From: Thermococcus alcaliphilus | GTDB taxonomy: Archaea; Methanobacteriota_B; Thermococci; Thermococcales; Thermococcaceae | DNA length: 64,000 bases | Direction: 5' to 3' | NCBI RefSeq assembly: GCF_024054535.1 | Contig: NZ_JAMXLV010000020.1 | Span: 186,001 to 250,000 of the forward strand | Part shown: one piece after another, positions 1 to 64,000 of the stretch | Layout: the number at the start of each line of letters is the position of its first letter | How positions within the stretch are numbered: position 1 is the first letter of the stretch | The notes under the pieces: generated by a model | Told to the model about the DNA's origin: nothing | What the model saw: the letters and a program-made list of their open reading frames with translations, nothing else | Database searches by the model: none | Position numbers and translations under genes: made by a program

Positions 1-450
1 CCTCATGACAAGGGCGTTCAATGCAACAAAGCTCACACCATGGAAAAGCTCCCACTCTGCATCTGCCGCATAGGCAAGATATCTCGTAGCGTCGCTTGGC
101 CAGGCATCGGTCATCTTCTCAACGCCTACAACGGCAACAACATCTTCAAGACCGCTCATAACAGCTTTTACTCCCTCTTGGACTGCAGCTCCACCGCTTG
201 CACACGCTGCCTCAACTTTAACTGCTGGAATGTTACCAAGACCTGCCCAATCAGCTATTAATGCCCCAAGGTTTTCCTGTTCAACGAATGAACCAGAAGC
301 CATGTTGCCAACATAAAGTGAATCCACCTTATCAACGCCCGCATCTTCCATGGCATTGAGCAAAGCTTCAACGGCTAAATCCCTAAGGGCGAGCCTCCAG
401 TGCTCTCCAACCGGAGTCAATCCCACACCAATAATCACTGGCTTCCTCAT
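1..450 (-). CDS. Thiolase (acetyl-CoA acetyltransferase type), 5' part only
   Basis: The reading frame starts at the ATG at 450 and runs open to the left edge, giving 150 residues; the C-terminal part with the catalytic His and second Cys lies outside the window. The N-terminus reads MRKPVIIGVGLTPVGEHW, and the thiolase nucleophile region is seen as VEAACASGGAAVQ. In archaea this thiolase type lies beside HMG-CoA synthase and supplies acetoacetyl-CoA for the mevalonate pathway; the two proteins and a small OB-fold protein (DUF35) are known to form a channelling complex. It begins 10 bp after the HMG-CoA synthase stop, so the two are surely one operon. The DUF35 gene is expected just left of the window but cannot be seen. 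Confidence 0.9.
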   Translation of the reverse strand, partial: MRKPVIIGVGLTPVGEHWRLALRDLAVEALLNAMEDAGVDKVDSLYVGNMASGSFVEQENLGALIADWAGLGNIPAVKVEAACASGGAAVQEGVKAVMSGLEDVVAVVGVEKMTDAWPSDATRYLAYAADAEWELFHGVSFVALNALVMR

Positions 451-460
451 TTTAACCACC

Positions 461-1513
461 TCACAAGATGTACTTACCTCTGTGCTTTGCATATAAGGCA
501 TAATCGATGTATTTCTTCCTGTTTACGTAATCCATGGTCTTTGGCGCTAGGTCTCTCTTTTCTTCAATTGCATCCTGCACCACTAAGCTGAACGCATCGC
601 TACCTGCACCGCTTCCAAAGCTTACCCAGAGAATCCTGTCTCCCGGCTTCGCTATGTCCAAAACCGCTGAAATGCCAACTAACGTAGCACCGCTGTATGT
701 GTTTCCTATTATTCCACTTAACAGTCCCGGAAGGACTTTTTCTTTGGGGATTCCGAGAATCTTTGCGGCTGTGAGTGGGAACTTAACGTTTGGCTGGTGG
801 AAGACAGCGTAGTCAAAATCGCTTGGCGAATAGCCCAGCTCTTCCATTAAGCCCTTTGCGGCGCTTATTATCTGGTGGAAGTAAGCAGGCTCTCCAGTGA
901 ATCTATTCCCATGCCTTGGATAGTGCTCGTGCTGTCTTCTCCAGAAATCTGGAGTGTCGGTTACGTAGGAATAGCTTCCCTCAAAATAAGCAACGGTTTC
1001 TGAGCTCTTCTCACCAACGATATAAGCGGCTCCTCCGGCGGATGCAGTAAATTCTAAGTGATCACCGGGTCTTCCTTGAGAAGTGTCGGCACCAATTGCC
1101 ATTGCATATTTTGCCATTCCACTCCCAACAAAACCAATAGCTGCTTGTAAGGCTTCAGTTCCAGCTTTACATGCAAATTCAAAATCTGCAGCATCTAAAT
1201 CTGGGGTTGCTCCAATTGCCTCAGCAATAACAGTTGCAGAAGGTTTGACTGCATAGGGCTTGGATTCGGTTCCAAACCACAATGCTCTAATTTCTCTTGG
1301 GTCGATTTGAGCTCTTTTAAGAGCATTTCTTGCCGCTTCAATTCCTATTGTTATGGCATCTTCATCCAAATTGTTTACGGACTTTTCCTGAATGGGGAAG
1401 CTGCTTACTCCCCAAACCCTTCCGATCTCCTCGTTTTTAATTCTGTACATTGGTACATAGGCACCATAACCAACAATTCCGACATCCTTTATTGGCTTCA
1501 GCAGTCTTCTCAT
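461..1513 (-). CDS. Hydroxymethylglutaryl-CoA synthase
   Basis: 350 residues, the usual length for the archaeal enzyme. It condenses acetyl-CoA with acetoacetyl-CoA to HMG-CoA, the committed input to the mevalonate pathway and hence to archaeal isoprenoid lipids. The active-site Cys is in [12 protein letters not shown] (about residue 115) and the catalytic His in [11 protein letters not shown] (about 239), with the family N-terminus [15 protein letters not shown]. The ATG is preceded by AAAGGTGA at good spacing. It is the first gene of the operon with the thiolase. The family is shared with KAS III enzymes, but the motifs and the thiolase neighbour make HMG-CoA synthase the clear choice. Confidence 0.95.
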
Positions 1514-1572
1514 TGGGCATCACCTTTCCAAAAGATTAGCTTAAATGTGTTCTCTCGAAGGTTAAGGGTGTA

Positions 1573-1583
1573 CATTATAAAAG
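1573..1583 (-). promoter_or_regulatory. TATA box of the HMG-CoA synthase/thiolase operon
   Basis: On the minus strand the element reads CTTTTATAATG, about 60 bp before the start codon at 1513. A start of transcription about 25 nt downstream would leave a leader of roughly 40 nt holding the ribosome binding site. Confidence 0.55.
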
Positions 1584-1701
1584 CCTTTCGGTAAATGTGT
1601 AACGTTTTTTCGACAATTAGCGATAAGAGCATATCACGGAGTAGGTTTAAAAGCTCAACTCTTTTATACTTCTTCAACAAAGAATAAAAAAGGTGATGCT
1701 C

Positions 1702-2946
1702 ATGAAAGCATACATAAGCGAAAATGTGCAGGGTATTTACGCCTTTGATGGAGAAGGCAACCTAATAGGAAAAAGGATCTTCACGGAAAAACCGGAGATT
1801 GCACTTGATAAGCTCCTAAAGGGGGAGGTTACAGAAGACCTCACTACCCTCTTGGAAGAATTGAAAGAAAAAGGATACTCAAGTTTTGTGTTTGAACACC
1901 CAGGGCTAAGCAGGAACGTGAGGGAACTTGGCTTCGAATCTGAATTTGAATTCCCCAACTTAGCTGGAGAGAGGCTCAGAGAGAACCCGGAGGAGTTTCT
2001 GGGAAAAGAATGGTTCGAAAGATACTTCACTGTGGGAGTGGCCTTAACTAGAATTAGAATACAGGAGCAGAGCGGTGCAAGGGATAAAATGATAATTCAG
2101 GCTATAGAAGCGCTAGATGACATTGACAAGGTCATAAATCTTCTCGTCTCTAGACTAAGGGAGTGGTACTCGCTTCACTTCCCAGAGCTTGATGAACTTT
2201 TGCCCAAACACCCTCAGTACGTGAGTTTTGTTAAGAGCATTGGACACAGAGAGAACATCACAAAAGAGAACCTAGAATCCCTTGGATTGAGTGAAAACAA
2301 GATAGCAAAGATTCTCGAAGCAAAGGAGAAAACTATGGGAGCATGGATGGATGAGAAGGACATTAGGGTTATCCAAGACTTAGCAAAAGAAATTGACGAT
2401 CTGTACAAGTTGAGAAGTGAGATCGAAGATTACATAGACAAGGCAATGGACGACGTTGCTCCAAACTTAAAAGCCTTGGTAGGGGCAAAATTAGCTGCAA
2501 GGCTGATAAGCCTCGCTGGAGGATTAAAAGAACTCGCAATGATGCCTGCCTCAACGATTCAAGTTCTCGGTGCAGAGAAAGCCCTCTTCAGACACTTAAG
2601 GAGCGGTGCAAAGCCGCCAAAGCACGGGGTAATCTACCAGTATCCAGCTATCAACAAGTCCCCATGGTGGCAGAGGGGTAAAATTGCAAGGGCTTTGGCT
2701 GGAAAACTGGCAATAGCTGCTAGGGTGGACTACTTCTCCGGCGAATACATAGCTGAGGAGCTCAAGAAGGAGATTGAGGCAAGAATCAAGGAGATCAAGG
2801 AGAAATACCCCAACCCACCAAAGCGCAAGGAGAAGCCCAAGAAAGAGAAGAAAAAGAAGAGGTTCAAAAAGAAGGAAAAAGGAAAGAAGTTTAAAGGAAA
2901 AGAGAAGAAGAAAAAGAAAAGCAAAGAGGGAAGCAGAAGGAGGTGA
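1702..2946 (+). CDS. nop5: Nop5 (Nop56/58) subunit of box C/D RNP
   Basis: Scaffold of the archaeal box C/D ribonucleoprotein that directs 2'-O-methylation of rRNA and tRNA. It binds L7Ae/sRNA through its C-terminal NOP domain, seen as GAKLAARLISLAGGLKELA and the following GAEKALFRHLR. The N-terminal domain binds fibrillarin and a long coiled coil (about 120-230) dimerises it. The last 45 residues are a very basic Lys-rich tail (KKEKKKKRFKKKEKGKK and on), common in hyperthermophilic Nop5. I chose the ATG at 1702, 5 nt after AGGTGA; an upstream GTG (1693) and ATG (1696) overlap that site. Five bases separate its stop from the fibrillarin start, so the two partners are co-transcribed. Confidence 0.97.
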   Translation: MKAYISENVQGIYAFDGEGNLIGKRIFTEKPEIALDKLLKGEVTEDLTTLLEELKEKGYSSFVFEHPGLSRNVRELGFESEFEFPNLAGERLRENPEEFLGKEWFERYFTVGVALTRIRIQEQSGARDKMIIQAIEALDDIDKVINLLVSRLREWYSLHFPELDELLPKHPQYVSFVKSIGHRENITKENLESLGLSENKIAKILEAKEKTMGAWMDEKDIRVIQDLAKEIDDLYKLRSEIEDYIDKAMDDVAPNLKALVGAKLAARLISLAGGLKELAMMPASTIQVLGAEKALFRHLRSGAKPPKHGVIYQYPAINKSPWWQRGKIARALAGKLAIAARVDYFSGEYIAEELKKEIEARIKEIKEKYPNPPKRKEKPKKEKKKKRFKKKEKGKKFKGKEKKKKKSKEGSRRR

Positions 2947-2951
2947 GATAA

Positions 2952-3632
2952 ATGAACGTTAAGAAGCACAAATTCCCCGGCGTTTATGTCGTCATCGAGG
3001 ATGATGGGAGCGAGAGGATAGCAACTAAAAACCTAGTGCCCGGTCAAAAGGTTTATGGTGAGAGGGTTATTAAGTGGGAAGGAGAGGAATACAGGATATG
3101 GAACCCAAATAGATCAAAACTTGCCGCTGCGATCCTTAATGGGCTTAAGAACTTCCCAATAAAGCCCGGAACCAATGTATTATACCTCGGAATAGCAAGC
3201 GGTACGACAGCTTCACACGTAAGTGACATCGTTGGCTGGGAAGGAAAAATATTTGGTATCGAGTTTTCACCAAGAGTCCTCAGAGAGCTAGTCCCCCTCG
3301 TGGAAGAAAGAAGAAACATAGTGCCCATTTTGGGGGATGCAACAAAGCCTGAAGAATACAGGGCTTTGGTGACAAAAGTAGATGTGATCTTTGAGGACGT
3401 TGCCCAGCCAACGCAGGCCAAAATACTAATAGACAACGCAAAAGCCTACCTCAAGAAGGGAGGCTATGGAATGATTGCCATCAAGAGCAGAAGCATTGAC
3501 GTCACGAAAGAGCCGGAAGAGGTGTTCAGAGAAGTAGAGAAGGAGCTCAGCGAATATTTTGAGGTCGTGGAGAGAATCTCCTTAGAGCCATACGAGAAGG
3601 ATCACGCGCTGATAGTTGTGAGAAAGCCTTGA
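2952..3632 (+). CDS. flpA: Fibrillarin-like rRNA/tRNA 2'-O-methyltransferase
   Basis: Catalytic subunit of the box C/D RNP. 226 residues, the standard archaeal length without the GAR tail of eukaryotes. The SAM-binding Rossmann motif I is [20 protein letters not shown] (about residues 74-93), followed by the acidic residue in [15 protein letters not shown]; the catalytic D-K region is [11 protein letters not shown] and [10 protein letters not shown]. The start ATG follows GGAGGTGA within the nop5 tail. A T-rich stretch from about 3633 to 3666 (TTTTCTTC, ATTTTTC, CGTTTTTC) probably ends the nop5-flpA transcript. Confidence 0.97.
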
Positions 3633-3685
3633 GCTTTTCTTCAAAATTTTTCAACGTTTTTCAAAATGTTATAGAAAGAAAAGAA

Positions 3686-4978
3686 TCAAAGCAATGGGTT
3701 CCTAAACTTTTTGCCTGGGTAGTATGCAACTCCCTCAAGCTCTTCCTCAATTCTAAGGAGCTGGTTGTACTTGGCGTTTCTATCACTCCTTGCTGGAGCA
3801 CCGGTTTTAATCTGGCCTGCATTGAGGGCAACGGCTATGTCGGCAATTGTTGAATCTTCCGTTTCACCAGAGCGGTGGGACACAACAACCCCATAACCCG
3901 CTCTAAAGGCAAGGTAAGCGGCATCAATAGCTTCGCTGAGTGTTCCAATCTGGTTTACCTTGAGGAGCAGAGCGTTTCCAGCGCCCATCTCGATGCCCTT
4001 CTTAAGCCTCTTGACGTTTGTAACGAAGATGTCATCTCCAACGAGCTGGACTTTCTTACCCAGCTCCTTTGTGACCATTGCAAAGCCCTCAAAGTCCTCT
4101 TCTTGGACTGGGTCTTCTATTGAGACTATTGGGTAAGTGGAGATAAGCTCCTTGTAGAGATCGATAAGCTCTTCTCTCGTGTATTCCCTGCCCCCAACGA
4201 CATAAACGTTCTTCTCCTCTTCATAGAACTCACTTGATGCAACATCAAGGGCAAAAGCTATCTCATCTCCGACTTTGTAACCGCTCTCTTCAATAGCCTT
4301 TACGAGGGCATCTAAAGGCTCGGTTACTTCTTTCATCGGTGGTGCAAAGCCTCCTTCATCACCAACGTTAACTGCTAACTTACCATATTTCTCCATGAGA
4401 ATCTTCTTTAGGGTGTGGTATGTCTCGCTTACCATTTGAATGGCTTCTCTAAAGCTCTTCGCACCAACTGGCATGATCATGAACTCCTGAAAGTCTAAAT
4501 CGTTACCCGCATGTGCACCTCCGTTGATAACGTTGCTCATCGGAACAGGCAGAACATAAGCGTTCGCTCCCCCAAGGTAGCGGTAGAGGGGCATTCCAAG
4601 GCTATTGGCTGCGGCTTTTGCAACGGCTAAAGAGACACCAAGAATAGCGTTTGCACCAAGGTTGCTCTTGTTTTCTGTGCCATCGAGCTCGAGCATGAGC
4701 ATGTCTATGTCTCTCTGAAGCGTAACGTCCATACCAATTAGCTCGGGAGCGATTATCTTGTTAACGTTCTCAACGGCTCTCTTAACACCCTTTCCGTGGT
4801 ATCTCTTTCCGCCGTCTCTAAGCTCTAGAGCCTCGTGAATTCCCGTTGAGGCTCCACTTGGCACTGCCGCCCTTCCCATAGCGACTGGGGTGTAGACATC
4901 AACCTCAATTGTTGGGTTTCCTCTTGAATCCAAAATTTCCCTTGCCACAATTCCAGTAATTTCGAAGGGGTTTTCCAT
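3686..4978 (-). CDS. eno: Enolase (phosphopyruvate hydratase)
   Basis: Interconverts 2-phosphoglycerate and phosphoenolpyruvate in the modified Embden-Meyerhof pathway and gluconeogenesis. 430 residues from the ATG at 4978, which sits 5 nt after AGGTGA; the GTG at 4987 overlaps that site and is rejected. Family marks: [15 protein letters not shown] at the N-terminus, [15 protein letters not shown], the metal ligands around ALDVASSEF and [14 protein letters not shown], catalytic Lys in [14 protein letters not shown], and [14 protein letters not shown]. It is convergent with flpA and 45 bp downstream of the M48 protease gene. No Thermococcales glycolytic motif is seen upstream. Confidence 0.97.
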
Positions 4979-5023
4979 TGCTTTCACCTCGGGTGATATT
5001 TGAGGTTTCTCTTTAAAGCTTTT

Positions 5024-6211
5024 TCACACAACCGGCGAGTGATCCACATTTTCATTCTCTGCAGAACACTTGCGGTATAGGTTCTCAAGTCTTTCCTCAA
5101 TAGAGGGGTGATAGTTGAAAAAGTTGAACCACTTTGGAGTATTGCTCGGAATTTTGTTAAATCTAGCGATCTTTTGAAGAGCCGAGAACATTGCCTCCGT
5201 CCCCACAACCCTTGCAGCATATTCATCAGCCTTGAATTCATTTCTGAACGAAACATACCCTCCAAAAACGTAGAAGTATCCTATATACAGTATAGCGAAT
5301 ATCCCCACGAGTAGCACAAACGTTATCCTGAAGCCCATATTAACAAGAGAAAAGTTAAAAAACTCTTCCAAACGATCCAGGCCTTCAATGAAGCCAACAG
5401 CAATTGGAAACCATCCAAATGACACGGCAAAGTTTATCCAGAGGTGTTTTCCTTTTATGTGGCCTATTTCATGGGCAAGTATGGCCTTTACCTCCTCTGG
5501 CGTGAAGTTAGCAAGTAGAGGCTTTGTCAGGGTGATATACCTCCAAAACGGGAGGATTCCAGAAACCATTGCATTCACCTCTTCTCCACCAACTATCCTA
5601 ACTCCCCTTACCTTGATTCCCAGAGAGGAACAAAACTCCAGAAGGTCTTTTTCTACCTCTTCATTTTTCTCTGCTTTTTCATAGAGCATAGAGATGTAAG
5701 GAAGGAATATATAAATGGCAAAAAGATAAACTGCAAAAGATAGGGCAGTTAAAGGCATACTGTCTCCTATCTTATCGGACAGAAAGAACCAATACAAGAG
5801 AGGCCATGAAAGCATCAAGCAAATGAATACTACAAGCATCAATACAACTCTCCAAGCGGGGATCTCCTCGGAACCAGGCACTTTTGGGACAACTTTTCTC
5901 TCAAAATTTACGTAAATCAAGGTAATAATGATTATGGCCAAAATACCCGGGCCAGAGAAAACTCCCAAAAATACTATAGGTTCTAGTTTGGAGTTTTCAA
6001 ATCTGGCCAACAACGAATCAATACCTTCAAAGCCGAGAACCAAAAATGTGGATACCATAAGAATTAAAGCCAGACCTATAGAAATTAGCTCTCTTTTAAT
6101 TAGTTTATATTTGAGCTCTTCCTCGGGTCGTTCTTCCTTCAAGACTCCTCTTCCGATAACCCAAGCAATTGGGATCGCGAGCAGTGGAAGAAATAGTGCT
6201 TCCCACTCCAT
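5024..6211 (-). CDS. M48-family membrane zinc metalloprotease
   Basis: 395 residues with the gluzincin motif in AILAHEIGHIKGKHLW and a third ligand in RNEFKADEYAARVVGTEA (E in NEFKADEYA), as in HtpX and Ste24 peptidases. Several hydrophobic spans are seen: one at the N-terminus, a pair at about 40-110, a pair at about 120-180 and a pair flanking the protease domain. Such enzymes degrade or clip membrane proteins on the cytoplasmic face. The substrate cannot be inferred. The start ATG has GAGGTGGGG just upstream. It could be named htpX-like, but the extra N-terminal membrane segments differ from classical HtpX of about 290 residues. Confidence 0.88.
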   Translation of the reverse strand: MEWEALFLPLLAIPIAWVIGRGVLKEERPEEELKYKLIKRELISIGLALILMVSTFLVLGFEGIDSLLARFENSKLEPIVFLGVFSGPGILAIIIITLIYVNFERKVVPKVPGSEEIPAWRVVLMLVVFICLMLSWPLLYWFFLSDKIGDSMPLTALSFAVYLFAIYIFLPYISMLYEKAEKNEEVEKDLLEFCSSLGIKVRGVRIVGGEEVNAMVSGILPFWRYITLTKPLLANFTPEEVKAILAHEIGHIKGKHLWINFAVSFGWFPIAVGFIEGLDRLEEFFNFSLVNMGFRITFVLLVGIFAILYIGYFYVFGGYVSFRNEFKADEYAARVVGTEAMFSALQKIARFNKIPSNTPKWFNFFNYHPSIEERLENLYRKCSAENENVDHSPVV

Positions 6212-6304
6212 ATAATCCCCACCTCAAGAAGAACTCCATCTAACGTTTTTTAAAGTTTACTTTATTAAGTAGTATAAAAAGAAAGTTAAGATAAAAGGAA
6301 AGGT

Positions 6305-7754
6305 TCAACCGAGTTCAAAAGCCGTTTCAAATTCCTTATCCACAGGCTCTGCAGAAGTCAAAAGACTAACAAGCACCATGACAACTGCTGAGACGAGTGC
6401 ACCACTAACGTAAATGTACTCCCAGTAGCTGAAGCTCACTATCCCAGTTATTCCAACAACCGCCGCTAATGAACCCGCTATCATTCCAAGTAAAGCCCCT
6501 TCTTTTGTTGCCCTTTTCCAATAGATTCCGAGTATCAACGGCACAAAGACTCCCGAGGTATAGATGTCGTAGGAGTATATAAGGAGCTCAACTATTCCCT
6601 GAATCGTAAGCGCTGCCACAAGCGCCAAAAGGCCTATGATTATTGTAGTCACTATTGAAAGTTTTAGCAACTTTTTATCCTCTGCTTCTGGTTCTATAAA
6701 GCTCTGGTAAAAGTCTTTAACTACGTGAGAGGTTGCTGCTGATAATAGGGAATCGGCAGTACTCATCACTGCAGCGAGGATTGCGGCAACGAATATTGCT
6801 CCCACTCCACTTCCAAACACTGTGATCACTAGTTTCGGCACTGCAGTCTTTGGTGAATCGATTATCGCTTGAGGATCATTAGAAAGGGCCAGTGCAAGCA
6901 TTCCTGCAAGAGCTGGAAGGAATGACAAAGCCATAAGCAAGATTCCACTGTAAATTGCTCCCATTCTTGCAGTCTTCTCGTCTTTTGATGCAAAGAGCCT
7001 CTGGTAAAAGTCTTGCCCTATTAGAGTATACATCACCGTTGCTGCTAACGTTAGGGCAAAGAGCGAAACCCCAAGTGACATGAAGTTGAAGTATTCTCCG
7101 CTTGCTTGAGGCAGATTTGGAATTGATGAAAGACTCACTTTTAAGCCGTCAAAGCCGCCCACTTTGTTTAACCCAAGAACCACTGCAACCAAAACGCCAA
7201 TGCTACCAAGTATTATTTGAATAAAATCTGTCAATGCCACAGCCCATAACCCCGAGAAGGCAGTGTAGGCTATGAAAATTAACGTGGCAAATACTGCTCC
7301 AGCAGTTCCCGGCAATCCTATGGCTTCAAACACTGCCGATGCTGCCCACACCTGCGCCCCAAGTATACCCACAAGGGCTAAAAGCGATAGCGTTGCTGCC
7401 AAAAGCCTTATTGCCTTACTCTTATAGCGCATCTCTAAGACATCTGGGACTGTGTACAAGGCCAAAGCACGCATAGGCTTTGCAAGGGTTATACCCAAGA
7501 GAAGAAGTCCCAGACCGCAGGCAAAACCGTACCAAATTCCTCCTAACCCGTAGGTGGCTCCCCAGCTAGCTCCTCCAAGGATGAAAGCCACCACCATAGT
7601 GAGTGGCTGCCAAAGTTGCGGTAGTTAATGCTAATCCAAGCCTTCTCCCGGCCACCAAAAAGTCGGCCGAGGTTTTAATGTACTTCCTTGCATACGCTGA
7701 AACTCCTAGCATTGCTCCCATGTACAAAACAAGTGTCGTCCAAACTACGCTCAT
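6305..7754 (-). pseudogene. Sodium:solute symporter (SSS family), interrupted by a frameshift
   Basis: Two overlapping frames together make one SSS transporter of about 480 residues. The upstream piece starts at the ATG at 7754 (5 nt after GAGGTG) and reads MSVVWTTLVLYMGAMLGVSAYAR, then AGRRLGLALTTATLAATHYGGG. The downstream piece continues in the +1 frame with FILGGASWGATYGLGGIWYG and about 12 further membrane spans, including the family motif around GSGVGAIFVAAILAAVMSTADSLLSAATSHVVKDFYQ. The change of frame falls at the A triplet at 7584-7586 (TTT on the coding strand), where one base fewer would restore the frame. It may be a sequencing error, a recent loss of function, or a translational frameshift. 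The downstream part could not work alone. The substrate (proline, pantothenate, sugar or other) cannot be told. Confidence 0.85.
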
Positions 7755-8102
7755 TTTTCTGCACCTCTTGAAAGTACAAACCAAAGAGCTTTGAAAGATA
7801 TTTAAAGTTTTTGGAAGAAAAATTGACAAAATGACAAAAAACGTCAAAACAAGAGTACCCACTCATTATGATTTCCATATGTTTTAAGCCCAAAAAAATT
7901 TGCTGGCAAAAGATTAAGAATGCAGCAAGAGCATTGTAATATAGCTCCCAAAATTGGAATGTCCTTGATTTAATTACAACACTAACATCCAATATATGAC
8001 ACAAGTTACAAAACAAAACCGAAAATCTTAAATATTCTACAATCCTTATGTTACTGGGTGTGATAGGACTAGTATTATTACTTTTTCTAGGGGGTGAGAG
8101 CA
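7755..8102. other. Intergenic region between symporter and archaellum locus
   Basis: No gene is seen. It holds the divergent promoters: the symporter promoter on the left and, for the rightward regulator gene, a TATA-like CTTAAATATT at 8027-8036, which would place transcription start near 8058 and leave a leader of about 45 nt. Confidence 0.5.
7797..7850 (-). promoter_or_regulatory. Promoter and tandem-repeat site upstream of the symporter
   Basis: The minus strand holds a TATA box CTTTAAATATC (7797-7807) about 45 bp before the ATG at 7754. Just upstream of it, at 7824-7839, lie two perfect tandem copies of TGACAAAA (plus-strand reading), followed by CGTCAA at 7842-7847, an inverted half-site. 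A position upstream of the TATA box fits an activator. The regulator is unknown. Confidence 0.4.
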
Positions 8103-8429
8103 GTGGGGCTGATAATTGACCCGCATGTGTTACGATCATTACACAGAAGCGAGCTAAGGAAAAGGATACTCTTTTATCTAAACGAGATTTATCCTTCTGG
8201 GACTTATCTTTCGGAGATTGCCAGGGTTGTCAGATCTGATCCCTCAAACGTAAAGGGTGCCCTTGTTGGCATGGGTAACAGATACAATGGAGAAAGCTCT
8301 CTCGTTTATCTTGGGCTTGTTGAAGAGGTCAATCAAAACGGTTTTCGGTACTACAGGTTAACCGAATACGGAAAAAAAGTTGTAGAATTTCTAAAAACCT
8401 ATCAAACATACTACACCAGATTTATGTGA
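8103..8429 (+). CDS. earA: Winged-helix transcription regulator, EarA-like archaellum activator
   Basis: 108 residues from the GTG at 8103, which lies 5 nt after GGGGGTGA; the in-frame GTG at 8094 is inside that site. The sequence LRKRILFYLNEIYPSGTYLSEIARVVRSDPSNVKGALVGMG is a helix-turn-helix and the following LVYLGLVEEVNQNGFRYYRLTEYGKKVVEFL is the wing. EarA of Methanococcus activates the fla operon, and Thermococcales carry homologues beside their fla genes. The position directly before the archaellum genes supports the name. The assignment is from memory of the family and context, not an alignment. Confidence 0.75.
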   Translation: MGLIIDPHVLRSLHRSELRKRILFYLNEIYPSGTYLSEIARVVRSDPSNVKGALVGMGNRYNGESSLVYLGLVEEVNQNGFRYYRLTEYGKKVVEFLKTYQTYYTRFM

Positions 8430-8439
8430 GGTGCCAAAG

Positions 8440-9402
8440 ATGGAAGATCAAATAAAAAAGTTTGACTTTAATCTGGAAACCCTAATTGATTTCTCTTTCT
8501 TTAATGTAATAAAGATAGGTCTTGAATTGGGAGTCTTTAAAAATATTGACAAAGCTAAAACCCTTGAGGAGCTTTTAAATTCAATAGATGTTCAAAATAA
8601 GCCCTATCTAAAATCACTCCTTAGCACATACTACGATCTCGGCATTATAGAGATTAACGAGATGGGAATAAGCAGTAAAAAATTCCTGAGGACGTTTCTT
8701 CTCGAATACGATAAGTTAAAGGATATAATTCCGGAATGGATTCCAATACAGGATAAGATCGTTGAAATGGCTAACTATGCGTTTTTGTCATTCGAAAACT
8801 CCAAGGTGATGATGGACTTTGACAAGGATGCAGACTTCTGGGACATTCGACTTTCGAACCCACTCAACACCCTATACCGGGAAATAATAGCCGAGGTAGG
8901 CAACCTCAGAGATGGCCTTAGAGTTCTTGACTTAGGATGTGGATCGGTTTCCCCAGTGGAGCTCGGAAAATACGTGGGTCCAAACGGTGAATACGTGGGT
9001 ATTGACTTCTCTCCGGGACTTTTAAGCATTGCTCAGCAAAGGGTTAGAGATTTAGGCATGGACTGGGTAAGTTTAAAGGAGATGGACATAAGAAACGCAA
9101 TACCAAAGAGAAAGTATGATGTTGTGATAATGAGCTTCGTGCTTGAGTACATCCCGGAAGTTCACCAGACTGTAGCAAAGGCGCTCGATTTCGTCGATGA
9201 GGGAGGAAAGCTGATAATAGTGGAGCCCTTCAGAGAAAACTTTGAAAACATAGCCGGCTGGGAGTTCTTTGAAAGGCTAACTAAAGAGTTCCACAAGTTC
9301 CCGAGAAAAGCCGATATAGTTGATGCCCTCGAATATTACGGAAAGGAAGCAAGGATAACGGAATACGGTAAGTCCATTCTTGTTCTTGAGCCCCTTTATT
9401 GA
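8440..9402 (+). CDS. SAM-dependent methyltransferase of the archaellum locus
   Basis: 320 residues from the ATG at 8440, placed after GAGGTG; the GTG at 8431 overlaps that site. Motif I is RVLDLGCGSVSPVELGKYVG, followed by the acidic loop YVGIDFSPGLLSIAQQR and motif IV region YDVVIMSFVLEYIPEV, a class I Rossmann methyltransferase. The N-terminal 130 residues are helical and resemble the dimerisation/winged domain of O-methyltransferases. It sits between earA and the archaellin gene. A methyltransferase at this place is known in other Thermococcales, but the substrate (archaellin, glycan or small molecule) is not established. Confidence 0.8.
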   Translation: MEDQIKKFDFNLETLIDFSFFNVIKIGLELGVFKNIDKAKTLEELLNSIDVQNKPYLKSLLSTYYDLGIIEINEMGISSKKFLRTFLLEYDKLKDIIPEWIPIQDKIVEMANYAFLSFENSKVMMDFDKDADFWDIRLSNPLNTLYREIIAEVGNLRDGLRVLDLGCGSVSPVELGKYVGPNGEYVGIDFSPGLLSIAQQRVRDLGMDWVSLKEMDIRNAIPKRKYDVVIMSFVLEYIPEVHQTVAKALDFVDEGGKLIIVEPFRENFENIAGWEFFERLTKEFHKFPRKADIVDALEYYGKEARITEYGKSILVLEPLY

Positions 9403-9476
9403 TTTTTTACTATTCTTCCCAACTTGCATTTTTGCTCATTTGGTTTGCCTCTTTTTATAATTACTACCTGAAGTTA

Positions 9477-9503
9477 GTAGGTACCTACATATGTACCTAC
9501 ATG
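9477..9503. promoter_or_regulatory. Palindromic operator upstream of the archaellin promoter
   Basis: Two overlapping perfect palindromes are present: GTAGGTACCTAC (9477-9488) and TACATATGTA (9486-9495), followed by a further TACCTACATG copy to 9503. The hexamer TACATA, reported as the EarA recognition unit in Methanococcus, occurs on both strands of the second palindrome. The sites lie about 35-60 bp upstream of the archaellin TATA box, where an activator would bind. Confidence 0.6.
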
Positions 9504-9533
9504 TGCAAAAACCAATGTAAAAACAAAAAATTG

Positions 9534-9542
9534 CTTTATATA
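9534..9542 (+). promoter_or_regulatory. TATA box of the archaellum operon
   Basis: CTTTATATA preceded by an A-rich stretch that can act as BRE. Transcription would start near 9566, leaving a leader of about 26 nt that contains the GGAGGTG site of the archaellin gene. Confidence 0.65.
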
Positions 9543-9591
9543 CAAACCTTTCCAGCATATATTGCAAAACTTCCAACGGAGGTGCCAAGAG

Positions 9592-10242
9592 ATGAAGGAG
9601 ATTTTTGGTAAGAAGAGGGGTGCCGTTGGTATCGGTACCCTGATAGTGTTCATAGCCATGGTGCTAGTAGCTGCAGTAGCCGCAGCAGTACTCATCAACA
9701 CCAGCGGCTACCTCCAGCAAAGAGCAGAAGCAACAGGCAGGCAGACAACAAAAGAAGTCGCCAGTGGAGTGAAGATTGACAAAGTTACAGGACATGTAAA
9801 CTCAACACACACCGGAATAGACAAACTTGCTATATATATTTCACCAAACGCAGGAAGTGAGGCAATTGACCTAAGTCAAGCCAAAGTGTATATAAGTGAT
9901 GGAACCAACGCCTATGTACTTAGCTATAATTCCACTGCATTTACAGATGATAGCGCTTTTGACGGAAATGTCTTTGGAACTGCAGCGAAATATCCCACAA
10001 CTAAAACATTTGGAATAATAGTAGTTCAAGATGCTGACGGCTCAGTCACATCAAGCAATCCAACTATTAATGCCGGTGATATTGTAATTCTCACCGTGGA
10101 TGCAAGTTCCGTATTTGGCAGTGCAATCCCAACAAGAACCGAAGTCACAATCGAAGTTAGACCAGAATTTGGTGCTCCAGGTTACACCAAGGTCGTCACA
10201 CCTCCAAGCTATGGAACCAATGACATAATAGAGCTCAAGTGA
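9592..10242 (+). CDS. flaB: Archaellin (archaeal flagellin) precursor
   Basis: Structural subunit of the archaellum filament, 216 residues from the ATG at 9592 behind GGAGGTG. It has a class III (prepilin-type) signal: MKEIFGKKRG, then the hydrophobic AVGIGTLIVFIAMVLVAAVAAAVLI; the prearchaellin peptidase would cut after Gly10. The conserved segment after it, NTSGYLQQRAEATGRQTTKEVASGV, is typical of Thermococcales FlaB, and the rest is the Ser/Thr-rich beta domain with N-glycosylation sequons such as NST. Only one archaellin is present here, whereas several Thermococcus species have tandem sets. Confidence 0.96.
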   Translation: MKEIFGKKRGAVGIGTLIVFIAMVLVAAVAAAVLINTSGYLQQRAEATGRQTTKEVASGVKIDKVTGHVNSTHTGIDKLAIYISPNAGSEAIDLSQAKVYISDGTNAYVLSYNSTAFTDDSAFDGNVFGTAAKYPTTKTFGIIVVQDADGSVTSSNPTINAGDIVILTVDASSVFGSAIPTRTEVTIEVRPEFGAPGYTKVVTPPSYGTNDIIELK

Positions 10243-10249
10243 CGCCAGC

Positions 10250-10280
10250 TCTTTTGATTTTTTCCTTACATTCTCTTTAT
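10250..10280 (+). terminator. T-rich partial terminator after archaellin
   Basis: The 64-bp gap between archaellin and flaC holds runs TCTTTTGATTTTTTCC and TTCTCTTTATT. Archaeal termination needs only such T runs. A leaky stop here would give the large excess of archaellin over motor proteins that the filament needs. This is inference from sequence and position. Confidence 0.45.
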
Positions 10281-10306
10281 TCCACCAACTTTTGGAGGGA
10301 CCAGCA

Positions 10307-10801
10307 ATGTCGTTCAGCTATTTGAAAGAGAAGTTCAAGAAAAAGCCAGAAGAACAGAAGGAAGAGGTTAGAGAGGATAAGCTGGAGCTTGCATTAAGTG
10401 AACAACCACAAGCAACAGAGGAGCAGAAGAAAGAGGAAGAAGAAAGGCTGACCATGGTAATGAACAGGTTAAATGAAATCGAAAACGAGCTTCCGAGAAT
10501 AAAGGTAAACATCGACACCCTAAAAAGCCAGATTCAGGAGCTCAGGGAAGACATAGAAAAGCTCGACAAGACAATCAAAGACGTTATGATGCTTTATGAG
10601 GTCGTCTCCCAAGAGATCAATCCTTTCAGGGACTTAGAGAGTGAGAACCCAATAATGAAAGAAATCCACGAGTTAAAACAAGAAATAGATGACATTAGAA
10701 AGGAGATAGCCCAAATAAAGGCGGATCTAAGGCTGCTTGCCTACCACGGTGTTGATCTAGATAGGATAATCTATGAGGCAATTTCGGAGGGAGAAGCATG
10801 A
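10307..10801 (+). CDS. flaC: Archaellum accessory protein FlaC
   Basis: 164 residues from the ATG at 10307, 6 nt after GGAGGG; the TTG at 10292 overlaps that site. The first 55 residues are charged (KEKFKKKPEEQKEEVREDK), followed by a heptad-rich coiled coil (about 50-150). FlaC, with FlaD/E, forms the cytoplasmic ring that couples chemotaxis signals, through CheF, to the motor in euryarchaea. Its stop overlaps the flaD start by 4 bp. Confidence 0.85.
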   Translation: MSFSYLKEKFKKKPEEQKEEVREDKLELALSEQPQATEEQKKEEEERLTMVMNRLNEIENELPRIKVNIDTLKSQIQELREDIEKLDKTIKDVMMLYEVVSQEINPFRDLESENPIMKEIHELKQEIDDIRKEIAQIKADLRLLAYHGVDLDRIIYEAISEGEA

Positions 10802-11625
10802 TCACTGAAAATGAAATAGATGCAAAACTACAGGAACTCCAAGGGAAAGTGCCAAGCGTCCTCATTAAAGACCTAAGGGACAAGCTGGTTTCAAAGATGG
10901 ACATACTAACGCCTGAACAGGTTGATGTTATAATAAAGAAGGTGCTCGAGAACTATTCAAGCCAAGTTGAGAGGCTTAAGAGATTAGACAAAAGAATAGA
11001 GGAAATAGGAAAGTATCTAGAGGAGATAAGGGAAAAATTATCAGAAAACCGGAGCTCCTTTGAGAGAGTTGAGAATCAGAACACAGGAATCGTAGAAAAT
11101 TCAACCCACTGGGAGCCACAAAGAATTGAGTTTGAAAGGGTTGAACCCCCGAAGGAGGAGAGGGAATTTGAAGAAGAAGGTAAGGGGGAGTTTTCAATGA
11201 CTGAGGAAATCCAAATCCCTAAGGAAATAAGAGACGTGTTGATAACACCCACAAAAAACAGGGCAAGATTGGAAAAACTCCCTGATGATGCAGTCTCCAC
11301 GATGATAGCCTTAAAATGGCTGGGATTCCTCATAGAGAGGGCTGGAATGCAGAATCTGGAGAATGTGCTCGAGTTTTACTATACAATAGGCTGGATATCC
11401 GAAGAAGTCCTTGAAACACTGCTAAAGTATGCAAACGGAACTAGACCTCACCAGAGAGAGCCAAACTGGAAGCCTGATGACAAGCTCACTATTCAGGATC
11501 ACCTAATATCACTGCTGTTCATTGAAAGGTTAAGGGGTACAAGGATAACTCCAGAGGTGCTGAACTCCATTGAAAGGGAACTAAAGATGATGAACAAGAT
11601 ATTGGAACATGTTTATGGGGTTTAA
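10798..11625 (+). CDS. flaD: Archaellum accessory protein FlaD/E
   Basis: 275 residues. The N-terminal half is charged and partly coiled coil; the C-terminal part holds the FlaD/E domain, seen from about 150 as RARLEKLPDDAVSTMIALKW, then LGFLIERAG and YYTIGWISEEVLETLLKYA. The ATG overlaps the flaC stop (ATGA). It works with FlaC in the cytoplasmic switch/adaptor complex of euryarchaeal archaella. Confidence 0.9.
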   Translation: MITENEIDAKLQELQGKVPSVLIKDLRDKLVSKMDILTPEQVDVIIKKVLENYSSQVERLKRLDKRIEEIGKYLEEIREKLSENRSSFERVENQNTGIVENSTHWEPQRIEFERVEPPKEEREFEEEGKGEFSMTEEIQIPKEIRDVLITPTKNRARLEKLPDDAVSTMIALKWLGFLIERAGMQNLENVLEFYYTIGWISEEVLETLLKYANGTRPHQREPNWKPDDKLTIQDHLISLLFIERLRGTRITPEVLNSIERELKMMNKILEHVYGV

Positions 11626-11636
11626 GGGGATAGGGT

Positions 11637-12152
11637 ATGGGATTCAGCGTATCTGCAAGCTTCGCCGTAATATTCATTGCATCAATCGTGGCGTTTGGAA
11701 CGCTCTACTTATCCCTTGAAAACAGCTACCTCTCACTGGCGAATTCGGTGGAGGTGTATAAAGACTCGTTCATAAAGAGACAAACCTCCAGATTGTCCCT
11801 CGATAGCTACTCCTACAATGATCCAGGCTCAACTGCCTCGATATACTCCATAACGTTCAACGTTACAAACAACGGCTCCACCCTATCCCCTAAATATTGG
11901 AATTTCATTAGGGATGGAAGATTGAAAACTCCCGATGGCTCAACCCTCATCGTCGAAAACAAATCCTATCTCCTCCCCGGGGAATATATAAGCGTTACAA
12001 CAACCGAGATTAAAGACAGCGATGTTCACAGCTTGGTGATAGCTACCGAAACCGGATGTTCCTTAAAGATAGAATGGAGATGGGTATGGCTAGATCAAAA
12101 TCAGACGATAGGGGAGCCCTCTATAGTTGGAACCTCATGGTACTGCAACTAG
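11637..12152 (+). CDS. flaF: Archaellum stator protein FlaF
   Basis: 171 residues with one N-terminal membrane span (SASFAVIFIASIVAFGTLYLSL) and an outside beta-sandwich domain. FlaF binds the S-layer and with FlaG forms the stator in which the archaellum turns. The ATG follows GGGGATAG. Assigned by order (D-F-G-H-I-J) and topology; similarity by eye is modest, as is usual for this protein. Confidence 0.85.
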   Translation: MGFSVSASFAVIFIASIVAFGTLYLSLENSYLSLANSVEVYKDSFIKRQTSRLSLDSYSYNDPGSTASIYSITFNVTNNGSTLSPKYWNFIRDGRLKTPDGSTLIVENKSYLLPGEYISVTTTEIKDSDVHSLVIATETGCSLKIEWRWVWLDQNQTIGEPSIVGTSWYCN

Positions 12153-12161
12153 GTGATTATC

Positions 12162-12602
12162 ATGGCAAGTTCAGTGGTTTCAGAAATCATACTCTTCATA
12201 GTTTCACTCCTCGTTGCCGCAACGGTGGCAGGAGGGCTTTACGTTGTTACCCAAGACCTAGCCGATGGAATAACGTACCGTGGGACTGCAATAGCCCAAA
12301 ATCTGAGAACCGACTTCACCGTGATAAACGACCCAGAAAACATTCCAATTTCCAGCGGAGCGTATGTGTTTTACATAAAAAACACCGGAAGTGAAGCCTT
12401 CCCTTTCACCCCCGACACAGTGGTAGTTTTCATCGACGGGAACCTCATACCAGCTTCAAATCTCACTTTAACCCCCTCATTATTGGCTCCCCATGATGTT
12501 GGAGAGTTAAAGGTAGCAACCACCCTATCAGCTGGATATCACAAGCTTGTGGTAGTGATTGAAAACGGAAAGCAGAGAGAGTTCATCTTCAAAATAGGGT
12601 GA
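12162..12602 (+). CDS. flaG: Archaellum stator protein FlaG
   Basis: 146 residues from the ATG at 12162, 5 nt after AGGTGA; the GTG at 12153 overlaps that site. The N-terminus ASSVVSEIILFIVSLLVAATVAGGLYVVT is a membrane anchor typical of FlaG, followed by an extracellular immunoglobulin-like domain (NTGSEAFPFTPDTVVVFIDG). It partners FlaF in capping the S-layer contact. Confidence 0.9.
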   Translation: MASSVVSEIILFIVSLLVAATVAGGLYVVTQDLADGITYRGTAIAQNLRTDFTVINDPENIPISSGAYVFYIKNTGSEAFPFTPDTVVVFIDGNLIPASNLTLTPSLLAPHDVGELKVATTLSAGYHKLVVVIENGKQREFIFKIG

Positions 12603-12607
12603 TGATC

Positions 12608-13303
12608 ATGGCACATTTGCTGAAAATCCAGATACCTAACGATGAACTCCATAGGAGGCTTGGGGGTGGTATCCCCTCTGGAAGTATAATCCTAATAGAA
12701 GGTGATAGGGGTACTGGTAAGTCTATCTTCTCTCAACGCCTCGCCTATGGATTTTTGAGAAATGACGTTTCTGTTAGCTATGTTTCAACCCAGCTCACCA
12801 CTCCGGAGTTCATAAACCAAATGGAATCGCTCGGCTATAGTGTGATCCCCTTTCTGATAAAGAGAAAACTGCTCTTTGTTTCTCTCTATCCCCTTCTTAG
12901 CAGTGTTTCTAAGCGAGAAAAATTCCTGCCCAGATTTTTGAGTGAGGAAAGGCTATGGGAAAAGGATGTTATTATCATAGATTCACTCGCGCCCATTCTA
13001 CCTCCAAAATTAAATGAAGACCTGCTCAGGCAGTTTACCGAACATCTCAAAAAGCTCAGCGCCCTAAACAAGGTAATAATACTAACTTTAAGCCCCAACG
13101 GCATAGACCCTTCTACCCTTTCCGTACTGGAGGAGATTTCTACAATGCTGATAAGACTCCAAGTCAAGGTCTTTGGTGGGGATCTAAAGAACTCAGCGAC
13201 CATTGTTAAGTACAACAACGCCATGGGGATTTTCCAGAAGATAATTCCATTTAGAGTCGAACCAAAGGCAGGATTTATCGTAGAGATAGCCGCGGTGGTG
13301 TGA
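12608..13303 (+). CDS. flaH: Archaellum motor ATP-binding regulator FlaH
   Basis: 231 residues, RecA/KaiC fold. Walker A is GDRGTGKS (residues 32-39 from the ATG at 12608) and the Walker B strand is DVIIIDSLAP. FlaH binds ATP without turning it over rapidly and forms a ring on FlaI. The ATG at 12608 lies about 6 nt after GGGTGAT; an ATG at 12602 and a GTG at 12599 are less likely. Confidence 0.94.
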   Translation: MAHLLKIQIPNDELHRRLGGGIPSGSIILIEGDRGTGKSIFSQRLAYGFLRNDVSVSYVSTQLTTPEFINQMESLGYSVIPFLIKRKLLFVSLYPLLSSVSKREKFLPRFLSEERLWEKDVIIIDSLAPILPPKLNEDLLRQFTEHLKKLSALNKVIILTLSPNGIDPSTLSVLEEISTMLIRLQVKVFGGDLKNSATIVKYNNAMGIFQKIIPFRVEPKAGFIVEIAAVV

Positions 13304-13304
13304 T

Positions 13305-14930
13305 ATGGCCGAAAGAATCAGTGAAACCCTTGAAACTGCAATGGCAAGAAATCCCCACCTAAGGGAATACGTTGAAGACTTCGTTAGGAAATACGGTAAG
13401 ATGCCCGAATTTCATGTCCAGCTCAGCAGAGACATGAAGGAGATAAAATACCCGAACATAATATATCCCGTTGGAGATCCAATTTTTGTCCACATTTATG
13501 GAGATCCAAAAACCGAGAAGAGGTATATCGTGATAGAACCCCGAATCCAAAATGCAGAGGAAAAGGCAAAGTACGAGCTGATAAAAGAAAAAATTCTTGA
13601 GCTGGCTCCCACCAAGGTCATTCCAGAAGAAAGGGAAGAATTTGAGATATTCTTAGACGAGCTCTATAACGAAGCCCTAAAGAAACTCAATGGTAGGGGT
13701 TTATTCTCCAGGAATAGTGTAAAGCTGACTCAAAGAGAGATAGAAAAGTTTAGATATCTGCTGAAGAGGGACATAATTGGTATTGGACCTCTAGAGGTTT
13801 TAATCAGAGATCCATATATCGAGGATATACACATAATCGGTGCCGACTATATCTCCCTAATCCATAAAATCTTTGAAGCACTTCCTACGAACATAACTTT
13901 TGAGAGCAATATAGCCCTTGCGGATTACTTTAAGGCATTGAGTGAAAGAATTGGAAGACCGGTAAGCGACAAAAACCCGATTGTTGATGGAACCCTCCCA
14001 GATGGGTCAAGAATAAACATCATATACAGCCCAGACGTTAGCATAAAGGGCCCCTCAGCAACGATAAGAAAATTCTCCGCAACTCCTTTGAGCGTTGTTC
14101 AACTCGTAAAATGGAACACATTCTCAGCTGAAATTGCCGCTTATCTGTGGCTTGCCTTGGAATATGGAATGAGTATCTTTGTGTGTGGTGAAACGGCAAG
14201 CGGAAAAACAACGACTTTGAACTCTATCATTCCTTTCATAAAACCCCAGGCGAAGATATTCACTGCTGAAGACACTCCAGAAGTTGTTGTGCCACATCCA
14301 ACATGGCAGAGGCTAACGACAAGAGAAAGAGGACCCGAGGAGAGCAGAGTAACACTCTTTGACCTTCTTAAAGCTGCATTGAGATCAAGACCTAACTACA
14401 TTATAGTTGGTGAGATAAGAGGTGCAGAAGGTGCTATAGCATTTCAAGCAATGCAGACCGGACACCCAGTTATGGCAACTTTCCACGCGGGTGATGTCAA
14501 GAAGATGATACAGCGTTTCACTGGGCACCCAATAAACGTCCCTGTAACTTTCATAGATAACCTTAACATTGCCCTCTTCCAGCAGGCAGTTTATGTAAGG
14601 GGGAGGTTCCTGAGAAGAGTTCTCAACGTTGTGGAAATAGAGGGCTACTATGAAGAACTCGGAGGAGTTGCTACGAGGAGTGTTTTTGAATGGGATTCAG
14701 TCAGCGATAAGCACATCTTCAGAGGAATGAACAACTCCTACATTTTGGAGAGAAAAATAGCGGAAGTAGCTGGCTATGAAGATCCAAAAGACATCTACAA
14801 CGAGCTGTTTTTGAGGGCAAGGATAATCCAGAGAATGGCGGAGCTGGGAATAACGGACTACTGGGACGTCTATAGAGAGATAAAGAACTTCTATGAAAAG
14901 GGCATTCAAGGATTAAGCTTTAGGCTTTAG
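13305..14930 (+). CDS. flaI: Archaellum motor/assembly ATPase FlaI
   Basis: 541 residues, type II/IV secretion ATPase family. The N-terminal domain is followed by IGPLEVLIRDPYIEDIHI, Walker A GETASGKT (residues 295-302), the Asp box TAEDTPEVVVPH, Walker B in RPNYIIVGEIRGAEGA and the His box TGHPVMATFHAG. It is the hexameric engine that first drives assembly and then rotation of the filament, working on FlaJ. It begins 1 bp after flaH. Confidence 0.97.
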   Translation: MAERISETLETAMARNPHLREYVEDFVRKYGKMPEFHVQLSRDMKEIKYPNIIYPVGDPIFVHIYGDPKTEKRYIVIEPRIQNAEEKAKYELIKEKILELAPTKVIPEEREEFEIFLDELYNEALKKLNGRGLFSRNSVKLTQREIEKFRYLLKRDIIGIGPLEVLIRDPYIEDIHIIGADYISLIHKIFEALPTNITFESNIALADYFKALSERIGRPVSDKNPIVDGTLPDGSRINIIYSPDVSIKGPSATIRKFSATPLSVVQLVKWNTFSAEIAAYLWLALEYGMSIFVCGETASGKTTTLNSIIPFIKPQAKIFTAEDTPEVVVPHPTWQRLTTRERGPEESRVTLFDLLKAALRSRPNYIIVGEIRGAEGAIAFQAMQTGHPVMATFHAGDVKKMIQRFTGHPINVPVTFIDNLNIALFQQAVYVRGRFLRRVLNVVEIEGYYEELGGVATRSVFEWDSVSDKHIFRGMNNSYILERKIAEVAGYEDPKDIYNELFLRARIIQRMAELGITDYWDVYREIKNFYEKGIQGLSFRL

Positions 14931-14939
14931 GTGGTTAGA

Positions 14940-16649
14940 ATGCCAAAACAAAAAGCCAACATATTCGTGCAGGCAGATCTGGACATGAAAACTTACGTAA
15001 GAAAAATATTAGTTCCAAGCATAGTGGCTAGTGTAGTCCTTTTTGTTGTGCTCTCGCTTCTCACAACGTTTATCTCAATATCGTCTATAATCAGAATAGC
15101 ACTCTACGCGATTCCCCTGCTCCCGCTGATATATGCCGTTATGCATCCCTACTCCGCCGCAAGCGGAAAAAGGGTTAAAATAAACTCAAAGATTCCCTAC
15201 TTTGTGACGTATTTTGCTGTTCTATCAACAAGTGAAGTTGGTAGAAACGAGTTAATCTTAAATCTAGCAAAGGAAAAGGTGCTTGAGCCTATTTCCAGAG
15301 ACATGGAGAAAATTTACTATCTAATAGCGAAGTTCAACAGGGGGATGCCAGAGGCTTTTAGGTTCCTCGCAAAAAGGACGCCAAGCAAAGTATTCTCAGA
15401 CTTCCTTGAGAGGCTTGCCTATTCCCTTGACAGCGGTGTGGAGTTAAAAGACTATCTTCTCCAGGAGCAGAAAATTGTGATGGACGATTACCAGACGTTC
15501 TATGAGGGAGCCCTCTACGATTTGGATGTTTTTAAAGAAGTCTACAGCTCACTTATAATCTCCGTGGTGTTTATGGTTACTTTCATCATAATAGGCCCCA
15601 TAATAACCGGACAAGACTTGGTAACACTGACGATTTTTACGTTCATCTTGGTTATGGTAGTTGAAATCGGAGTTCTTATTCTAATAAAGCACAAAATGCC
15701 TGAGGACAGCATATGGGCCAGCAACGCTATGAACGCAGAGAGAAAGGCTAAAGTTATTAGAGGAGCCTTAATATCAATTGCCGGGACTGTGGTCGTTGCC
15801 CTTTTGTATCTTCTCGTACTGAGAATCAGGTTCAATATCCCAACGGAGATAGCTTTAGCCTTGATTATGAGTCCCTTAGCTTATCTGGGCTATGTTCTCA
15901 CAAAAGAAGAGGAAAACATTCTGATAAAAGACGAAAACTTCCCAGCATTCATGAGGAGTCTTAGCTCATCTTTAGCAGCAAGCGGAGCATCTATGGCGCT
16001 TGTTTTAAAATATCTCAGCTCCCACGACTTCGGAACATTGACAAAGGATATTAAAAATTTGAATAAGAGGATATCCCTAAAAATAGACGACACGAAATCC
16101 TGGAAATATTTTGTTTCAGATACGGGAAGCTGGCTTATAGACATCTTTTCGGATATATTTAGGAAGAGCCTCCATCTTGGAGCGGATCCAGACTACGTGG
16201 GAAGGGTAATCTCAAACAACTTTGAGAGGCTTCTCAGGTTAAGGAGGAAAAGAAAACAGAGTGTCGCAAGCTTTAAAGGTGTGATATACGGTGTTACAGG
16301 GGCATTTGCTTTCTCAGTTGCAGCCGCATTCCAAGTTGCAGTTTATATGACCCACTTATTCTCCAACATCCAGCTTCAAGGAGAGTTCATTCAGGATATC
16401 CTTTTTATACCAAGTGCCGAGGGTCTTCAACTAACCAACTATATTCTGATCTCAATACTCTTGCTGCACTCATTAATCTCGGCATTTTCAATAAAAATCG
16501 CAGATGGCGGGCATTTGGGAATAGCCCTCTATTACTTCGTGATACTAGCATGGATGTCCGCTATAGGTCTTTATCTCGGTGAGTTCGTGATGGGGAAGAT
16601 GATGAGCTTTTCAGGCTTAATACTACCTCTAATGGGGGTGGGATTATGA
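14940..16649 (+). CDS. flaJ: Archaellum membrane platform protein FlaJ
   Basis: 569 residues from the ATG at 14940 (GTG at 14931 overlaps the AGGTGG site). Two GspF/T2SSF-like cytoplasmic domains with hydrophobic spans at about 25-65, 205-250, 280-330, 440-470 and near the end. It is the membrane base on which FlaI acts. Its stop overlaps the start of the next gene by 4 bp. Confidence 0.95.
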   Translation: MPKQKANIFVQADLDMKTYVRKILVPSIVASVVLFVVLSLLTTFISISSIIRIALYAIPLLPLIYAVMHPYSAASGKRVKINSKIPYFVTYFAVLSTSEVGRNELILNLAKEKVLEPISRDMEKIYYLIAKFNRGMPEAFRFLAKRTPSKVFSDFLERLAYSLDSGVELKDYLLQEQKIVMDDYQTFYEGALYDLDVFKEVYSSLIISVVFMVTFIIIGPIITGQDLVTLTIFTFILVMVVEIGVLILIKHKMPEDSIWASNAMNAERKAKVIRGALISIAGTVVVALLYLLVLRIRFNIPTEIALALIMSPLAYLGYVLTKEEENILIKDENFPAFMRSLSSSLAASGASMALVLKYLSSHDFGTLTKDIKNLNKRISLKIDDTKSWKYFVSDTGSWLIDIFSDIFRKSLHLGADPDYVGRVISNNFERLLRLRRKRKQSVASFKGVIYGVTGAFAFSVAAAFQVAVYMTHLFSNIQLQGEFIQDILFIPSAEGLQLTNYILISILLLHSLISAFSIKIADGGHLGIALYYFVILAWMSAIGLYLGEFVMGKMMSFSGLILPLMGVGL

Positions 16650-18565
16650 AAAAGTTCTTCATAATTTTTCTCTTAACCCTTCTCCTACCGTATGCAAGTG
16701 CACAGTCTGTTTTCACTGGATGGATTAGAGTACCTTCTCAGGTGGGGATAGAAGGGAAGGAGATAGAGCTCAAAGACATCTCATTAGATGGTAGGTTTCT
16801 AGTGTTAACCCCTGAAGGCAACTTTTTGGTAACTCCCGGAGAGACTGTAAATTCAAGTATCTATTCCCTTAGTCTCATTTCGGGCTTTGTAAAGGAAGAC
16901 GGCGGATATGCAAAGCTGAACATCACATTCCCATACATACTAGAAAATCAAACCCTGTTGCTTGGAGATTACAAAATCTCACTAATAAGTGTGAGCGACA
17001 AAGAAGCAAAGATAAAGCTGCTGTATAAAAATACGTCAAAGGAAATCCTATACAGCGGTGGAAAAATTGAGTTTAACGAGCTTAGCGGCTCATTCACAAT
17101 AATGCCAACTATATTTGACGGTTACCTCTACAAGGGGACTAGCAAAGAGCTCTATGAGTGGACAGTAAAGTTTGAAGACTTTAACATAACGGAAGTCAAC
17201 GGAGAGCTTAAAGAGTTCGTCACCATCTCTATAAACGGGAAAGAACACTGGGTCGAAGTGGGAAAAACAATAGAAGCTGATGGAATCATAATTGAAGTAA
17301 AAGACCTCATTGGGTCAAGTTACGTTAAAGTCACGATAAAACTAAAAGGAGTGTACGCAACGTTATCCATTTCGCCCTCGGTGTATAAAGAGGTGGAAGA
17401 AGGAAAAGACACCCAAATAGGACCATATCTAGTGAGAGTTGAAAAGGTATTTTCGGATGGGGCTTATGTAACTATAAGAAACTCCTGTGGAATGATTCTC
17501 AAAAGCAGATGGGTATATACAAACACACTAATTTCCTATGGGGGACTTTACATAGGAGTTGAAGGGATAAAAGACCTGAAAACAAAGAAAATTGTAACTC
17601 TGGTTGGATTCCTAGAAAATGAAAAAATACCGAAGCCGGAAGCAGATGTTTTTGTAAATGTGTCTCTCTCAACCCCCGAGAGAGCGTTGCAGTTTGAACC
17701 CTTTAATGCCACTGTAGTAATTAAAAACGAAGGAGAAAAAGACCTTCACTTCGTTGAGATAATCCCCAACCTTACCAATGGATTTAGAATAATAAGCTCT
17801 TATCCCGTCTACATCCCGGAACTTAAAGCAAAAGAGAGTATTCGTTTTAACCTAACCATCCTACCAGAAAACTCCGGACTTCTCAAGTTAGGCTCTATAA
17901 AAGTGCGTGGAAACGTACCCTTCCAGCTATCGTGCAATGGCTTTGCCAGAATATCGTTTTCATCGGAGATCAGATGGATAAATGTTGAAAACGCATCTCC
18001 TTATTATCTGCTATCAATCCAAGGTTCTAACGGAAGCATTGAAGATCTTATTCCCCTAAATATTACTGTTGCAAACAAAGGGAATACACGCGGACCGTTT
18101 ACACTTACAATTGCCCTGCCAGAGCACTTTGGGATAATAGGGGATAAACTAACAATTTCCGGAAGATTTGCATATATAACTGACTCTCTAAAACCCAGAG
18201 AAAATAAAACGTACAGTTTCTTCCTTATTCCAACAAATGATGGGGAATTTGAAGTGCTTGCAGCGCTCAAAGAGCGTGATTACATAACTAAGAACTCCAC
18301 CATAGTAAAGATCGAGGCTCCGACGATCTCTCAAACCCAAATTCCAGAAGAAACCAAAGAGAATGCAACTCCATCAAACTCCACAAAGATTGTAGAAACC
18401 TACACAAAAACCATAACCCACATGGAAATCAAAAACACCACCATAGAAGTTTTCCCAACAAAACAGAAGCTCCTTTTTGCAGGTGGGGGATTTGTAGGGG
18501 GGATGATTTTCATATTGCTGCTAGCTTGGATCGCAGCAAAACTTGAAGAGAGAAGTGGGAGGTGA
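16646..18565 (+). CDS. Secreted, membrane-anchored surface protein at the end of the archaellum operon
   Basis: 639 residues. It has a Sec signal (MKKFFIIFLLTLLLPYASAQ) and a single C-terminal span (LLFAGGGFVGGMIFILLLAW) followed by a short basic tail, so the body is outside. The first half shows several repeats of a beta module with the pattern 'G..I..K.I/V.... A.V.I' (for example around GDYKISLISVSDKEAKIKL and GPYLVRVEKVFSDGAYVTI). The second half has two CARDB/NEW3-like immunoglobulin modules (FNATVVIKNEGEKDLHFVEI and LNITVANKGNTRGPFTLTI). A Thr/Asn-rich linker precedes the anchor. It overlaps flaJ by ATGA, so it is part of the archaellum transcript. Function is unknown; an S-layer or stator link is possible. 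Confidence 0.8.
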   Translation: MKKFFIIFLLTLLLPYASAQSVFTGWIRVPSQVGIEGKEIELKDISLDGRFLVLTPEGNFLVTPGETVNSSIYSLSLISGFVKEDGGYAKLNITFPYILENQTLLLGDYKISLISVSDKEAKIKLLYKNTSKEILYSGGKIEFNELSGSFTIMPTIFDGYLYKGTSKELYEWTVKFEDFNITEVNGELKEFVTISINGKEHWVEVGKTIEADGIIIEVKDLIGSSYVKVTIKLKGVYATLSISPSVYKEVEEGKDTQIGPYLVRVEKVFSDGAYVTIRNSCGMILKSRWVYTNTLISYGGLYIGVEGIKDLKTKKIVTLVGFLENEKIPKPEADVFVNVSLSTPERALQFEPFNATVVIKNEGEKDLHFVEIIPNLTNGFRIISSYPVYIPELKAKESIRFNLTILPENSGLLKLGSIKVRGNVPFQLSCNGFARISFSSEIRWINVENASPYYLLSIQGSNGSIEDLIPLNITVANKGNTRGPFTLTIALPEHFGIIGDKLTISGRFAYITDSLKPRENKTYSFFLIPTNDGEFEVLAALKERDYITKNSTIVKIEAPTISQTQIPEETKENATPSNSTKIVETYTKTITHMEIKNTTIEVFPTKQKLLFAGGGFVGGMIFILLLAWIAAKLEERSGR

Positions 18566-18570
18566 AAGCC

Positions 18571-19191
18571 TTGAAATTCAAAAACATTTGGGAATTCCCA
18601 AAATTTGGAGAAACCGTGCTTTTAGAGTATCCATCTTCGACACTTCCATACAGAGAGCTAGTGGAACTAATAACCTGGGGCAAAGAAAACAAAATCCCGG
18701 TTGTGGTGGATGATGTTCTTGATACCCTCTATGTTTACAAAACCCACCTGGAGCTCGCAGGTATTGATACTAAGATTTTAGACGAGGTAAAGGTGATCAA
18801 AACTGGAGGCCGATTAGAAGTTGGAAACGTTATAAAAAGGTTCCGCGTCAGCGATATAATGTCCCTAATCCAAGAATTCGAGGCAAATTATGAGGCTCTT
18901 CTTTCTGAAATGGAACATGCAATTGTCCCAGTGCTTGGAATTGAGAGACTATTTTTGCTTGCAGACTCAAAAATAGAAGTATTAGCTTTGGTAAACATGC
19001 TAACCAGATATGCTGGGAGTAGGAGAAGAACCGCATTCTACTTCACTAACGTTGATGTTTTGAAAAATAGCGTCCCTTACGTTGTTCCACTGCTAGAGGA
19101 GCTGGCAACAACCGTCCTGCAGATACATAAAAAAGGCGAAGAAATAATCCCCAAAGTCGAAAAATCCATATCCGAGGAGGTGAAAGTTTAA
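18571..19191 (+). CDS. DUF257 family protein
   Basis: 206 residues if it starts at the TTG at 18571, which lies 5 nt after GGAGGTGA; the GTG at 18562 would overlap both that site and the preceding stop. The sequence ETVLLEYPSSTLPYRELVELITWGKENKIPVVVDDVLDTLYVYKTHL is characteristic of DUF257, a family nearly confined to Thermococcales and thought to have a RecA/KaiC-like fold without a clear Walker A. It closes the archaellum gene run. Function is unknown; being with the motor genes suggests a cytoplasmic role in motility or its control. Confidence 0.75.
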   Translation: MKFKNIWEFPKFGETVLLEYPSSTLPYRELVELITWGKENKIPVVVDDVLDTLYVYKTHLELAGIDTKILDEVKVIKTGGRLEVGNVIKRFRVSDIMSLIQEFEANYEALLSEMEHAIVPVLGIERLFLLADSKIEVLALVNMLTRYAGSRRRTAFYFTNVDVLKNSVPYVVPLLEELATTVLQIHKKGEEIIPKVEKSISEEVKV

Positions 19192-20063
19192 ACAAAAGCT
19201 CTAAGCACCAAAAACAAGATCAAAACTATTATCGTTAACACGATCGTAACCCCTATTCCCTCTTCCTCTCTGAGTCTGTAGTGGGCTAAAATGGCATTTG
19301 CCATTATTGCGGGGGGCATCGATGCCTCAACCAGCACCGCATAAAATATTTTAGGGCTTGTTTTTAGGGTTAAAACTGCAAAAACAAACGGCATAGCTAT
19401 TCTAAACGTCCCTACTTCAAGAAGCTTTCTCCATTCAAACTTCTGGAGGTTTATGCGAGAGCCTAAATAGATCAGGATTAGGGGAATGCTCCACCAACCG
19501 AGTTTGTTCATTCCGCTCAGCAGTTGAGAGGGAAGCCTAATCCTAAGCAGTACAAGAGTGAGGGCAAGTATATTGGCACTGGTGGGTGGAAATCTAAGCG
19601 CTCTTATGATGCTTTCTCTAAGCGAGGCTTTTCCACTCGAATAATGTGCAGCAACGAACGTCGCTATTGGAAGGACTATTAAAGTATTCGTACTTGCATA
19701 GATAATCGCAGGAGTTAAATCATCTAAAAACAGGCTCGCTATCGGGAATCCCATTGCGACTGTATTTGGATACGTTGAGAGTATCATCAAAGCTCCTTGC
19801 CACTTCTTATCCTCTACAAAAAACCTCGCATAGAGGAAAGATGCCCCAAGACTGAGGGCAATGACTAAGAAGACATACAAGAACACAATCTTGATTTCCA
19901 CCAGATAAGCGATATCTTTCGAGGCAACGTTTGAAAAGACATAGAATGTTAAAAGCACCTGGGATGCAAACTTGTTTAAATAGACAAAAGGCTTCTCAGA
20001 TTTTATTATTCTCCGAAGGACTAGCCCAGTACCTATTAAAGCAAGCATTTCGTAAATGTTCAT
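19188..20063 (-). CDS. AEC (auxin efflux carrier) family permease
   Basis: 291 residues, about ten hydrophobic spans in two halves, with family segments YPNTVAMGFPIASLFL and YASTNTLIVLPIATF and the C-terminal half KTSPKIFYAVLVEASMPPAIMANAILAHY. AEC proteins move small carboxylates such as malate or malonate, or act as unspecific exporters. Substrate not inferable. Convergent with, and overlapping by 4 bp, the DUF257 gene. Confidence 0.88.
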   Translation of the reverse strand: MNIYEMLALIGTGLVLRRIIKSEKPFVYLNKFASQVLLTFYVFSNVASKDIAYLVEIKIVFLYVFLVIALSLGASFLYARFFVEDKKWQGALMILSTYPNTVAMGFPIASLFLDDLTPAIIYASTNTLIVLPIATFVAAHYSSGKASLRESIIRALRFPPTSANILALTLVLLRIRLPSQLLSGMNKLGWWSIPLILIYLGSRINLQKFEWRKLLEVGTFRIAMPFVFAVLTLKTSPKIFYAVLVEASMPPAIMANAILAHYRLREEEGIGVTIVLTIIVLILFLVLRAFV

Positions 20064-20108
20064 GCTCTTAGATAAAAAGAAGGTTTAAAGAATTTTTCGC
20101 TTAACTGT

Positions 20109-20528
20109 TCATTTTCTCCTCTTTTTCAGGTACTCCTCATACAGCCTTCTTAGATCCTCAAGCTCCTCAAGGTCTTCAAAAAACCCGAGCTTTTCATAAA
20201 ATGTCCTTAAATTCTCGATGCTCCTAAGTGAGCTCTTAAATTCTTTGGCAAGGATGTTCTCATCAATATTCACACCAAACTCTTCTTTCAATCTTTCTTC
20301 GAAATCATCCCCAAGCTCAAAAATATCCTCTCTATGAATTCCAAAAAGTAAATAAGGGATATTAAACAGCTTAAAAGCCGCCAGAAGATATCCAAGTCTT
20401 TCTAAGTCTGGTTTATTGGATGAGGGTATGTAAAGGTACTCAAGTTTTTCATTAAAATAAACCACAAGGTACCATGATTCCGGAGATAGGGGGAACATTT
20501 CTGCCTTTTCCTTCCTTACTCTTCCCAT
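20109..20528 (-). CDS. Uncharacterised charged protein
   Basis: 139 residues from the ATG at 20528 (a GAGTGA site precedes it; the GTG at 20537 overlaps the site). No signal or membrane span. The N-terminal half is a small beta-rich domain (SWYLVVYFNEKLEYLYIPSS) and the C-terminal third a charged helix (ENLRTFYEKLGFFEDLEELEDL, then RRLYEEYLKKRRK). Not recognised. It starts 1 bp beyond the cupin gene stop, so the two are co-transcribed. Confidence 0.7.
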   Translation of the reverse strand: MGRVRKEKAEMFPLSPESWYLVVYFNEKLEYLYIPSSNKPDLERLGYLLAAFKLFNIPYLLFGIHREDIFELGDDFEERLKEEFGVNIDENILAKEFKSSLRSIENLRTFYEKLGFFEDLEELEDLRRLYEEYLKKRRK

Positions 20529-20529
20529 G

Positions 20530-20874
20530 TTAATCACTCAGCCAGACACTGTCTTCTCCAAAGTAGTTCAGCTTAACAACGAAGAGCCTAAATGGTTCCT
20601 CCCTTTCGTTTACGACCCAGTGGACTGTCTTTGGTTTTACAAGGTAGATATCCCCTGGTTTGGCTTCGTATTCCTTTTCCCCAATACCCAGCTTTGCCTC
20701 ACCGCTGATTATGTAAAAGAGCTCGTACTGCTTCTCATGATAATGCTTTGGAACGGTTTGCTTTGGCTTTATCTCAACTATCTGGGCGTAGCTGCCTTTC
20801 GGGAGTTCACCCTCAAACAGCGGTGCCTTCCTATACGTGCCCCTATCAATAAACTCCCTGATCTCTGCCCTCAT
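20530..20874 (-). CDS. Small cupin-domain protein
   Basis: 114 residues from the ATG at 20874 just after GGGGAGTG. It is a single cupin barrel: motif 1 is PKHYHEKQYELFYIISGEAKLGIG (metal-binding His-x-His, then Glu and the Gly-rich turn) and motif 2 is KPGDIYLVKPKTVHWVVN with the last His. Such proteins bind a divalent metal and act as isomerases, dioxygenases or sugar-binding proteins. Substrate unknown. It is divergent from the carbamoyltransferase gene, with 61 bp between the starts. Confidence 0.85.
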   Translation of the reverse strand: MRAEIREFIDRGTYRKAPLFEGELPKGSYAQIVEIKPKQTVPKHYHEKQYELFYIISGEAKLGIGEKEYEAKPGDIYLVKPKTVHWVVNEREEPFRLFVVKLNYFGEDSVWLSD

Positions 20875-20906
20875 TTCACTCCCCAACTGTACATTCCGAA
20901 GTTATG

Positions 20907-20914
20907 TTTAAAAA
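20907..20914 (+). promoter_or_regulatory. TATA box suggesting a leaderless mRNA
   Basis: TTTAAAAA is centred about 26 bp before the ATG at 20936, and no GGTGA-type site lies between them. Archaeal transcription starts about 25 bp after the TATA box, so the message would begin at or next to the start codon. Confidence 0.5.
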
Positions 20915-20935
20915 TCCTTCATTTAATCCCCAAAC

Positions 20936-22537
20936 ATGATTGTGCTTGGAGTGCACGATGGACACGATGCAGGAGCAGTGCTGTTCAAGGGAGAAGAAAT
21001 CTATGCCGTAAACGAAGAGAGATTAAACCGGATAAAAAAGTACCGTGGATTTCCAGAGCTGAGCATAAAGAAAGTCCTAGAAAGGGGAAAAGTACATCCG
21101 GAAGAGGTGGAGGTAATAGCGGTAGCGAGTATTTTCAGAAAGCAATCAAGATTGTTAGAGCTTGAGAGAAATCTCAAATCCATATTTGGTAAAGATTTCA
21201 AGAAGAAAGTTCTTTTTGTTGAACATCACCTTGCCCACGCTTCTTCTGCTTATTTCACCTCTGGCTGGAGAGAAGCATTGGCGTTAAGTATAGATGCCGC
21301 GGGAGATGGACTAAGCTCTTCCATTTATGTGGCAAGAGATGGTGAGATGATAAGAATAGCCCAGAGCACCTATTTAGACTCTCTCGGAGATTTCTATGCA
21401 TCGGTTACTGAACTTTTGGGCTTTAAGCCGATGAGACATGAAGGAAAGGTCATGAGCTTGGCAGCTTATGGTAAGCCAACTTACGATCTCTCCCATATAA
21501 TAGAACTTAACGGGCTGAGCTTTGAGAACAAGCTGAAAGTAGTTGGGGTTGAGGCTACAAAAAGGCTCGCCGAACTTTTCAACTATCCTCTATCTAAGGC
21601 TAAAGAAATCGCCCAGGAAATGAAGAAAGGCAAGCTGGATGGAGAACTTCAAAAGAGGGCAATAGAGATAGCCGCCTCTGCTCAAGCGCATCTTGAAAAG
21701 ATTATCGATGAGCTTGGGTTAAAACTTAAAAGTTACAACTTAAAACTTGCCTACGCTGGGGGAGTTGCACAAAACGTCAAGGCAAATGCCGTTTTGAGGA
21801 GGCATTTCCCCGATCTATGGGTATTTCCGGCAATGGATGATTCTGGATTAGCTTTTGGTGCCGCAGCCTTCGTAAAAGCCCAGTTCGAAAGGCTCGATAG
21901 AAAATGGAAGCCATTTAAGCTTGAGCATGTTTACTTGGGCCCTTCCTACGATGAGAGCGAAATTGAAGCCCTCTTAAGGGCAGAGAGTCTGAAATTTGAC
22001 TATCGTGAAGACGTAGAGGGATTTGTTGCAGAAATGCTTCTTGAAGGCAAAATGGTGGGCTTTTTCCAAGGAAGAATGGAATACGGTCCAAGAGCCCTGG
22101 GCAACCGCTCCATCCTCGCAGACCCAAGAAGCAAATATGTTGTAAAAAAGCTCAACGTAGCATTAAACAGAGACGTCTTCCAGCCGTTTGCCCCTTCAAT
22201 GCTGGAGGAGAGAATTGAAGATTACCTCAATGAGCCTTATCCGAACAAGTTCATGACAATGAGCTACAAGGCAACGGAAAGAATGATTGATGAAGCCCCA
22301 GCGGTTGTGCACGTTGATAAAACAACAAGACCCCAAACTCTCCTTAAAAGGGATAATCCGCGCTACTACAACATAATAAAACACTTTGAAGCAGAAACGG
22401 GCGTTGGCATGGTTCTAAACACGAGCTTTAACATTCATGGGGAGCCGATAGTTTGCTCTCCAGAAGATGCCCTGAGAACTTTCAAAAAAGCCAAGCTCGA
22501 TGCCCTCGTTTTGGAGAACTTTGTTGTATATCAGTGA
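20936..22537 (+). CDS. Carbamoyltransferase (NodU/TobZ type)
   Basis: 533 residues. The N-terminal Kae1/ASKHA-like domain starts MIVLGVHDGHDAGAVL and has the HHLAHASSAYF metal/adenylate motif (about residues 93-103), LSIDAAGDG and LAYAGGVAQNVKAN. The C-terminal carbamoyltransferase domain contains FFQGRMEYGPRALGNRSILADPR and NTSFNIHGEPIVCSPEDA. Family members transfer a carbamoyl group from carbamoyl phosphate, through carbamoyl-adenylate, to a sugar or antibiotic hydroxyl. There is no acylphosphatase or YrdC domain, so it is not HypF. The acceptor in Thermococcales is unknown. Confidence 0.9.
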   Translation: MIVLGVHDGHDAGAVLFKGEEIYAVNEERLNRIKKYRGFPELSIKKVLERGKVHPEEVEVIAVASIFRKQSRLLELERNLKSIFGKDFKKKVLFVEHHLAHASSAYFTSGWREALALSIDAAGDGLSSSIYVARDGEMIRIAQSTYLDSLGDFYASVTELLGFKPMRHEGKVMSLAAYGKPTYDLSHIIELNGLSFENKLKVVGVEATKRLAELFNYPLSKAKEIAQEMKKGKLDGELQKRAIEIAASAQAHLEKIIDELGLKLKSYNLKLAYAGGVAQNVKANAVLRRHFPDLWVFPAMDDSGLAFGAAAFVKAQFERLDRKWKPFKLEHVYLGPSYDESEIEALLRAESLKFDYREDVEGFVAEMLLEGKMVGFFQGRMEYGPRALGNRSILADPRSKYVVKKLNVALNRDVFQPFAPSMLEERIEDYLNEPYPNKFMTMSYKATERMIDEAPAVVHVDKTTRPQTLLKRDNPRYYNIIKHFEAETGVGMVLNTSFNIHGEPIVCSPEDALRTFKKAKLDALVLENFVVYQ

Positions 22538-22616
22538 GCTATTCTATTCATCGTTGCCAAATATTTCATGTCGGTAAAATTATAAACATCAAGGAGAAAT
22601 CTCACTGGTGAAGATT

Positions 22617-23786
22617 ATGGCGCTGAGCGATAGGCTTGAGATGGTGAACCCTTCTGAAATAAGAAAGCTTTTTGATCTTGCCCAAGGCATTGAGGGAATA
22701 ATCTCACTTGGAATTGGAGAGCCAGACTTTGACACGCCAGAACACATAAAGGAATACGCAAAGGAAGCCCTTGATAAGGGACTAACGCACTATAGCCCAA
22801 ATATAGGAATTTTGGAGCTTAGAGAGGCAGTTGCAGAGAAGTTCAAAAAGCATAATGGAATTGACGCAGATCCAAAAACCCAAATAATGATAACCGTCGG
22901 CACTAACCAGCAGATTCTAATGGGACTTGCAACCTTCTTGAAAGACAACGAGGAAGTTCTCATTCCCTCCCCAATGTTCGTTAGCTACGCCCCTGCAGTT
23001 ATTCTAGCGGGAGGAAAGCCCGTTGAGGTTCCCACTTATGAGGAAAACGAGTTCCGCCTAAGTGTCGATGAGCTCGAAAAATACGTGACCCCAAAAACAA
23101 GGGCTTTGATAATAAACACTCCAAACAATCCCACGGGAGCAGTATTAACGAAGAAAGACCTCGAAGAGATAGCGGACTTTGCAGTTGAGCACGATCTAAT
23201 GATCTTAAGCGATGAAGTTTATGAGTACTTCGTTTACGATGGGGTCAAAAACTACAGCATTGCTTCTCTGGACGGCATGTTTGAGAGGACAATAACCATG
23301 AACGGATTCTCAAAGACCTTCGCAATGACCGGATGGCGCTTGGGCTTTTTAGCCGCCCCAGAATGGGTTGTGGAAAAAATGGTTCGCTTCCAAATGTACA
23401 ATGCAACATGTCCCGTGACATTCATTCAATACGCAGCTGCAAAAGCCCTAAGGGACGAGAGGAGCTGGCAAGCGGTAGAGGAGATGCGCAGGGAATATGA
23501 GAGGAGAAGAAACCTCGTCTGGAAGAGGCTAAATGAAATGGGTCTCCCAACGGTTAAGCCAAAGGGGGCTTTTTACATCTTCCCAAGGATTAAAGATACT
23601 GGTTTGAGCAGCAAAGAGTTCAGTGAACTGATGATAAAAGAAGCAAAAGTGGTTGTAGTTCCTGGAAGCGCATTTGGACAGGCCGGAGAAGGGTATGTGA
23701 GGATAAGCTACGCCACAGCGTACGAAAAGCTTGAGGAAGCAATGGACAGAATGGAGAAAGTGCTGAAGGAAAAGAAGCTTGTTTAA
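22617..23786 (+). CDS. Aromatic aminotransferase (class I, PLP)
   Basis: 389 residues from the ATG at 22617 (a GTG at 22608 overlaps the GGTGA site). The sequence MALSDRLEMVNPSEIRKLFD, ISLGIGEPDFDTPEHIKEYA, INTPNNPTGAVL, SDEVYEYFVYDG and the PLP-lysine motif NGFSKTFAMTGWRLGF closely match, from memory, the Pyrococcus horikoshii aromatic aminotransferase of known structure. It moves amino groups between aromatic amino acids (also kynurenine in some reports) and 2-oxoglutarate in amino acid fermentation. It appears to be a single-gene unit. Confidence 0.92.
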   Translation: MALSDRLEMVNPSEIRKLFDLAQGIEGIISLGIGEPDFDTPEHIKEYAKEALDKGLTHYSPNIGILELREAVAEKFKKHNGIDADPKTQIMITVGTNQQILMGLATFLKDNEEVLIPSPMFVSYAPAVILAGGKPVEVPTYEENEFRLSVDELEKYVTPKTRALIINTPNNPTGAVLTKKDLEEIADFAVEHDLMILSDEVYEYFVYDGVKNYSIASLDGMFERTITMNGFSKTFAMTGWRLGFLAAPEWVVEKMVRFQMYNATCPVTFIQYAAAKALRDERSWQAVEEMRREYERRRNLVWKRLNEMGLPTVKPKGAFYIFPRIKDTGLSSKEFSELMIKEAKVVVVPGSAFGQAGEGYVRISYATAYEKLEEAMDRMEKVLKEKKLV

Positions 23787-23841
23787 CACCCTCCTCAGCA
23801 ATCTTTTTATCTTTTCTGTCTCACTTTGATGGGGATGAAAA

Positions 23842-24831
23842 ATGCTCCCAGGAAAAGTTCCTCCAGAAGTGCTTGAAAAAATTGTCTTCAATCTTCTAGG
23901 GGTTGAGGATGAGAGAGTTATAATAAAATCTGGTGTGGGCATTGATGCGGCTGCAATCGACTTTGGGGAGAATGTTCTCGTTGCATCAAGCGATCCCATA
24001 ACGGGGGCGGAGAAGCATATAGGCTTTTACGCAATAAACGTGAACGCAAACGACGTTGCAACGTTTGGAGCTAAGCCAAGATGGTTCTTAGCAACAATCC
24101 TGTTGCCGGAAAATGCCGATGAGAACCTCCTCAAGGAAATAATGGAAAATATGCATAGGAGTGCTGAAAAGCTTGGCATTTCAATAGTCGGAGGTCACAC
24201 CGAAGTGACGATTGGACTAAACAGGCCTATAGTCATTGGAACAATGCTTGGCGAAGTCAAAAGGGAGAAACTTGTGAGATCAAACGGTGCAAAGGCTGGA
24301 GATGCCATAATCTTGACCAAAGGTGCTGGAATTGAGGGGACCTCAATCATAGCGAGCGAAAGGGAGGAAGAGCTGAGAAAGGTATTCGGAGATGAGCTAG
24401 TAGAGAGGGCAAAGAGATTCCTTGAGAAAATCAGTGTGGTAAAAGAGGCATTAATCGCTGCAGAAATTGGGGTCCATGCTATGCATGATCCCACAGAGGG
24501 AGGAATAGCAAATGGCTTCCACGAGATGGCAGACGCCGCTGGATTGGGATTTAGGGTTTACCACGATAGGATTCCCATAGCAGAAGAAACCAAAAAGCTG
24601 TGCGAATACTTCAACTTAGACCCCCTTGCTCTGATAAGCTCAGGCTCTCTTTTAATCGCGGCACCAAAGGAGAAAGCCGAAAAAATCGTGAATGCAATAC
24701 AAAAAGAGGGCATTGAGGCGGCAATAGTTGGAGAGTTCTTAGAAGACAAGAATACAAAGGTTCTTGTGAAAGATGGAAAGGAAACCCCACTAAAAAGACC
24801 AGAAACAGACGAAATCTGGAAAATCTTTTAA
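23842..24831 (+). CDS. AIR synthase-related protein, HypE-like
   Basis: 329 residues with the PurM/HypE/SelD two-domain fold. The first domain has SGVGIDAAAIDFGENVLVASSDPITGAEKHIGFYAINVNANDVATFGAKPRWFL and IVGGHTEVT; the second has LTKGAGIEGTSIIASE and AMHDPTEGGIANGFHEMA. HypE proper ends in a conserved Cys that carries the thiocarbamate/cyanide; this protein ends in ETDEIWKIF with no terminal Cys, so it is not the hydrogenase-maturation HypE itself. ATP-dependent chemistry on an unknown substrate is likely. The ATG follows GGGGATGA. Confidence 0.85.
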   Translation: MLPGKVPPEVLEKIVFNLLGVEDERVIIKSGVGIDAAAIDFGENVLVASSDPITGAEKHIGFYAINVNANDVATFGAKPRWFLATILLPENADENLLKEIMENMHRSAEKLGISIVGGHTEVTIGLNRPIVIGTMLGEVKREKLVRSNGAKAGDAIILTKGAGIEGTSIIASEREEELRKVFGDELVERAKRFLEKISVVKEALIAAEIGVHAMHDPTEGGIANGFHEMADAAGLGFRVYHDRIPIAEETKKLCEYFNLDPLALISSGSLLIAAPKEKAEKIVNAIQKEGIEAAIVGEFLEDKNTKVLVKDGKETPLKRPETDEIWKIF

Positions 24832-24863
24832 AGGTCTTTTTTCTTACTATTTATGGTGGTTAC

Positions 24864-25187
24864 ATGGCCGATGTGGAGATGGCTAAGACCTTTATCAAGG
24901 TTGGTGGGATTTTAAGTGTCATAGAGCCATTCCTCATAGCAGTTCTCCTTTTGCTCACGATAATAGGGATTTTGCTCGCGATACCATTTGCTATCCTCGG
25001 CTATTGGATATTCAAAAGATCAGAAGAATGTGTTGAGCTCATTGAAAACAAAGAATACAAAAAAGCGAAAGACAAGCTTTTAGTTCCGGCAATAATTGCC
25101 CTTATTTTAACCAGCAGAGTTGGTGGGATTTTAATGCTCCTGGGCCTAGTACTGCTGCCTTCAGAGAGCACTACCTCAACTTCCTAA
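24864..25187 (+). CDS. Small membrane protein
   Basis: 107 residues with a hydrophobic hairpin (VIEPFLIAVLLLLTIIGILLAIPFAILGYWIF), a charged cytoplasmic loop (KRSEECVELIENKEYKKAKDKL) and a further span (ALILTSRVGGILMLLGLVLL). It resembles the general plan of DUF996-like archaeal membrane proteins, but I cannot assign a family. The ATG follows GGTGGTTAC. Its 3' end overlaps the convergent gene on the minus strand by 17 bp. Confidence 0.7.
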   Translation: MADVEMAKTFIKVGGILSVIEPFLIAVLLLLTIIGILLAIPFAILGYWIFKRSEECVELIENKEYKKAKDKLLVPAIIALILTSRVGGILMLLGLVLLPSESTTSTS

Positions 25188-25992
25188 CCTTCCCACCCTT
25201 TATGTCTATTCGCCCTTCCTTCTCCAGCATTCTCAAAATTTCTTCAAATGCCCTCCCGTTCATCACGTTTATTATCATGGTGCCTTTTTCGGTGGGTATC
25301 TCCATGGGCATTGCTTTGAGAAACGCCATGGTTAAGTCTTCTTTGGGAACTTTCTCGTTACCAAGGGCATTTAATATCTCGCTCGCAACTATCCCTCTTG
25401 AGATAAGGGCAAAATAAGCCCCCATAATCATCTCTTCTTCAAAGTACTTCGCAGCTATGTGCATAGCCCGGTTGATTTTTTCTATTTCGAGCTCCCTAAT
25501 CTCTATCTCATACTCGGGGACAAGGTCAACAAACGCAAACTGCTTCGCTATCTTCTCAATTTTCTCAAGGTTTTTTGCAATTTGATACGGGAACCTGAAC
25601 TGGAATTTGAGCTTTGTAACATCAACGTTTTCCTTTAACCTTGCTTTGTTCTCTTCAACGACGACTGCATCGTTTTTAAACAGCTGATCAAGAACGTCCC
25701 CCATCCAGTAGCCCTCTTGAAGGAGATGCTCTATTTCTTCACCATCCTTAAGATGCTCCAGGGCATGATTTATCTGCTCCTTAAACGTGAGAAAGCCCTC
25801 AAGAAGAATCCCCTTTTCCTCACCTTCAAAAGAGCTTATAGCGTTGTTTATCTCCTCCAGTGTCCCTTCAATCATGTAGCCAATAAATGCCTCATACCCA
25901 AGTCTTTCCATAACAGCAAACTTGATTCCTTCCCTCTTAAGCTCGTTTAAGAAGGCTTCTTTCACAACTTCATTCTTTGTGACCAACCTCAT
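25171..25992 (-). CDS. Uncharacterised Thermococcales protein
   Basis: 273 residues, soluble and acidic, with no membrane span. The C-terminal 40 residues (INVMNGRAFEEILRMLEKEGRIDIKGGKVRKLR) look like a small winged-helix or regulatory end. A four-fold helical central part holds NRAMHIAAKYFEEEMIMGAYFALISRG. Codon use and length show it is real. Not recognised. It is divergent from the Sm-like gene. Confidence 0.75.
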   Translation of the reverse strand: MRLVTKNEVVKEAFLNELKREGIKFAVMERLGYEAFIGYMIEGTLEEINNAISSFEGEEKGILLEGFLTFKEQINHALEHLKDGEEIEHLLQEGYWMGDVLDQLFKNDAVVVEENKARLKENVDVTKLKFQFRFPYQIAKNLEKIEKIAKQFAFVDLVPEYEIEIRELEIEKINRAMHIAAKYFEEEMIMGAYFALISRGIVASEILNALGNEKVPKEDLTMAFLKAMPMEIPTEKGTMIINVMNGRAFEEILRMLEKEGRIDIKGGKVRKLR

Positions 25993-26051
25993 GTGACCAC
26001 CAGATGGAAAAGGCTAAAAGTCATTTATAGTCTTTTTGTATAGGTGGGAAC

Positions 26052-26273
26052 ATGAGCGAAGAAAAACCACTTTTGCTGGACAAAACCCTCGAAACGTGGA
26101 AAGGTAAACGTGTAGCCTTAGCGGTCAGCGGAGATCATTCTTTTACTGGAGTGCTAAAAGATTTTGACGAGGAAGTAATAGTCTTAGAGAACGTTGCCGA
26201 TGTTGTGGGGAACCGGGGAAAAGCCTTGGTGGTAAAGATAGATGACATTAACTGGATAATGCTCTTAGAGTGA
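26052..26273 (+). CDS. LSm (Sm-like) domain protein
   Basis: 73 residues. The pattern DKTLETWKGKRVALAVSGDHSFTGVLKDFDEEVIVLENV is an Sm1 fold (loop Asp-x-Phe-Asp and G in TGVL), and the last strand KALVVKIDDINWIMLLE replaces the usual IRGDNV of the RNA-binding Sm2 motif. It is therefore an atypical Sm-like protein, and RNA binding is uncertain. The ATG follows AGGTGGG. Its stop lies 5 bp before the MobB start. Confidence 0.75.
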   Translation: MSEEKPLLLDKTLETWKGKRVALAVSGDHSFTGVLKDFDEEVIVLENVADVVGNRGKALVVKIDDINWIMLLE

Positions 26274-26278
26274 TAAAA

Positions 26279-27010
26279 ATGAGGGCAGTTGCGTTTGTAG
26301 GATTTAAAAAGAGCGGGAAGACAACCACGGTAGAGAGAGCCGCAAGAGAGCTCAAGAAAAGAGGATACAAAGTGGGAATAGCAAAGAGCATGCACACGAA
26401 CTTTGATAGAAAGGACAGTGACACTTGGAAATTAAAAAGAGTAGCTGATTATGTAATTGTGAGGGCTCAAGACACAGATGCCCTCCTTTTTGAAGCAAAG
26501 GACTTAAATGCCTTATTATCCGCAATACCAGAGGTTGATTTCCTCCTCCTTGAGGGCTTCAAAGATGCCAAGCATTTGCCCAAGGTAATATGTGCCAAAA
26601 GTGAAGAGGAAGTGAAAGTATTAAACGATGGGCTTGCGATAGCCGTTAGCGGTGTTATATCAAGCGAAGCCAAAAGCATTGAAGGGCTTGAGGTAATAAA
26701 CCCTCTTGAAAATCCCGAAAGGCTGGCCGATTTAATAGAGGAAAAAGCGTTTATGCTACCGAATATTAACTGCGGATTGTGTGGGCTTGACTGTTACGAG
26801 ATGGCAAAGCTCATAGTAAAGAGCGAAAAGAGCACAGAAGACTGCGTTGTCTTAAGTTCAAAACCAAAAGTCATCGTTAGGGTTGATGGGAAGGAGCTTC
26901 CAATGAAAGACTGGGTTCAGGAGCTTGTTGAAAAGACCATTAAAGGCATGCTCTCCGCCATGAAAGGATACAAAGAGGGGAAGAAAATAGAGATTATAAT
27001 CAAAGACTAA
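26279..27010 (+). CDS. mobB: MobB-like GTPase with C-terminal Fe-S motif
   Basis: 243 residues from the ATG at 26279, 5 nt after GAGTGA. The N-terminal P-loop is VGFKKSGKTTTVERAARELKKRGYKVGIAKSMH, with LLEGFKDAKHLPKVI later, as in the molybdopterin-guanine dinucleotide accessory protein MobB. From about residue 157 there is an added tail with NINCGLCGLDCYEMAKLI, and a further Cys follows in STEDCVVLS. The Cys spacing resembles the 4Fe-4S domain of corrinoid and CODH proteins. Thermococcales rely on tungstopterin enzymes, so a role in W/Mo cofactor delivery is reasonable. Confidence 0.88.
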   Translation: MRAVAFVGFKKSGKTTTVERAARELKKRGYKVGIAKSMHTNFDRKDSDTWKLKRVADYVIVRAQDTDALLFEAKDLNALLSAIPEVDFLLLEGFKDAKHLPKVICAKSEEEVKVLNDGLAIAVSGVISSEAKSIEGLEVINPLENPERLADLIEEKAFMLPNINCGLCGLDCYEMAKLIVKSEKSTEDCVVLSSKPKVIVRVDGKELPMKDWVQELVEKTIKGMLSAMKGYKEGKKIEIIIKD

Positions 27011-27408
27011 ATTACTTCAACATTAATTTCTTTTATCTGGCCGTTTTCGAGAACAAATGCCCTATATTCTCCAGTGTTATTTACTATCAACCATATGTTT
27101 CTCCACAAGTCCATGCCTTTCAAATCCCTAGGAGAGGGATATGGGGGACAGTTAAGGTGGGAGTGAAATATCCCGATGACTTCCTTTTCCTCCTCTTCAG
27201 CTTTTTCAAGAACTTTGAGCGTTTCCAAAGGGTCTATTTCAAAGCCTACTGGAGAATTTAACCGATTCTCTGCAAAGACCACATAGTCCACAAAGGCATC
27301 TTCCCCTTTCATCCTCCCTATCAAAAATCCGCATATTTCAACTTTGCTCTCTCTGGCATTGGTTAGAATTTCCTTCAAATGTGCACGTTTTATAAAAAGA
27401 CTCCTCAT
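27007..27408 (-). CDS. JAMM/MPN+ metalloprotease
   Basis: 133 residues, a stand-alone JAB1/MPN domain. The zinc site is complete: Glu in VEICGFLIGR, then HSHLNCPPYPSPRD, which is H-x-H followed by seven residues, Ser, two residues and Asp. Archaeal homologues such as Pyrococcus JAMM1 remove ubiquitin-like SAMP proteins from targets or mature them. SAMPs are also sulphur carriers for molybdopterin, and the gene is convergent with mobB (4-bp overlap). Residues NCPPYPS carry an extra Cys near the site. Confidence 0.88.
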   Translation of the reverse strand: MRSLFIKRAHLKEILTNARESKVEICGFLIGRMKGEDAFVDYVVFAENRLNSPVGFEIDPLETLKVLEKAEEEEKEVIGIFHSHLNCPPYPSPRDLKGMDLWRNIWLIVNNTGEYRAFVLENGQIKEINVEVI

Positions 27409-27475
27409 GAGTGCTTCTTTTCCTCAGGCCTTTAAATCTTTTTTGTTCATCAATGAATAAATCAGTGCAGAAAAG

Positions 27476-27536
27476 CTTATAAATATGTTTACAATCATCA
27501 AGATTTGGTATCCCTGTATTATCACTCAAAGTGATA
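27476..27536 (+). promoter_or_regulatory. Promoter with a Thermococcales glycolytic motif
   Basis: A TATA box CTTATAAATA (27476-27485) predicts transcription from about 27507. Just downstream at 27520-27536 is TATCAC, five bases, GTGATA, a perfect match to the motif bound by the sugar-responsive regulator Tgr/TrmBL1. In studied genes a motif downstream of the TATA box is the repressing arrangement, as for glycolytic genes. The site serves the 47-codon gene that starts at 27552. Confidence 0.65.
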
Positions 27537-27551
27537 CAAGAGGTGAAAAAC

Positions 27552-27695
27552 ATGCTCGCGAGAATAGTCTACTACAAGAGGAATTCCATCCCCGAAGAGG
27601 AGATAGTTGTGGTTAGCAAAGTAGAGAAAGCCCTTGAAATAGCGAGAAGGAAGTTAGGGATAGAAGTTGTAGGATTTGAAGTCGAAATAATTTGA
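27552..27695 (+). CDS. Small protein of 47 residues under a glycolytic-motif promoter
   Basis: The frame begins at the ATG at 27552, 5-6 nt after a strong GAGGTGA, and reads MLARIVYYKRNSIPEEEIVV, then VSKVEKALEIARRKLGIEVV and ends GFEVEII. It is predicted as beta-helix-beta (IVVVSKVEKALEIARRKLGIEVVGFEV), soluble. The third-position pattern is that of a coding gene, and it has its own TATA box. No family recognised. The adjacent convergent gene is phosphoglycerate mutase. Confidence 0.7.
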   Translation: MLARIVYYKRNSIPEEEIVVVSKVEKALEIARRKLGIEVVGFEVEII

Positions 27696-27719
27696 TCACG
27701 ATCGCCTTCTTCTCCCCTT

Positions 27720-28430
27720 TTATTCTATGTGAAGGCTCTTATCATAGCCCCACTCATAGAGATAACCTATCCTTTCAAGTTTTCCTTTAGAGTACTCATA
27801 AATAAGCGGCACTCCGGTAGGAATGTTAAGCCTCAAAACCTGCTCTTTAGTTAGCTCTTCTATGTGCATGACTATTGAGCGTAGGCTATTTCCATGTGCA
27901 GAGACAAGTACGTTTTTCCCCTTTTCAAGCTCCGGGATTATCTTTTCTTTAAAATAAGGAATTGTCCTCTCGGCAGTGTCCTTAAGACTCTCCCCTCCAG
28001 GTGGGGCTATGTCGTAGCTTCTCCTCCACAACAAAACCTGCTCTTCTCCGTAGATTTTCTTTGCCTCATCCTTATTAAAACCCTGCAGTTTACCGTAATA
28101 GCGCTCGTTGAGATGCCACGACTTATAAACGGGGACGTAATTTTTCCCGTGTTCTCCATATACTATTCCCCAGTCTTTCATTTTTCCGTTTTCATGCTCT
28201 ATCTTCGGAACGCCGGAGGTGTTTTTGCTCATAACGAGCATTGCAGTCTGGATTGCTCTGACAAGTTCTGAGGTAAATACCACATCTATCTTCCACTCTT
28301 TTAGAAGTTCCCCAGCCTTTAAAGCTTCCTCAATTCCCCTTTCGCTCAAAGGCACATCAACCCAGCCTGTAAAAAGGTTTAGCTTATTCCACAGACTTTC
28401 ACCATGTCTTATTAGTATAAGTTTGCTCAT
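27720..28430 (-). CDS. gpmA: 2,3-bisphosphoglycerate-dependent phosphoglycerate mutase
   Basis: 236 residues from the ATG at 28430, behind AGGTGAACCTA; the GTG at 28439 overlaps that site. The histidine phosphatase motif is LILIRHGESLWN, with the long insert typical of GpmA (ERYYGKLQGFNKDEAKKIYG) and the second active-site His in NVLVSAHGNSLRSIVMHIEEL. The enzyme interconverts 3- and 2-phosphoglycerate. Most archaea use the cofactor-independent mutase, so a GpmA-type enzyme here is less usual. It supplies the substrate of the enolase at 3.7 kb. Confidence 0.9.
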   Translation of the reverse strand: MSKLILIRHGESLWNKLNLFTGWVDVPLSERGIEEALKAGELLKEWKIDVVFTSELVRAIQTAMLVMSKNTSGVPKIEHENGKMKDWGIVYGEHGKNYVPVYKSWHLNERYYGKLQGFNKDEAKKIYGEEQVLLWRRSYDIAPPGGESLKDTAERTIPYFKEKIIPELEKGKNVLVSAHGNSLRSIVMHIEELTKEQVLRLNIPTGVPLIYEYSKGKLERIGYLYEWGYDKSLHIE

Positions 28431-28523
28431 TAGGTTCACCTAAAAATTGTTGGTGGATTGGTATAAAGCTCTTTCTGTTCAAGGATGAGCAACGGCAGTT
28501 TTTCCTTTTGACCATTGAAACTC

Positions 28524-28562
28524 GTAGTGACACTACACTCGTAGAAGATTAAAATTATATAG
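28524..28562 (+). promoter_or_regulatory. Promoter with inverted repeat upstream of the PspC pair
   Basis: GTAGTG, one A, CACTAC is a perfect inverted repeat at 28524-28536, overlapped by two direct copies of CTCGTAG (28521-28527 and 28538-28544). A TATA-like AATTATATAG follows at 28553-28562, about 45 bp before the first ATG. The repeat is just upstream of the TATA box. The regulator is unknown. Confidence 0.5.
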
Positions 28563-28606
28563 GTGAATGCACAATCATAAATAGCTATAGCAAAGGAGGG
28601 GCTTAC

Positions 28607-28837
28607 ATGGAAAGGAGGCTCTACAGAAGTAGGAAGAACAGAATGCTCTTCGGGGTTTGTGGGGGATTGGGAGAATACTTTAACGTAGACCCTACCCTTG
28701 TCAGGATACTCTTTATAATCCTGCTCCTGGGAAGTGTGGGAACTGCAATATTGCTATACCTTCTTTTAGCTATTGTAATACCGGAGGAACCTGAAAATGG
28801 AGGTGAGTTAAGTGGAAAAGAGGCTCAAGAGGAGTAA
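28607..28837 (+). CDS. PspC-domain membrane protein (short)
   Basis: 76 residues: RRLYRSRKNRMLFGVCGGLGEYFNVDPTLVRILFIILLLGSVGTAILLYLLLAIVIPEEP is a complete PspC domain, with the Gly-rich amphipathic part GVCGGLGEYF and two membrane spans. PspC proteins sense or transmit envelope stress. The ATG follows AAAGGAGGGGC. Its end overlaps the second PspC gene by 26 bp. Confidence 0.88.
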   Translation: MERRLYRSRKNRMLFGVCGGLGEYFNVDPTLVRILFIILLLGSVGTAILLYLLLAIVIPEEPENGGELSGKEAQEE

Positions 28838-29255
28838 AAGGAATAAAATATTTTTGGGAGTTCTTGGAGGAATAGCCGAATATATCGACGTTGATCCAAC
28901 TATAGTGAGGATAATTTTTATCCTTCTCTGCCTCGTTGAGCCAGTTTTCATCCTGGCGTATTTCCTAATGGCTATAATTATGCCCGAAGAAGAGGAAGAA
29001 ACAGTAACTGCAGAGAAAATTCCAGAAAAGATCGAAAAGCTAGCTGAAGAGGCTGGAGAAAAAGTTGAAGAACTGGCCAAAAAAGCTCCAAAAGTAGAGA
29101 AAAAAGACGACACAAAGCTTTTTGGAATAGCTCTTGTCCTTTTAGGGGCAGTGCTCCTCTTAAAGGTTTTCATACCGTTTCCAATCTTCGGACTGAGGGA
29201 GATAGTTGCATTGCTTATCCTCTTACTCGGTCTATACCTGATAGCGAGGGGATGA
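28812..29255 (+). CDS. PspC-domain membrane protein (long)
   Basis: 147 residues from a GTG at 28812, 5 nt after GGAGGTGA. A second PspC domain (KRSKRNKIFLGVLGGIAEYIDVDPTIVRIIFILLCLVEP) is followed by an acidic coiled-coil linker (EKIEKLAEEAGEKVEELAKKAPK) and two more membrane segments (LFGIALVLLGAVLLLKVFI and EIVALLILLLGLYLIARG). It is a divergent tandem copy of the gene before it and leads by 3 bp into the toast-rack gene. Confidence 0.87.
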   Translation: MEKRLKRSKRNKIFLGVLGGIAEYIDVDPTIVRIIFILLCLVEPVFILAYFLMAIIMPEEEEETVTAEKIPEKIEKLAEEAGEKVEELAKKAPKVEKKDDTKLFGIALVLLGAVLLLKVFIPFPIFGLREIVALLILLLGLYLIARG

Positions 29256-29258
29256 GAG

Positions 29259-30119
29259 ATGAAAAAGCTTCTTGGGCTATTTTTAACCTTTTTGGGTCTG
29301 CTGATCCTTTTAAAAAGCATTAGACCAGAGGTATACAACTACCTTCTTCCATATGCCCCCTACATCAAGAGGTCGTTCTGGGGAGTAGTACTCATTGTTG
29401 CAGGGCTCTATATACTAATCAAGAACAAAACCGCAAGAACAACCTTAGCGTTAGTCTTTATCCTATATCTGGCCCTATTCCTCGTAGCTCCTGGCTCATA
29501 CTATTCATGGAGATTTTCCTTCAAAGATGCCGGAGAGATAAAGACGCTTGGAAAATTTAACTCCTCAGAGATAGTAATAGAGAACATTGCCGCAGAAATA
29601 ACAGTAGAACATGGAACAAATGAGATAGAGGTCCTCAGCAATCTGCCGGTGAAGATAGAAGAAGGCGAGACCTTGAGAATTTCATGTGCCGAGTGTGGAG
29701 AGTACGAAAATGGGAAACTCTTAGTAAAAGTCGGAGATAGTAAGATAACATCCTTAGCCCTAAGGAACACGGTTGGAGATGTGAAGGTTGATTTGGGAGA
29801 AATCTCTTCGCTTACATTGGACAATGTTGTTGGCGATGTCACAATTTCAGGGGCATTTAGCTCACTCGTTGCAAGGAACTTCATTGGCGATATGGAAATA
29901 GAATTGGGGAGGTGTCCAGAAAATAATGAGTACTGCTCTCAAATTGAAGTCTATCGGGGAAGCGGAGAGATCAACATTTCTCTTCCAGCTGGCACCAAGG
30001 TAGTACCCATGATTGAAGGCTCTCTAACTTCACTAACTATAAACGAGGGATTTGAAACCGGGGAGAAAACATTAAAACTGATAGTCAAGAACTTCATTGG
30101 AAAAATAGTCGTGGAATGA
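29259..30119 (+). CDS. Membrane protein with toast-rack/DUF4097-like beta domain
   Basis: 286 residues. Three hydrophobic segments in the first 85 residues (LLGLFLTFLGLLILLKSI, SFWGVVLIVAGLYILI, TTLALVFILYLALFLVAPGSYY) are followed by an all-beta domain with repeated units such as SLALRNTVGDVKVDLGE, SLTLDNVVGDVTISG and SLVARNFIGDMEIELG. This is the LiaF/PspC-associated 'toast rack' type of adhesin-like fold. Together with the two PspC proteins it suggests an envelope-stress sensing set. Confidence 0.8.
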   Translation: MKKLLGLFLTFLGLLILLKSIRPEVYNYLLPYAPYIKRSFWGVVLIVAGLYILIKNKTARTTLALVFILYLALFLVAPGSYYSWRFSFKDAGEIKTLGKFNSSEIVIENIAAEITVEHGTNEIEVLSNLPVKIEEGETLRISCAECGEYENGKLLVKVGDSKITSLALRNTVGDVKVDLGEISSLTLDNVVGDVTISGAFSSLVARNFIGDMEIELGRCPENNEYCSQIEVYRGSGEINISLPAGTKVVPMIEGSLTSLTINEGFETGEKTLKLIVKNFIGKIVVE

Positions 30120-31012
30120 TGGCTATGGATAAGTGGAGAGTCGTCAAGGCCTTTACCCTCGGCTCTCTGCTCGAAGCAACAATACCCAAGCCGGGGAACG
30201 TAAACAGGTATAGGGACTTTGAAGACCTTACTCTGTACCATTTCCTTTTTGCCCATACAGCTGCCATGGATGTTCTTTTTGAGGCTGCAGAGAAGGGAGA
30301 ATTAATTAGGAAAGGCAAAATTTCACCAGCAGAGGCTGGGATAGGAGCACTGATAAGAAAAGCCATTGAGAACTCCAAAAAAGCCCAAAACTCAAACCCC
30401 AACTTTGGAATAGTCACCCTCGAGATTCCATTTGCAATCGCACTAACTTGGGCAGGGAGCATTGATGCAGAAGAAGAGGCTAAGAAGCTTATTGCATTCT
30501 CCTCCCCCCAAGACAGTGTAGAGTTTTACAAAGCCATAAGAATCGCAAACCCAAAGGGAATTAAGAGAGGTGTAAAATATGACGTTTACGACGATGCCTC
30601 CTTTGAAGAGCTTCTCAGAGATGAAATAAACCTCAAAAAACTTGCCGAAATTTCAAGCGAGAGGGAATTAATTTTTAAGGAATGGCTCACAGGTTATAGG
30701 ATTAGCTATTCAACTTTTTACAGGCTTAAAGAGCTAACCTCAAGGCTTTCACTTGAAGAAGCCACTATCAAAGCATTTCTAGAGCTTCTCTCTCGTCATA
30801 TAGACACTCTAATAGTAAGAAAAGCCGGACTTGAGGAGGCGAAGCTCGTCCAAAAGAAAGCAAAAGAAACCCTTTCCGGAAAGCTCACTCTTGAAGAGTT
30901 TGATGAATTCTTAAGGGAAAAGAAAGACCTAAGAAACCCTGGAAGCTTGGCAGACATAATGGCGGTTTCACTTGGCTTGCTAATCTTAAGCGGCTACTCC
31001 CTTAGTCTTTGA
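30116..31012 (+). CDS. CitG-like triphosphoribosyl-dephospho-CoA synthase family protein
   Basis: 298 residues from the first ATG (30116), or 295 from the ATG at 30125; the ribosome site is weak. LGSLLEATIPKPGNVNRYRDFEDLTLYHFL matches the P-K-P-G-N-V core of CitG/MdcB. Those enzymes make the prosthetic group of citrate or malonate lyase, but no lyase gene is near. In archaea such proteins are stand-alone and their product is not known. It overlaps the previous gene by 4 bp and the convergent DUF1884 gene by 11 bp. Confidence 0.8.
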   Translation: MMAMDKWRVVKAFTLGSLLEATIPKPGNVNRYRDFEDLTLYHFLFAHTAAMDVLFEAAEKGELIRKGKISPAEAGIGALIRKAIENSKKAQNSNPNFGIVTLEIPFAIALTWAGSIDAEEEAKKLIAFSSPQDSVEFYKAIRIANPKGIKRGVKYDVYDDASFEELLRDEINLKKLAEISSERELIFKEWLTGYRISYSTFYRLKELTSRLSLEEATIKAFLELLSRHIDTLIVRKAGLEEAKLVQKKAKETLSGKLTLEEFDEFLREKKDLRNPGSLADIMAVSLGLLILSGYSLSL

Positions 31013-31286
31013 TAATCTTAACTCTTTTTGCCCCTCCAAGACCCAAACCAAGGACTTTTGAGTCAATTACAACGGCATCTTCTCCAAATTCCTCGACAAC
31101 CTTAACTTTGAGTCCGGAAATTTCAGAAACTGCATCTTCTCCCCCAAACTCCTCGTTGACCTGTGCTTTTAAAAACTCGTAAGCTTCCTTTCCAAAGAGC
31201 ACCAAATCCGGCTCAAATCCATCCATCTTAAGCTCGTTAGCCTTCTCTTCGACAGCACTTAAAACCCTAATAAGTTCTCCTCTCAT
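31002..31286 (-). CDS. DUF1884 protein (A-domain, Family 4 encapsulin type)
   Basis: 94 residues from the ATG at 31286, 5 nt after GGTGA. MRGELIRVLSAVEEKANELK, then MDGFEPDLVLFGKEAYEFLKAQ and VVEEFGEDAVVIDSKVLGLGLGGAKRVKIIKD recall the Pyrococcus furiosus DUF1884 protein of known structure. That family has the fold of the A-domain of HK97-type capsids and has been classed as truncated 'Family 4' encapsulins, found mostly in hyperthermophilic archaea and usually paired with one enzyme gene. Here the gene directly upstream in the same direction, 33 bp away, is an OsmC-type peroxidase. The family call is from memory. Confidence 0.75.
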   Translation of the reverse strand: MRGELIRVLSAVEEKANELKMDGFEPDLVLFGKEAYEFLKAQVNEEFGGEDAVSEISGLKVKVVEEFGEDAVVIDSKVLGLGLGGAKRVKIIKD

Positions 31287-31319
31287 CCAATTCACCATAA
31301 TATAATTGGAAAAAGAGAC

Positions 31320-31718
31320 TTAAACTTTTTCCCTAATAATCTCATAGGAGTAAGTAACTTCCGTCCCGCTGAGCTTGAGATGGGCTGAGGCGGAGCAGTA
31401 CTTTTCTTGGCTAAGCTCTATAGCCCTTCTCGCTTTTTCCTCATTTACATTCCCATAGATTTTATAGTGGATGTGAACTTTAGTGTAAATTTTTGGATGT
31501 TCTTCTCTCCGTTCCCCGCTTATTTCAACCTCAAGATCCTCAAGAGGCTCGCGCATCTTTTGGAGTATCATCACTACATCTATGGCCGTACATCCAGCCA
31601 CGCTGAGAAGAAGTGTTTTCATCGGCGATATGCCTTTCTCCCCGAACAGTATCTTTCCACCTTCTTCTGTAAGCGCTTCAAATTTGGAATCCCCTATCCA
31701 CCTAACCTTTCCTTTCAT
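31320..31718 (-). CDS. OsmC/Ohr family protein
   Basis: 132 residues from the ATG at 31718 behind GGTGGTTTT; longer frames upstream run into the next promoter and are rejected. The two redox Cys of the family are present in LLLSVAGCTAIDVVMILQKM and KYCSASAHLKLSG, with ISPMKTLL before the first. OsmC proteins reduce organic hydroperoxides with thiol donors, and some act on other substrates. It is the first gene of a likely operon with the DUF1884 gene. Confidence 0.9.
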   Translation of the reverse strand: MKGKVRWIGDSKFEALTEEGGKILFGEKGISPMKTLLLSVAGCTAIDVVMILQKMREPLEDLEVEISGERREEHPKIYTKVHIHYKIYGNVNEEKARRAIELSQEKYCSASAHLKLSGTEVTYSYEIIREKV

Positions 31719-31777
31719 AAAACCACCACCATAAAATGGCAGGAAATTTTTAAATGCCTTTTGTGAACCTATGGTGT

Positions 31778-32641
31778 ATGTACATAAGGCCCTTCGATCC
31801 TTGGAAGTCAAAGCTCTGCACATGCCCCTTTAAGTATACCCTCAACATTTACACGGGCTGTGATCATGCATGTGTTTACTGCTACATAACCTCCTACATT
31901 CCTAAGGCCTTTAAAGTGAGGATAAAAGAAAACCTTCTCCCGAACCTAGAAAGGGAACTCCGAAAATTTAACAGAAAATTCATAGTGGCCCTCTCCTACT
32001 CTTCAGATCCTTATCCAACAATAGACAAGGAGTTGAGAATAACCCGAAAGGTGCTTGAACTCTTCAAGAGATACGATATTCCATGCTTAATTTTGACGAA
32101 ATCTAACTTATTCGAGAGAGATTTGGACATTTTGAGAACCCTGAAGTGCGCTGTTGGAATCACAGTCACCACGGTAGATGAGGAAAAAGCGAAACTTCTA
32201 GAGCCAAACGCACCCTTGCCGAGGGAAAGAATCAAGGCATTGAAAAAAGTAAAGAAGGAAGGCATTCCTGTCTACGCTCGAATCGACCCGATAATACCTT
32301 TTTACACTTGGGAAGACTTTGATGAGACCCTTGATTCGTTGAGCTTTGTGTCCCACATAACCGTGTCAACTTTAAAACTCCGAGCGGATTCTTGGAAGAG
32401 AATGGAGGCAAAGTTCCCTGAGCTAATGAAAAAGCTCGCACCCCTTTACAAGAAAGGGGAAAGAATAGGTGGTTATTATTACCTGCCAAAAGACATAAGA
32501 TTTAAGATTCTAGAGGAGGCGAGAAAAAAGATAGAAGCGAGAGGCATAACCTTCGGCTCCTGCAGAGAGGGTTATTATTCCTACCCCAGCTGCGATGGTT
32601 CTCATCTGGTATTACAGCTCCTCCACGGGGAGATCTATTGA
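31778..32641 (+). CDS. Radical SAM protein, SplB-like
   Basis: 287 residues from the ATG at 31778. The radical SAM cluster motif is NIYTGCDHACVYCYITSYIP, C-x3-C-x2-C (about residues 28-35), after a KLCTCPFKYTL segment with extra Cys. The second half has ARIDPIIPFYTWEDFDETL and a late Cys in FGSCREGYYSYPSCDG, as in archaeal proteins annotated as DNA repair photolyase-like. A TATA-like TTTTTAAAT at 31747-31755 lies about 25 bp before the ATG at 31778, so the message may be leaderless; an in-frame ATG at 31754 overlaps the TATA box and is rejected. Confidence 0.85.
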   Translation: MYIRPFDPWKSKLCTCPFKYTLNIYTGCDHACVYCYITSYIPKAFKVRIKENLLPNLERELRKFNRKFIVALSYSSDPYPTIDKELRITRKVLELFKRYDIPCLILTKSNLFERDLDILRTLKCAVGITVTTVDEEKAKLLEPNAPLPRERIKALKKVKKEGIPVYARIDPIIPFYTWEDFDETLDSLSFVSHITVSTLKLRADSWKRMEAKFPELMKKLAPLYKKGERIGGYYYLPKDIRFKILEEARKKIEARGITFGSCREGYYSYPSCDGSHLVLQLLHGEIY

Positions 32642-33403
32642 ATTGTTTTTAGAGCCTAGAAGACCAAGTTTTTTCTTTTTGTATTCAAGAGCTTTCTTTA
32701 CAAGAGCCCTAAAAAGTGGTTCCATCTCGTCAAGGTACTCAGCCAACCACTGAACCCCTATTGCAAACCTTCCTTCCACTTCAATGGCTTCTATTATTCC
32801 ATCTTCTGCATATGCCACCGGTTTTACATTGTTTCCAAGTTTCTTAATAGCCTGGTGATGGAAGCTGTTAACCCCTATAAAAACCTCGCTCGTAGACTCA
32901 ACATTCAGGTTTTCCCTAAGTATTTCAAAGAGCAGAGAATCCAGCTTTATCCTCACTTCATGAACCTTTGCAGCAGGATGTACCAAGAATTTTCCGTTTT
33001 TAAGCCAATTGTGCCTTATGGCTTTTGGAATTTCGCTAACGTCTTGATACAAGCTACCTCCAAGAGCAACATTTATCGCCTGTGCTCCCCTGCCTATTCC
33101 CAGCATGGGCAAATCTTTCTCTAAGGCAGCTTTGATGAGTGTAAGTTCAAATTCATCCCTCTGTATATCAAGCCATTCTATTTTATCGGAGAGAGTGTCT
33201 CCGTAGTATCTTGGGTGAATATCAGGGCCTTCGGGAATTATAAGCCCATCTATCGCCTCGATAACATCTGTTATTCCCAAAAGCGGTGGAATTGCGACAG
33301 GTATTCCACCGGCTTCTCTAATCCTTTTGACATAAGTGTCGTTTATGGTAAGGGCACCGGTTTCCCAGTCAAAGGAAGCCACAATTCCAATAATTGGTTT
33401 CAT
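32612..33403 (-). CDS. Class I glutamine amidotransferase-like protein (C26/PuuD family) lacking the catalytic Cys
   Basis: 263 residues. The fold follows gamma-glutamyl-GABA hydrolases: MKPIIGIVASFDWETGALTINDTYVKRI, then LPMLGIGRGAQAINVALGGSLYQD at the nucleophile elbow and FHHQAIKKLG with DGIIEAIE for the His and Glu. At the elbow the usual L-G-I-C-R-G reads L-G-I-G-R-G: residue 104 is Gly, codon GGC at 33092-33094, where TGC would be Cys. His and Glu are kept. The protein is likely not a standard amidase; it may have become a binding protein or use other chemistry. It overlaps the radical SAM gene tail by 30 bp. Confidence 0.85.
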   Translation of the reverse strand: MKPIIGIVASFDWETGALTINDTYVKRIREAGGIPVAIPPLLGITDVIEAIDGLIIPEGPDIHPRYYGDTLSDKIEWLDIQRDEFELTLIKAALEKDLPMLGIGRGAQAINVALGGSLYQDVSEIPKAIRHNWLKNGKFLVHPAAKVHEVRIKLDSLLFEILRENLNVESTSEVFIGVNSFHHQAIKKLGNNVKPVAYAEDGIIEAIEVEGRFAIGVQWLAEYLDEMEPLFRALVKKALEYKKKKLGLLGSKNNSIDLPVEEL

Positions 33404-33536
33404 TTTCCCACCTCCAACTAAACTACATCTAGTGCCTAAATAGTTTTTCTAAAAGATTTTGTTCCTCCAGATCTTGAAGGTCAACTTCGAGAGAATAAGT
33501 AGTTACCCAATAATCACTCCCAAAACTTGCCCCTTC

Positions 33537-33731
33537 TCAAATTTCATTTCCTCTATTTTTAAAATTTTGAGATTTTCTTTTTTTAACACCCTCCTCCGAG
33601 AAATACTCCTCCACAAGTGTTTTCGCTTCCTCTTCATTATTTGCCAAGACGAGAAGAGACACATACCTAACCCCTTCCATTTCAGAATCTTCTCGCTCCA
33701 ATTTGACTTTAATTTTGAAAATTCTCAACAT
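33537..33731 (-). CDS. Small uncharacterised protein
   Basis: 64 residues: MLRIFKIKVKLEREDSEMEG, then VRYVSLLVLANNEEEAKTLVEEYFSEEGVKKRK. The beta-helix plan and amino acid mix look like a real protein rather than a chance frame. The ribosome site is weak; a TATTTTAAGG about 35 bp before the ATG could give a short or absent leader. Unknown function; a longer original gene cannot be excluded. Confidence 0.5.
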   Translation of the reverse strand: MLRIFKIKVKLEREDSEMEGVRYVSLLVLANNEEEAKTLVEEYFSEEGVKKRKSQNFKNRGNEI

Positions 33732-33808
33732 GATATTTGTGTCTCACTCATCCTTAAAATACTTTACTTAAGACATAAAATATTCAAGAAGTTCAGTTGA
33801 CATTTGTT

Positions 33809-34231
33809 TCACTCTTCTTCAGCATCCCATAGAGCTAGCCCATTTTCTTGGGGCTTTCTTATCAACGGTTCACCGAGGAGCTCCTGAATGTAAACTTCAG
33901 CGACAAAAACTTCTCCCTCAATCAAATGGCCGCCAAATAGTTTTCCCTCTTTGTCACCCAGACTCACATGAATATGGGCAAAGGGCTCATCGTCTTTTAT
34001 GCTTATATTTCCCAAAGCGGATACCAGTTCGTAGGTTCCTTCTAGTTCAATTACCTTGTATTGCCCCTTCTCCTCTTCAAAATATCCGATTTTTGGATTT
34101 TTGAGGGTTCCAATTGCGCTGATAGTTCCAATCAAAACGTTGTGCTTTTTTGCAAATTCATTTACAGCACTCAAAAACTCCTTTCCTTCAGGTATTCTAA
34201 ACAGAAAGCTTCTACCCTTTGAAAACCTCAT
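33809..34231 (-). CDS. PPC (DUF296) domain protein
   Basis: 140 residues from the ATG at 34231, behind GGAGGTGG. The PPC fold is seen in RSFLFRIPEGKEFLSAVNEFAKKHNVLIGTISAIGTLKNPKIGYF and PFAHIHVSLGDKEGKLFGGHLIEGEVFVAEVYI, with the conserved HIHVSLGD and GGHL motifs. In plants the domain occurs in AT-hook DNA-binding proteins; the prokaryotic single-domain form is a trimer of unknown function that may bind metal through these His. Confidence 0.88.
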   Translation of the reverse strand: MRFSKGRSFLFRIPEGKEFLSAVNEFAKKHNVLIGTISAIGTLKNPKIGYFEEEKGQYKVIELEGTYELVSALGNISIKDDEPFAHIHVSLGDKEGKLFGGHLIEGEVFVAEVYIQELLGEPLIRKPQENGLALWDAEEE

Positions 34232-34259
34232 CTCAACCACCTCCTAAGTTATAGAGAGC

Positions 34260-34715
34260 CTAGACCCCTAAGGTAACCTCAGCATAACTCCTCGGATCCT
34301 CCCAAATCCTCACCTTTATCTTCTTCACGTTCTCCCCCGCTTTTTCCGCTATCCTCTCGGCAAACCACTCCGCAATATACTCGGCTGTCACGTTTGGCTT
34401 GTTGAGGATTACAACTTCATTTTCGGGAAGCTCCAAATGTTTGCCGTTTTTTTCCACAACAACGTATCCATCCCTCTTGTCAGTTACCCAGTATTCACTG
34501 ATGAGTATTTTATGATCGAGGAGCTTTATAAGATTGCTCAAATGGTTAAAGTCAAATATCATACCGTTTTCGTTTAGCTCTCCCCATATCTCCACGTCAA
34601 CATTATATGTATGCCCGTGAATTCTAAGGCATTTACTCTCATAAGGCAAAGCTAAGAAATGGGAGCTGTCAAAGTCTTTGTGCCACCCGATTTTTCTCTC
34701 AACTATTTTGAACAT
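34260..34715 (-). CDS. 6-pyruvoyl-tetrahydropterin synthase/QueD family protein
   Basis: 151 residues from the ATG at 34715 behind GGTGGTGCCT. Zinc ligands: His in FDSSHFLALPYESKCLRIHGHTYN (first His, then HGH). A Cys sits four residues before HGH (ESKCLRIHGH), as in QueD. The late Glu is in RIWEDPRSYAEV. QueD makes 6-carboxy-tetrahydropterin for 7-deazaguanine (archaeosine) synthesis; related archaeal enzymes act in pterin synthesis. The insert YWVTDKRDGYVVVEKNGKHLEL is longer than in E. coli QueD. Confidence 0.87.
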   Translation of the reverse strand: MFKIVERKIGWHKDFDSSHFLALPYESKCLRIHGHTYNVDVEIWGELNENGMIFDFNHLSNLIKLLDHKILISEYWVTDKRDGYVVVEKNGKHLELPENEVVILNKPNVTAEYIAEWFAERIAEKAGENVKKIKVRIWEDPRSYAEVTLGV

Positions 34716-34750
34716 AGGCACCACCATAAATAAAAAGCAGGGAGATGCTT

Positions 34751-34891
34751 TTAATATTTTTGAATGAATCTAACGCCCCTTACATCTTCTCTATTCAGCG
34801 TGTGTTTTTCAAGAATATGTTGCTTTAATTCCTCTAAGCTTTTTGCCTTGTAACCGCAAAAGGGACACACGAACATTTGGGTATTTTCCAT
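34751..34891 (-). CDS. Single C2H2 zinc finger protein, 46 residues
   Basis: The frame starts at the ATG at 34891 after GGGGATGA and reads MENTQMFVCPFCGYKAKSLE, then ELKQHILEKHTLNREDVRGV and ends RFIQKY. It is one classical finger: Cys-x2-Cys, 12 residues, His-x4-His, with hydrophobic residues at the finger core positions. Such mini zinc fingers occur in archaea and their viruses; the role, nucleic acid or protein binding, is unknown. It has its own promoter. Confidence 0.8.
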   Translation of the reverse strand: MENTQMFVCPFCGYKAKSLEELKQHILEKHTLNREDVRGVRFIQKY

Positions 34892-34925
34892 GTCTCATCC
34901 CCCAGAAGATTGTAGTGTCGTATAG

Positions 34926-34965
34926 TATAAATACCCTCCGGAATTTTTTACTACTTTAAGTAGTA
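34926..34965 (-). promoter_or_regulatory. Promoter of the zinc finger gene with inverted repeat
   Basis: The minus strand TATA box is TATTTATAC (34926-34934), about 40 bp before the ATG. Upstream at 34949-34965 is a perfect inverted repeat, TACTACTT, one T, AAGTAGTA. A weaker relative (TACTT, four bases, AAGTA next to TATA) is seen before the M48 protease gene near 6252-6268. Confidence 0.5.
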
Positions 34966-35636
34966 TTTTTGGAGATAATGTGCCTGCTTTATCTCTCAAC
35001 TTTTACTCGAATTTGTTACTATAAAGTAAGTTTATAATATTTACAATATGCTAAAATTTGAAAAATACAAAAATTAAAAATAAATTTATTACTATCATAA
35101 ATATCTTATAACTTAAAATTTAATAAAAGGTGTAAAATTATTATTTTAATGAATTACAAAACACAAATTTTTTACGACTTAAAGTTATATAACTGGGAGT
35201 TTGTGTCTGCATTAAGGCTTTTGCCCTAGAGACATGGTTTCACAATGTGTGGGGAGTTGTTCTTGTATAAGCCGGCATTATCATTAATTTTCCCCTTTAC
35301 AATGACAGGTAGTAATAATTAATAAAAAATATCCTTACTCTGTTGTCGATTATTCCACACATCAAGTCAAAGATATAAGTTACGACAGCTGTAGGAGGAA
35401 TTGTAGATAGACGGGTTACCAAATTTGCTTTTAATTCCCTATGTGCAAACACTCACCGAGAGGATATCCAGTAAAAACAAGACATCTCCTGTGTTATCCT
35501 CAAATTATCCTACAAAAATTAGTACACGAGTTCATCTGAGTGTACATATGTGTATGTTGATTTTGGATATAAGGCATATTATATCCAAAACTCGTGCACA
35601 AAGAAGAACATCAAAAACAAAGAAAAGCGAAAAATT
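34966..35636. other. Very AT-rich intergenic region
   Basis: No credible protein gene is seen over 670 bp. Bases 35041-35100 and 35101-35160 hold only 7 G or C each. A G+C richer island lies at about 35190-35290 (27 of 60 in 35221-35280), preceded by GTTATATAAC at 35184-35193. That could be a promoter for a small RNA starting near 35213, with T-rich sequence at 35284-35297. Inverted repeats in the region are listed separately. Confidence 0.5.
35561..35590. repeat. Perfect 12-bp inverted repeat (hairpin)
   Basis: TTTTGGATATAA (35561-35572), six bases, TTATATCCAAAA (35579-35590). A second, one-mismatch pair lies outside it: GTACACGAG at 35522-35530 and CTCGTGCAC at 35591-35599. It could be a cruciform, a protein site or, in RNA, the end of the leftward transcript, whose gene stops at 35637. 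Confidence 0.6.
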
Positions 35637-35978
35637 TCAAGGCCCTTTATTTTCCCGCAGGGATCTCCAGAGGCCAATCACGAACGCTGGTCCAAGCAGC
35701 AGTATTGGCGTCACTATACTGTTCATGTAAATGTAGAAGGACAACGCCCCTAATCCAAAGGAGACTATGTTCAAGAGGAGTATCATTCTCGCATCTCTCT
35801 TCCTGTCCTTTCTCATTATATCAGAACTTGCCTGCTCTATTGACCAAAAGGCCAGTAGTATGTACCCAAGCGCTGCTGGAAGAGCTAGTATCCTCGATAT
35901 GCCTCCTGAAAACGCTGCTATAAATAGGATAACAAGCGAAGCCCCAGCATAGAAAATAAAACCGAGTATGTCCAACAC
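35637..35978 (-). CDS. Small membrane protein in the AT-rich zone
   Basis: 113 residues from a GTG at 35978, after GAGGTGATAAGAC (a TTG follows at once). Three to four membrane spans: FIFYAGASLVILFIAAFSGG, LALPAALGYILLAFWSIE, MILLLNIVSFGLGALSFYIYM and ILLLGPAFVIGLW, with the basic loop IMRKDRKRDAR. Not recognised. Its coding G+C is much higher than its surroundings. Confidence 0.75.
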   Translation of the reverse strand: MLDILGFIFYAGASLVILFIAAFSGGISRILALPAALGYILLAFWSIEQASSDIMRKDRKRDARMILLLNIVSFGLGALSFYIYMNSIVTPILLLGPAFVIGLWRSLRENKGP

Positions 35979-36432
35979 GTCTTATCACCTCATATTATAA
36001 CACATCAGGAGTTTAAAAGCATATCTAATAGTATACATCAACTCCAAAACAGAAGTGAGTGTCACGAAAAGCTAAATGTATGAGTAGTAAGTTTTATTAT
36101 TTTTGAATTAGGTAAAAATTTGCAAAATTTTACTTTAATAAAATGTAATTTATGTGTAATTTAGTATTTTAAAGTTGTGTTATTCTATATCTTGTCAACT
36201 ATAACACTATTTTAAATTGTATTATATTAAAAATCATCAAAAGTAAAAAATCGAGTCAAAGTTTGAGAGATAACATGAAACGAAGTGGTTTTATATTTAT
36301 AAAACATTTAGATGTTCATCTGAATTGTTTAAACAAAAACGCTTTCTAGATGTTTAAACCAGGATTAGCTCTGATTTAACCCTCATAATAACTAAAAAAT
36401 CTATAAAACTTTGCCATCTATCTCTTGCTCTC
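35979..36432. other. AT-rich intergenic region with palindromes
   Basis: No gene seen. Besides the inverted-repeat arm at 36243-36273 it holds GTTTTATA, TT, TATAAAAC (36288-36305), AGATG, TT, CATCT (36310-36321) and two GTTTAAAC palindromes (36326-36333 and 36351-36358). The start signals for the leftward membrane protein (GAGGTGATAAGAC) are at its left edge. Confidence 0.5.
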
Positions 36433-37668
36433 TCAATCTCTCTTCAAAAACTCGTCAATGGGTCTAGTGAATCGTATTCTTCTCAAGAGCACTGAAGAAG
36501 AGAACCATCTATTACTTCCAAGCTTTGTTTCTTTTTCTAAAAACTCCAAAACTTCATCTAGGCTGTCTGTCTTCAAAACAGGTGGAGAATTAAACATTGC
36601 CCTAACGCTTTCCCTAACAAACCATACACCAACCGGTATCTTAAAGCCGGGATAAATCTCTCTAAGAAGTATCGCGGTGGCTTGTCGTTTTATTCTCTTC
36701 AGATATTCGAGGGTCGCAAGCATACTTGCGTAATAGCAGCCACCTATGCTTGGATAGTTTGTCCTCCCGTGGTAATCCTCGTAGTCCCCTTCGATAACAA
36801 CATTATCCAAACCCGGATTCCAAGTGGAACCGGGCCACCATGCCTCCATCCATTCATAACTCCATTTTGCTGGGTATAAAATAGCAATAAAGAGATTCTC
36901 ATGAACGCGATATCTAAACACAAGGATCTCATTTAGTGGATTGTATTCTTTTATCTCCTTGATGAGCTTTTTACAGAGCATGCTATCTACTGCAGTGATG
37001 CTCCATCTCGTAGGGACGAGTCTTCTCTGTTTTTTAATTCCAAATGCACCGGTGCTGAATATCTTTTGTATATATGAAACAGGTAATCCAGATTCATAAA
37101 GGCTAACAACGGCCTCAAATGCCGGCAAATCTGTATCATCATGGGCCTTCTCCACAGGCCTTGGAATTGAGGGGTTTCCAATGACCTTCATGTTTGCAAG
37201 GGGAGATCGTGGTCCCTGCGGTGGCTCTTGCTCACTGAACGTCATGAAAGGCCTTGGTGGTTTTTTAAGGGCAAGTTCAATATCAACGGGCTTGGAACTC
37301 ATGGCCAAAAGTCTTAACTCCTCGATGAGTCTGTCTTCTGGCTTTTTGACGTTTGCTATTTTGATCCCTGTGATCAAGCTCCAGCGATATTCGAGAATAT
37401 CCTCTACTTTCCTATTAATCCACATCTCAGGAAAATCAAAGACACTCGTATCTCCCACTAAGGGAGGTGTTGCCGGCCCTATTCTCACGTATGGATAACC
37501 AATTCTACCAACAAAGACCGATGGAGGTGTTGAACCTTCAATAACTTTTGAAGAAACAGAGCGCCTAATTCGTAAAGTAGCCCGAGCTCTTGCTATTACG
37601 GGGCAGTATGCAAGGCCGCACCATCCTCGGCCTCTGCACAATATACATAAACTAGGCTCCAGCTTCAT
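36433..37668 (-). CDS. nreA: Archaeal DNA repair protein NreA
   Basis: 411 residues, DUF650/DUF651 family. The N-terminal Cys cluster is CILCRGRGWCGLAYCP. Further family marks are SPPSVFVGRIGYPYVRIGPATPP-like sequence (here TPPSVFVGRIGYPYVRIGP), VQPVEKAHDDTDLPA-like (RPVEKAHDDTDLPAFEAV) and GGCYYASMLATLEYL. NreA acts in repair of crosslink and alkylation damage and in haloarchaea ends in a PCNA-binding QxxLxxFF peptide. Here the C-terminus is TRPIDEFLKRD, with no good PIP box. Confidence 0.9.
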   Translation of the reverse strand: MKLEPSLCILCRGRGWCGLAYCPVIARARATLRIRRSVSSKVIEGSTPPSVFVGRIGYPYVRIGPATPPLVGDTSVFDFPEMWINRKVEDILEYRWSLITGIKIANVKKPEDRLIEELRLLAMSSKPVDIELALKKPPRPFMTFSEQEPPQGPRSPLANMKVIGNPSIPRPVEKAHDDTDLPAFEAVVSLYESGLPVSYIQKIFSTGAFGIKKQRRLVPTRWSITAVDSMLCKKLIKEIKEYNPLNEILVFRYRVHENLFIAILYPAKWSYEWMEAWWPGSTWNPGLDNVVIEGDYEDYHGRTNYPSIGGCYYASMLATLEYLKRIKRQATAILLREIYPGFKIPVGVWFVRESVRAMFNSPPVLKTDSLDEVLEFLEKETKLGSNRWFSSSVLLRRIRFTRPIDEFLKRD

Positions 37669-37753
37669 CCACTAGCTACCCGTATCCACATAGATTCAAA
37701 AGATATAATAAAGGTTATCACCGCTTGTTGCATGAGCATCAGAAACGAGAATA

Positions 37754-37830
37754 TGGAGCCGGGACCGGGATTTGAACCCGGGACCTGCGGATTACGAGTC
37801 CGCCGCCCTACCGAGCTAGGCTACCCCGGC
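37754..37830 (-). tRNA. tRNA-Thr (CGU)
   Basis: The minus strand folds as a tRNA: acceptor GCCGGGG pairs with TCCCGGC, D arm GCTCGGTAGGGC, anticodon stem GCGGA/TCCGC with loop CTCGTAA (anticodon CGT at 37794-37796 in complement), T arm with GGTTCAAATCC. The discriminator is T, as in archaeal tRNA-Thr, and CCA is encoded. 77 nt, no intron. Confidence 0.95.
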
Positions 37831-37871
37831 ACACCCAAGTGTGATGATAAAAGAGAAATTTATAAGCTTTT

Positions 37872-38288
37872 TCATACCAGTTCTCTGCCCGTAGTGGTCA
37901 TGACTAGCTTTCCATGCTTTACCCCTTTCAGGCTAATTAGCCTCTCGGCTATTCTCTTTATCCTGCTGGCTTTTCCCTTAACTACAATGACCTCGAGGCA
38001 ATTGTGCTCATCCATATGAACGTGAAGGCTTGAGATAATTTCATTCACATAATCGTGCTGCATGTCAAGAAGTTCTTTCACCACATCGGCCTCATCATGG
38101 TTGTAAACAATGGTTATAGTTCCAGCAACTTCCTTATCCCCTTCCTCCCACTCGTGTCTAACTATAAAATCCCTCACCAAATCCCTAATAGCCTCACTTC
38201 TGTTAGCGTATCCCTTTTCCTCTATAATGGCATCAAACTTTTCTAGGAGATCTTCCGGCATCGAGACACCAAAACGGATTATCCTCAC
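37872..38288 (-). CDS. nikR: Nickel-responsive regulator NikR
   Basis: 138 residues from a GTG at 38288 after GGTGATTGTA, the same length as Pyrococcus NikR; an upstream frame to 38336 is rejected. The N-terminal ribbon-helix-helix is [40 protein letters not shown]. The ACT-like C-terminal domain has the nickel ligands in [17 protein letters not shown] (His-x-His then Cys) with an earlier His in VYNHDEADV or DMQHDYV. It represses nickel uptake genes. It is divergent from the 685-residue membrane protein, with 86 bp between. Confidence 0.94.
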
Positions 38289-38374
38289 TACAATCACCAC
38301 TGTATTTTTATATCCCAGATATTTAAATTTTGGCAAAAGAAAAGTAGATAAGCATTGAGAGATAATAATAAAAC

Positions 38375-40432
38375 ATGGGGAAAAAATTTGTTGTTGATGC
38401 CAAAAAAATTCTCATTGGACTCTTCTTGGCGTATTTAATCCTCCTTTTCTGGAGCATGAGAGCTGTACAACCTCCTCCACAACAGATCACCCAAAAAGAC
38501 CAAGAGATATATGAAATTGCCTCAAAACTGGGGTTTCTTGATGATGGGAAGTTAAGCGAAGAAGAGAAAGACATAGCAAATAAAATATACCCTCTCTACA
38601 AATACAGGAGTACACTGCTTGATGAAGTGGAGACCGACAACTTAATTCTCCTCGCAAATTTAAGCGAAAGAGTCAGCAGAGTTCTTGAAGAAGTTCCATA
38701 CTCCCTAAGAGATGACATGATTCGTTTTCTTTTTTCAGAAAGCCCCTATACGCTTGAGGAGTTTTCCAAGAAGGTAACAATATTTGAGGATCAGGTAAGC
38801 GAATTCCTTGAAACTTACAACCAGTTGCCACCTAGGATTAGAAACGGCATAGAAAACTCTCAAAATATCTATGCCGCCCGTACGTTGCAGAATTATATTG
38901 CCCTAATAAAAGATCTTCACATGGCCCTCTATGAACTTCCCCCTGACGTGAAAAACGCTATAGACAACATGAATGGAATAATAGATGGATTTGAGCCTTA
39001 TGAGATAGAAGAATTTCTTGAAAGCCTTGGCTCAATAGAGAGCTACCTAATCACCAATCAAACCTTTAGGGAGTGGTTCATAGAAAACTCGGCGAGATTT
39101 GAAATCACCAAGGTAAATCTCAGTTGGGAAGTTTTTCAAAAAGAGCAGAAAAGCGATAAGAAAGCTCCCAAAATATGGGGAACTATAGAAAGTGAAGGGA
39201 AGAAAGTTAAAGTTGCGTTTACAATAAGGGATAATGTGAATCCCCCGAAGGAGCTCGTTATTAAGGTGGGGGAGAGGGAATACAAAGTCAACATTAAAAC
39301 GCAATCCCTTACCTACAGCTCAATAATAGAGTTTCCCCTGGAATGGGGGGAGTATAACATAACGATAAAAGGGAGAGATTATCATGGGAATTCCAATTCA
39401 ATCCGAGTGGAGTTTTCCCACTACCCAGAAATTTTTGAGATAAAATTTGATGGAAGCGGCGAATGGTTTCAGAATGCTCATCCTTACAGCAGGAAAGAGC
39501 TGGAGCACATATGGCGATCGGCAACTACTTACAAACCCCTCCACATATACAAGATCATTTATCCGGATTTGGGGTTTGATAGGTACGGCAAGATTAAGAT
39601 GGGAGAAGCCATGAAATTCTTTTATGAAAGAGCTAAAGAAGACTTCTTCCGATTTTACAACAAACCTTTACCCTTTTACTCCATAACTCCTCTGCATGTA
39701 GCTTATTTCGTAAACAGCTACGTCCACTCCTACGATTTGCCCATAATAAAAACCCTAAGATCAGGCATATGTGGTTACGATGGAGAAACCCAAGTTGTTC
39801 TCATGAACAACTTTTTCATGGACTTCAACCTCAAAGCGTGGGCACTTCAGATCCCGGCAAGCATTAGCGGATGGAAGCTCGATCACTCAGAGATAATAGT
39901 AATATGGGATGTGCCCCTTCTAGTCGGAAGCAACTATAGAGCCCTTTACGTCCTTGGAAAAGACCCTTACATATCAAATGAGAACCTTTTCTATCCATAT
40001 GATCGGGATTGGTTTAGGAGATACTATGACGATACGGTGGAGATGATGGTTCTTGGGATACTTCCTTACAGGCCCGACGTTACTGCAGTGGAGAATTTTT
40101 ACAAGCGCTTTAATATATCTGTAACTCCAGCGTATCCCTACAAAAACCTCATGGAAGAGCTGATTACAGGATATGAGTTCTTTGCCTCCTACGTGACTTT
40201 CAACATAAGCGAGCAATACGTGCAGGGGTTGCTGGAGATGGTAAAGGAGGGGAACTTGAGCGTTTTAGATGAACTTAACAAGCTCGAAGCGGCAAGAGCT
40301 TTATGGTACAGACTGGATGGACACAACCTTTATTATGGTCCAAAATACACCCCAGACTACGTAACAGTAACAAAAGATGGAAAATTCTACTATGTTCACA
40401 AAAACCGCTCTAAAGCTTTTTCCACATCGTAA
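38375..40432 (+). CDS. Membrane-anchored protein with transglutaminase-like motif
   Basis: 685 residues. One N-terminal span ([18 protein letters not shown]) anchors an extracellular body. Residues 40-240 are helical, 255-350 form a beta module with repeats like [17 protein letters not shown], and the last 300 residues contain [20 protein letters not shown] and [18 protein letters not shown] Cys466-His504-Asp512 set would fit a transglutaminase/NlpC-like catalytic triad, though the His-Asp spacing is short. Many aromatic residues suggest glycan or peptide binding. Function unknown. Its 3' end overlaps the convergent flavoprotein gene by 37 bp. Confidence 0.75.
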
Positions 40433-40920
40433 GGGTGATCAAGAACTACTACCCCCTCTTTTCTTAACGCTTCGAGATGCTCAAGGTCAATTTTGCGCGG
40501 ATAGATTTTAAAGATCTCCCCGTTAGGGGCTTTGGTTTCCACAACTGGCTTGGAATCTGTTGGGACTAGTATTAACGGCACTCTACTTTTCAAGGCTTGA
40601 GATGCACAGCATGAAAGCAAAGAATCTGCTATGCCTAGTCGTATCTTTGCAACCGTGTTTGAAGTTGCGGGGGATATTACAAAGACGTCAAATTTACCCA
40701 GATTAAAAGCGCCACATGAAGGAAACGAATGTCCCTGTTTGGATTCCCTAACGAGAGGGAAGCTTCCTATTCTTTCGAGAACTCCATACATTCTGGCTAC
40801 CTCTTCTCCAGCCGAGGATAGGAATACTTTGATCTCATGCTTGTCCTTTAATTTTTCTAGTACCTCAATACTTTCCAGAAGCAAGTGCCCAGCCCCACTG
40901 ATTCCCCATGCCACTCTCAC
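40396..40920 (-). CDS. Archaeoflavoprotein (AfpA-like, HFCD family)
   Basis: 174 residues from a GTG at 40920 with GGTGG upstream. Flavoprotein fold: VAWGISGAGHLLLESIEVLEKL, then VISPATSNTVAKIRLGIADSLLSCCASQALKSRVPLILVPTD. The P-A-T-x-N-T motif binds FMN as in PPC decarboxylase and dihydromethanopterin reductase. Archaeoflavoproteins exchange electrons with ferredoxin; the partner is not known here. Confidence 0.85.
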   Translation of the reverse strand: MRVAWGISGAGHLLLESIEVLEKLKDKHEIKVFLSSAGEEVARMYGVLERIGSFPLVRESKQGHSFPSCGAFNLGKFDVFVISPATSNTVAKIRLGIADSLLSCCASQALKSRVPLILVPTDSKPVVETKAPNGEIFKIYPRKIDLEHLEALRKEGVVVLDHPYDVEKALERFL

Positions 40921-40991
40921 AACTCTTCCACCACTTGGATGTTGAGAACAAAGTTTTAAGCATTTTTGCTAAACTTCTCTTGGTGAACAGA

Positions 40992-41438
40992 ATGGAGATT
41001 CCAAACTATGGAAGGATAAGCACACGAACAGTTATATTTGACTTAAATGGAACACTAGGCCTTGAAGGAAAAGTAAGGGAAGAGGTAAAGGAGCTTTTAA
41101 GGAAACTTGGCGAAAAATACGAGATCGTTGTTCTAAGCTCCGATACATTTGGAACTCTGGAAGACGAGTTTAAGGGTATGAAAGTTAAAATAGAAAAGGT
41201 CAAAGATGGCAACGAGAAGCTCCAGAAGGCATTAAAATATGAACCCTACATTGGAGTTGGCAACGGCAATAACGATGTCAGAATGCTTGAGAATGCTGAG
41301 CTTGCCATATGCGTAATAGGAGAAGAAGGAGCCAGCGTCGAGGCATTGCTGGCAAGTGATATAGTAGTCAAGGATATTAAGGATGCTATTAACCTGCTGC
41401 TAAATGAGAAAAGGTTAATAGCAACGCTTAGGGGTTGA
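40992..41438 (+). CDS. HAD-like phosphatase (COG4087 type)
   Basis: 148 residues from the ATG at 40992 behind TTGGTGAACAG; the upstream in-frame ATG at 40908 lies in the divergent gene and is rejected. HAD motif I reads VIFDLNGTLGLEG (Asn in place of the second Asp), motif II VVLSSDTFGTL, and motif IV GVGNGNNDVRMLENAELAICVIG. It resembles the cytoplasmic catalytic part of P-type ATPases, hence 'soluble P-type ATPase-like'. The changed Asp is a family feature. Confidence 0.85.
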   Translation: MEIPNYGRISTRTVIFDLNGTLGLEGKVREEVKELLRKLGEKYEIVVLSSDTFGTLEDEFKGMKVKIEKVKDGNEKLQKALKYEPYIGVGNGNNDVRMLENAELAICVIGEEGASVEALLASDIVVKDIKDAINLLLNEKRLIATLRG

Positions 41439-41499
41439 GGAGTTTAGTTAATTGTACAACAATTCCGGAAAGTTAAAAGGTAATCAGGAGTAGTTAAGA

Positions 41500-41559
41500 G
41501 AGGCGGATGATGAGAAACTCTGGCGGAGTGATGAAGAACCCTATGAGCGCTGACGCTTC
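41500..41559 (+). ncRNA. Box C/D guide sRNA candidate
   Basis: A 60-nt unit has all expected parts in order: 5' stem GAGGCG (41500-41505), box C ATGATGA (41507-41513), box C' GTGATGA (41528-41534), box D CTGA (41550-41553) and 3' stem CGCTTC (41554-41559), which pairs fully with the 5' stem (one G-U). The D guide is the 15 nt 41535-41549; box D' is degenerate. It overlaps the end of nob1 on the other strand by 19 bp, which is common for these genes. Nop5 and fibrillarin, which bind such RNAs, are encoded at 1.7-3.6 kb. Confidence 0.7.
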
Positions 41560-42026
41560 TTTCTCTTCTTTTTTGGAAGTAATCTAACTTTACTCCCGCA
41601 GTCGGGGCATATGTTTTCTGGCGGTTGAGTTTCGAACTTTCTCCCACAGCCAATGCAGACGTAGCGCCATTTTATGACCTTCTTTATTCCACGCTTCAGC
41701 GTTCTAAACTTTAAGCCGAGAAGGGTTGCAATGTTTTGAAGGTTGTAATCATCGGTAAAAATCTCTCCCTTGAGTTCATAAGCTAAGGCCAAGATTTCAA
41801 TATCTGCTTCGCTTAACTCTCCAAGCTCCCCACTCTCTAAAGCTTTCTTCTTAACAGCCTCTATGCTCTCCCTCGAGGGGACGAGAACCTTAACCTTTCC
41901 CGCACTAATCAAGCTTTCAACGAATACCTTGGATTCCGGGTCTTTAATCTCTTCAAGCACCTTTGGGCTTGTAACACCTTCAACATCAACCCCTTGAATG
42001 AATATTGCGGCGTCTATAACAAGCAT
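41541..42026 (-). CDS. nob1: Endoribonuclease Nob1
   Basis: 161 residues. A PIN domain ([12 protein letters not shown] with the first Asp, [15 protein letters not shown] and [14 protein letters not shown] with further acidic residues) is followed by a zinc ribbon, [23 protein letters not shown], and a basic tail [10 protein letters not shown]. Nob1 makes the final cut at the 3' end of 16S rRNA. It is divergent from pxpA, 60 bp apart. Confidence 0.93.
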
Positions 42027-42086
42027 GGTGTGTAATTGGAGAAAAGGGTTAAAGGGTTATCGCTTTATTATTGGGTGGTGAAAACA

Positions 42087-42854
42087 ATGAGAGTAGACCT
42101 CAACTCTGACCTTGGTGAAAGCTTTGGGAGGTATAAGCTTGGGCTTGATGAGGAAGTAATGAAGTACATAACATCGGCAAACGTTGCATGCGGCTGGCAT
42201 GCTGGTGATCCAATGGTAATGAGAAAAACTGTAACGCTTGCCAAAGAGCTGAACGTCGCTGTTGGGGCACATCCGGGTTATCCAGACTTAATGGGTTTTG
42301 GAAGGAGGTACATGGACATAACGAGGGAGGAGGCAAGGAACTACATTCTCTATCAGGTCGGGGCATTATATGCGTTCGTGAAGGCTGAAGGGCTGGAGCT
42401 CCAGCACGTTAAGCCCCATGGGGCATTTTACAACGCTCTGGTTAAAGACGAAGAGCTTGCAAGAGGAGTTCTAGAAGGAATAGCAGATTTTGACAAGAAG
42501 CTTATTTTCGTTGGGCTCTCAATGTCAAAGCCTTTGGAAATTGCAGAAGAGATGGGGCTAAAAGTAGCCCACGAAGTGTTCGCCGATAGGGCATACAACC
42601 CAGATGGAACCCTCGTCTCAAGAAGAAAGCCGGGGGCAGTTATTCATGATAAAGAGCTTATAGCCGAGAGAGTAATCTCAATGGTCAAAGACGGGGGTGT
42701 TAAAGCTATTAACGGCGAATGGGTGGAGCTCAAAGCGGACACAATCTGCGTTCATGGAGACAATCCTCAAGCTGTTGAGATAACAGCATACATAAGAAAG
42801 CGCCTCGAAGAAGAGGGAGTGAAGGTCGTTCCTATGAGGGAGTTTATTCGGTGA
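42087..42854 (+). CDS. pxpA: 5-oxoprolinase subunit A (LamB/YcsF)
   Basis: 255 residues from the ATG at 42087 after GGTGGTGAAAACA. The family N-terminus [17 protein letters not shown] is followed by [28 protein letters not shown] and [12 protein letters not shown]. With PxpB and PxpC it hydrolyses 5-oxoproline to glutamate with ATP, removing the pyroglutamate that forms spontaneously from glutamine, which is fast at high temperature. First gene of the pxpABC operon. Confidence 0.95.
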
Positions 42855-42859
42855 TTTCT

Positions 42860-43564
42860 ATGTTTCCAATTTTTAAACCGGCTGGCGATTCAGCCATAGC
42901 AATAATTTTTGGCGATGAAATCGATGAAAATGTTAATAAAAAAGTTCATGCCGTTGCGGAAGCAATTGAAGAAGCAGCTCCAGAGTGGCTCATCGAAGTT
43001 GTGCCAACTTACACAAGCGTTTATATCTACTATGATCCCCTCAAAATCTCATACTCTGAAGTTCTCGAAGCCGTAAAGCCCTTCCTTTCTGCGGAGCCCA
43101 GAGAGGAGGAAAAGAGAATCATCGAGATACCTGTTGCCTATGGAGGAAAATTCGGCCCGGACATAGAGTTCGTTGCGGAGTACAATGGACTAACGGTTGA
43201 GGAAGTCATTGAGATACACTCAAAGCCCCTCTATAGAGTTTATATGCTTGGATTTCTCCCAGGGTTTGCTTATCTTGGCGGGATGGACGAGGGGATTGCA
43301 ACACCAAGGCTTGAGAAGCCGCGCTTAAAAGTTCCAGCCGGGAGTGTGGGCATAGCTGGGAAGCAGACGGGATGGTATGCCATAGAAAGCCCTGGAGGAT
43401 GGCGTTTAATTGGAAGAACACCCTTGAAAACCTTTGATCCTTCTAAAAGCCCGCCAAGTATAGTAAAGGCTGGAGATTACGTTAAGTTTGTGCCTATAAG
43501 TGAAGAAGAGTTCTGGGAGATTTATAAGCAAGAATGGGGCGAGAGCAATGATAGAGCTTGTTAA
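42860..43564 (+). CDS. pxpB: 5-oxoprolinase subunit B (KipI-like)
   Basis: 234 residues from the ATG at 42860; the GTG at 42851 overlaps the site. It has the KipI pattern FKPAGDSAIAIIFGDEI, IPVAYGGKFGPDIEFVAEYNGLTVEEVI, LGFLPGFAYLGGMDEGIATPR and VPAGSVGIAGKQTGWYAIESPGGWRLIGRTPLKTFDP. It overlaps pxpA by frame neighbours and runs 17 bp into pxpC. In Bacillus KipI also inhibits a kinase, but the operon here supports the oxoprolinase role. Confidence 0.94.
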   Translation: MFPIFKPAGDSAIAIIFGDEIDENVNKKVHAVAEAIEEAAPEWLIEVVPTYTSVYIYYDPLKISYSEVLEAVKPFLSAEPREEEKRIIEIPVAYGGKFGPDIEFVAEYNGLTVEEVIEIHSKPLYRVYMLGFLPGFAYLGGMDEGIATPRLEKPRLKVPAGSVGIAGKQTGWYAIESPGGWRLIGRTPLKTFDPSKSPPSIVKAGDYVKFVPISEEEFWEIYKQEWGESNDRAC

Positions 43565-44549
43565 TGTTCCTTCGCTAATGACAATCCAAGACTTGGGAAG
43601 AACAGGCTACCAAAAGTTCGGAGTGCCGGTAAGCGGGGTTATGGATGAGGTCTCTGCCAGATTGGCAAACTATCTCGTGGGGAATGAGGATAATACACCT
43701 CTGCTTGAATTTGTCCTGAGGGGACCAACCATAAGGTTTCATTCTTCAGCGGTTTTCGCCATAGGCGGAGATATTGATGCAAAACTAAACGGCATTCCCA
43801 TTAACCCCTGGGAGAGCTACTGGGCAAAGAGGGGCGATGTGTTGGAGGTAGGAACTCTAAAAAGTGGCATGTACGGCTACATAGCCTTTGCCGGAGGGAT
43901 AAAGTGTGAGCCAATTCTTGGCAGCTACTCCACCTATATAAGGGCAAACTTTGGCAGGGCATTGAAAAGCGGGGATACTCTAAGCTTGGGCTACGCAATT
44001 TTAACCGAAAAGGAAGGCAAAAAGCTTCCGAAGGAGTTTGTGCCGAAATATTCGAACGAGAGTGAAGTTATGGTGATTTTAGGGCCACAAGAGGAGCACT
44101 TTACAGAGGAAGGCATTAAAACATTCCTGAGATCAACTTATGAAGTAACAGCTGAGTCCGATAGGATGGGGTATCGCCTAGAAGGGCCGGCAATAGAGCA
44201 CTCGGAAAAAGGTGCCGATATAATCACCGATGCCATTCCCCTCGGCTCTATTCAAGTCCCAAAAAGTGGCAAGCCGATAATAATGCTCGCTGATAGACAA
44301 ACAACTGGAGGATACGCAAAGATTGGAGTTGTGGCAAGGGTGGATATTCCAAAAGTAGCTCAAACAAGGCCGGGAGGAAAGCTCAAATTTAGAGCCGCTA
44401 GCGTTGAAGAGGCTCAGGAGGCTTTAAGAAGACGCGAGACAACCATGGAGGTCATAAAGATGTTCCTCCTTGGAGAATTAAGGGCTTACAAATTGAAAGT
44501 GTTTGAAGAAGAGCTAATAGCCTTCACAAAAGTAGAAAAGAAGAGGTAG
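43548..44549 (+). CDS. pxpC: 5-oxoprolinase subunit C (KipA-like)
   Basis: 333 residues from the ATG at 43548. [46 protein letters not shown] is diagnostic; later come [10 protein letters not shown]-like [54 protein letters not shown]. It completes the biotin-independent oxoprolinase. The upstream in-frame start at 43500 is inside pxpB without a ribosome site. Its stop abuts the convergent UPF0179 gene exactly. Confidence 0.94.
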   Translation: [333 protein letters not shown]

Positions 44550-44978
44550 TCACTCTTTTTCCCGCATAACACGGGCAAGTTTGTATTTTTTCCCATCACA
44601 TTCAAAATCCCCGAGAATTTCAAGAATTTTGACACTATCACCTTCAAAAAGCCCCTCGGGTCTAACAAGGTTTTGCTTCTCCGGATCACTGCAATCCACA
44701 AAACTCAGCTTTATCTTTGATCCGACTATTGCAATTCTTGGCTCTATTGCTATTTCTATTGCTGGTTCCACTACTTCTACCACTCTTACTTTCCCCTCGT
44801 GGAGGGGACAGGAGTGCTCTATGTTTCTGACCCTTACAACTTTGTACCTCCTTCCAGGTTCGAGGTTACCTACACAGACCCTTGCCAATCTGCAGCTTTT
44901 ACATGGATCTGCTGGGCCGTAATAGATGAACTCTACCCCGGGTTTTGCAAGCTTTTCTCCAACCAGCGTGATTACCAT
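44550..44978 (-). CDS. UPF0179 Cys-rich protein
   Basis: 142 residues. [59 protein letters not shown] is typical of UPF0179, a euryarchaeal family with four Cys in a Cys-x2-Cys, Cys, Cys arrangement that could hold zinc or an iron-sulphur cluster. Two more Cys lie near the end ([18 protein letters not shown]). Function unknown. The ATG follows GGTGTTAAA. Confidence 0.88.
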
Positions 44979-45002
44979 TTTAACACCTCCTATGAAGGAT
45001 GA

Positions 45003-46043
45003 TCATATTACACCCGTTATTTTAGCCGCTTTCTCAGCCGCTTCCCTTGTGAGGCCATCTTTACCCAAAATTGTGTATCTCTCGGGCCTAATTGTGTGGG
45101 CTATTGTTAATGCCTCCACAATGTACTCTGGATCAATTCCCAACTCGTATGCATTAGTAGGTGCCCCAACCTTCTTTAAGGTTTCCCTAATCTTTTGCCA
45201 CTTAAGGCCATGCAGATAAGCCATTATTATTGTTCCCACTCCACACTGCTCTCCATGAAGGGCAGGCTTTGGAGCTATTGCATCCAATGCATGGCTGAAG
45301 AGATGTTCTGCACCGCTTGCAGGTCTGGAGGAACCGGCTATGCTCATTGCTACACCGCTTGAGATCAATCCCTTTATTACCTTTCTCACGCTTTCCTCGT
45401 TGCCCAATCGTATAATGTCAGCGTTCTTGATAACCATCTTTGCGCTCATAAGAGAAAGCGAAGCAGCATATTCGCTGAAATATTCTCCCTTAATTTTATG
45501 GGCCAGCTCCCAGTCCTTTACCGCCGTGAGGTTGCTTATCATATCGCCAACTCCAGCTGCAAGGTACCTATAGGGAGCTGTTTTTATGACCTCAACATCT
45601 GCAATAATCGCTACAGGAGGACGGGCTTTTACTGAAGTTTTGGTGCCGAGGTCCTTTATTGAAGCGTTTGCGCTTGCAATGCCATCGTGAGAAGCAGTTG
45701 TAGGAAAGCTTATGAAGGGAATATCGGCCTTAAAAGAAGCCAGCTTTGCTACATCTATTATGCTCCCACCCCCAACACCGATAACCCAGTTTATGCCCTC
45801 ATTCCGTATCACGTTGAGGGTCTTTTCAACTTCCTTCATTGAAGCTTCCTTCACTATCAGGCCCTCTACTTCAAAAAAATCCCTTAGATGCTTTTCCACA
45901 TCTTTTCCGGCGATTTCCTTAGTTTTTGGACCGTAGAGAATTAGAGCCTTTTCACCCAATTTGAGCCGCTTGGCAACTTGGCTAACCTTATCCTTAAGGT
46001 TTTCACCAAGAAGAACCTCCCTTGGTAGTTCCATTAAATGCAT
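45003..46043 (-). CDS. egsA: Glycerol-1-phosphate dehydrogenase
   Basis: 346 residues from the ATG at 46043 after GGGGGATGATC. It reduces dihydroxyacetone phosphate to sn-glycerol-1-phosphate, setting the stereochemistry of archaeal lipids. NAD site: WVIGVGGGSIIDVAKL and FPTTASHDGIASANASI; zinc ligands in GVGDMISNLTAVKDWELA (Asp), GAEHLFSHALDA and LHGEQCGVGTIIMAYLHGL. It works upstream of the prenyltransferase at 58 kb. Confidence 0.95.
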   Translation of the reverse strand: MHLMELPREVLLGENLKDKVSQVAKRLKLGEKALILYGPKTKEIAGKDVEKHLRDFFEVEGLIVKEASMKEVEKTLNVIRNEGINWVIGVGGGSIIDVAKLASFKADIPFISFPTTASHDGIASANASIKDLGTKTSVKARPPVAIIADVEVIKTAPYRYLAAGVGDMISNLTAVKDWELAHKIKGEYFSEYAASLSLMSAKMVIKNADIIRLGNEESVRKVIKGLISSGVAMSIAGSSRPASGAEHLFSHALDAIAPKPALHGEQCGVGTIIMAYLHGLKWQKIRETLKKVGAPTNAYELGIDPEYIVEALTIAHTIRPERYTILGKDGLTREAAEKAAKITGVI

Positions 46044-46137
46044 GATCATCCCCCCTCTATTCTTCTCCCTCAGAGCTTAAAAAATAATTGGAGGAAAAAG
46101 TTTTAACTAATCCCGGAATATTCATTCAGGTGATTAA

Positions 46138-46944
46138 ATGGGCATTGGAGAGATCTTTCAGAGATATTTCATAGACCCAATAAGGTATAATCAAGGCTAC
46201 AACATTGTGAACACCCTCACATATGCAATAATTCTTGGATTGGCGGCCCTTGGGGTTTATAAGGTTCTTAAAAAACTTGGCATAAAGTATGACAACGCGT
46301 TCTTTAGGGCTTTAATCCCTTACATGATTCTGGGCGCCTTTGGGAGGGCTCTTACAGATGCGACGATAATACCTAGGACTTATCTCACAGTTACGCCGGG
46401 TATATATTTTCTCGTGTTTGCAATAACCTTCTCCGCTCTTTTAATAACGCATAAATTCTTTGAAGACTGGAGAAAAGTTTTCCTTTACTCTGGATGGGCC
46501 CTCGTTGGTGGGGAAGTTCTGCTCCTGCTTTTTAATCTGGACAAAGTAAGCTTTAACTTCGAAGTTTTAAAGTACTTCATACCCTTTGCATCGCTTGCCC
46601 TGGCTGTGGTTTATCTCCTTTCCAAGAAGATAAGGCTCGTAAGAGAAAACTCCTACCTTTTCTATGCCCACTTTTACGACGCAACGACAACGTTTGTAGG
46701 GGTTGATTTTCTCGGTTACTGGGAGCAACACGTGCTGCCGAGGTACCTCATGAGCCTAACCGGAACTGCCGCAGTTATGTACCTTTTGAAGTTTTCCGTT
46801 TTAATGGTCGCCCTCTACCTGATGGAAGAGCTTCAGGAGAGCGAAAGTGAGAAGGAGCTTATGGATTTTATAAAGATGGTAATGTTTATCCTTGGCTTTG
46901 CCCCTGGAACGAGAAATCTTCTGAGAATGCTTATGGGGGTTTAG
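46138..46944 (+). CDS. DUF63 family membrane protein
   Basis: 268 residues, seven to eight spans. MGIGEIFQRYFIDPIRYNQGYNIVNTLTYAIILGLAALGVYKVLKKLGI, GAFGRALTDATIIPRTYLTVTPGIYFLVFAI and FDATTTFVGVDFL-like YDATTTFVGVDFLGYWEQHVLPRY are hallmarks of the archaeal DUF63 family, of unknown function. It lies 2 bp before the IMPase gene, so the two are co-transcribed. Confidence 0.92.
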   Translation: MGIGEIFQRYFIDPIRYNQGYNIVNTLTYAIILGLAALGVYKVLKKLGIKYDNAFFRALIPYMILGAFGRALTDATIIPRTYLTVTPGIYFLVFAITFSALLITHKFFEDWRKVFLYSGWALVGGEVLLLLFNLDKVSFNFEVLKYFIPFASLALAVVYLLSKKIRLVRENSYLFYAHFYDATTTFVGVDFLGYWEQHVLPRYLMSLTGTAAVMYLLKFSVLMVALYLMEELQESESEKELMDFIKMVMFILGFAPGTRNLLRMLMGV

Positions 46945-46946
46945 AT

Positions 46947-47702
46947 ATGTATGAATGGAATGAAATAGCCCTAAATCTCGCAAAGGATATTGAAAGAGAA
47001 GTAATGCCTCTCTTTGGGACAAAGAAGGCTGGAGAATTCATCGGGTTTAGTCCGAGTGGTGACAAAACTAAACTCGTAGATAAAGTTGCAGAAGATATTG
47101 TTCTGGAGTACCTCAGACCTCTTGGCGTAAACGTAGTAAGTGAGGAGATAGGGAACATAGAGGCTGGAAGTGAATACACTATTGTCGTTGACCCCATCGA
47201 TGGCTCTTTCAACTTTATCCAAGGCATTCCTATCTTTGGATTCAGCTTTGCAGTTTTCAAAAACGAAAAACCCGTCTATGCTATGATCTACGAGTTCATC
47301 ACAAAGAACGTTTATGAAGGAATTCCCCGTGAGGGAGCCTATCTAAACGGGGAGAGAATACGAGTTAGGCATTTAAATGAAAAGTCTATCTCAATAAGCT
47401 TCTACACAAGAGGTAGGGGAGCAGAGCTCGTTGAGAAAGTTAAGAGAACGAGGGTTTTAGGTGCTATAGCAGTTGAGCTTGCATACCTCGCAAGGGGTTC
47501 CTTAGATGGGGTAATAGACATAAGGAACTATGTAAGGCCGACAGACATAGCAGCAGGTTACATAATCGCAAAAGAAGCTGGAGCTATTATAACCAACGAT
47601 AGCGGAGAGGAAATAAAGTTTAGATTAGATGCAAGGGAAAAGCTCAACATAATAGCGGTAAATGATAAGAGACTCCTTGAGCTCATACTTGAAGTTATTT
47701 AA
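46947..47702 (+). CDS. Inositol monophosphatase/fructose-1,6-bisphosphatase family enzyme
   Basis: 251 residues. Metal site: VVSEEIGNIEAGSEYTIVVDPIDGSFNFIQGIPIFGFS (the Glu-Glu, Asp-Pro-Ile-Asp-Gly core) and, late, YVRPTDIAAGYIIAKEAGA. Archaeal members hydrolyse both inositol-1-phosphate and fructose-1,6-bisphosphate; in Thermococcales the first serves di-myo-inositol phosphate, a heat-stress solute, while gluconeogenesis uses a separate FBP aldolase/phosphatase. Confidence 0.92.
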   Translation: MYEWNEIALNLAKDIEREVMPLFGTKKAGEFIGFSPSGDKTKLVDKVAEDIVLEYLRPLGVNVVSEEIGNIEAGSEYTIVVDPIDGSFNFIQGIPIFGFSFAVFKNEKPVYAMIYEFITKNVYEGIPREGAYLNGERIRVRHLNEKSISISFYTRGRGAELVEKVKRTRVLGAIAVELAYLARGSLDGVIDIRNYVRPTDIAAGYIIAKEAGAIITNDSGEEIKFRLDAREKLNIIAVNDKRLLELILEVI

Positions 47703-47752
47703 TAAACGGCGAAAGATTTAAAAACAAAGTACAAAGAGGTATATGCGGAAGT

Positions 47753-47860
47753 GCCGGGGTGGCTCAGCCTGGTCAGAGCGCCCGGCTCATAGGGCTGCTC
47801 CCCTTCGGGGGAGCCTGGGAAACCGGGAGGTCGCGGGTTCAAAGCCCGCCCCCGGCACCA
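47753..47860 (+). tRNA. tRNA-Met (CAU), elongator, with intron
   Basis: Acceptor GCCGGGG pairs with CCCCGGC before ACCA (CCA encoded). D arm GCTCAGCCTGGTCAGAGC, anticodon stem CCCGG/CCGGG, loop CTCATA then A after the intron, T arm GGTTCAAAGCC. The anticodon CAT is at 47788-47790. An elongator rather than initiator is supported by the G1-C72 pair. A 30-nt intron follows position 37. Confidence 0.95.
47792..47821 (+). other. Archaeal tRNA intron
   Basis: 30 nt between A37 and A38 of tRNA-Met, able to form a strong hairpin (GGCTGCTCCCC with GGGGGAGCC around TTCG). This gives the bulge-helix-bulge needed by the archaeal splicing endonuclease. The exact cut could move by a base. Confidence 0.8.
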
Positions 47861-47883
47861 TTAAAATTTTTCTTGGTGTTCTT

Positions 47884-48348
47884 ATGCTGCTCACAAACCA
47901 TGCCAAGGAGAGAATAATCAAACGCCTTTCAAAAAGCAGAAGATATGAAAAAATTTACTCGGCTCTTCTGGATTTCCTTAAAGGAGCAGAGAAAATTGAA
48001 GTTAACGATAAGATCGTTATATTCACGGATAAAAGAAAGTCCCTCGTGTGCTCCAAACTGGAATGGAGAAAACTCCCCCTCTCAGAAATTTTTGAGAAAG
48101 TCAAAGACATTGAAGAAGCCTACGAGTGCGTATTTTGGGGAGACAAAAAGGTTGCAAAGAAAACAACTCCACGGAAGTTTTTAAGCGAAATTCCTGATGG
48201 CAGCTTTTACTTCTACATAAACAGGGAGAAGAGAGTTATCTATGTGGGGAAAGAAGAACCTTTACTTGCTATAACATTCAGGCCTACAAAAAGGAAAGAA
48301 AGGGACTACGTCGGGACTACAAATATCTCCCCAAAGGGTTCCTCTTGA
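47884..48348 (+). CDS. Uncharacterised basic protein
   Basis: 154 residues from the ATG at 47884 after TTGGTGTTC; the longer frame begins inside the tRNA and is rejected. MLLTNHAKERIIKRLSKSRR, then VIFTDKRKSLVCSKLEW and GSFYFYINREKRVIYVGKEEPLLAITFRP. The start resembles phage-type or toxin-like proteins that begin '.H.KERI..R' (RelE-type or DUF4258), but I cannot assign it. It lies 23 bp after tRNA-Met and may be co-transcribed with it. Its end overlaps scpA by 43 bp, convergent. Confidence 0.65.
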   Translation: MLLTNHAKERIIKRLSKSRRYEKIYSALLDFLKGAEKIEVNDKIVIFTDKRKSLVCSKLEWRKLPLSEIFEKVKDIEEAYECVFWGDKKVAKKTTPRKFLSEIPDGSFYFYINREKRVIYVGKEEPLLAITFRPTKRKERDYVGTTNISPKGSS

Positions 48349-48956
48349 ATAAGCTCGACTTTTCCCATGTTTGCTAAAAACAGCAAATAAAGGAATGTTC
48401 TTGCTATTATCTTAGGAGTTGGGTCAAATATCAGCTCCCAGAAGGATATTTTCTCCTTTGTTTCTTCGTAGAGCTCTTTGACTATTGCATAAAGCCTGTT
48501 CACATGCTTCTCTATGTCCACCCTGAAGTCATCAACAACGAATATCTCTTCTTCAATATCAACTTTCTTTTTCTTCCGGGGTTTTTTCTTTTCCGCCTCT
48601 TCCAGTGCATCCATGAGGGCCTCAATGAGATCATCAAGCGTATAATAGCGCTCCACTCTTCTCAAAGGGGGTACATAAGGTTCCACTTCAACCCTTATCC
48701 TTTCTTCTTCCTTCTCTTCTTCCTCTTCCTCATTACCGTAAAGCAGAGCTTCAGTTTTCATCCTAAGAAGGATGGAGGCGGCGAGGATTGCCCTGGCAGA
48801 TATCCTTAAGTCGAGATCCTGCATCTCCCTAATCCTCTCGATGTACTTCTCTGTGAGATCAACTATGTCTATGTTCCAAGGGTCTACCTTACCCATTGTG
48901 ACGAGCTGGAGGAGGATGTCAATGGGAGTTATCTCTTCCTCTCTTTTGTGTTCCAT
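48306..48956 (-). CDS. scpA: Segregation and condensation protein A
   Basis: 216 residues, kleisin family. The N-terminal TPIDILLQLVTMGKVDPWNIDIVDLTEKYIERIREMQDLDLRISARAILAASILLRMKTEALL is the SMC-neck binding part, an acidic linker (EEEEEKEEERIRVEVEP) follows, and the C-terminal winged helix (SFWELIFDPTPKIIARTFLYLLFLANMGKVELIQEE) binds the SMC head. Downstream of smc by 10 bp in the same operon. Confidence 0.94.
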   Translation of the reverse strand: MEHKREEEITPIDILLQLVTMGKVDPWNIDIVDLTEKYIERIREMQDLDLRISARAILAASILLRMKTEALLYGNEEEEEEKEEERIRVEVEPYVPPLRRVERYYTLDDLIEALMDALEEAEKKKPRKKKKVDIEEEIFVVDDFRVDIEKHVNRLYAIVKELYEETKEKISFWELIFDPTPKIIARTFLYLLFLANMGKVELIQEEPFGEIFVVPT

Positions 48957-48966
48957 TTTCTTTCAC

Positions 48967-51900
48967 CTAGATTGCGGCGTTTGCATTCTTCGCCCTCGCC
49001 TTCTCTAAATATTCCATCGCTTTCTCCAAGCTTAGGCTTACAACCCTTGAAATTCCGTTGCGCATTGATACTCCTATAATCTTGTCCGCATTAGCCATCA
49101 TGACGTCCCTAAGTGTTATTACTATGAACTGGCTGTCTTTAGAGGCTTCTTTTATTAGATCGGCGACCCTCTTTACATTTGCATCATCAAGGTGGGCATC
49201 GATTTCGTCAAAGAGATAGAACGGGGCTGGCTTAAAGTGCTGAATTGCAAAGACAAAAGCCAATGCCGTCAATGCCTTTTCTCCACCGCTCATTGCCTCT
49301 ATTCTCTTTACTTCCTTTCCAGCGGGCTTTGCCTCTATGTCCAGTCCACCGCTGAAGGGATCCTCGGGATTTTCGAGTATTAGCCTAGCCTCTCCGCCGG
49401 GGGAAAGCTTTGCAAACAGCTCTGAAAAGTTCTTTGCAATGGCATTCAGCGTTCTCATGAAGACGTTCTTTTTCTGCGCCTCTATTTCATTTATGAACTC
49501 GACGATGCTGTCTTTTTCCGCCTCAAGTCTTTCTCTCTTTGATCTGAGCTCAAGGTAACGCCTCTCTACAACTTCATAATCTTCAATTGCTTTCATGTTC
49601 ACAGGCTCAAGCCTTCTAATTTCTTCTTCCATTTCATCTATTTCCTCTCTGAGCTTCTCCAAGTCGAGTGGGATTTCTTTAACAAGCTTAACGTCGTGAT
49701 GCTTAAGCTCTCTGTTCTTCTCCTGGAGCTGGGCTTCGTATTGAGCGATTCTTATCTTGAGTGAATTTGCCTCAATTCTAAGTTTTTGCAGGGTATCTCT
49801 GAGCTCCTCCTTCTTTTCTCTTAACTGCGAGATTTCTTCCCTAAGTTTTTCTCTTTCATCCCTAAGATGCTTAAGCTCCTCCTTCACTTCCTCCTCTGCC
49901 TCTTGCAGCTTCTTGAGTTCTTCCTGCAGTTTGGCAATGTCTTCTTCGTTTTTGCTTATGCTGGCCTTGAAGGCGTTTATTCTGTTTATAAGCCCTTCAA
50001 TCTCTTCCTCCAGATCAGCTTTTCTTGGAATTAGTTCTTCGTTAATCCTAACATCGAGGTTTTCAAGCTTTGATTCAACTTTACTGAGCTCCTCTCTAAG
50101 GGCACTGAGCTCGTGCTCTACTTCTCTTATCTTCTGGTTAAGTTCTCTTGCCTCTGGGTTGTCAAGTGCTTTTCTCAGCTTTTCCCTCTTCTTCTCAAGT
50201 CTCTCTATTCTTCCGCTGAGCTTTGCAAGCTCGCCTTTTGTCTGATGAATCAACTCTTCAAGCTCTTTTATTCTCTTTTCACCTTCTTCGATTTCCTCTT
50301 TCAGGGCATTATCTTCATTGAGCAGTCTATCCATTTCCTTTTGGAGAACCTGAAGATCTTTTGAAAGGTCGCTCTTTTTCATTCTCAGCTCAAATAGCTC
50401 TCTTTCCAATCCTTTCTGCTCAATTTTGAGAGCATTTATCTGGGACTCCAGAGAGTCTTTTTCTCTTTCCAGAGCCTCCAAGCGTTTCTTTATTTCATCG
50501 GTATTTATCCCAAGCTTCGCCTTTGGTCTGTAATAACCTCCGACAATTGCGCCACTTCTCTCTAAGAGTTCGCCCTCAAGAGTAACCATTCTAACTTTTC
50601 CAATTCCAACCTCTCTGGCTTCATTCATATCGGTGACTATCAAAGTATCCCCAACGGCAAATGAAACAGCGTTTCTGAACTTCGGATTATATTCAATAAC
50701 GTCCATAACGGGGATGCCCTTTGAAGTCTCAGTAAGTTTGCGCGGCTTTATTTTATTTAATGGAAGAAATGTGAGTCTTCCAAGCTTGTTTCTCTTGAGG
50801 AAAGTTATTGCTTTCTCTGCAACTTTATCATCTTCAACAACCACGTTGTCAGCATGAGAACCGAGGGCGACTTCAACAGCGGTGAGGTAGCTCTCATCCT
50901 TGACCTTTATAAGCTCCGCCAGAGAGCCGTAAATTCCGGGAATGTTCGCTTTCTTCAATGCCTCAAGTGTCCTATTGCCGCTGATTTCTCTTTGTGCCTC
51001 GGCTTTTATAAGTTCTTCATTTACTTTTTTAATCTCGGGAAGGATTTTTTCCAGCTTTTGCTGCTTTTCTTCGAGCTCCTTCTCAAGTCTTCTCAGCCTG
51101 CTGGTGATTTTTTCCATCTTACCCTCTACTTCTGACAACTCAGCTTTTTTCTTTTCGATTTCCTTTCTGGTTTCTTCAATCTTACTCTTAAGTGCCAATC
51201 TTTTTGCAGAGTATTGAGCATTTTTGGTCTTGATTCTCTCTATCTCATCGTTCATCTTTTCGATTTCACTTTCTTTGAGGTAGTACTCCTTTTTTGAGTC
51301 TTCAAGTTCTTTTTCAACTTTGTCGAATTCCTCCTTAGCTATTGAGAAGTTTTTGTCTATTTCTGCCAGCTTTAGAACCAGTTCATTCCTTTCTTTCTCT
51401 TTTTCCTTTATGTCTTTGAGAAGCTTTTCTTTCCTCTTTTTCCATCTTTCTATTGCAGATTTGCTCTTTTCGATTTCCTCAGAAACAGCCTTAAGCTCTT
51501 CCTTTGTTTTCACGAGCCTTCTTTGACTTTCTTCAATTTCTCTATTTGCTATCTCAATGTTTCTCTTTGCCAGCTCTATTTTGGAATTAACTTCGCTTAT
51601 CTTCCTCGTTACTTCAAGAATGCCATCTTCGCTTTTCTCTTCGAGCTCTCTTTCAATCTGGTTAAGGGTTCTTTCCTTTTCGATTATTTCCTTTGCAATC
51701 TCTTCCAGCTTTTTACTGATCTCATTTATTTCTTCTTCGATTTCCTTGTCTCTTTTCTGGCTTTCTGCAATTAAATTCTCAAGCCTTTTCACTTCTCCCA
51801 CGAGCAAAGTTGTCCTGGCTATCTCCAGCTTTTCTTTTAGGTCTAAGTACCTTAAAGCATCGTTCCTTTCTTTTTCGAGCTTGTCGAGCTGTGTTTTCAC

Positions 51901-52497
51901 TTCCCTAATTAGAAGATCAACCCTAGCTAAGTTCTCTTCTGCTTGCCTTAGCTCTTCCAGAGCTTTCTTTTTCTTCTCATCGTATTCCGCTACTCCCGAA
52001 ATCTCGTCTATTATCATTCTCCTCTCGGTTGGGCTCATTTTAATGAACTTGGTTATGTCACCTTGGAGAACTAAGTTGTAGCCATCGGGAGATATCATTG
52101 CAGCGCTCAACAAATCGAGGATATCACTTCTGCTGGTTCTCTTTCCATTAAGCCAGTAAACACTTCTCCCATCTGGATAGACGCGCCGCTTTATGACTAC
52201 TTCGTCCTCATCTATTGGAAATCCTCTATCTTCGTTGTTGAAATATATCGCAACCTCTGCATATTTGGCCGGCTGTTCTTCCCTCGTACCCGCAAATATT
52301 AGGTCGCTTATCCTTGTTGCACGCATTGCCTTCGCTGATAAACCTCCGAGAACAAAGAGAATAGCATCACCGATGTTGCTTTTGCCGCTTCCATTGGCAC
52401 CAACTATCGCTGTGAACCCACGAGAAAAAGGAACTACAACCTTTCTGTTTCCATATGATTTGAAACCTTTCATCTCTAGTCTCTCTACATAGGGCAT
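48967..52497 (-). CDS. smc: Chromosome segregation protein SMC
   Basis: 1176 residues from the ATG at 52497 (TTAGGTGTTAAAT upstream). Walker A GANGSGKS (residues 33-40), long coiled coil, hinge at about 510-680 (IPGIYGSLAELIKVKDESYLTAVEVALGSHADNVVVED and GGYYRPKAKLG), second coiled coil, then signature AMSGGEKALTALAFVFAIQ and Walker B APFYLFDEIDAHLDD. With ScpA and ScpB it compacts and separates the chromosome. Confidence 0.97.
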   Translation of the reverse strand: MPYVERLEMKGFKSYGNRKVVVPFSRGFTAIVGANGSGKSNIGDAILFVLGGLSAKAMRATRISDLIFAGTREEQPAKYAEVAIYFNNEDRGFPIDEDEVVIKRRVYPDGRSVYWLNGKRTSRSDILDLLSAAMISPDGYNLVLQGDITKFIKMSPTERRMIIDEISGVAEYDEKKKKALEELRQAEENLARVDLLIREVKTQLDKLEKERNDALRYLDLKEKLEIARTTLLVGEVKRLENLIAESQKRDKEIEEEINEISKKLEEIAKEIIEKERTLNQIERELEEKSEDGILEVTRKISEVNSKIELAKRNIEIANREIEESQRRLVKTKEELKAVSEEIEKSKSAIERWKKRKEKLLKDIKEKEKERNELVLKLAEIDKNFSIAKEEFDKVEKELEDSKKEYYLKESEIEKMNDEIERIKTKNAQYSAKRLALKSKIEETRKEIEKKKAELSEVEGKMEKITSRLRRLEKELEEKQQKLEKILPEIKKVNEELIKAEAQREISGNRTLEALKKANIPGIYGSLAELIKVKDESYLTAVEVALGSHADNVVVEDDKVAEKAITFLKRNKLGRLTFLPLNKIKPRKLTETSKGIPVMDVIEYNPKFRNAVSFAVGDTLIVTDMNEAREVGIGKVRMVTLEGELLERSGAIVGGYYRPKAKLGINTDEIKKRLEALEREKDSLESQINALKIEQKGLERELFELRMKKSDLSKDLQVLQKEMDRLLNEDNALKEEIEEGEKRIKELEELIHQTKGELAKLSGRIERLEKKREKLRKALDNPEARELNQKIREVEHELSALREELSKVESKLENLDVRINEELIPRKADLEEEIEGLINRINAFKASISKNEEDIAKLQEELKKLQEAEEEVKEELKHLRDEREKLREEISQLREKKEELRDTLQKLRIEANSLKIRIAQYEAQLQEKNRELKHHDVKLVKEIPLDLEKLREEIDEMEEEIRRLEPVNMKAIEDYEVVERRYLELRSKRERLEAEKDSIVEFINEIEAQKKNVFMRTLNAIAKNFSELFAKLSPGGEARLILENPEDPFSGGLDIEAKPAGKEVKRIEAMSGGEKALTALAFVFAIQHFKPAPFYLFDEIDAHLDDANVKRVADLIKEASKDSQFIVITLRDVMMANADKIIGVSMRNGISRVVSLSLEKAMEYLEKARAKNANAAI

Positions 52498-52531
52498 ATT
52501 TAACACCTAAGCCGAGTTAAGGTAAAACGTA

Positions 52532-52540
52532 GTTATATAC
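52532..52540 (-). promoter_or_regulatory. TATA box of the smc-scpA operon
   Basis: The minus strand reads GTATATAAC about 35-43 bp before the smc ATG, in the short gap after the PIN gene. It gives smc-scpA its own promoter with a short leader. Confidence 0.55.
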
Positions 52541-52551
52541 CTTTCTCCGCC

Positions 52552-52959
52552 TTAAGAGAGCATGCCTTCAAGCTCAAGAATCTTTTTTTGTCGCAAATAG
52601 ACCACAGGGATACCATTTTCGCGGAGTTTTCTCTTTAATGCTTTGTCATTGGTGCATACTATCACATTTGGGGTTTTTAGTGCAAACTCAAGTATCTGCT
52701 GGTCTATAGGTTTTTCTCCAAACCTGCCTATCTCCACAATATTAAACTTTTCAGCCAGCCTTTTGGCCATTCTAACAGCTATGAGATCTTTTCCTTTGAC
52801 CTTACGCTCTATTACACTGAGCTCGTCAAGAACAACGTTCGGAATGAGGATCTCAAACTTCACATCGAGGATTCTATGAAGCTCGCCCACTATATCAACT
52901 CCAAACTGACCGGGGATTAAAAGAAAATTCGTGTCTGGAATAACAATCCACTTCCGCAT
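52552..52959 (-). CDS. PIN-domain protein, Fcf1-like
   Basis: 135 residues. MRKWIVIPDTNFLLIPGQFGVDIVGELHRIL gives the first acidic residue, PNVVLDELSVIERKVKGKDLIAVRMAKRLAEKF the second pair and VIVCTNDKALKRKLRENGIPVVYLRQKK the last Asp. The plan matches the archaeal rRNA-processing Fcf1/Utp24-like family rather than VapC toxins, and no antitoxin gene is near. It lies 24 bp after the aIF2-gamma gene. Confidence 0.87.
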   Translation of the reverse strand: MRKWIVIPDTNFLLIPGQFGVDIVGELHRILDVKFEILIPNVVLDELSVIERKVKGKDLIAVRMAKRLAEKFNIVEIGRFGEKPIDQQILEFALKTPNVIVCTNDKALKRKLRENGIPVVYLRQKKILELEGMLS

Positions 52960-52983
52960 AAAATCACCAAAAAAGGGAAAGAA

Positions 52984-54216
52984 TCACTCCCTTATGAAGC
53001 CGTAGCCGATAAGTCTCCACCTTGAGCCTACCTGTCTGCTAATTGCAACTCTTTCTCCAGGCTCTGCACATATCGGGATTTGGAGCTTGAGTTCAATCTC
53101 GTCTTTGCTTAATCCAGTTACGAGACCCATTGTTCTTGCCGTCCCTACGTTGAGGAGGAGTATCTCCTTCCTCTTTATCGGCTCTACTTTAAGTTCTTCT
53201 TCTGTCCCAACTACCCTTTCAAGGAGGTGCACTTCTAACCTAAGATCCTGCCAAACCGGTGGAAGCTTTCCTGGCTTTCCGACAACATTACCTGCCATTA
53301 AATCTCCCTTAGTCAAGAAGGGATCAAGCTTAGTGCCAACTCCCACCAATCCACCGGGATATGCCTCTTCTACAAATCGTCCCCCTGCCTGAAGGGAGAC
53401 TATCTCAGTGGTTATGGGCTCGTATTTTATTCTTCCATGCTCCTCATAGGGAACCCCGGGTCTTATTTCGATCTCATCCCCAACTTTGAGCTTTCCTTGA
53501 ATAATTGAACCCCCGATAACCCCACCAACAAGCTTTTCGGGAGGAGTTCCAGGCTTATTGACATCAAAACTTCTCAAAACAAGCATTCTTGGGGGTTTGT
53601 TTGGATCCCTTTTGGGTGTTGGAATGAAGTCCTCTATAGCCTTTATCAGCACGTCTATGTTTGCTCCGTGAAGGGCGGATATTGGAATTATGGGAGCATT
53701 TTCCGCTACAGTGCCCTTGATGAACTCCTTAATCTGTCTGTAGTTTTCCATGGCTTGTTCCTTCGTTACGAGCTCAATCTTGTTTTGGGCGATTATTATG
53801 TTCTTGTTTCCTACTATCTGCAATGCCATTAAGTGCTCTCTCGTTTGAGGTCTTGGGCATGGCTCATTTGCGGCAATAACCAAAACTGCACCATCCATCA
53901 AAGAAGCCCCAGCCAGCATTGTGGTCATCAAAGCCTCGTGGCCCGGGGCGTCTATAAAAGAAACTCTCCTCTCGAACTCGGTTTCAGCACCACAGTATGG
54001 ACATTTTGGAGAAGTAGAATACCTTCCACAGCTTGGACACTTTCTTATTTCAGCATCGGCAAAACCTATCTTAATTGTGATACCCCTTCTAAGCTCCTCG
54101 CTATGTGTGTCAGTCCAAATTCCGGTTAGAGCTTTTGTTAGTGTTGTCTTACCGTGATCAACGTGACCAACCATACCGATATTAACCTCAGCCTGCTTAA
54201 ACTTCTTCTTTGCCAT
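52984..54216 (-). CDS. eif2g: Translation initiation factor aIF2 gamma subunit
   Basis: 410 residues. G1 [18 protein letters not shown]3 [14 protein letters not shown]4 AQNKIELV, and a zinc knuckle [17 protein letters not shown] between. Domains II and III follow ([22 protein letters not shown] and so on). It carries initiator tRNA to the small subunit. The ATG follows GGAGGCGAGG. It is with S6e, as in many archaea. Confidence 0.97.
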
Positions 54217-54324
54217 TTTTCCTCGCCTCCAAAATTAAGGGTTTATTCTCCCTTATTAACCTTACCACAAGGACTTTTAAATTAATCGATGACAATTAAA
54301 GATTAAAGAATGGAGAAGGAAGGT

Positions 54325-54705
54325 TCATGGATAGACAATTTTAACATTTATTTGAGCAATTTCGGGGCTTATTGTGTTGCCCCTAACGGTTTTCTTCCTC
54401 CTTTCTCCCCTCTCTTGAGGCCTAAATCCAGGACCTCTTGAAAGGAGAATTCTAACCCTTCTTGGCCCATGAACGTCAGGCCTCATTGGGAAGCCATCTT
54501 TGTCAGTTCCACCGGTTATTTTAAGCTTAACATCTGCTGGAATTTCACTTCCAAAGATTTCACTCAAATTAAGCCCTAACTCCTTAGCCTCTATTTCGTC
54601 TCCTATTCTAAGTCCAATCAATTTATCTGCCTCAGCTCCAGTAATTTCGACCTGCTTTGCGATACCACTCTTTGGATCGGATATTACAAGCTTAAATGTT
54701 GCCAT
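54325..54705 (-). CDS. rps6e: Ribosomal protein S6e
   Basis: 126 residues. [45 protein letters not shown], then [36 protein letters not shown]-type sequence (here [23 protein letters not shown]), matching the S6e core without the phosphorylated eukaryotic tail. The ATG follows GGAGGTGGGAGGAA. Confidence 0.97.
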
Positions 54706-54849
54706 TTCCTCCCACCTCCACTTTCATTAGCGGGATTCATTGGGTAAACCCCTTGTCCACCATGGGCTAAGCGGCTTCATTTAAAAAGGTTTCTTCAACA
54801 AAAACTTTTTTATATGCTTATGCTCATCTTCTCAACAAGAGGTGATACA

Positions 54850-55020
54850 ATGGCCAAGGAAAAAACAACTCTCCCCCCAACCGGTGCGGGTTTAATGAGA
54901 TTCTTTGACGAAGACACAAGGGCAATAAAAATAAGCCCCAAAGGGGCAATAGCAATAGTATTGATATTTGTGGCTATTGAGATACTGCTCAATGTGTTTG
55001 GTCATCAAATATTTGGCTAG
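54850..55020 (+). CDS. secG: Preprotein translocase Sec61-beta (SecG) subunit
   Basis: 56 residues from the ATG at 54850 behind AAGAGGTGA. MAKEKTTLPPTGAGLMRFFDEDTRAIKISPKGAIAIVLIF is the archaeal Sec61-beta pattern: a cytoplasmic tail with PP-GAGL-RF and one membrane span (IAIVLIFVAIEILLNVF). A TATA-like TTTTTTATATG at 54806-54816 precedes it. Convergent with the PRC-barrel gene (4-bp overlap). Confidence 0.95.
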   Translation: MAKEKTTLPPTGAGLMRFFDEDTRAIKISPKGAIAIVLIFVAIEILLNVFGHQIFG

Positions 55021-55673
55021 AGGAGAGTTTTCTTTAAACCCCTTGCGTTTAACTCTTCATTCACTATTTTTCTAATGACGTCCTCGATGTATCCCTTTAT
55101 GAGAGTCTCGACGTCTGCTTTTATCTGGTCTATATCATGCCTTAACCCTTCTAGGAGCTTTATATACTCTTTCGCCATCTCAAGCTGTCCTTCTTGCTTT
55201 ATAAGCTGTTCTTTTAAGTGCTCAAAGTCCTCTTTGAGAACCTGAAGCCTCTTTACCTCTCTGGTAAGTTCGTCAATCTGTTTAATCAGCTTTGAGTTTT
55301 CCTCCTTAAGCTCTGCAATAACCTTTTCTTTGTGCTCCAGCTCTTTCACCAAAGCGTTGTATTCCGAAGCTATGTTGTGGAGCCTCTCTATCTCCCTTAT
55401 TGGTGGAACCTGACCGTTTCCGAGGATTATGACATCTGGACCAACGCTGACAATGTCGGTGGGCTTGATCTTTATCTTTCTTTCACTTGAGAACATGCCG
55501 GGCTGGAGTTCACCGCTCTTGCTTATGTTCTCCAGGGGCTTGATTTTTAGAATAAAATAGAACTGGTCGTGATCAACTTCCACATTAATGTCGGTCACAT
55601 AACCAAGTATCTGTCCATCGGTCAATGAAACAACAAACTTATTAACAAGCTGGTTCCCCTGTTGGTTCTCCAT
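55017..55673 (-). CDS. PRC-barrel plus coiled-coil protein
   Basis: 218 residues from the ATG at 55673 (GGTGAGTGCC upstream). The first 95 residues are a PRC-barrel domain: LVNKFVVSLTDGQILGYVTDINVEVDHDQFYFILKI and KIKPTDIVSVGPDVIIL. A coiled coil with strong heptads runs from about 105 to 195 (EYNALVKELEHKEKVIAELKEENSKLIKQIDELTREVKRLQVLKEDF), and a conserved-looking end follows (GYIEDVIRKIVNEELNARGLKKTLL). The order is the same as in CdvA of the crenarchaeal division system. Function here is unknown. Confidence 0.8.
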   Translation of the reverse strand: MENQQGNQLVNKFVVSLTDGQILGYVTDINVEVDHDQFYFILKIKPLENISKSGELQPGMFSSERKIKIKPTDIVSVGPDVIILGNGQVPPIREIERLHNIASEYNALVKELEHKEKVIAELKEENSKLIKQIDELTREVKRLQVLKEDFEHLKEQLIKQEGQLEMAKEYIKLLEGLRHDIDQIKADVETLIKGYIEDVIRKIVNEELNARGLKKTLL

Positions 55674-55743
55674 GGCACTCACCTAAGAAAGATTTTTGAA
55701 GTTACTCTACTTAAGCCTTTCCGAGGTCAAAAGGTGAGAGTCA

Positions 55744-56316
55744 ATGATAATCTTTGTTGGACGGTCAAATGTTGGGAAAAGCACGCTGATATTTAGGCTT
55801 ACTGGGAAGTACGTTAAGAGAGGCAAGAGGCCGGGTGTAACGAGAAAACCAATAGAGATAGGATGGAGGGGGAAAACGATAATTGACATGCCGGGGTTTG
55901 GATTTATGAGTGGAGTACCAAAACATGTTCAAGAAAAGATAAAAACTGAAATAGTGCGCTTTATAGAAGACAACGCCGATAAAATTGAGCTTGCGGTTTT
56001 GGTTGTAGATGGAAAAAGCGCCCTTGAAATCATTGAGCGGTGGGAGAAAAGGGGAGAGATACCCATCGATGTCGAGTTCTTCCAGTTTCTTCAAGAACTT
56101 AACATACCAACCATAGTTGCAGTCAACAAGATGGACAAAGTGAAAAACTTAAATGCAACCATAAATCGTCTCATAGAGAAATTTGGGCTCAATGGAACGT
56201 GGGAAGATTACAAAGATACTTTTGTCCCAATCTCTGCAAAATTTGGGACAAACTTAGACCAGCTTAGAAAATTGATAGAAGAAAAGATCAAAGAGTCTCG
56301 AGAACAACGTGGGTGA
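55744..56316 (+). CDS. engB: GTP-binding protein EngB
   Basis: 190 residues. G1 IFVGRSNVGKSTLIFRLTG (residues 6-14 core), G2 region RPGVTRKPIEIGWRGK, G3 IIDMPGFGFMSG, G4 AVNKMDKV, G5 PISAKFG. EngB/YihA helps ribosome large-subunit assembly in bacteria; the archaeal role is likely similar. It overlaps the convergent Lrp-like gene by 29 bp and is divergent from the PRC-barrel gene. Confidence 0.93.
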   Translation: MIIFVGRSNVGKSTLIFRLTGKYVKRGKRPGVTRKPIEIGWRGKTIIDMPGFGFMSGVPKHVQEKIKTEIVRFIEDNADKIELAVLVVDGKSALEIIERWEKRGEIPIDVEFFQFLQELNIPTIVAVNKMDKVKNLNATINRLIEKFGLNGTWEDYKDTFVPISAKFGTNLDQLRKLIEEKIKESREQRG

Positions 56317-56752
56317 TTGTCTCCCTAACTCCATCGAGAGAGGCTATTTCCTCCAGTATCTCATCAAGTCTGGTTTTATCTGCTTCAACAATAAGGTCTA
56401 TATCTCCAGTAACCCTGTAAACGCGCTTAACTTTGAGCTTTTTGATTGCATCGTAAACAGATTTTCTTTTCGTGGGTTCAATTCTGACAAAGATGAACAC
56501 ATCTCCTTTCTTTTCACCCAGAAACTCCAACGCTTTGTCGGTGAGATCTATAAACCCTCTACCCGTTCTTATGTACCCGAGCTCCTTGAGGGTCTTGAGA
56601 TGATTGCTTAAGGCCTGTCTTGTTATTCCCAATTCTTCGGCTATTTCATCCTGGGTTTTTTCAACGGTGTGCACCTCTATGGTTTTTCCCTCTTTGTAAA
56701 GCTTTTTGAGCAATTCTACTTGTCTTGATGTAAGTGTAGCTTCGGTATTCAT
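56288..56752 (-). CDS. Lrp/AsnC-like transcription regulator
   Basis: 154 residues. The N-terminal helix-turn-helix is KTQDEIAEELGITRQALSNHLKTLKELGYIRTGRGFIDLTDKALEFL, longer than in true Lrp and closer to MarR/ArsR-like winged helices. The C-terminal 70 residues are a RAM-like effector domain (DVFIFVRIEPTKRKSVYDAIKKLKVKRVYRVTGDIDLIVEADKTRLDEILEEI). An inverted repeat in its promoter suggests self-control. The ATG follows GAGGTGGTAAAAA. Confidence 0.87.
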   Translation of the reverse strand: MNTEATLTSRQVELLKKLYKEGKTIEVHTVEKTQDEIAEELGITRQALSNHLKTLKELGYIRTGRGFIDLTDKALEFLGEKKGDVFIFVRIEPTKRKSVYDAIKKLKVKRVYRVTGDIDLIVEADKTRLDEILEEIASLDGVRETITHVVLETL

Positions 56753-56788
56753 TTTTTACCACCTCATTTTGTTTATTTTGCAATCACA

Positions 56789-56808
56789 AACTATTAGGTT
56801 TAATAGTT
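56789..56808 (-). promoter_or_regulatory. Inverted repeat in the Lrp-like gene promoter
   Basis: AACTATTA, GGTT, TAATAGTT is a perfect 8-bp inverted repeat lying 37-56 bp before the ATG and next to a TATA-like TTTATTAAAC (minus strand, about 56806-56815). Bound protein would block the polymerase, which fits autorepression. Confidence 0.5.
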
Positions 56809-56904
56809 TAATAAATCTTTTGGTCTTTGTAAATTGATTCCGCTACTTAGTCCCCCATAAACTCTGGGGTTAACTTTTTAATTGTTTCCTTTTTACTTTC
56901 AATC

Positions 56905-57978
56905 ATGAATAAGGCGAAATACACACAGGAAGTTCCAGAAGATAGAAACGAAGTCCTCAAAATCATTCAAGAAGAGAAAAAGCCCCTCAAGATTATGATA
57001 CTGGGTGGAGTTGACAGTGGGAAAACAACTCTAACTGTGTTTCTAGCCAATGAGCTTCTCTCCCAAGGATTTAGAGTAGCGATTGTAGACAGCGACGTTG
57101 GTCAAAAAGGCATTTTGCCTCCTGCTCTCATAAGTCTTGGGTTTCCTGACAGCATTTTCACAACAATGGAAGAAATAAAACCTGTAAAGCACTATTTTGT
57201 CGGTACAATAACACCAAATCAGTTTTTTGGAGAGATGGTAACTGGAGTTAAGCTCCTTGTGAATGAGGCTATGAAACGAAGAGCTGACATCGTTATAATA
57301 GACACTACCGGTCTAGTTCATGGTTCGGGAGTTGAGTTAAAAAGAATGAAAATAGAGATGGTTAAGCCTGATCTGGTGCTTGCTTTGCAGAGAAAAGACG
57401 AGCTTGAGGACATCCTCAGGCCTTTTGAAAACAAAACAAGAGTGATTCGGCTAGCGATTAGTGAAAATGCAAAGCCTCATACAAGGGAAGAGAGAAGGCA
57501 AATAAGAAAAGAAAAGTGGAAAAAGTACTTTGAAAACTCCAGTGAATACATTCTAGACCTTCGAAAGTTTTACATCAGCGGCACCCAGATGTTTCAGGGA
57601 AAAAAAATAAGTGAAGAAGAGAAAAGTCTCCTGGAGAGTCTATTTAGGTGGCTTATTTTCCACGGGAGAAAAATTGCCAGCAGGTATTTTGTTGTAAAGG
57701 CTGACATCGGGAGTTTCCCAAGAAATTTTGATAAAAATGCCATGAACGCAGTGGATTTAGAAAACTTGAGCAACCTCCTTATTGGTTTTATAGACAAAGA
57801 CGGTTTTTGCCTGGGACTTGGAATTCTGAAGCTGATAAACTTCAAAGAGCTTAAAGCCCATGTGCTAACTCCTTTAAATGAAAATGAAATTAAAAACGCC
57901 GTCGAAATAAGGTTTGGAAGAATTAGAGTTCGGGAAGACGGAGAGGAACTTGGGCTTTTACACAGGGATGCCCTTTAG
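56905..57978 (+). CDS. Polyribonucleotide 5'-hydroxyl kinase, Clp1/Grc3 family
   Basis: 357 residues. P-loop KIMILGGVDSGKTTLTVFLANELL (Walker A residues 34-42), then AIVDSDVGQKGILPPALISLGF, the lid-like GTITPNQFFGEMVTGVKLLVNEA, Walker B ADIVIIDTTGLVHG and RMKIEMVKPDLVLALQRKDELEDILRPF. The Pyrococcus homologue phosphorylates the 5'-OH of RNA and DNA, probably in RNA repair or tRNA processing. C-terminal 100 residues form a beta domain as in Clp1. No GGTGA site is seen before the ATG, so a leaderless start is possible. Confidence 0.92.
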   Translation: MNKAKYTQEVPEDRNEVLKIIQEEKKPLKIMILGGVDSGKTTLTVFLANELLSQGFRVAIVDSDVGQKGILPPALISLGFPDSIFTTMEEIKPVKHYFVGTITPNQFFGEMVTGVKLLVNEAMKRRADIVIIDTTGLVHGSGVELKRMKIEMVKPDLVLALQRKDELEDILRPFENKTRVIRLAISENAKPHTREERRQIRKEKWKKYFENSSEYILDLRKFYISGTQMFQGKKISEEEKSLLESLFRWLIFHGRKIASRYFVVKADIGSFPRNFDKNAMNAVDLENLSNLLIGFIDKDGFCLGLGILKLINFKELKAHVLTPLNENEIKNAVEIRFGRIRVREDGEELGLLHRDAL

Positions 57979-58024
57979 AGAAAGGTTTTTAACCGCTCTA
58001 CCATTTTAATATTAGGTGTGCCTA

Positions 58025-58864
58025 ATGGAATTCAAGGGATTCTTGGAAATTCTAAGGCCAGCTAACTGTGTTGTAGCAGGTTTAGTTGGAATTTTGGGCG
58101 CTACTGTAGCGTTAGGCAATCTTCCCAGCTATGAAAAAAGCTTGATGATCTTTCTTGTGGTATTCTTAGGGTGCAGCTGGGGCAATATAATCAACGATTA
58201 TTTTGATTATGAGATCGATAAAATCAATCGACCCAACAGACCACTTCCCCGAGGAGCACTCTCAAGAAAAGTCGCCCTCGTTTATGGACTATGCTTATCT
58301 GCTTTAGGACTTTTGATAGCTTATATGCTTAATCTGTGGGCATTTTTCTTTGCCTTTGGAGCATATCTACTGATGTACCTCTACGCTTGGAGACTCAAAC
58401 CCACACCACTTGTTGGGAATCTCGCAGTAGCAACCCTTACTGGAGCTACTCCTCTTTACGGGGCTATTGCTGTGGGAAAAATTGGCCTTGCCGGATATCT
58501 TGCTCTCTGTGCGTTTTTAGTGAACGTCGCAAGGGAGATATTCAAGGATGTGGAGGATGTTGAAGGGGATAAAGCCCATGGAGCCAAAACCCTCCCTATC
58601 GTTTGGGGAGTTGAAAAAGCATCAAAACTTGGTGTTCTATTTAGCATTGCAACTGTAATCGCTTCATTCTTACCCGTAAAAGCCGGAATTGGCCTTGGAT
58701 ACCTTCCAATAATAGTTGTAGATGGGATAATTTTATTTTCATCATACGAAATTTTAAAAGACCCCTCCCCAATTACCGCTGGAAAAGTTCAACGGAAGTT
58801 AAAACTCGCCATTTATTTGGCGGTGTTCAGCTTCTTGTTAGGCTCACTGACAAAGGAGGTGTGA
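58025..58864 (+). CDS. Digeranylgeranylglyceryl phosphate synthase (UbiA family)
   Basis: 279 residues from the ATG at 58025, after AGGTGTGCCTA (the GTG at 58016 overlaps it). First Asp motif IINDYFDYEIDKINRPNRPLPRG and second DVEDVEGDKAHGAKTLPIVWG, with eight to nine membrane spans. It adds the second geranylgeranyl chain to make the archaeal diether lipid core, following EgsA and GGGP synthase. Confidence 0.93.
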   Translation: MEFKGFLEILRPANCVVAGLVGILGATVALGNLPSYEKSLMIFLVVFLGCSWGNIINDYFDYEIDKINRPNRPLPRGALSRKVALVYGLCLSALGLLIAYMLNLWAFFFAFGAYLLMYLYAWRLKPTPLVGNLAVATLTGATPLYGAIAVGKIGLAGYLALCAFLVNVAREIFKDVEDVEGDKAHGAKTLPIVWGVEKASKLGVLFSIATVIASFLPVKAGIGLGYLPIIVVDGIILFSSYEILKDPSPITAGKVQRKLKLAIYLAVFSFLLGSLTKEV

Positions 58865-58868
58865 GATT

Positions 58869-59249
58869 ATGGAGTTTAAGGATCAGATCAAAGATAAATT
58901 ATCCGATAAGGAGTTGTGGATGGTCATCACCTTCAAAACCCCCTATGGCCCTGGGGAAACTATGGACAGGCTTGCAAGTGTTTTAGAAGAACTTGGATGG
59001 CAGGTTATGTTTAAAGCTAACTGGTGGACTGCGGATATTCCTTACGGCGTTATAAGGATAGATATCGAGCAAGATGGAAGGGAAAAGATTGTGCTTGGAA
59101 GGTGGATACTAGGCAACAAGTGCGAGCTTTTAAAGATAGAAAGCATGGATCTAGAGAGAGGCAAAAACGAGTTCTACAGACTTATAGATGGAATAACTTC
59201 AACCTTAATCTACGATCCGGTAATTAGGACAATGAGAGAGCAATACTGA
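58869..59249 (+). CDS. Uncharacterised soluble protein
   Basis: 126 residues. DKELWMVITFKTPYGPGETMDRLASVLEELGWQVMFKANWWTADIPYGVIRIDIEQDGREKIVLGRWILG shows an alpha-beta plan rich in Trp. Not recognised. Lies 4 bp after the lipid prenyltransferase gene with GGAGGTGTGAGATT before the ATG, so the two are one operon. Confidence 0.75.
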   Translation: MEFKDQIKDKLSDKELWMVITFKTPYGPGETMDRLASVLEELGWQVMFKANWWTADIPYGVIRIDIEQDGREKIVLGRWILGNKCELLKIESMDLERGKNEFYRLIDGITSTLIYDPVIRTMREQY

Positions 59250-59251
59250 CA

Positions 59252-59276
59252 TTCTTTTTTTAAAATTTAAAAAGAA
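59252..59276. terminator. Two-way terminator between convergent genes
   Basis: TTCTTTTT (59252-59259) and its complement AAAAAGAA (59269-59276) give T-rich runs on both strands in the 32-bp gap between the 126-residue protein gene and the RPA operon. Confidence 0.5.
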
Positions 59277-59281
59277 AGAGG

Positions 59282-60085
59282 CTACTCGAGTATTTGATAA
59301 TAGCCGACTTCAGGCTCAAAAATTTCTCCTTCCGCAAGGAGAGCTCTAACTGCATCCTCAATTGTCTCTGGATCGTATTTATCTTGAAGTTTTCTCTGGA
59401 TGAACTTCAATGAAACCGCAGTTCCCTTTGACCTAAGTATCTCCAACACGGCCTTCTTGGCCTCTTCAAGTTCCTTACTAACTTCTGCAGATTCCTCCTC
59501 AAACAATTCCTCCTCAAAAGCAGCCTCTTCGGCTTTTTGCTCCATTATTATGCCGTAAAGCTCATCTATTGTAGTGAGCAAATCTTCACTTATTCCCTTG
59601 TTCTTTGCGATAACCTTGGCCTTTGCGGTAATTCCATAGGTGTTGTATATCTCAAACGCTGTTCTGGCTTTTTTAATGTGCTCAACCTTGTCTTTAAGTG
59701 CCTCATATCGGTGCAGTATCCACATATTAGGATCGACTTTGCTAACTCCCTCAACGAGTATTTGTTTGTCATCTCTCCACTCGGCTATCTTTCCGATCAA
59801 CTGAACCATGTCTCCTCTCTTTACCAAGCGGACAAACTTAGTGTCGTCTCTAAATCCAAGAACCCATATCACTCCAGTTCCATCATCTACTTGGAACTTT
59901 CCATAAGTTTCATCTTCCGCAATTATGGGCTCTCTAACCACTGTTCCCACTATCTTTGCCCTATATACTTTTCTTGCATCCTTTGTGATAAGGTAATTTG
60001 GTTCGAAATCTCCCTCGCTCTTAACATAAAATCCCTCTAGAATGTCTTTTATGTAAACCCTTGTTGAAGGTAATCTCTTTTTCAT
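59282..60085 (-). CDS. rpa32: Replication protein A, RPA32 subunit
   Basis: 267 residues from the ATG at 60085 after GGTGGTTAGA. OB fold: YRAKIVGTVVREPIIAEDETYGKFQVDDGTGVIWVLGFRDDTKFVRLVKRGDMVQLIGKIAEW. The C-terminal part has a winged helix (AVLEILRSKGTAVSLKFIQRKLQDKYDPETIEDAVRALLAEGEIFE). Overlaps RPA14 by 4 bp. With RPA41 and RPA14 it forms the Pyrococcus-type heterotrimer that binds single-stranded DNA. Confidence 0.94.
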   Translation of the reverse strand: MKKRLPSTRVYIKDILEGFYVKSEGDFEPNYLITKDARKVYRAKIVGTVVREPIIAEDETYGKFQVDDGTGVIWVLGFRDDTKFVRLVKRGDMVQLIGKIAEWRDDKQILVEGVSKVDPNMWILHRYEALKDKVEHIKKARTAFEIYNTYGITAKAKVIAKNKGISEDLLTTIDELYGIIMEQKAEEAAFEEELFEEESAEVSKELEEAKKAVLEILRSKGTAVSLKFIQRKLQDKYDPETIEDAVRALLAEGEIFEPEVGYYQILE

Positions 60086-60450
60086 TCTAACCACCACACA
60101 AGAGCGTTTTCAAGTTTAGGTAAGAGTTTCTTCTCTAGTTCTTGAATCTCTTCAAGGTACTCCAGATTTACATTGCTGAAATCTTGAACCACCTCTCCAT
60201 ATATGTGAACCTTTTCGTTCCTAATGACCCTGCCAATTACCCTAACCGTTTGTCCAATTTTGGGCAAGATGTTTTCCTCACATTCAATGGCTATAACTCC
60301 AGTTCCGTCATCAAGCCAAAAGATATAGTCTATTTTGTCAACTTTAACAACCTTGCCGACCAGTGAAACTCTAACATCTTCCGGAGTTATCTCTGCAATT
60401 TTCTTTTCAACCGCAGGTTTTCTTCTCCTAATTTGAGGAACTTCTTCCAT
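60082..60450 (-). CDS. rpa14: Replication protein A, RPA14 subunit
   Basis: 122 residues, a single OB fold: DVRVSLVGKVVKVDKIDYIFWLDDGTGVIAIECEENILPKIGQTVRVIGRVIRNEKVHIYGEVV. Smallest subunit and trimer core partner. One base separates its start codon from the RPA41 stop. Confidence 0.93.
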   Translation of the reverse strand: MEEVPQIRRRKPAVEKKIAEITPEDVRVSLVGKVVKVDKIDYIFWLDDGTGVIAIECEENILPKIGQTVRVIGRVIRNEKVHIYGEVVQDFSNVNLEYLEEIQELEKKLLPKLENALVWWLE

Positions 60451-60451
60451 C

Positions 60452-61513
60452 TCACTCTACCTCCTTCAAGAGCTCTCTCCTGACTCTTTCAATTTCTCTT
60501 TCATACTCAACCTCATCCCATGAGGATGCTTTCAATATAAGCCCCAAGAATCTGTCCTCAACGACGTTTCCCCTGACGATTATCTCTTTTCCGAGAACAT
60601 GGTAGAACTCTTCTTCTGCAAGCTTTCTTCCGGCTTCCCTCATAGTTAAGCCAGTATTTACAAGCTCTTTAAGCTTCTCGCTAATATCTTCCGGCTCAGC
60701 TCCGAGAATCTCCACTACATCGTCTCCAAAGAGGGTAACCCTTATGTAGCCTGTCGAGTCATCGAGACCAAAGTCCAGTATGGTGGCTTTTATAGGTTTA
60801 ACCTCACCGTGCTCTATACACACCCATGTCTCCGTTGCCGGATCATAGTCAACTTTTCTCCTGCACTGAGGACATGCATCGTATGCTATAACCCTGTAAA
60901 GCTTCGCTATTGTACCCCTAACTTCAACGAACTTTTCTCCACCCATCAAGTCCCCTATGTTTTTTCTCGTGTAGTTGTAGCTCCTAACCTCCTCAATTGG
61001 TGGGATTTCCTTAACCCTTGGATCTTCGGGATTTATTATAACTCTGCTCCTGAAGTTAACATGAAGCTCTGGAAGGCCTCTAAGACTTTCTCTCACATCC
61101 GCATTTATAATTTTGATCACTGTACCGGGCTGGATCTCATTATAATACTTTGCGATCTCAGAATCCCACAAAACAACCCTTGCCCTTCCAGTGTTGTCGT
61201 AGATTAAAAGAGCAGCAACCCTTCCTGTTGAGCCATCCCTCTTAGTGTATTCTCTAACAGGATACTTGCGCAAAACCCTACCAACTACGTTTATGTTCCT
61301 CATTCCAGGAACTAAATCGGCAATATGGATCAGAGCAGGCTCTTCCTCCTCGGTTTCTACTCCAAGCTGTTCTGCCAAAAGAAGTGCGGCTGCGTGTTCA
61401 GAGATTTCATTAGTCTGAGCTATCTCCTTGATTTTACGCTCTATTTCCTTTAGACTCATACCCGTTTTTTTCCTTATCCTATCCACAATCTCCTCTTTCG
61501 TTATAACCGTCAT
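60452..61513 (-). CDS. rpa41: Replication protein A, RPA41 subunit
   Basis: 353 residues from the ATG at 61513 after AGGTGAGTGTAT. N-terminal domain, then an OB fold (RNINVVGRVLRKYPVREYTKRDGSTGRVAALLIYDNTGRARVVLWDSE), then a second OB fold carrying a zinc finger, CPQCRRKVDYDPATETWVCIEHGE. It is the main DNA-binding subunit and the first gene of the operon. The finger ends Cys-x2-His. Confidence 0.95.
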   Translation of the reverse strand: MTVITKEEIVDRIRKKTGMSLKEIERKIKEIAQTNEISEHAAALLLAEQLGVETEEEEPALIHIADLVPGMRNINVVGRVLRKYPVREYTKRDGSTGRVAALLIYDNTGRARVVLWDSEIAKYYNEIQPGTVIKIINADVRESLRGLPELHVNFRSRVIINPEDPRVKEIPPIEEVRSYNYTRKNIGDLMGGEKFVEVRGTIAKLYRVIAYDACPQCRRKVDYDPATETWVCIEHGEVKPIKATILDFGLDDSTGYIRVTLFGDDVVEILGAEPEDISEKLKELVNTGLTMREAGRKLAEEEFYHVLGKEIIVRGNVVEDRFLGLILKASSWDEVEYEREIERVRRELLKEVE

Positions 61514-61630
61514 ATACACTCACCTGAATAGTAATTCGCAGAGCAGGTATTTAAAGTTTTTGAATCTTTAATAAACCCTTAAAATTTCTTCATAGTGCAG
61601 AAAAAGAAAAACGAGCGGTATAAGAAATTA

Positions 61631-62203
61631 CTACTCCACGTTTTTCTCTTCTTGTTGCTTCTCTATTTTTGCTATTAAGTCGGAATATTCGGCATGAACA
61701 ACCTTTTTGAAGGCTTCCTTTATTATCAAGGGGTCGTTTTCTGGGAATCCATAAAGCTCTGCAAACTTCTGGGTTGTTCCAAGGATTTTAGTCCTCTCAT
61801 ACGGCTCTGCATAGATAAGACCCATTTCTAACAGGCGTTTTATGTGTTCATAGGCTTGGCTTCCCCTGAGCTTTACCAGTTTGCTCTGCTCTATTGGCTG
61901 TAGATAAGCTATCAAAGCAAGAGTTTTGAGCTCTCCAGTTCTCAGATCTGGCCTTGGCATGAGGTGAATAACCCTTTGGGAGTATTCTTGTTTAACCTGC
62001 ATCACATATTTATCACCGAGAACCCTTACAACTTCTATGGCACTTTTCCTCTCGGCATATTCAGCCGCTATAAGTTCAATAAGCTTTTCAAGATAGTCGA
62101 GGGATTTAATTCCAAGGGCTTTAGATAGCTCTTTAAGGCTTAAAGGTCGTCCCGCAACAAACAGGGCAGCCTCCACCAAGGCCTTATCCTCTATTAATCC
62201 CAT
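61631..62203 (-). CDS. scpB: Segregation and condensation protein B
   Basis: 190 residues from the ATG at 62203 (AGGTGATGATT upstream). Tandem winged helices: LVEAALFVAGRPLSLKELSKALGIKSLDYLEKLIELIAAEY and GELKTLALIAYLQPIEQSKLVKLRGSQAYEHIKRLLEMGLI. It binds the ScpA linker in the condensin complex. It is apart from smc-scpA, lying 12 kb away beside the RPA operon. Confidence 0.93.
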   Translation of the reverse strand: MGLIEDKALVEAALFVAGRPLSLKELSKALGIKSLDYLEKLIELIAAEYAERKSAIEVVRVLGDKYVMQVKQEYSQRVIHLMPRPDLRTGELKTLALIAYLQPIEQSKLVKLRGSQAYEHIKRLLEMGLIYAEPYERTKILGTTQKFAELYGFPENDPLIIKEAFKKVVHAEYSDLIAKIEKQQEEKNVE

Positions 62204-62278
62204 AATCATCACCTAAGGACAGTTTTCGGATTAACACATTATTGTCTTTTCTGTTTTATATCGCTTTCGATCCTTCCA

Positions 62279-62587
62279 TTACTTTTCATAGAAGATTTCA
62301 TAGTGCTGGACGTACTTCTCTTTCTCCAGAAGGAACTCGTCGTCCTCGGGATAGTATTTGGCCAGCTCAGGGTTTTCACCCGCGAACTTCTTGATGGAGT
62401 CCCATGAATCCCATATCGTCACGAGCAAGAAGTGAATCTCTTTCTCCTCGTCCCTCCTCGTGAAGTAGAGCTTCAAAAGTCCATCAACAGAACTGTAATC
62501 TGGAACTGCCCGCTCTATCAAAAAGCGCTCGTAGGCATCTCCTTTCTCCCTCGGCACGCGCCCGTGCCATAGCCTCATGATTGCCAT
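62279..62587 (-). CDS. ABM-type monooxygenase-like small protein
   Basis: 102 residues. LWHGRVPREKGDAYERFLIERAVPDYSSVDGLLKLYFTRRDEEKEIHFLLVTIWDSWDSIKKFAGENPELAKYYPEDDEFL is the ferredoxin-like dimeric alpha-beta barrel of the antibiotic biosynthesis monooxygenase family, with the W-x-S-x-x-x-I-x-x-F motif. Function unknown. The ATG is 5 nt after GAGGTG. Its G+C (31 of 60 in 62401-62460) is higher than genes to the left. Confidence 0.85.
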   Translation of the reverse strand: MAIMRLWHGRVPREKGDAYERFLIERAVPDYSSVDGLLKLYFTRRDEEKEIHFLLVTIWDSWDSIKKFAGENPELAKYYPEDDEFLLEKEKYVQHYEIFYEK

Positions 62588-62633
62588 ATTAACACCTCAT
62601 TACTCTCGGAGTTTGGGTTTATAAAAAGTTATC

Positions 62634-63596
62634 TCACTTTTTTAGTGTCCACCATGCACTCTTAAAGAAGCTTATGAGTCCAATCAAAGCCCCAAAGAGC
62701 CATAGAGCCACAATTATTAAGTACTTCAGCTCGTGGATGAAAAGCTTCAGGGTGGAGAAGGCAACTCCCGAGATAATCCAAACGAGTGAGAGCATAACCA
62801 ATCCATTCAAGGAGGGAGCAACAATACGCTCAACTTCCACCCCTCTCGATTTCTTGAGCGATCTGTAGAGGAGATAGAACGTGAGAGCGTAGAGGAACCA
62901 GATAAAGGCCTGAGCTCCAAGCCCCGGTATTGCTTCCCTCTTTATTCCCAGGCCAAGGACAATGTAATAGACCAAAAGGAGGGGAATAAGAACCCTTAGC
63001 TCTTTCAACGTGGGAAGGAGGTCGTCCAGGTTTTCTCCTTCATAGTGCTTTCTCCACCACCATATGAGAAGAAGGATTACGGTTAATGTTGATGCTAGAG
63101 ACAGGAAGGAGTGGAGCGGTGAGGGAGAGTTTGAGCTCTCCAGGGCCCCGAGAATGATGGCAAAGAGAAGGGGCCGCTTTAAGACGAATTCGGGAAGTAG
63201 CTTTCTCCTTGAGGTCAGCAGTTCGGCAGCTCCAACGGGGATCATGAAGGACATGAACGGGTGCCAGAAAAACACAACAACGAGAAGCTCAAGGACGCTG
63301 ATTCCTCCCACCTGAATAGGAGACTCCCAGTCCGGGTTCCAGATTATCTTGGTGATGTATGCCTCGTAAAGGCCGAAGATGATGCCCACCAAATAGAGAG
63401 TCTCAAAGCGTGGCCTGCCAAAACGGTAGACTATGGAAGCAAGAACGAGCGTGTGGAGGCCGTATAGGGGAAGGATAACGAGAACCCCCCAGGGAGAGAA
63501 GAAAGGGTAGAGCGTGGAGCCTATCGCCACCTCACCGAAGAGCGCCGAAAGGGAAGCGATGATGAACCAGAAGACGTACCTTTTTGGCAGCCTCAT
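62634..63596 (-). CDS. Multi-span membrane protein
   Basis: 320 residues, nine to ten hydrophobic spans from end to end (for example FIIASLSALFGEVAIGSTLY, LVVVFFWHPFMSFMIPVGAAELL and YLIIVALWLFGALIGLISFF). Charged motifs in loops include RRKLLPEFVLKRP and ITKIIWNPDWES. Not recognised. Overlaps the upstream gene by 4 bp (ATGA). G+C content is above the window average. Confidence 0.8.
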   Translation of the reverse strand: MRLPKRYVFWFIIASLSALFGEVAIGSTLYPFFSPWGVLVILPLYGLHTLVLASIVYRFGRPRFETLYLVGIIFGLYEAYITKIIWNPDWESPIQVGGISVLELLVVVFFWHPFMSFMIPVGAAELLTSRRKLLPEFVLKRPLLFAIILGALESSNSPSPLHSFLSLASTLTVILLLIWWWRKHYEGENLDDLLPTLKELRVLIPLLLVYYIVLGLGIKREAIPGLGAQAFIWFLYALTFYLLYRSLKKSRGVEVERIVAPSLNGLVMLSLVWIISGVAFSTLKLFIHELKYLIIVALWLFGALIGLISFFKSAWWTLKK

Positions 63597-64000
63597 TTTA
63601 GCCCCTCCTCATGTGGGTTTGGGAATATTTTAAATATCCTCCTTACAGCACAGCAGAAAATGGAAATCCCAACGGCAACACCCGGAACCCAGGAGACGAC
63701 CACCAGAGGCACAGATTTTGGGAGTAAGTAGGCGACAAACGCAACCACAAATCCAAAGGACGCAAAAATTTCCCGTGGAACCTCTTGCGGAACGTTTGCC
63801 ACTTCCGAATGGGGTGATTTGACGTCAAAGTAGAGGAGGGCTCCGAAGAACGCGTACAGAACCCACACACCGGCCTGCTCTTCCAGCTGGGGTATACCCT
63901 CGGGGAACAAGTAGATACCGAGCAGAGCGTACATCAGGAGGAAGAAGGGAAAAACAACTGAAATCTCTCTTTTTGTGGGCAGAAGCTCCCGAAGGCTGAA
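63593..64000 (-). CDS. Membrane protein, 3' part only (cut by window edge)
   Basis: 136 codons are visible. The frame stays open from the ATG at 63934 up to 64000 (FSLRELLPTKREISVVFPFFLL precedes it), so the start is outside the window. Spans: VFPFFLLMYALLGIYLF, GVWVLYAFFGALLYF, FASFGFVVAFVAYLL and VPLVVVSWVPGVAVGISIFCCA. Not recognised. In one operon with the membrane protein that follows. Confidence 0.75.
   Translation of the reverse strand, partial: FSLRELLPTKREISVVFPFFLLMYALLGIYLFPEGIPQLEEQAGVWVLYAFFGALLYFDVKSPHSEVANVPQEVPREIFASFGFVVAFVAYLLPKSVPLVVVSWVPGVAVGISIFCCAVRRIFKIFPNPHEEGLK

Follow-up and report, generated by a model that had tools for sequence, protein, structure and literature searches.

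Does a short open reading frame that follows a glycolytic promoter motif in Thermococcus alcaliphilus belong to the sugar regulon of this archaeon, and does it encode a protein at all? The frame lies in a stretch of 64,000 nucleotides of contig NZ_JAMXLV010000020.1 (hereafter the window, meaning the whole stretch analysed). An earlier note had listed a TATA box, a Thermococcales glycolytic motif (TGM, TATCAC-N5-GTGATA), a GAGGTGA and a frame of 47 codons; all four were found in the window sequence, preceded by a further promoter element:

27444–27455, + strand: copy 1 of an upstream promoter element, TGTTCATCAATG (consensus TTnTGTnCATTGATGT), its start counted at 32 bp before the TATA octamer
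27464–27475, + strand: possible second copy of the element, AGTGCAGAAAAG (consensus TGTnCAnnAAnG), overlapping the BRE position
27477–27484, + strand: TATA box TTATAAAT, from the sequence and from a TATA column block kept in 59 orthologous promoters
27520–27536, + strand: perfect TGM TATCACTCAAAGTGATA (0 mismatches), predicted Tgr/TrmBL1 operator
27540–27546, + strand: ribosome-binding site GAGGTGA, from the sequence; orthologues keep a G-rich block
27552–27695, + strand: 47-codon gene MLARIVYYKRNSIPEEEIVVVSKVEKALEIARRKLGIEVVGFEVEII from its ATG (27552) to the end of its stop codon (27695), with 61 intact orthologues, purifying selection and a structure model at pLDDT 95

Counted from the TATA centre (27480–27481), transcription would be expected to start at about 27507, with the TGM beginning at about +13. 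The frame is quite probably a genuine small protein gene of the Tgr/TrmBL1 sugar regulon, transcribed as a single-gene mRNA under repression relieved by sugar.

Perfect TGMs were rare, with two sites in the 1.89 Mb genome against none for the reversed control, and one to five sites in each of 33 relatives against a control total of one. At two mismatches the genome held 62 sites versus 76 for the control, which is no enrichment; a weak match alone therefore means little, and position and conservation carry the argument. Conservation was observed directly: 56 of the 61 orthologues had a TGM (at most two mismatches; 19 perfect) no more than 42 nt from the start codon, where shuffled regions gave about 0.1% each, and in 46 it started exactly at -32 or -33. 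A recognisable TGM was absent from the other five orthologues. TATA box and TGM were 43 bp apart in the genus of the window and in genus g5; in Thermococcus sensu stricto they were 22 bp apart. Across this shift of 21 bp, about two helical turns, the motif itself was conserved; the geometry of blocking may thus differ between genera.

The TGM is the described binding site of Tgr/TrmBL1, and its position downstream of the TATA box denotes repression relieved by sugar (PMC4158304, PMC4706686). In the same genome, TGMs with zero or one mismatch adjoined genes coding for a GH57 enzyme, a PadR regulator, a sugar-binding protein, FBPase, PGI, enolase and two alpha-amylases, as well as a gene of the aldehyde ferredoxin oxidoreductase family whose N-terminus and neighbours point to GAPOR. 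Within the window, a one-mismatch TGM at 4982–4998 abutted the start of the enolase gene (- strand). The genome also encoded a TrmB-family protein of 341 residues (G000:C14:77291-78313) beside the maltodextrin transport operon; 83 of the 94 family genomes contained a close match to it, and its context and family mark it as Tgr/TrmBL1-like.

Like the repressed glycolytic genes of the Tgr (T. kodakarensis) and TrmBL1 (P. furiosus) regulons, the 47-codon gene has its motif, a perfect copy, past the TATA box, and it occurred in one genome with a Tgr-like regulator and classic targets. Unlike the enzymes and transporters among those targets, it encodes a protein of 47 residues and carries an extra conserved element upstream. 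In P. furiosus, TrmBL1 ChIP-seq likewise identified a target, PF1085.1n, that encodes a hypothetical protein and has a TGM past its promoter (PMC4706686); these two features are the points in common. The open-access literature on T. kodakarensis and T. onnurineus transcriptomes and on T. barophilus held nothing on the 47-codon gene.

On the published rule, Tgr repression relieved by sugar appears to be the best regulatory model. Without maltooligosaccharides, Tgr would sit on the TGM just past the transcription start and block RNA polymerase; with sugar present it would let go, and a single-gene mRNA for a protein of 47 to 49 residues would be made alongside glycolytic and starch-degrading enzymes. 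Binding, repression and release by sugar are carried over here from published Tgr/TrmBL1 work. The motif could instead serve another TrmB paralogue, so that the gene would answer some other sugar or signal. The T. alcaliphilus genome encodes at least four full-length TrmB-type proteins, and members of the family overlap in the sites that they bind (PMC10667668); the described assignment of the TGM to Tgr/TrmBL1 and the presence of the Tgr-like protein almost throughout the family nevertheless make another regulator unlikely.

The neighbourhood bears on which gene the TGM controls and on what the protein might do. Genes for Sm and MobB-like proteins and a divergent JAB-domain gene upstream were kept in most loci with sufficient flank. 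In the clusters of neighbours inspected, the genuine genes downstream ran towards the 47-codon gene. Because these downstream genes are convergent, the gene is probably monocistronic.

The earlier proposal of sugar control stood with respect to a selected gene, a conserved TGM past the TATA box, a Tgr-like regulator and a TGM regulon; the accompanying link to phosphoglycerate mutase did not, and proved weak. A 2,3-bisphosphoglycerate-dependent mutase gene was present in 20 of the 94 genomes, versus 61 with the 47-codon gene, and lay next to it in only 11 of the 61 loci, in each case convergently. The mutase does adjoin the gene in the window, and 19 of the 20 mutase genomes hold at least part of the 47-codon gene, a figure confounded by shared ancestry; most genomes with the gene nevertheless have no such mutase, and a dedicated regulator of the neighbouring enzyme is highly improbable. 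The broader role as a regulator of a glycolytic enzyme is a guess.

Control of the divergent JAB-domain gene, rather than of the 47-codon gene, would fit the single short intergenic region common to both in the genus of the window. In most Thermococcus sensu stricto loci, however, JAB is some 300–400 bp away with another gene between, while the TGM keeps its distance of about 32 nt to the start of the 47-codon gene. Where the latter is missing, the TGM is missing too although JAB stays: no TGM (at most two mismatches) was found in about 900 bp beside JAB at nine loci with JAB and neither small gene (genera g3, g2 and g6), nor over the same distance at six Thermococcus loci with JAB and a presumed upstream paralogue of 49 residues. 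JAB as the target of the TGM is accordingly hard to credit. The search suggested in the earlier note, for the 47-residue protein with the same upstream motif, was run across the family genomes, and both were kept together; at the loci compared, the gene and its TGM are present or absent together, as observed directly. On this sequence evidence the gene probably belongs to the sugar response, as a member not characterised before, with protein and site kept together across Thermococcus relatives.

A second regulator probably acts on the gene as well. In 59 promoters anchored on the TATA box, conserved columns TTnTGTnCATTGATGT occupied roughly the stretch from 35 to 20 bp upstream, and conserved columns TGTnCAnnAAnG directly adjoined it; columns C-8, A-7, A-4, A-3 and G-1 relative to the TATA octamer were conserved, and part of TGTnCAnnAAnG may simply be the BRE. 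Of 60 orthologous promoters, 48 matched the 11-mer core GTTCATTGATG with no more than two mismatches, as against about 1.9% in shuffles, and many matches sat 31 bp upstream of the scored TATA match. At loci missing the 47-codon gene, a search allowing one mismatch did not find the element. The best combined match of the element pair in the window was at 27444, with one mismatch. Among the other loci of the T. alcaliphilus genome scanned, TGM promoters included, L075 was the only combined match at two mismatches, and just two matches to a single element came up, a total close to chance expectation. Since the element is conserved, lies at a near-fixed distance from the TATA box and is absent along with the gene, a second regulator working through it is the simplest reading; its occurrence only where the gene is found points to a regulator that acts on that gene too. 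The element at 27444–27475 was unlike any operator that we could name.

Intact orthologues of the gene were found in 61 of the 94 family genomes, with a partial one in G088. None of the 61 contained an internal stop, and start and length were kept; 28 aligned members ranged from 47 to 49 residues and shared nine invariant positions. Purifying selection was observed directly in the substitutions, with dN/dS of about 0.03–0.15 and, pooled over 15 Thermococcus members, a pN of 0.03 versus a pS of 0.42. The comparison of L001 with L002 gave eight synonymous and no amino-acid changes and another gave 16.5 versus 7.5, counts to be read with non-synonymous sites about 3.6 times more numerous than synonymous ones. 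The frame therefore appears to be translated and under selection, and the claim of a tiny protein gene held up; the internal stops that would speak against it were not seen in the 61 orthologues. That the frame is a chance one, or that its transcript acts as a non-coding RNA or leader, as its shortness and the lack of a family model covering it might suggest, is already largely refuted by synonymous changes far outnumbering amino-acid changes, by the unbroken frame with its kept start, length and nine residues and by a confident compact fold model, and was rejected on the substitution pattern as having next to no probability.

The 47-residue protein family was not found in the nine genomes of genus g3 (taken to be Pyrococcus, though P. 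furiosus may be absent from the set), profile search included, and a phylum-wide search gave no convincing relative outside the Thermococcaceae family genomes; a wider contig scan with one short pattern returned matches from Thermococcales only. Where genomes lacked the gene, weak matches were either chance ones or, for some Thermococcus genomes, matches to the upstream paralogue. The gene would bring a strongly conserved, uncharacterised small protein into a regulon that ranks among the best studied in archaea; the family includes genetically tractable species.

The presumed paralogue, a frame of 49 codons (MKWALTLHGG...), was found in most Thermococcus sensu stricto (g4) genomes, ending about 130–205 bp upstream of the 47-codon gene, and remained at some g4 loci where the latter was missing; it was not found in the genome of the window. 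At L029 it spanned about -342 to -192 from the start of the 47-codon gene (locus coordinates about 1159–1309). No TGM of its own was detected in the 420 bp examined at L029 and other g4 loci. Profiles of the two families aligned over 34 columns (hhalign probability 90.5), and both proteins were modelled as beta-beta-alpha-beta folds (pLDDT 95 for the 47-residue and 94 for the 49-residue protein); for these two reasons a common origin is likely, though short of proof.

The 47-residue protein of the window matched no Pfam, NCBIfam or PHROG model, and single members of its family gave scattered weak matches to family models. In a PDB sequence search the best matches covered a helix only, and those to FtsH, limited to residues 20–39, were judged to be chance. 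A PDB fold search returned no match below E 0.6. The best structural resemblance was that of the paralogue model to T7 Gp2 (chain 4lk0_M; TM 0.73–0.76, E 0.68); the model of the 47-residue protein reached TM 0.49–0.52 against the same chain. Gp2, an inhibitor of RNA polymerase, and YkzG, the RNA polymerase epsilon subunit, have a similar small fold. This resemblance is suggestive only: the best E-value of 0.68 is not significant, the searches showed no sequence relationship, and the common topology is simple enough to recur by chance.

In cells fed with sugar, the 47-residue protein might act by binding to a partner protein or to copies of itself, a tentative role to which we give somewhat less than an even chance. 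That both small proteins are Gp2/epsilon-like binders of the archaeal RNA polymerase is a long shot; if true, Tgr would be turning on a tiny protein that in turn adjusts transcription during growth on sugar.

Two further TGMs lay just upstream of a gene whose product, judged by eye, resembles a rubrerythrin/ferritin-like protein, one with a single mismatch in the T. alcaliphilus genome at G000:C24:196-212 (L081) and one with no mismatch at L150 (G093).
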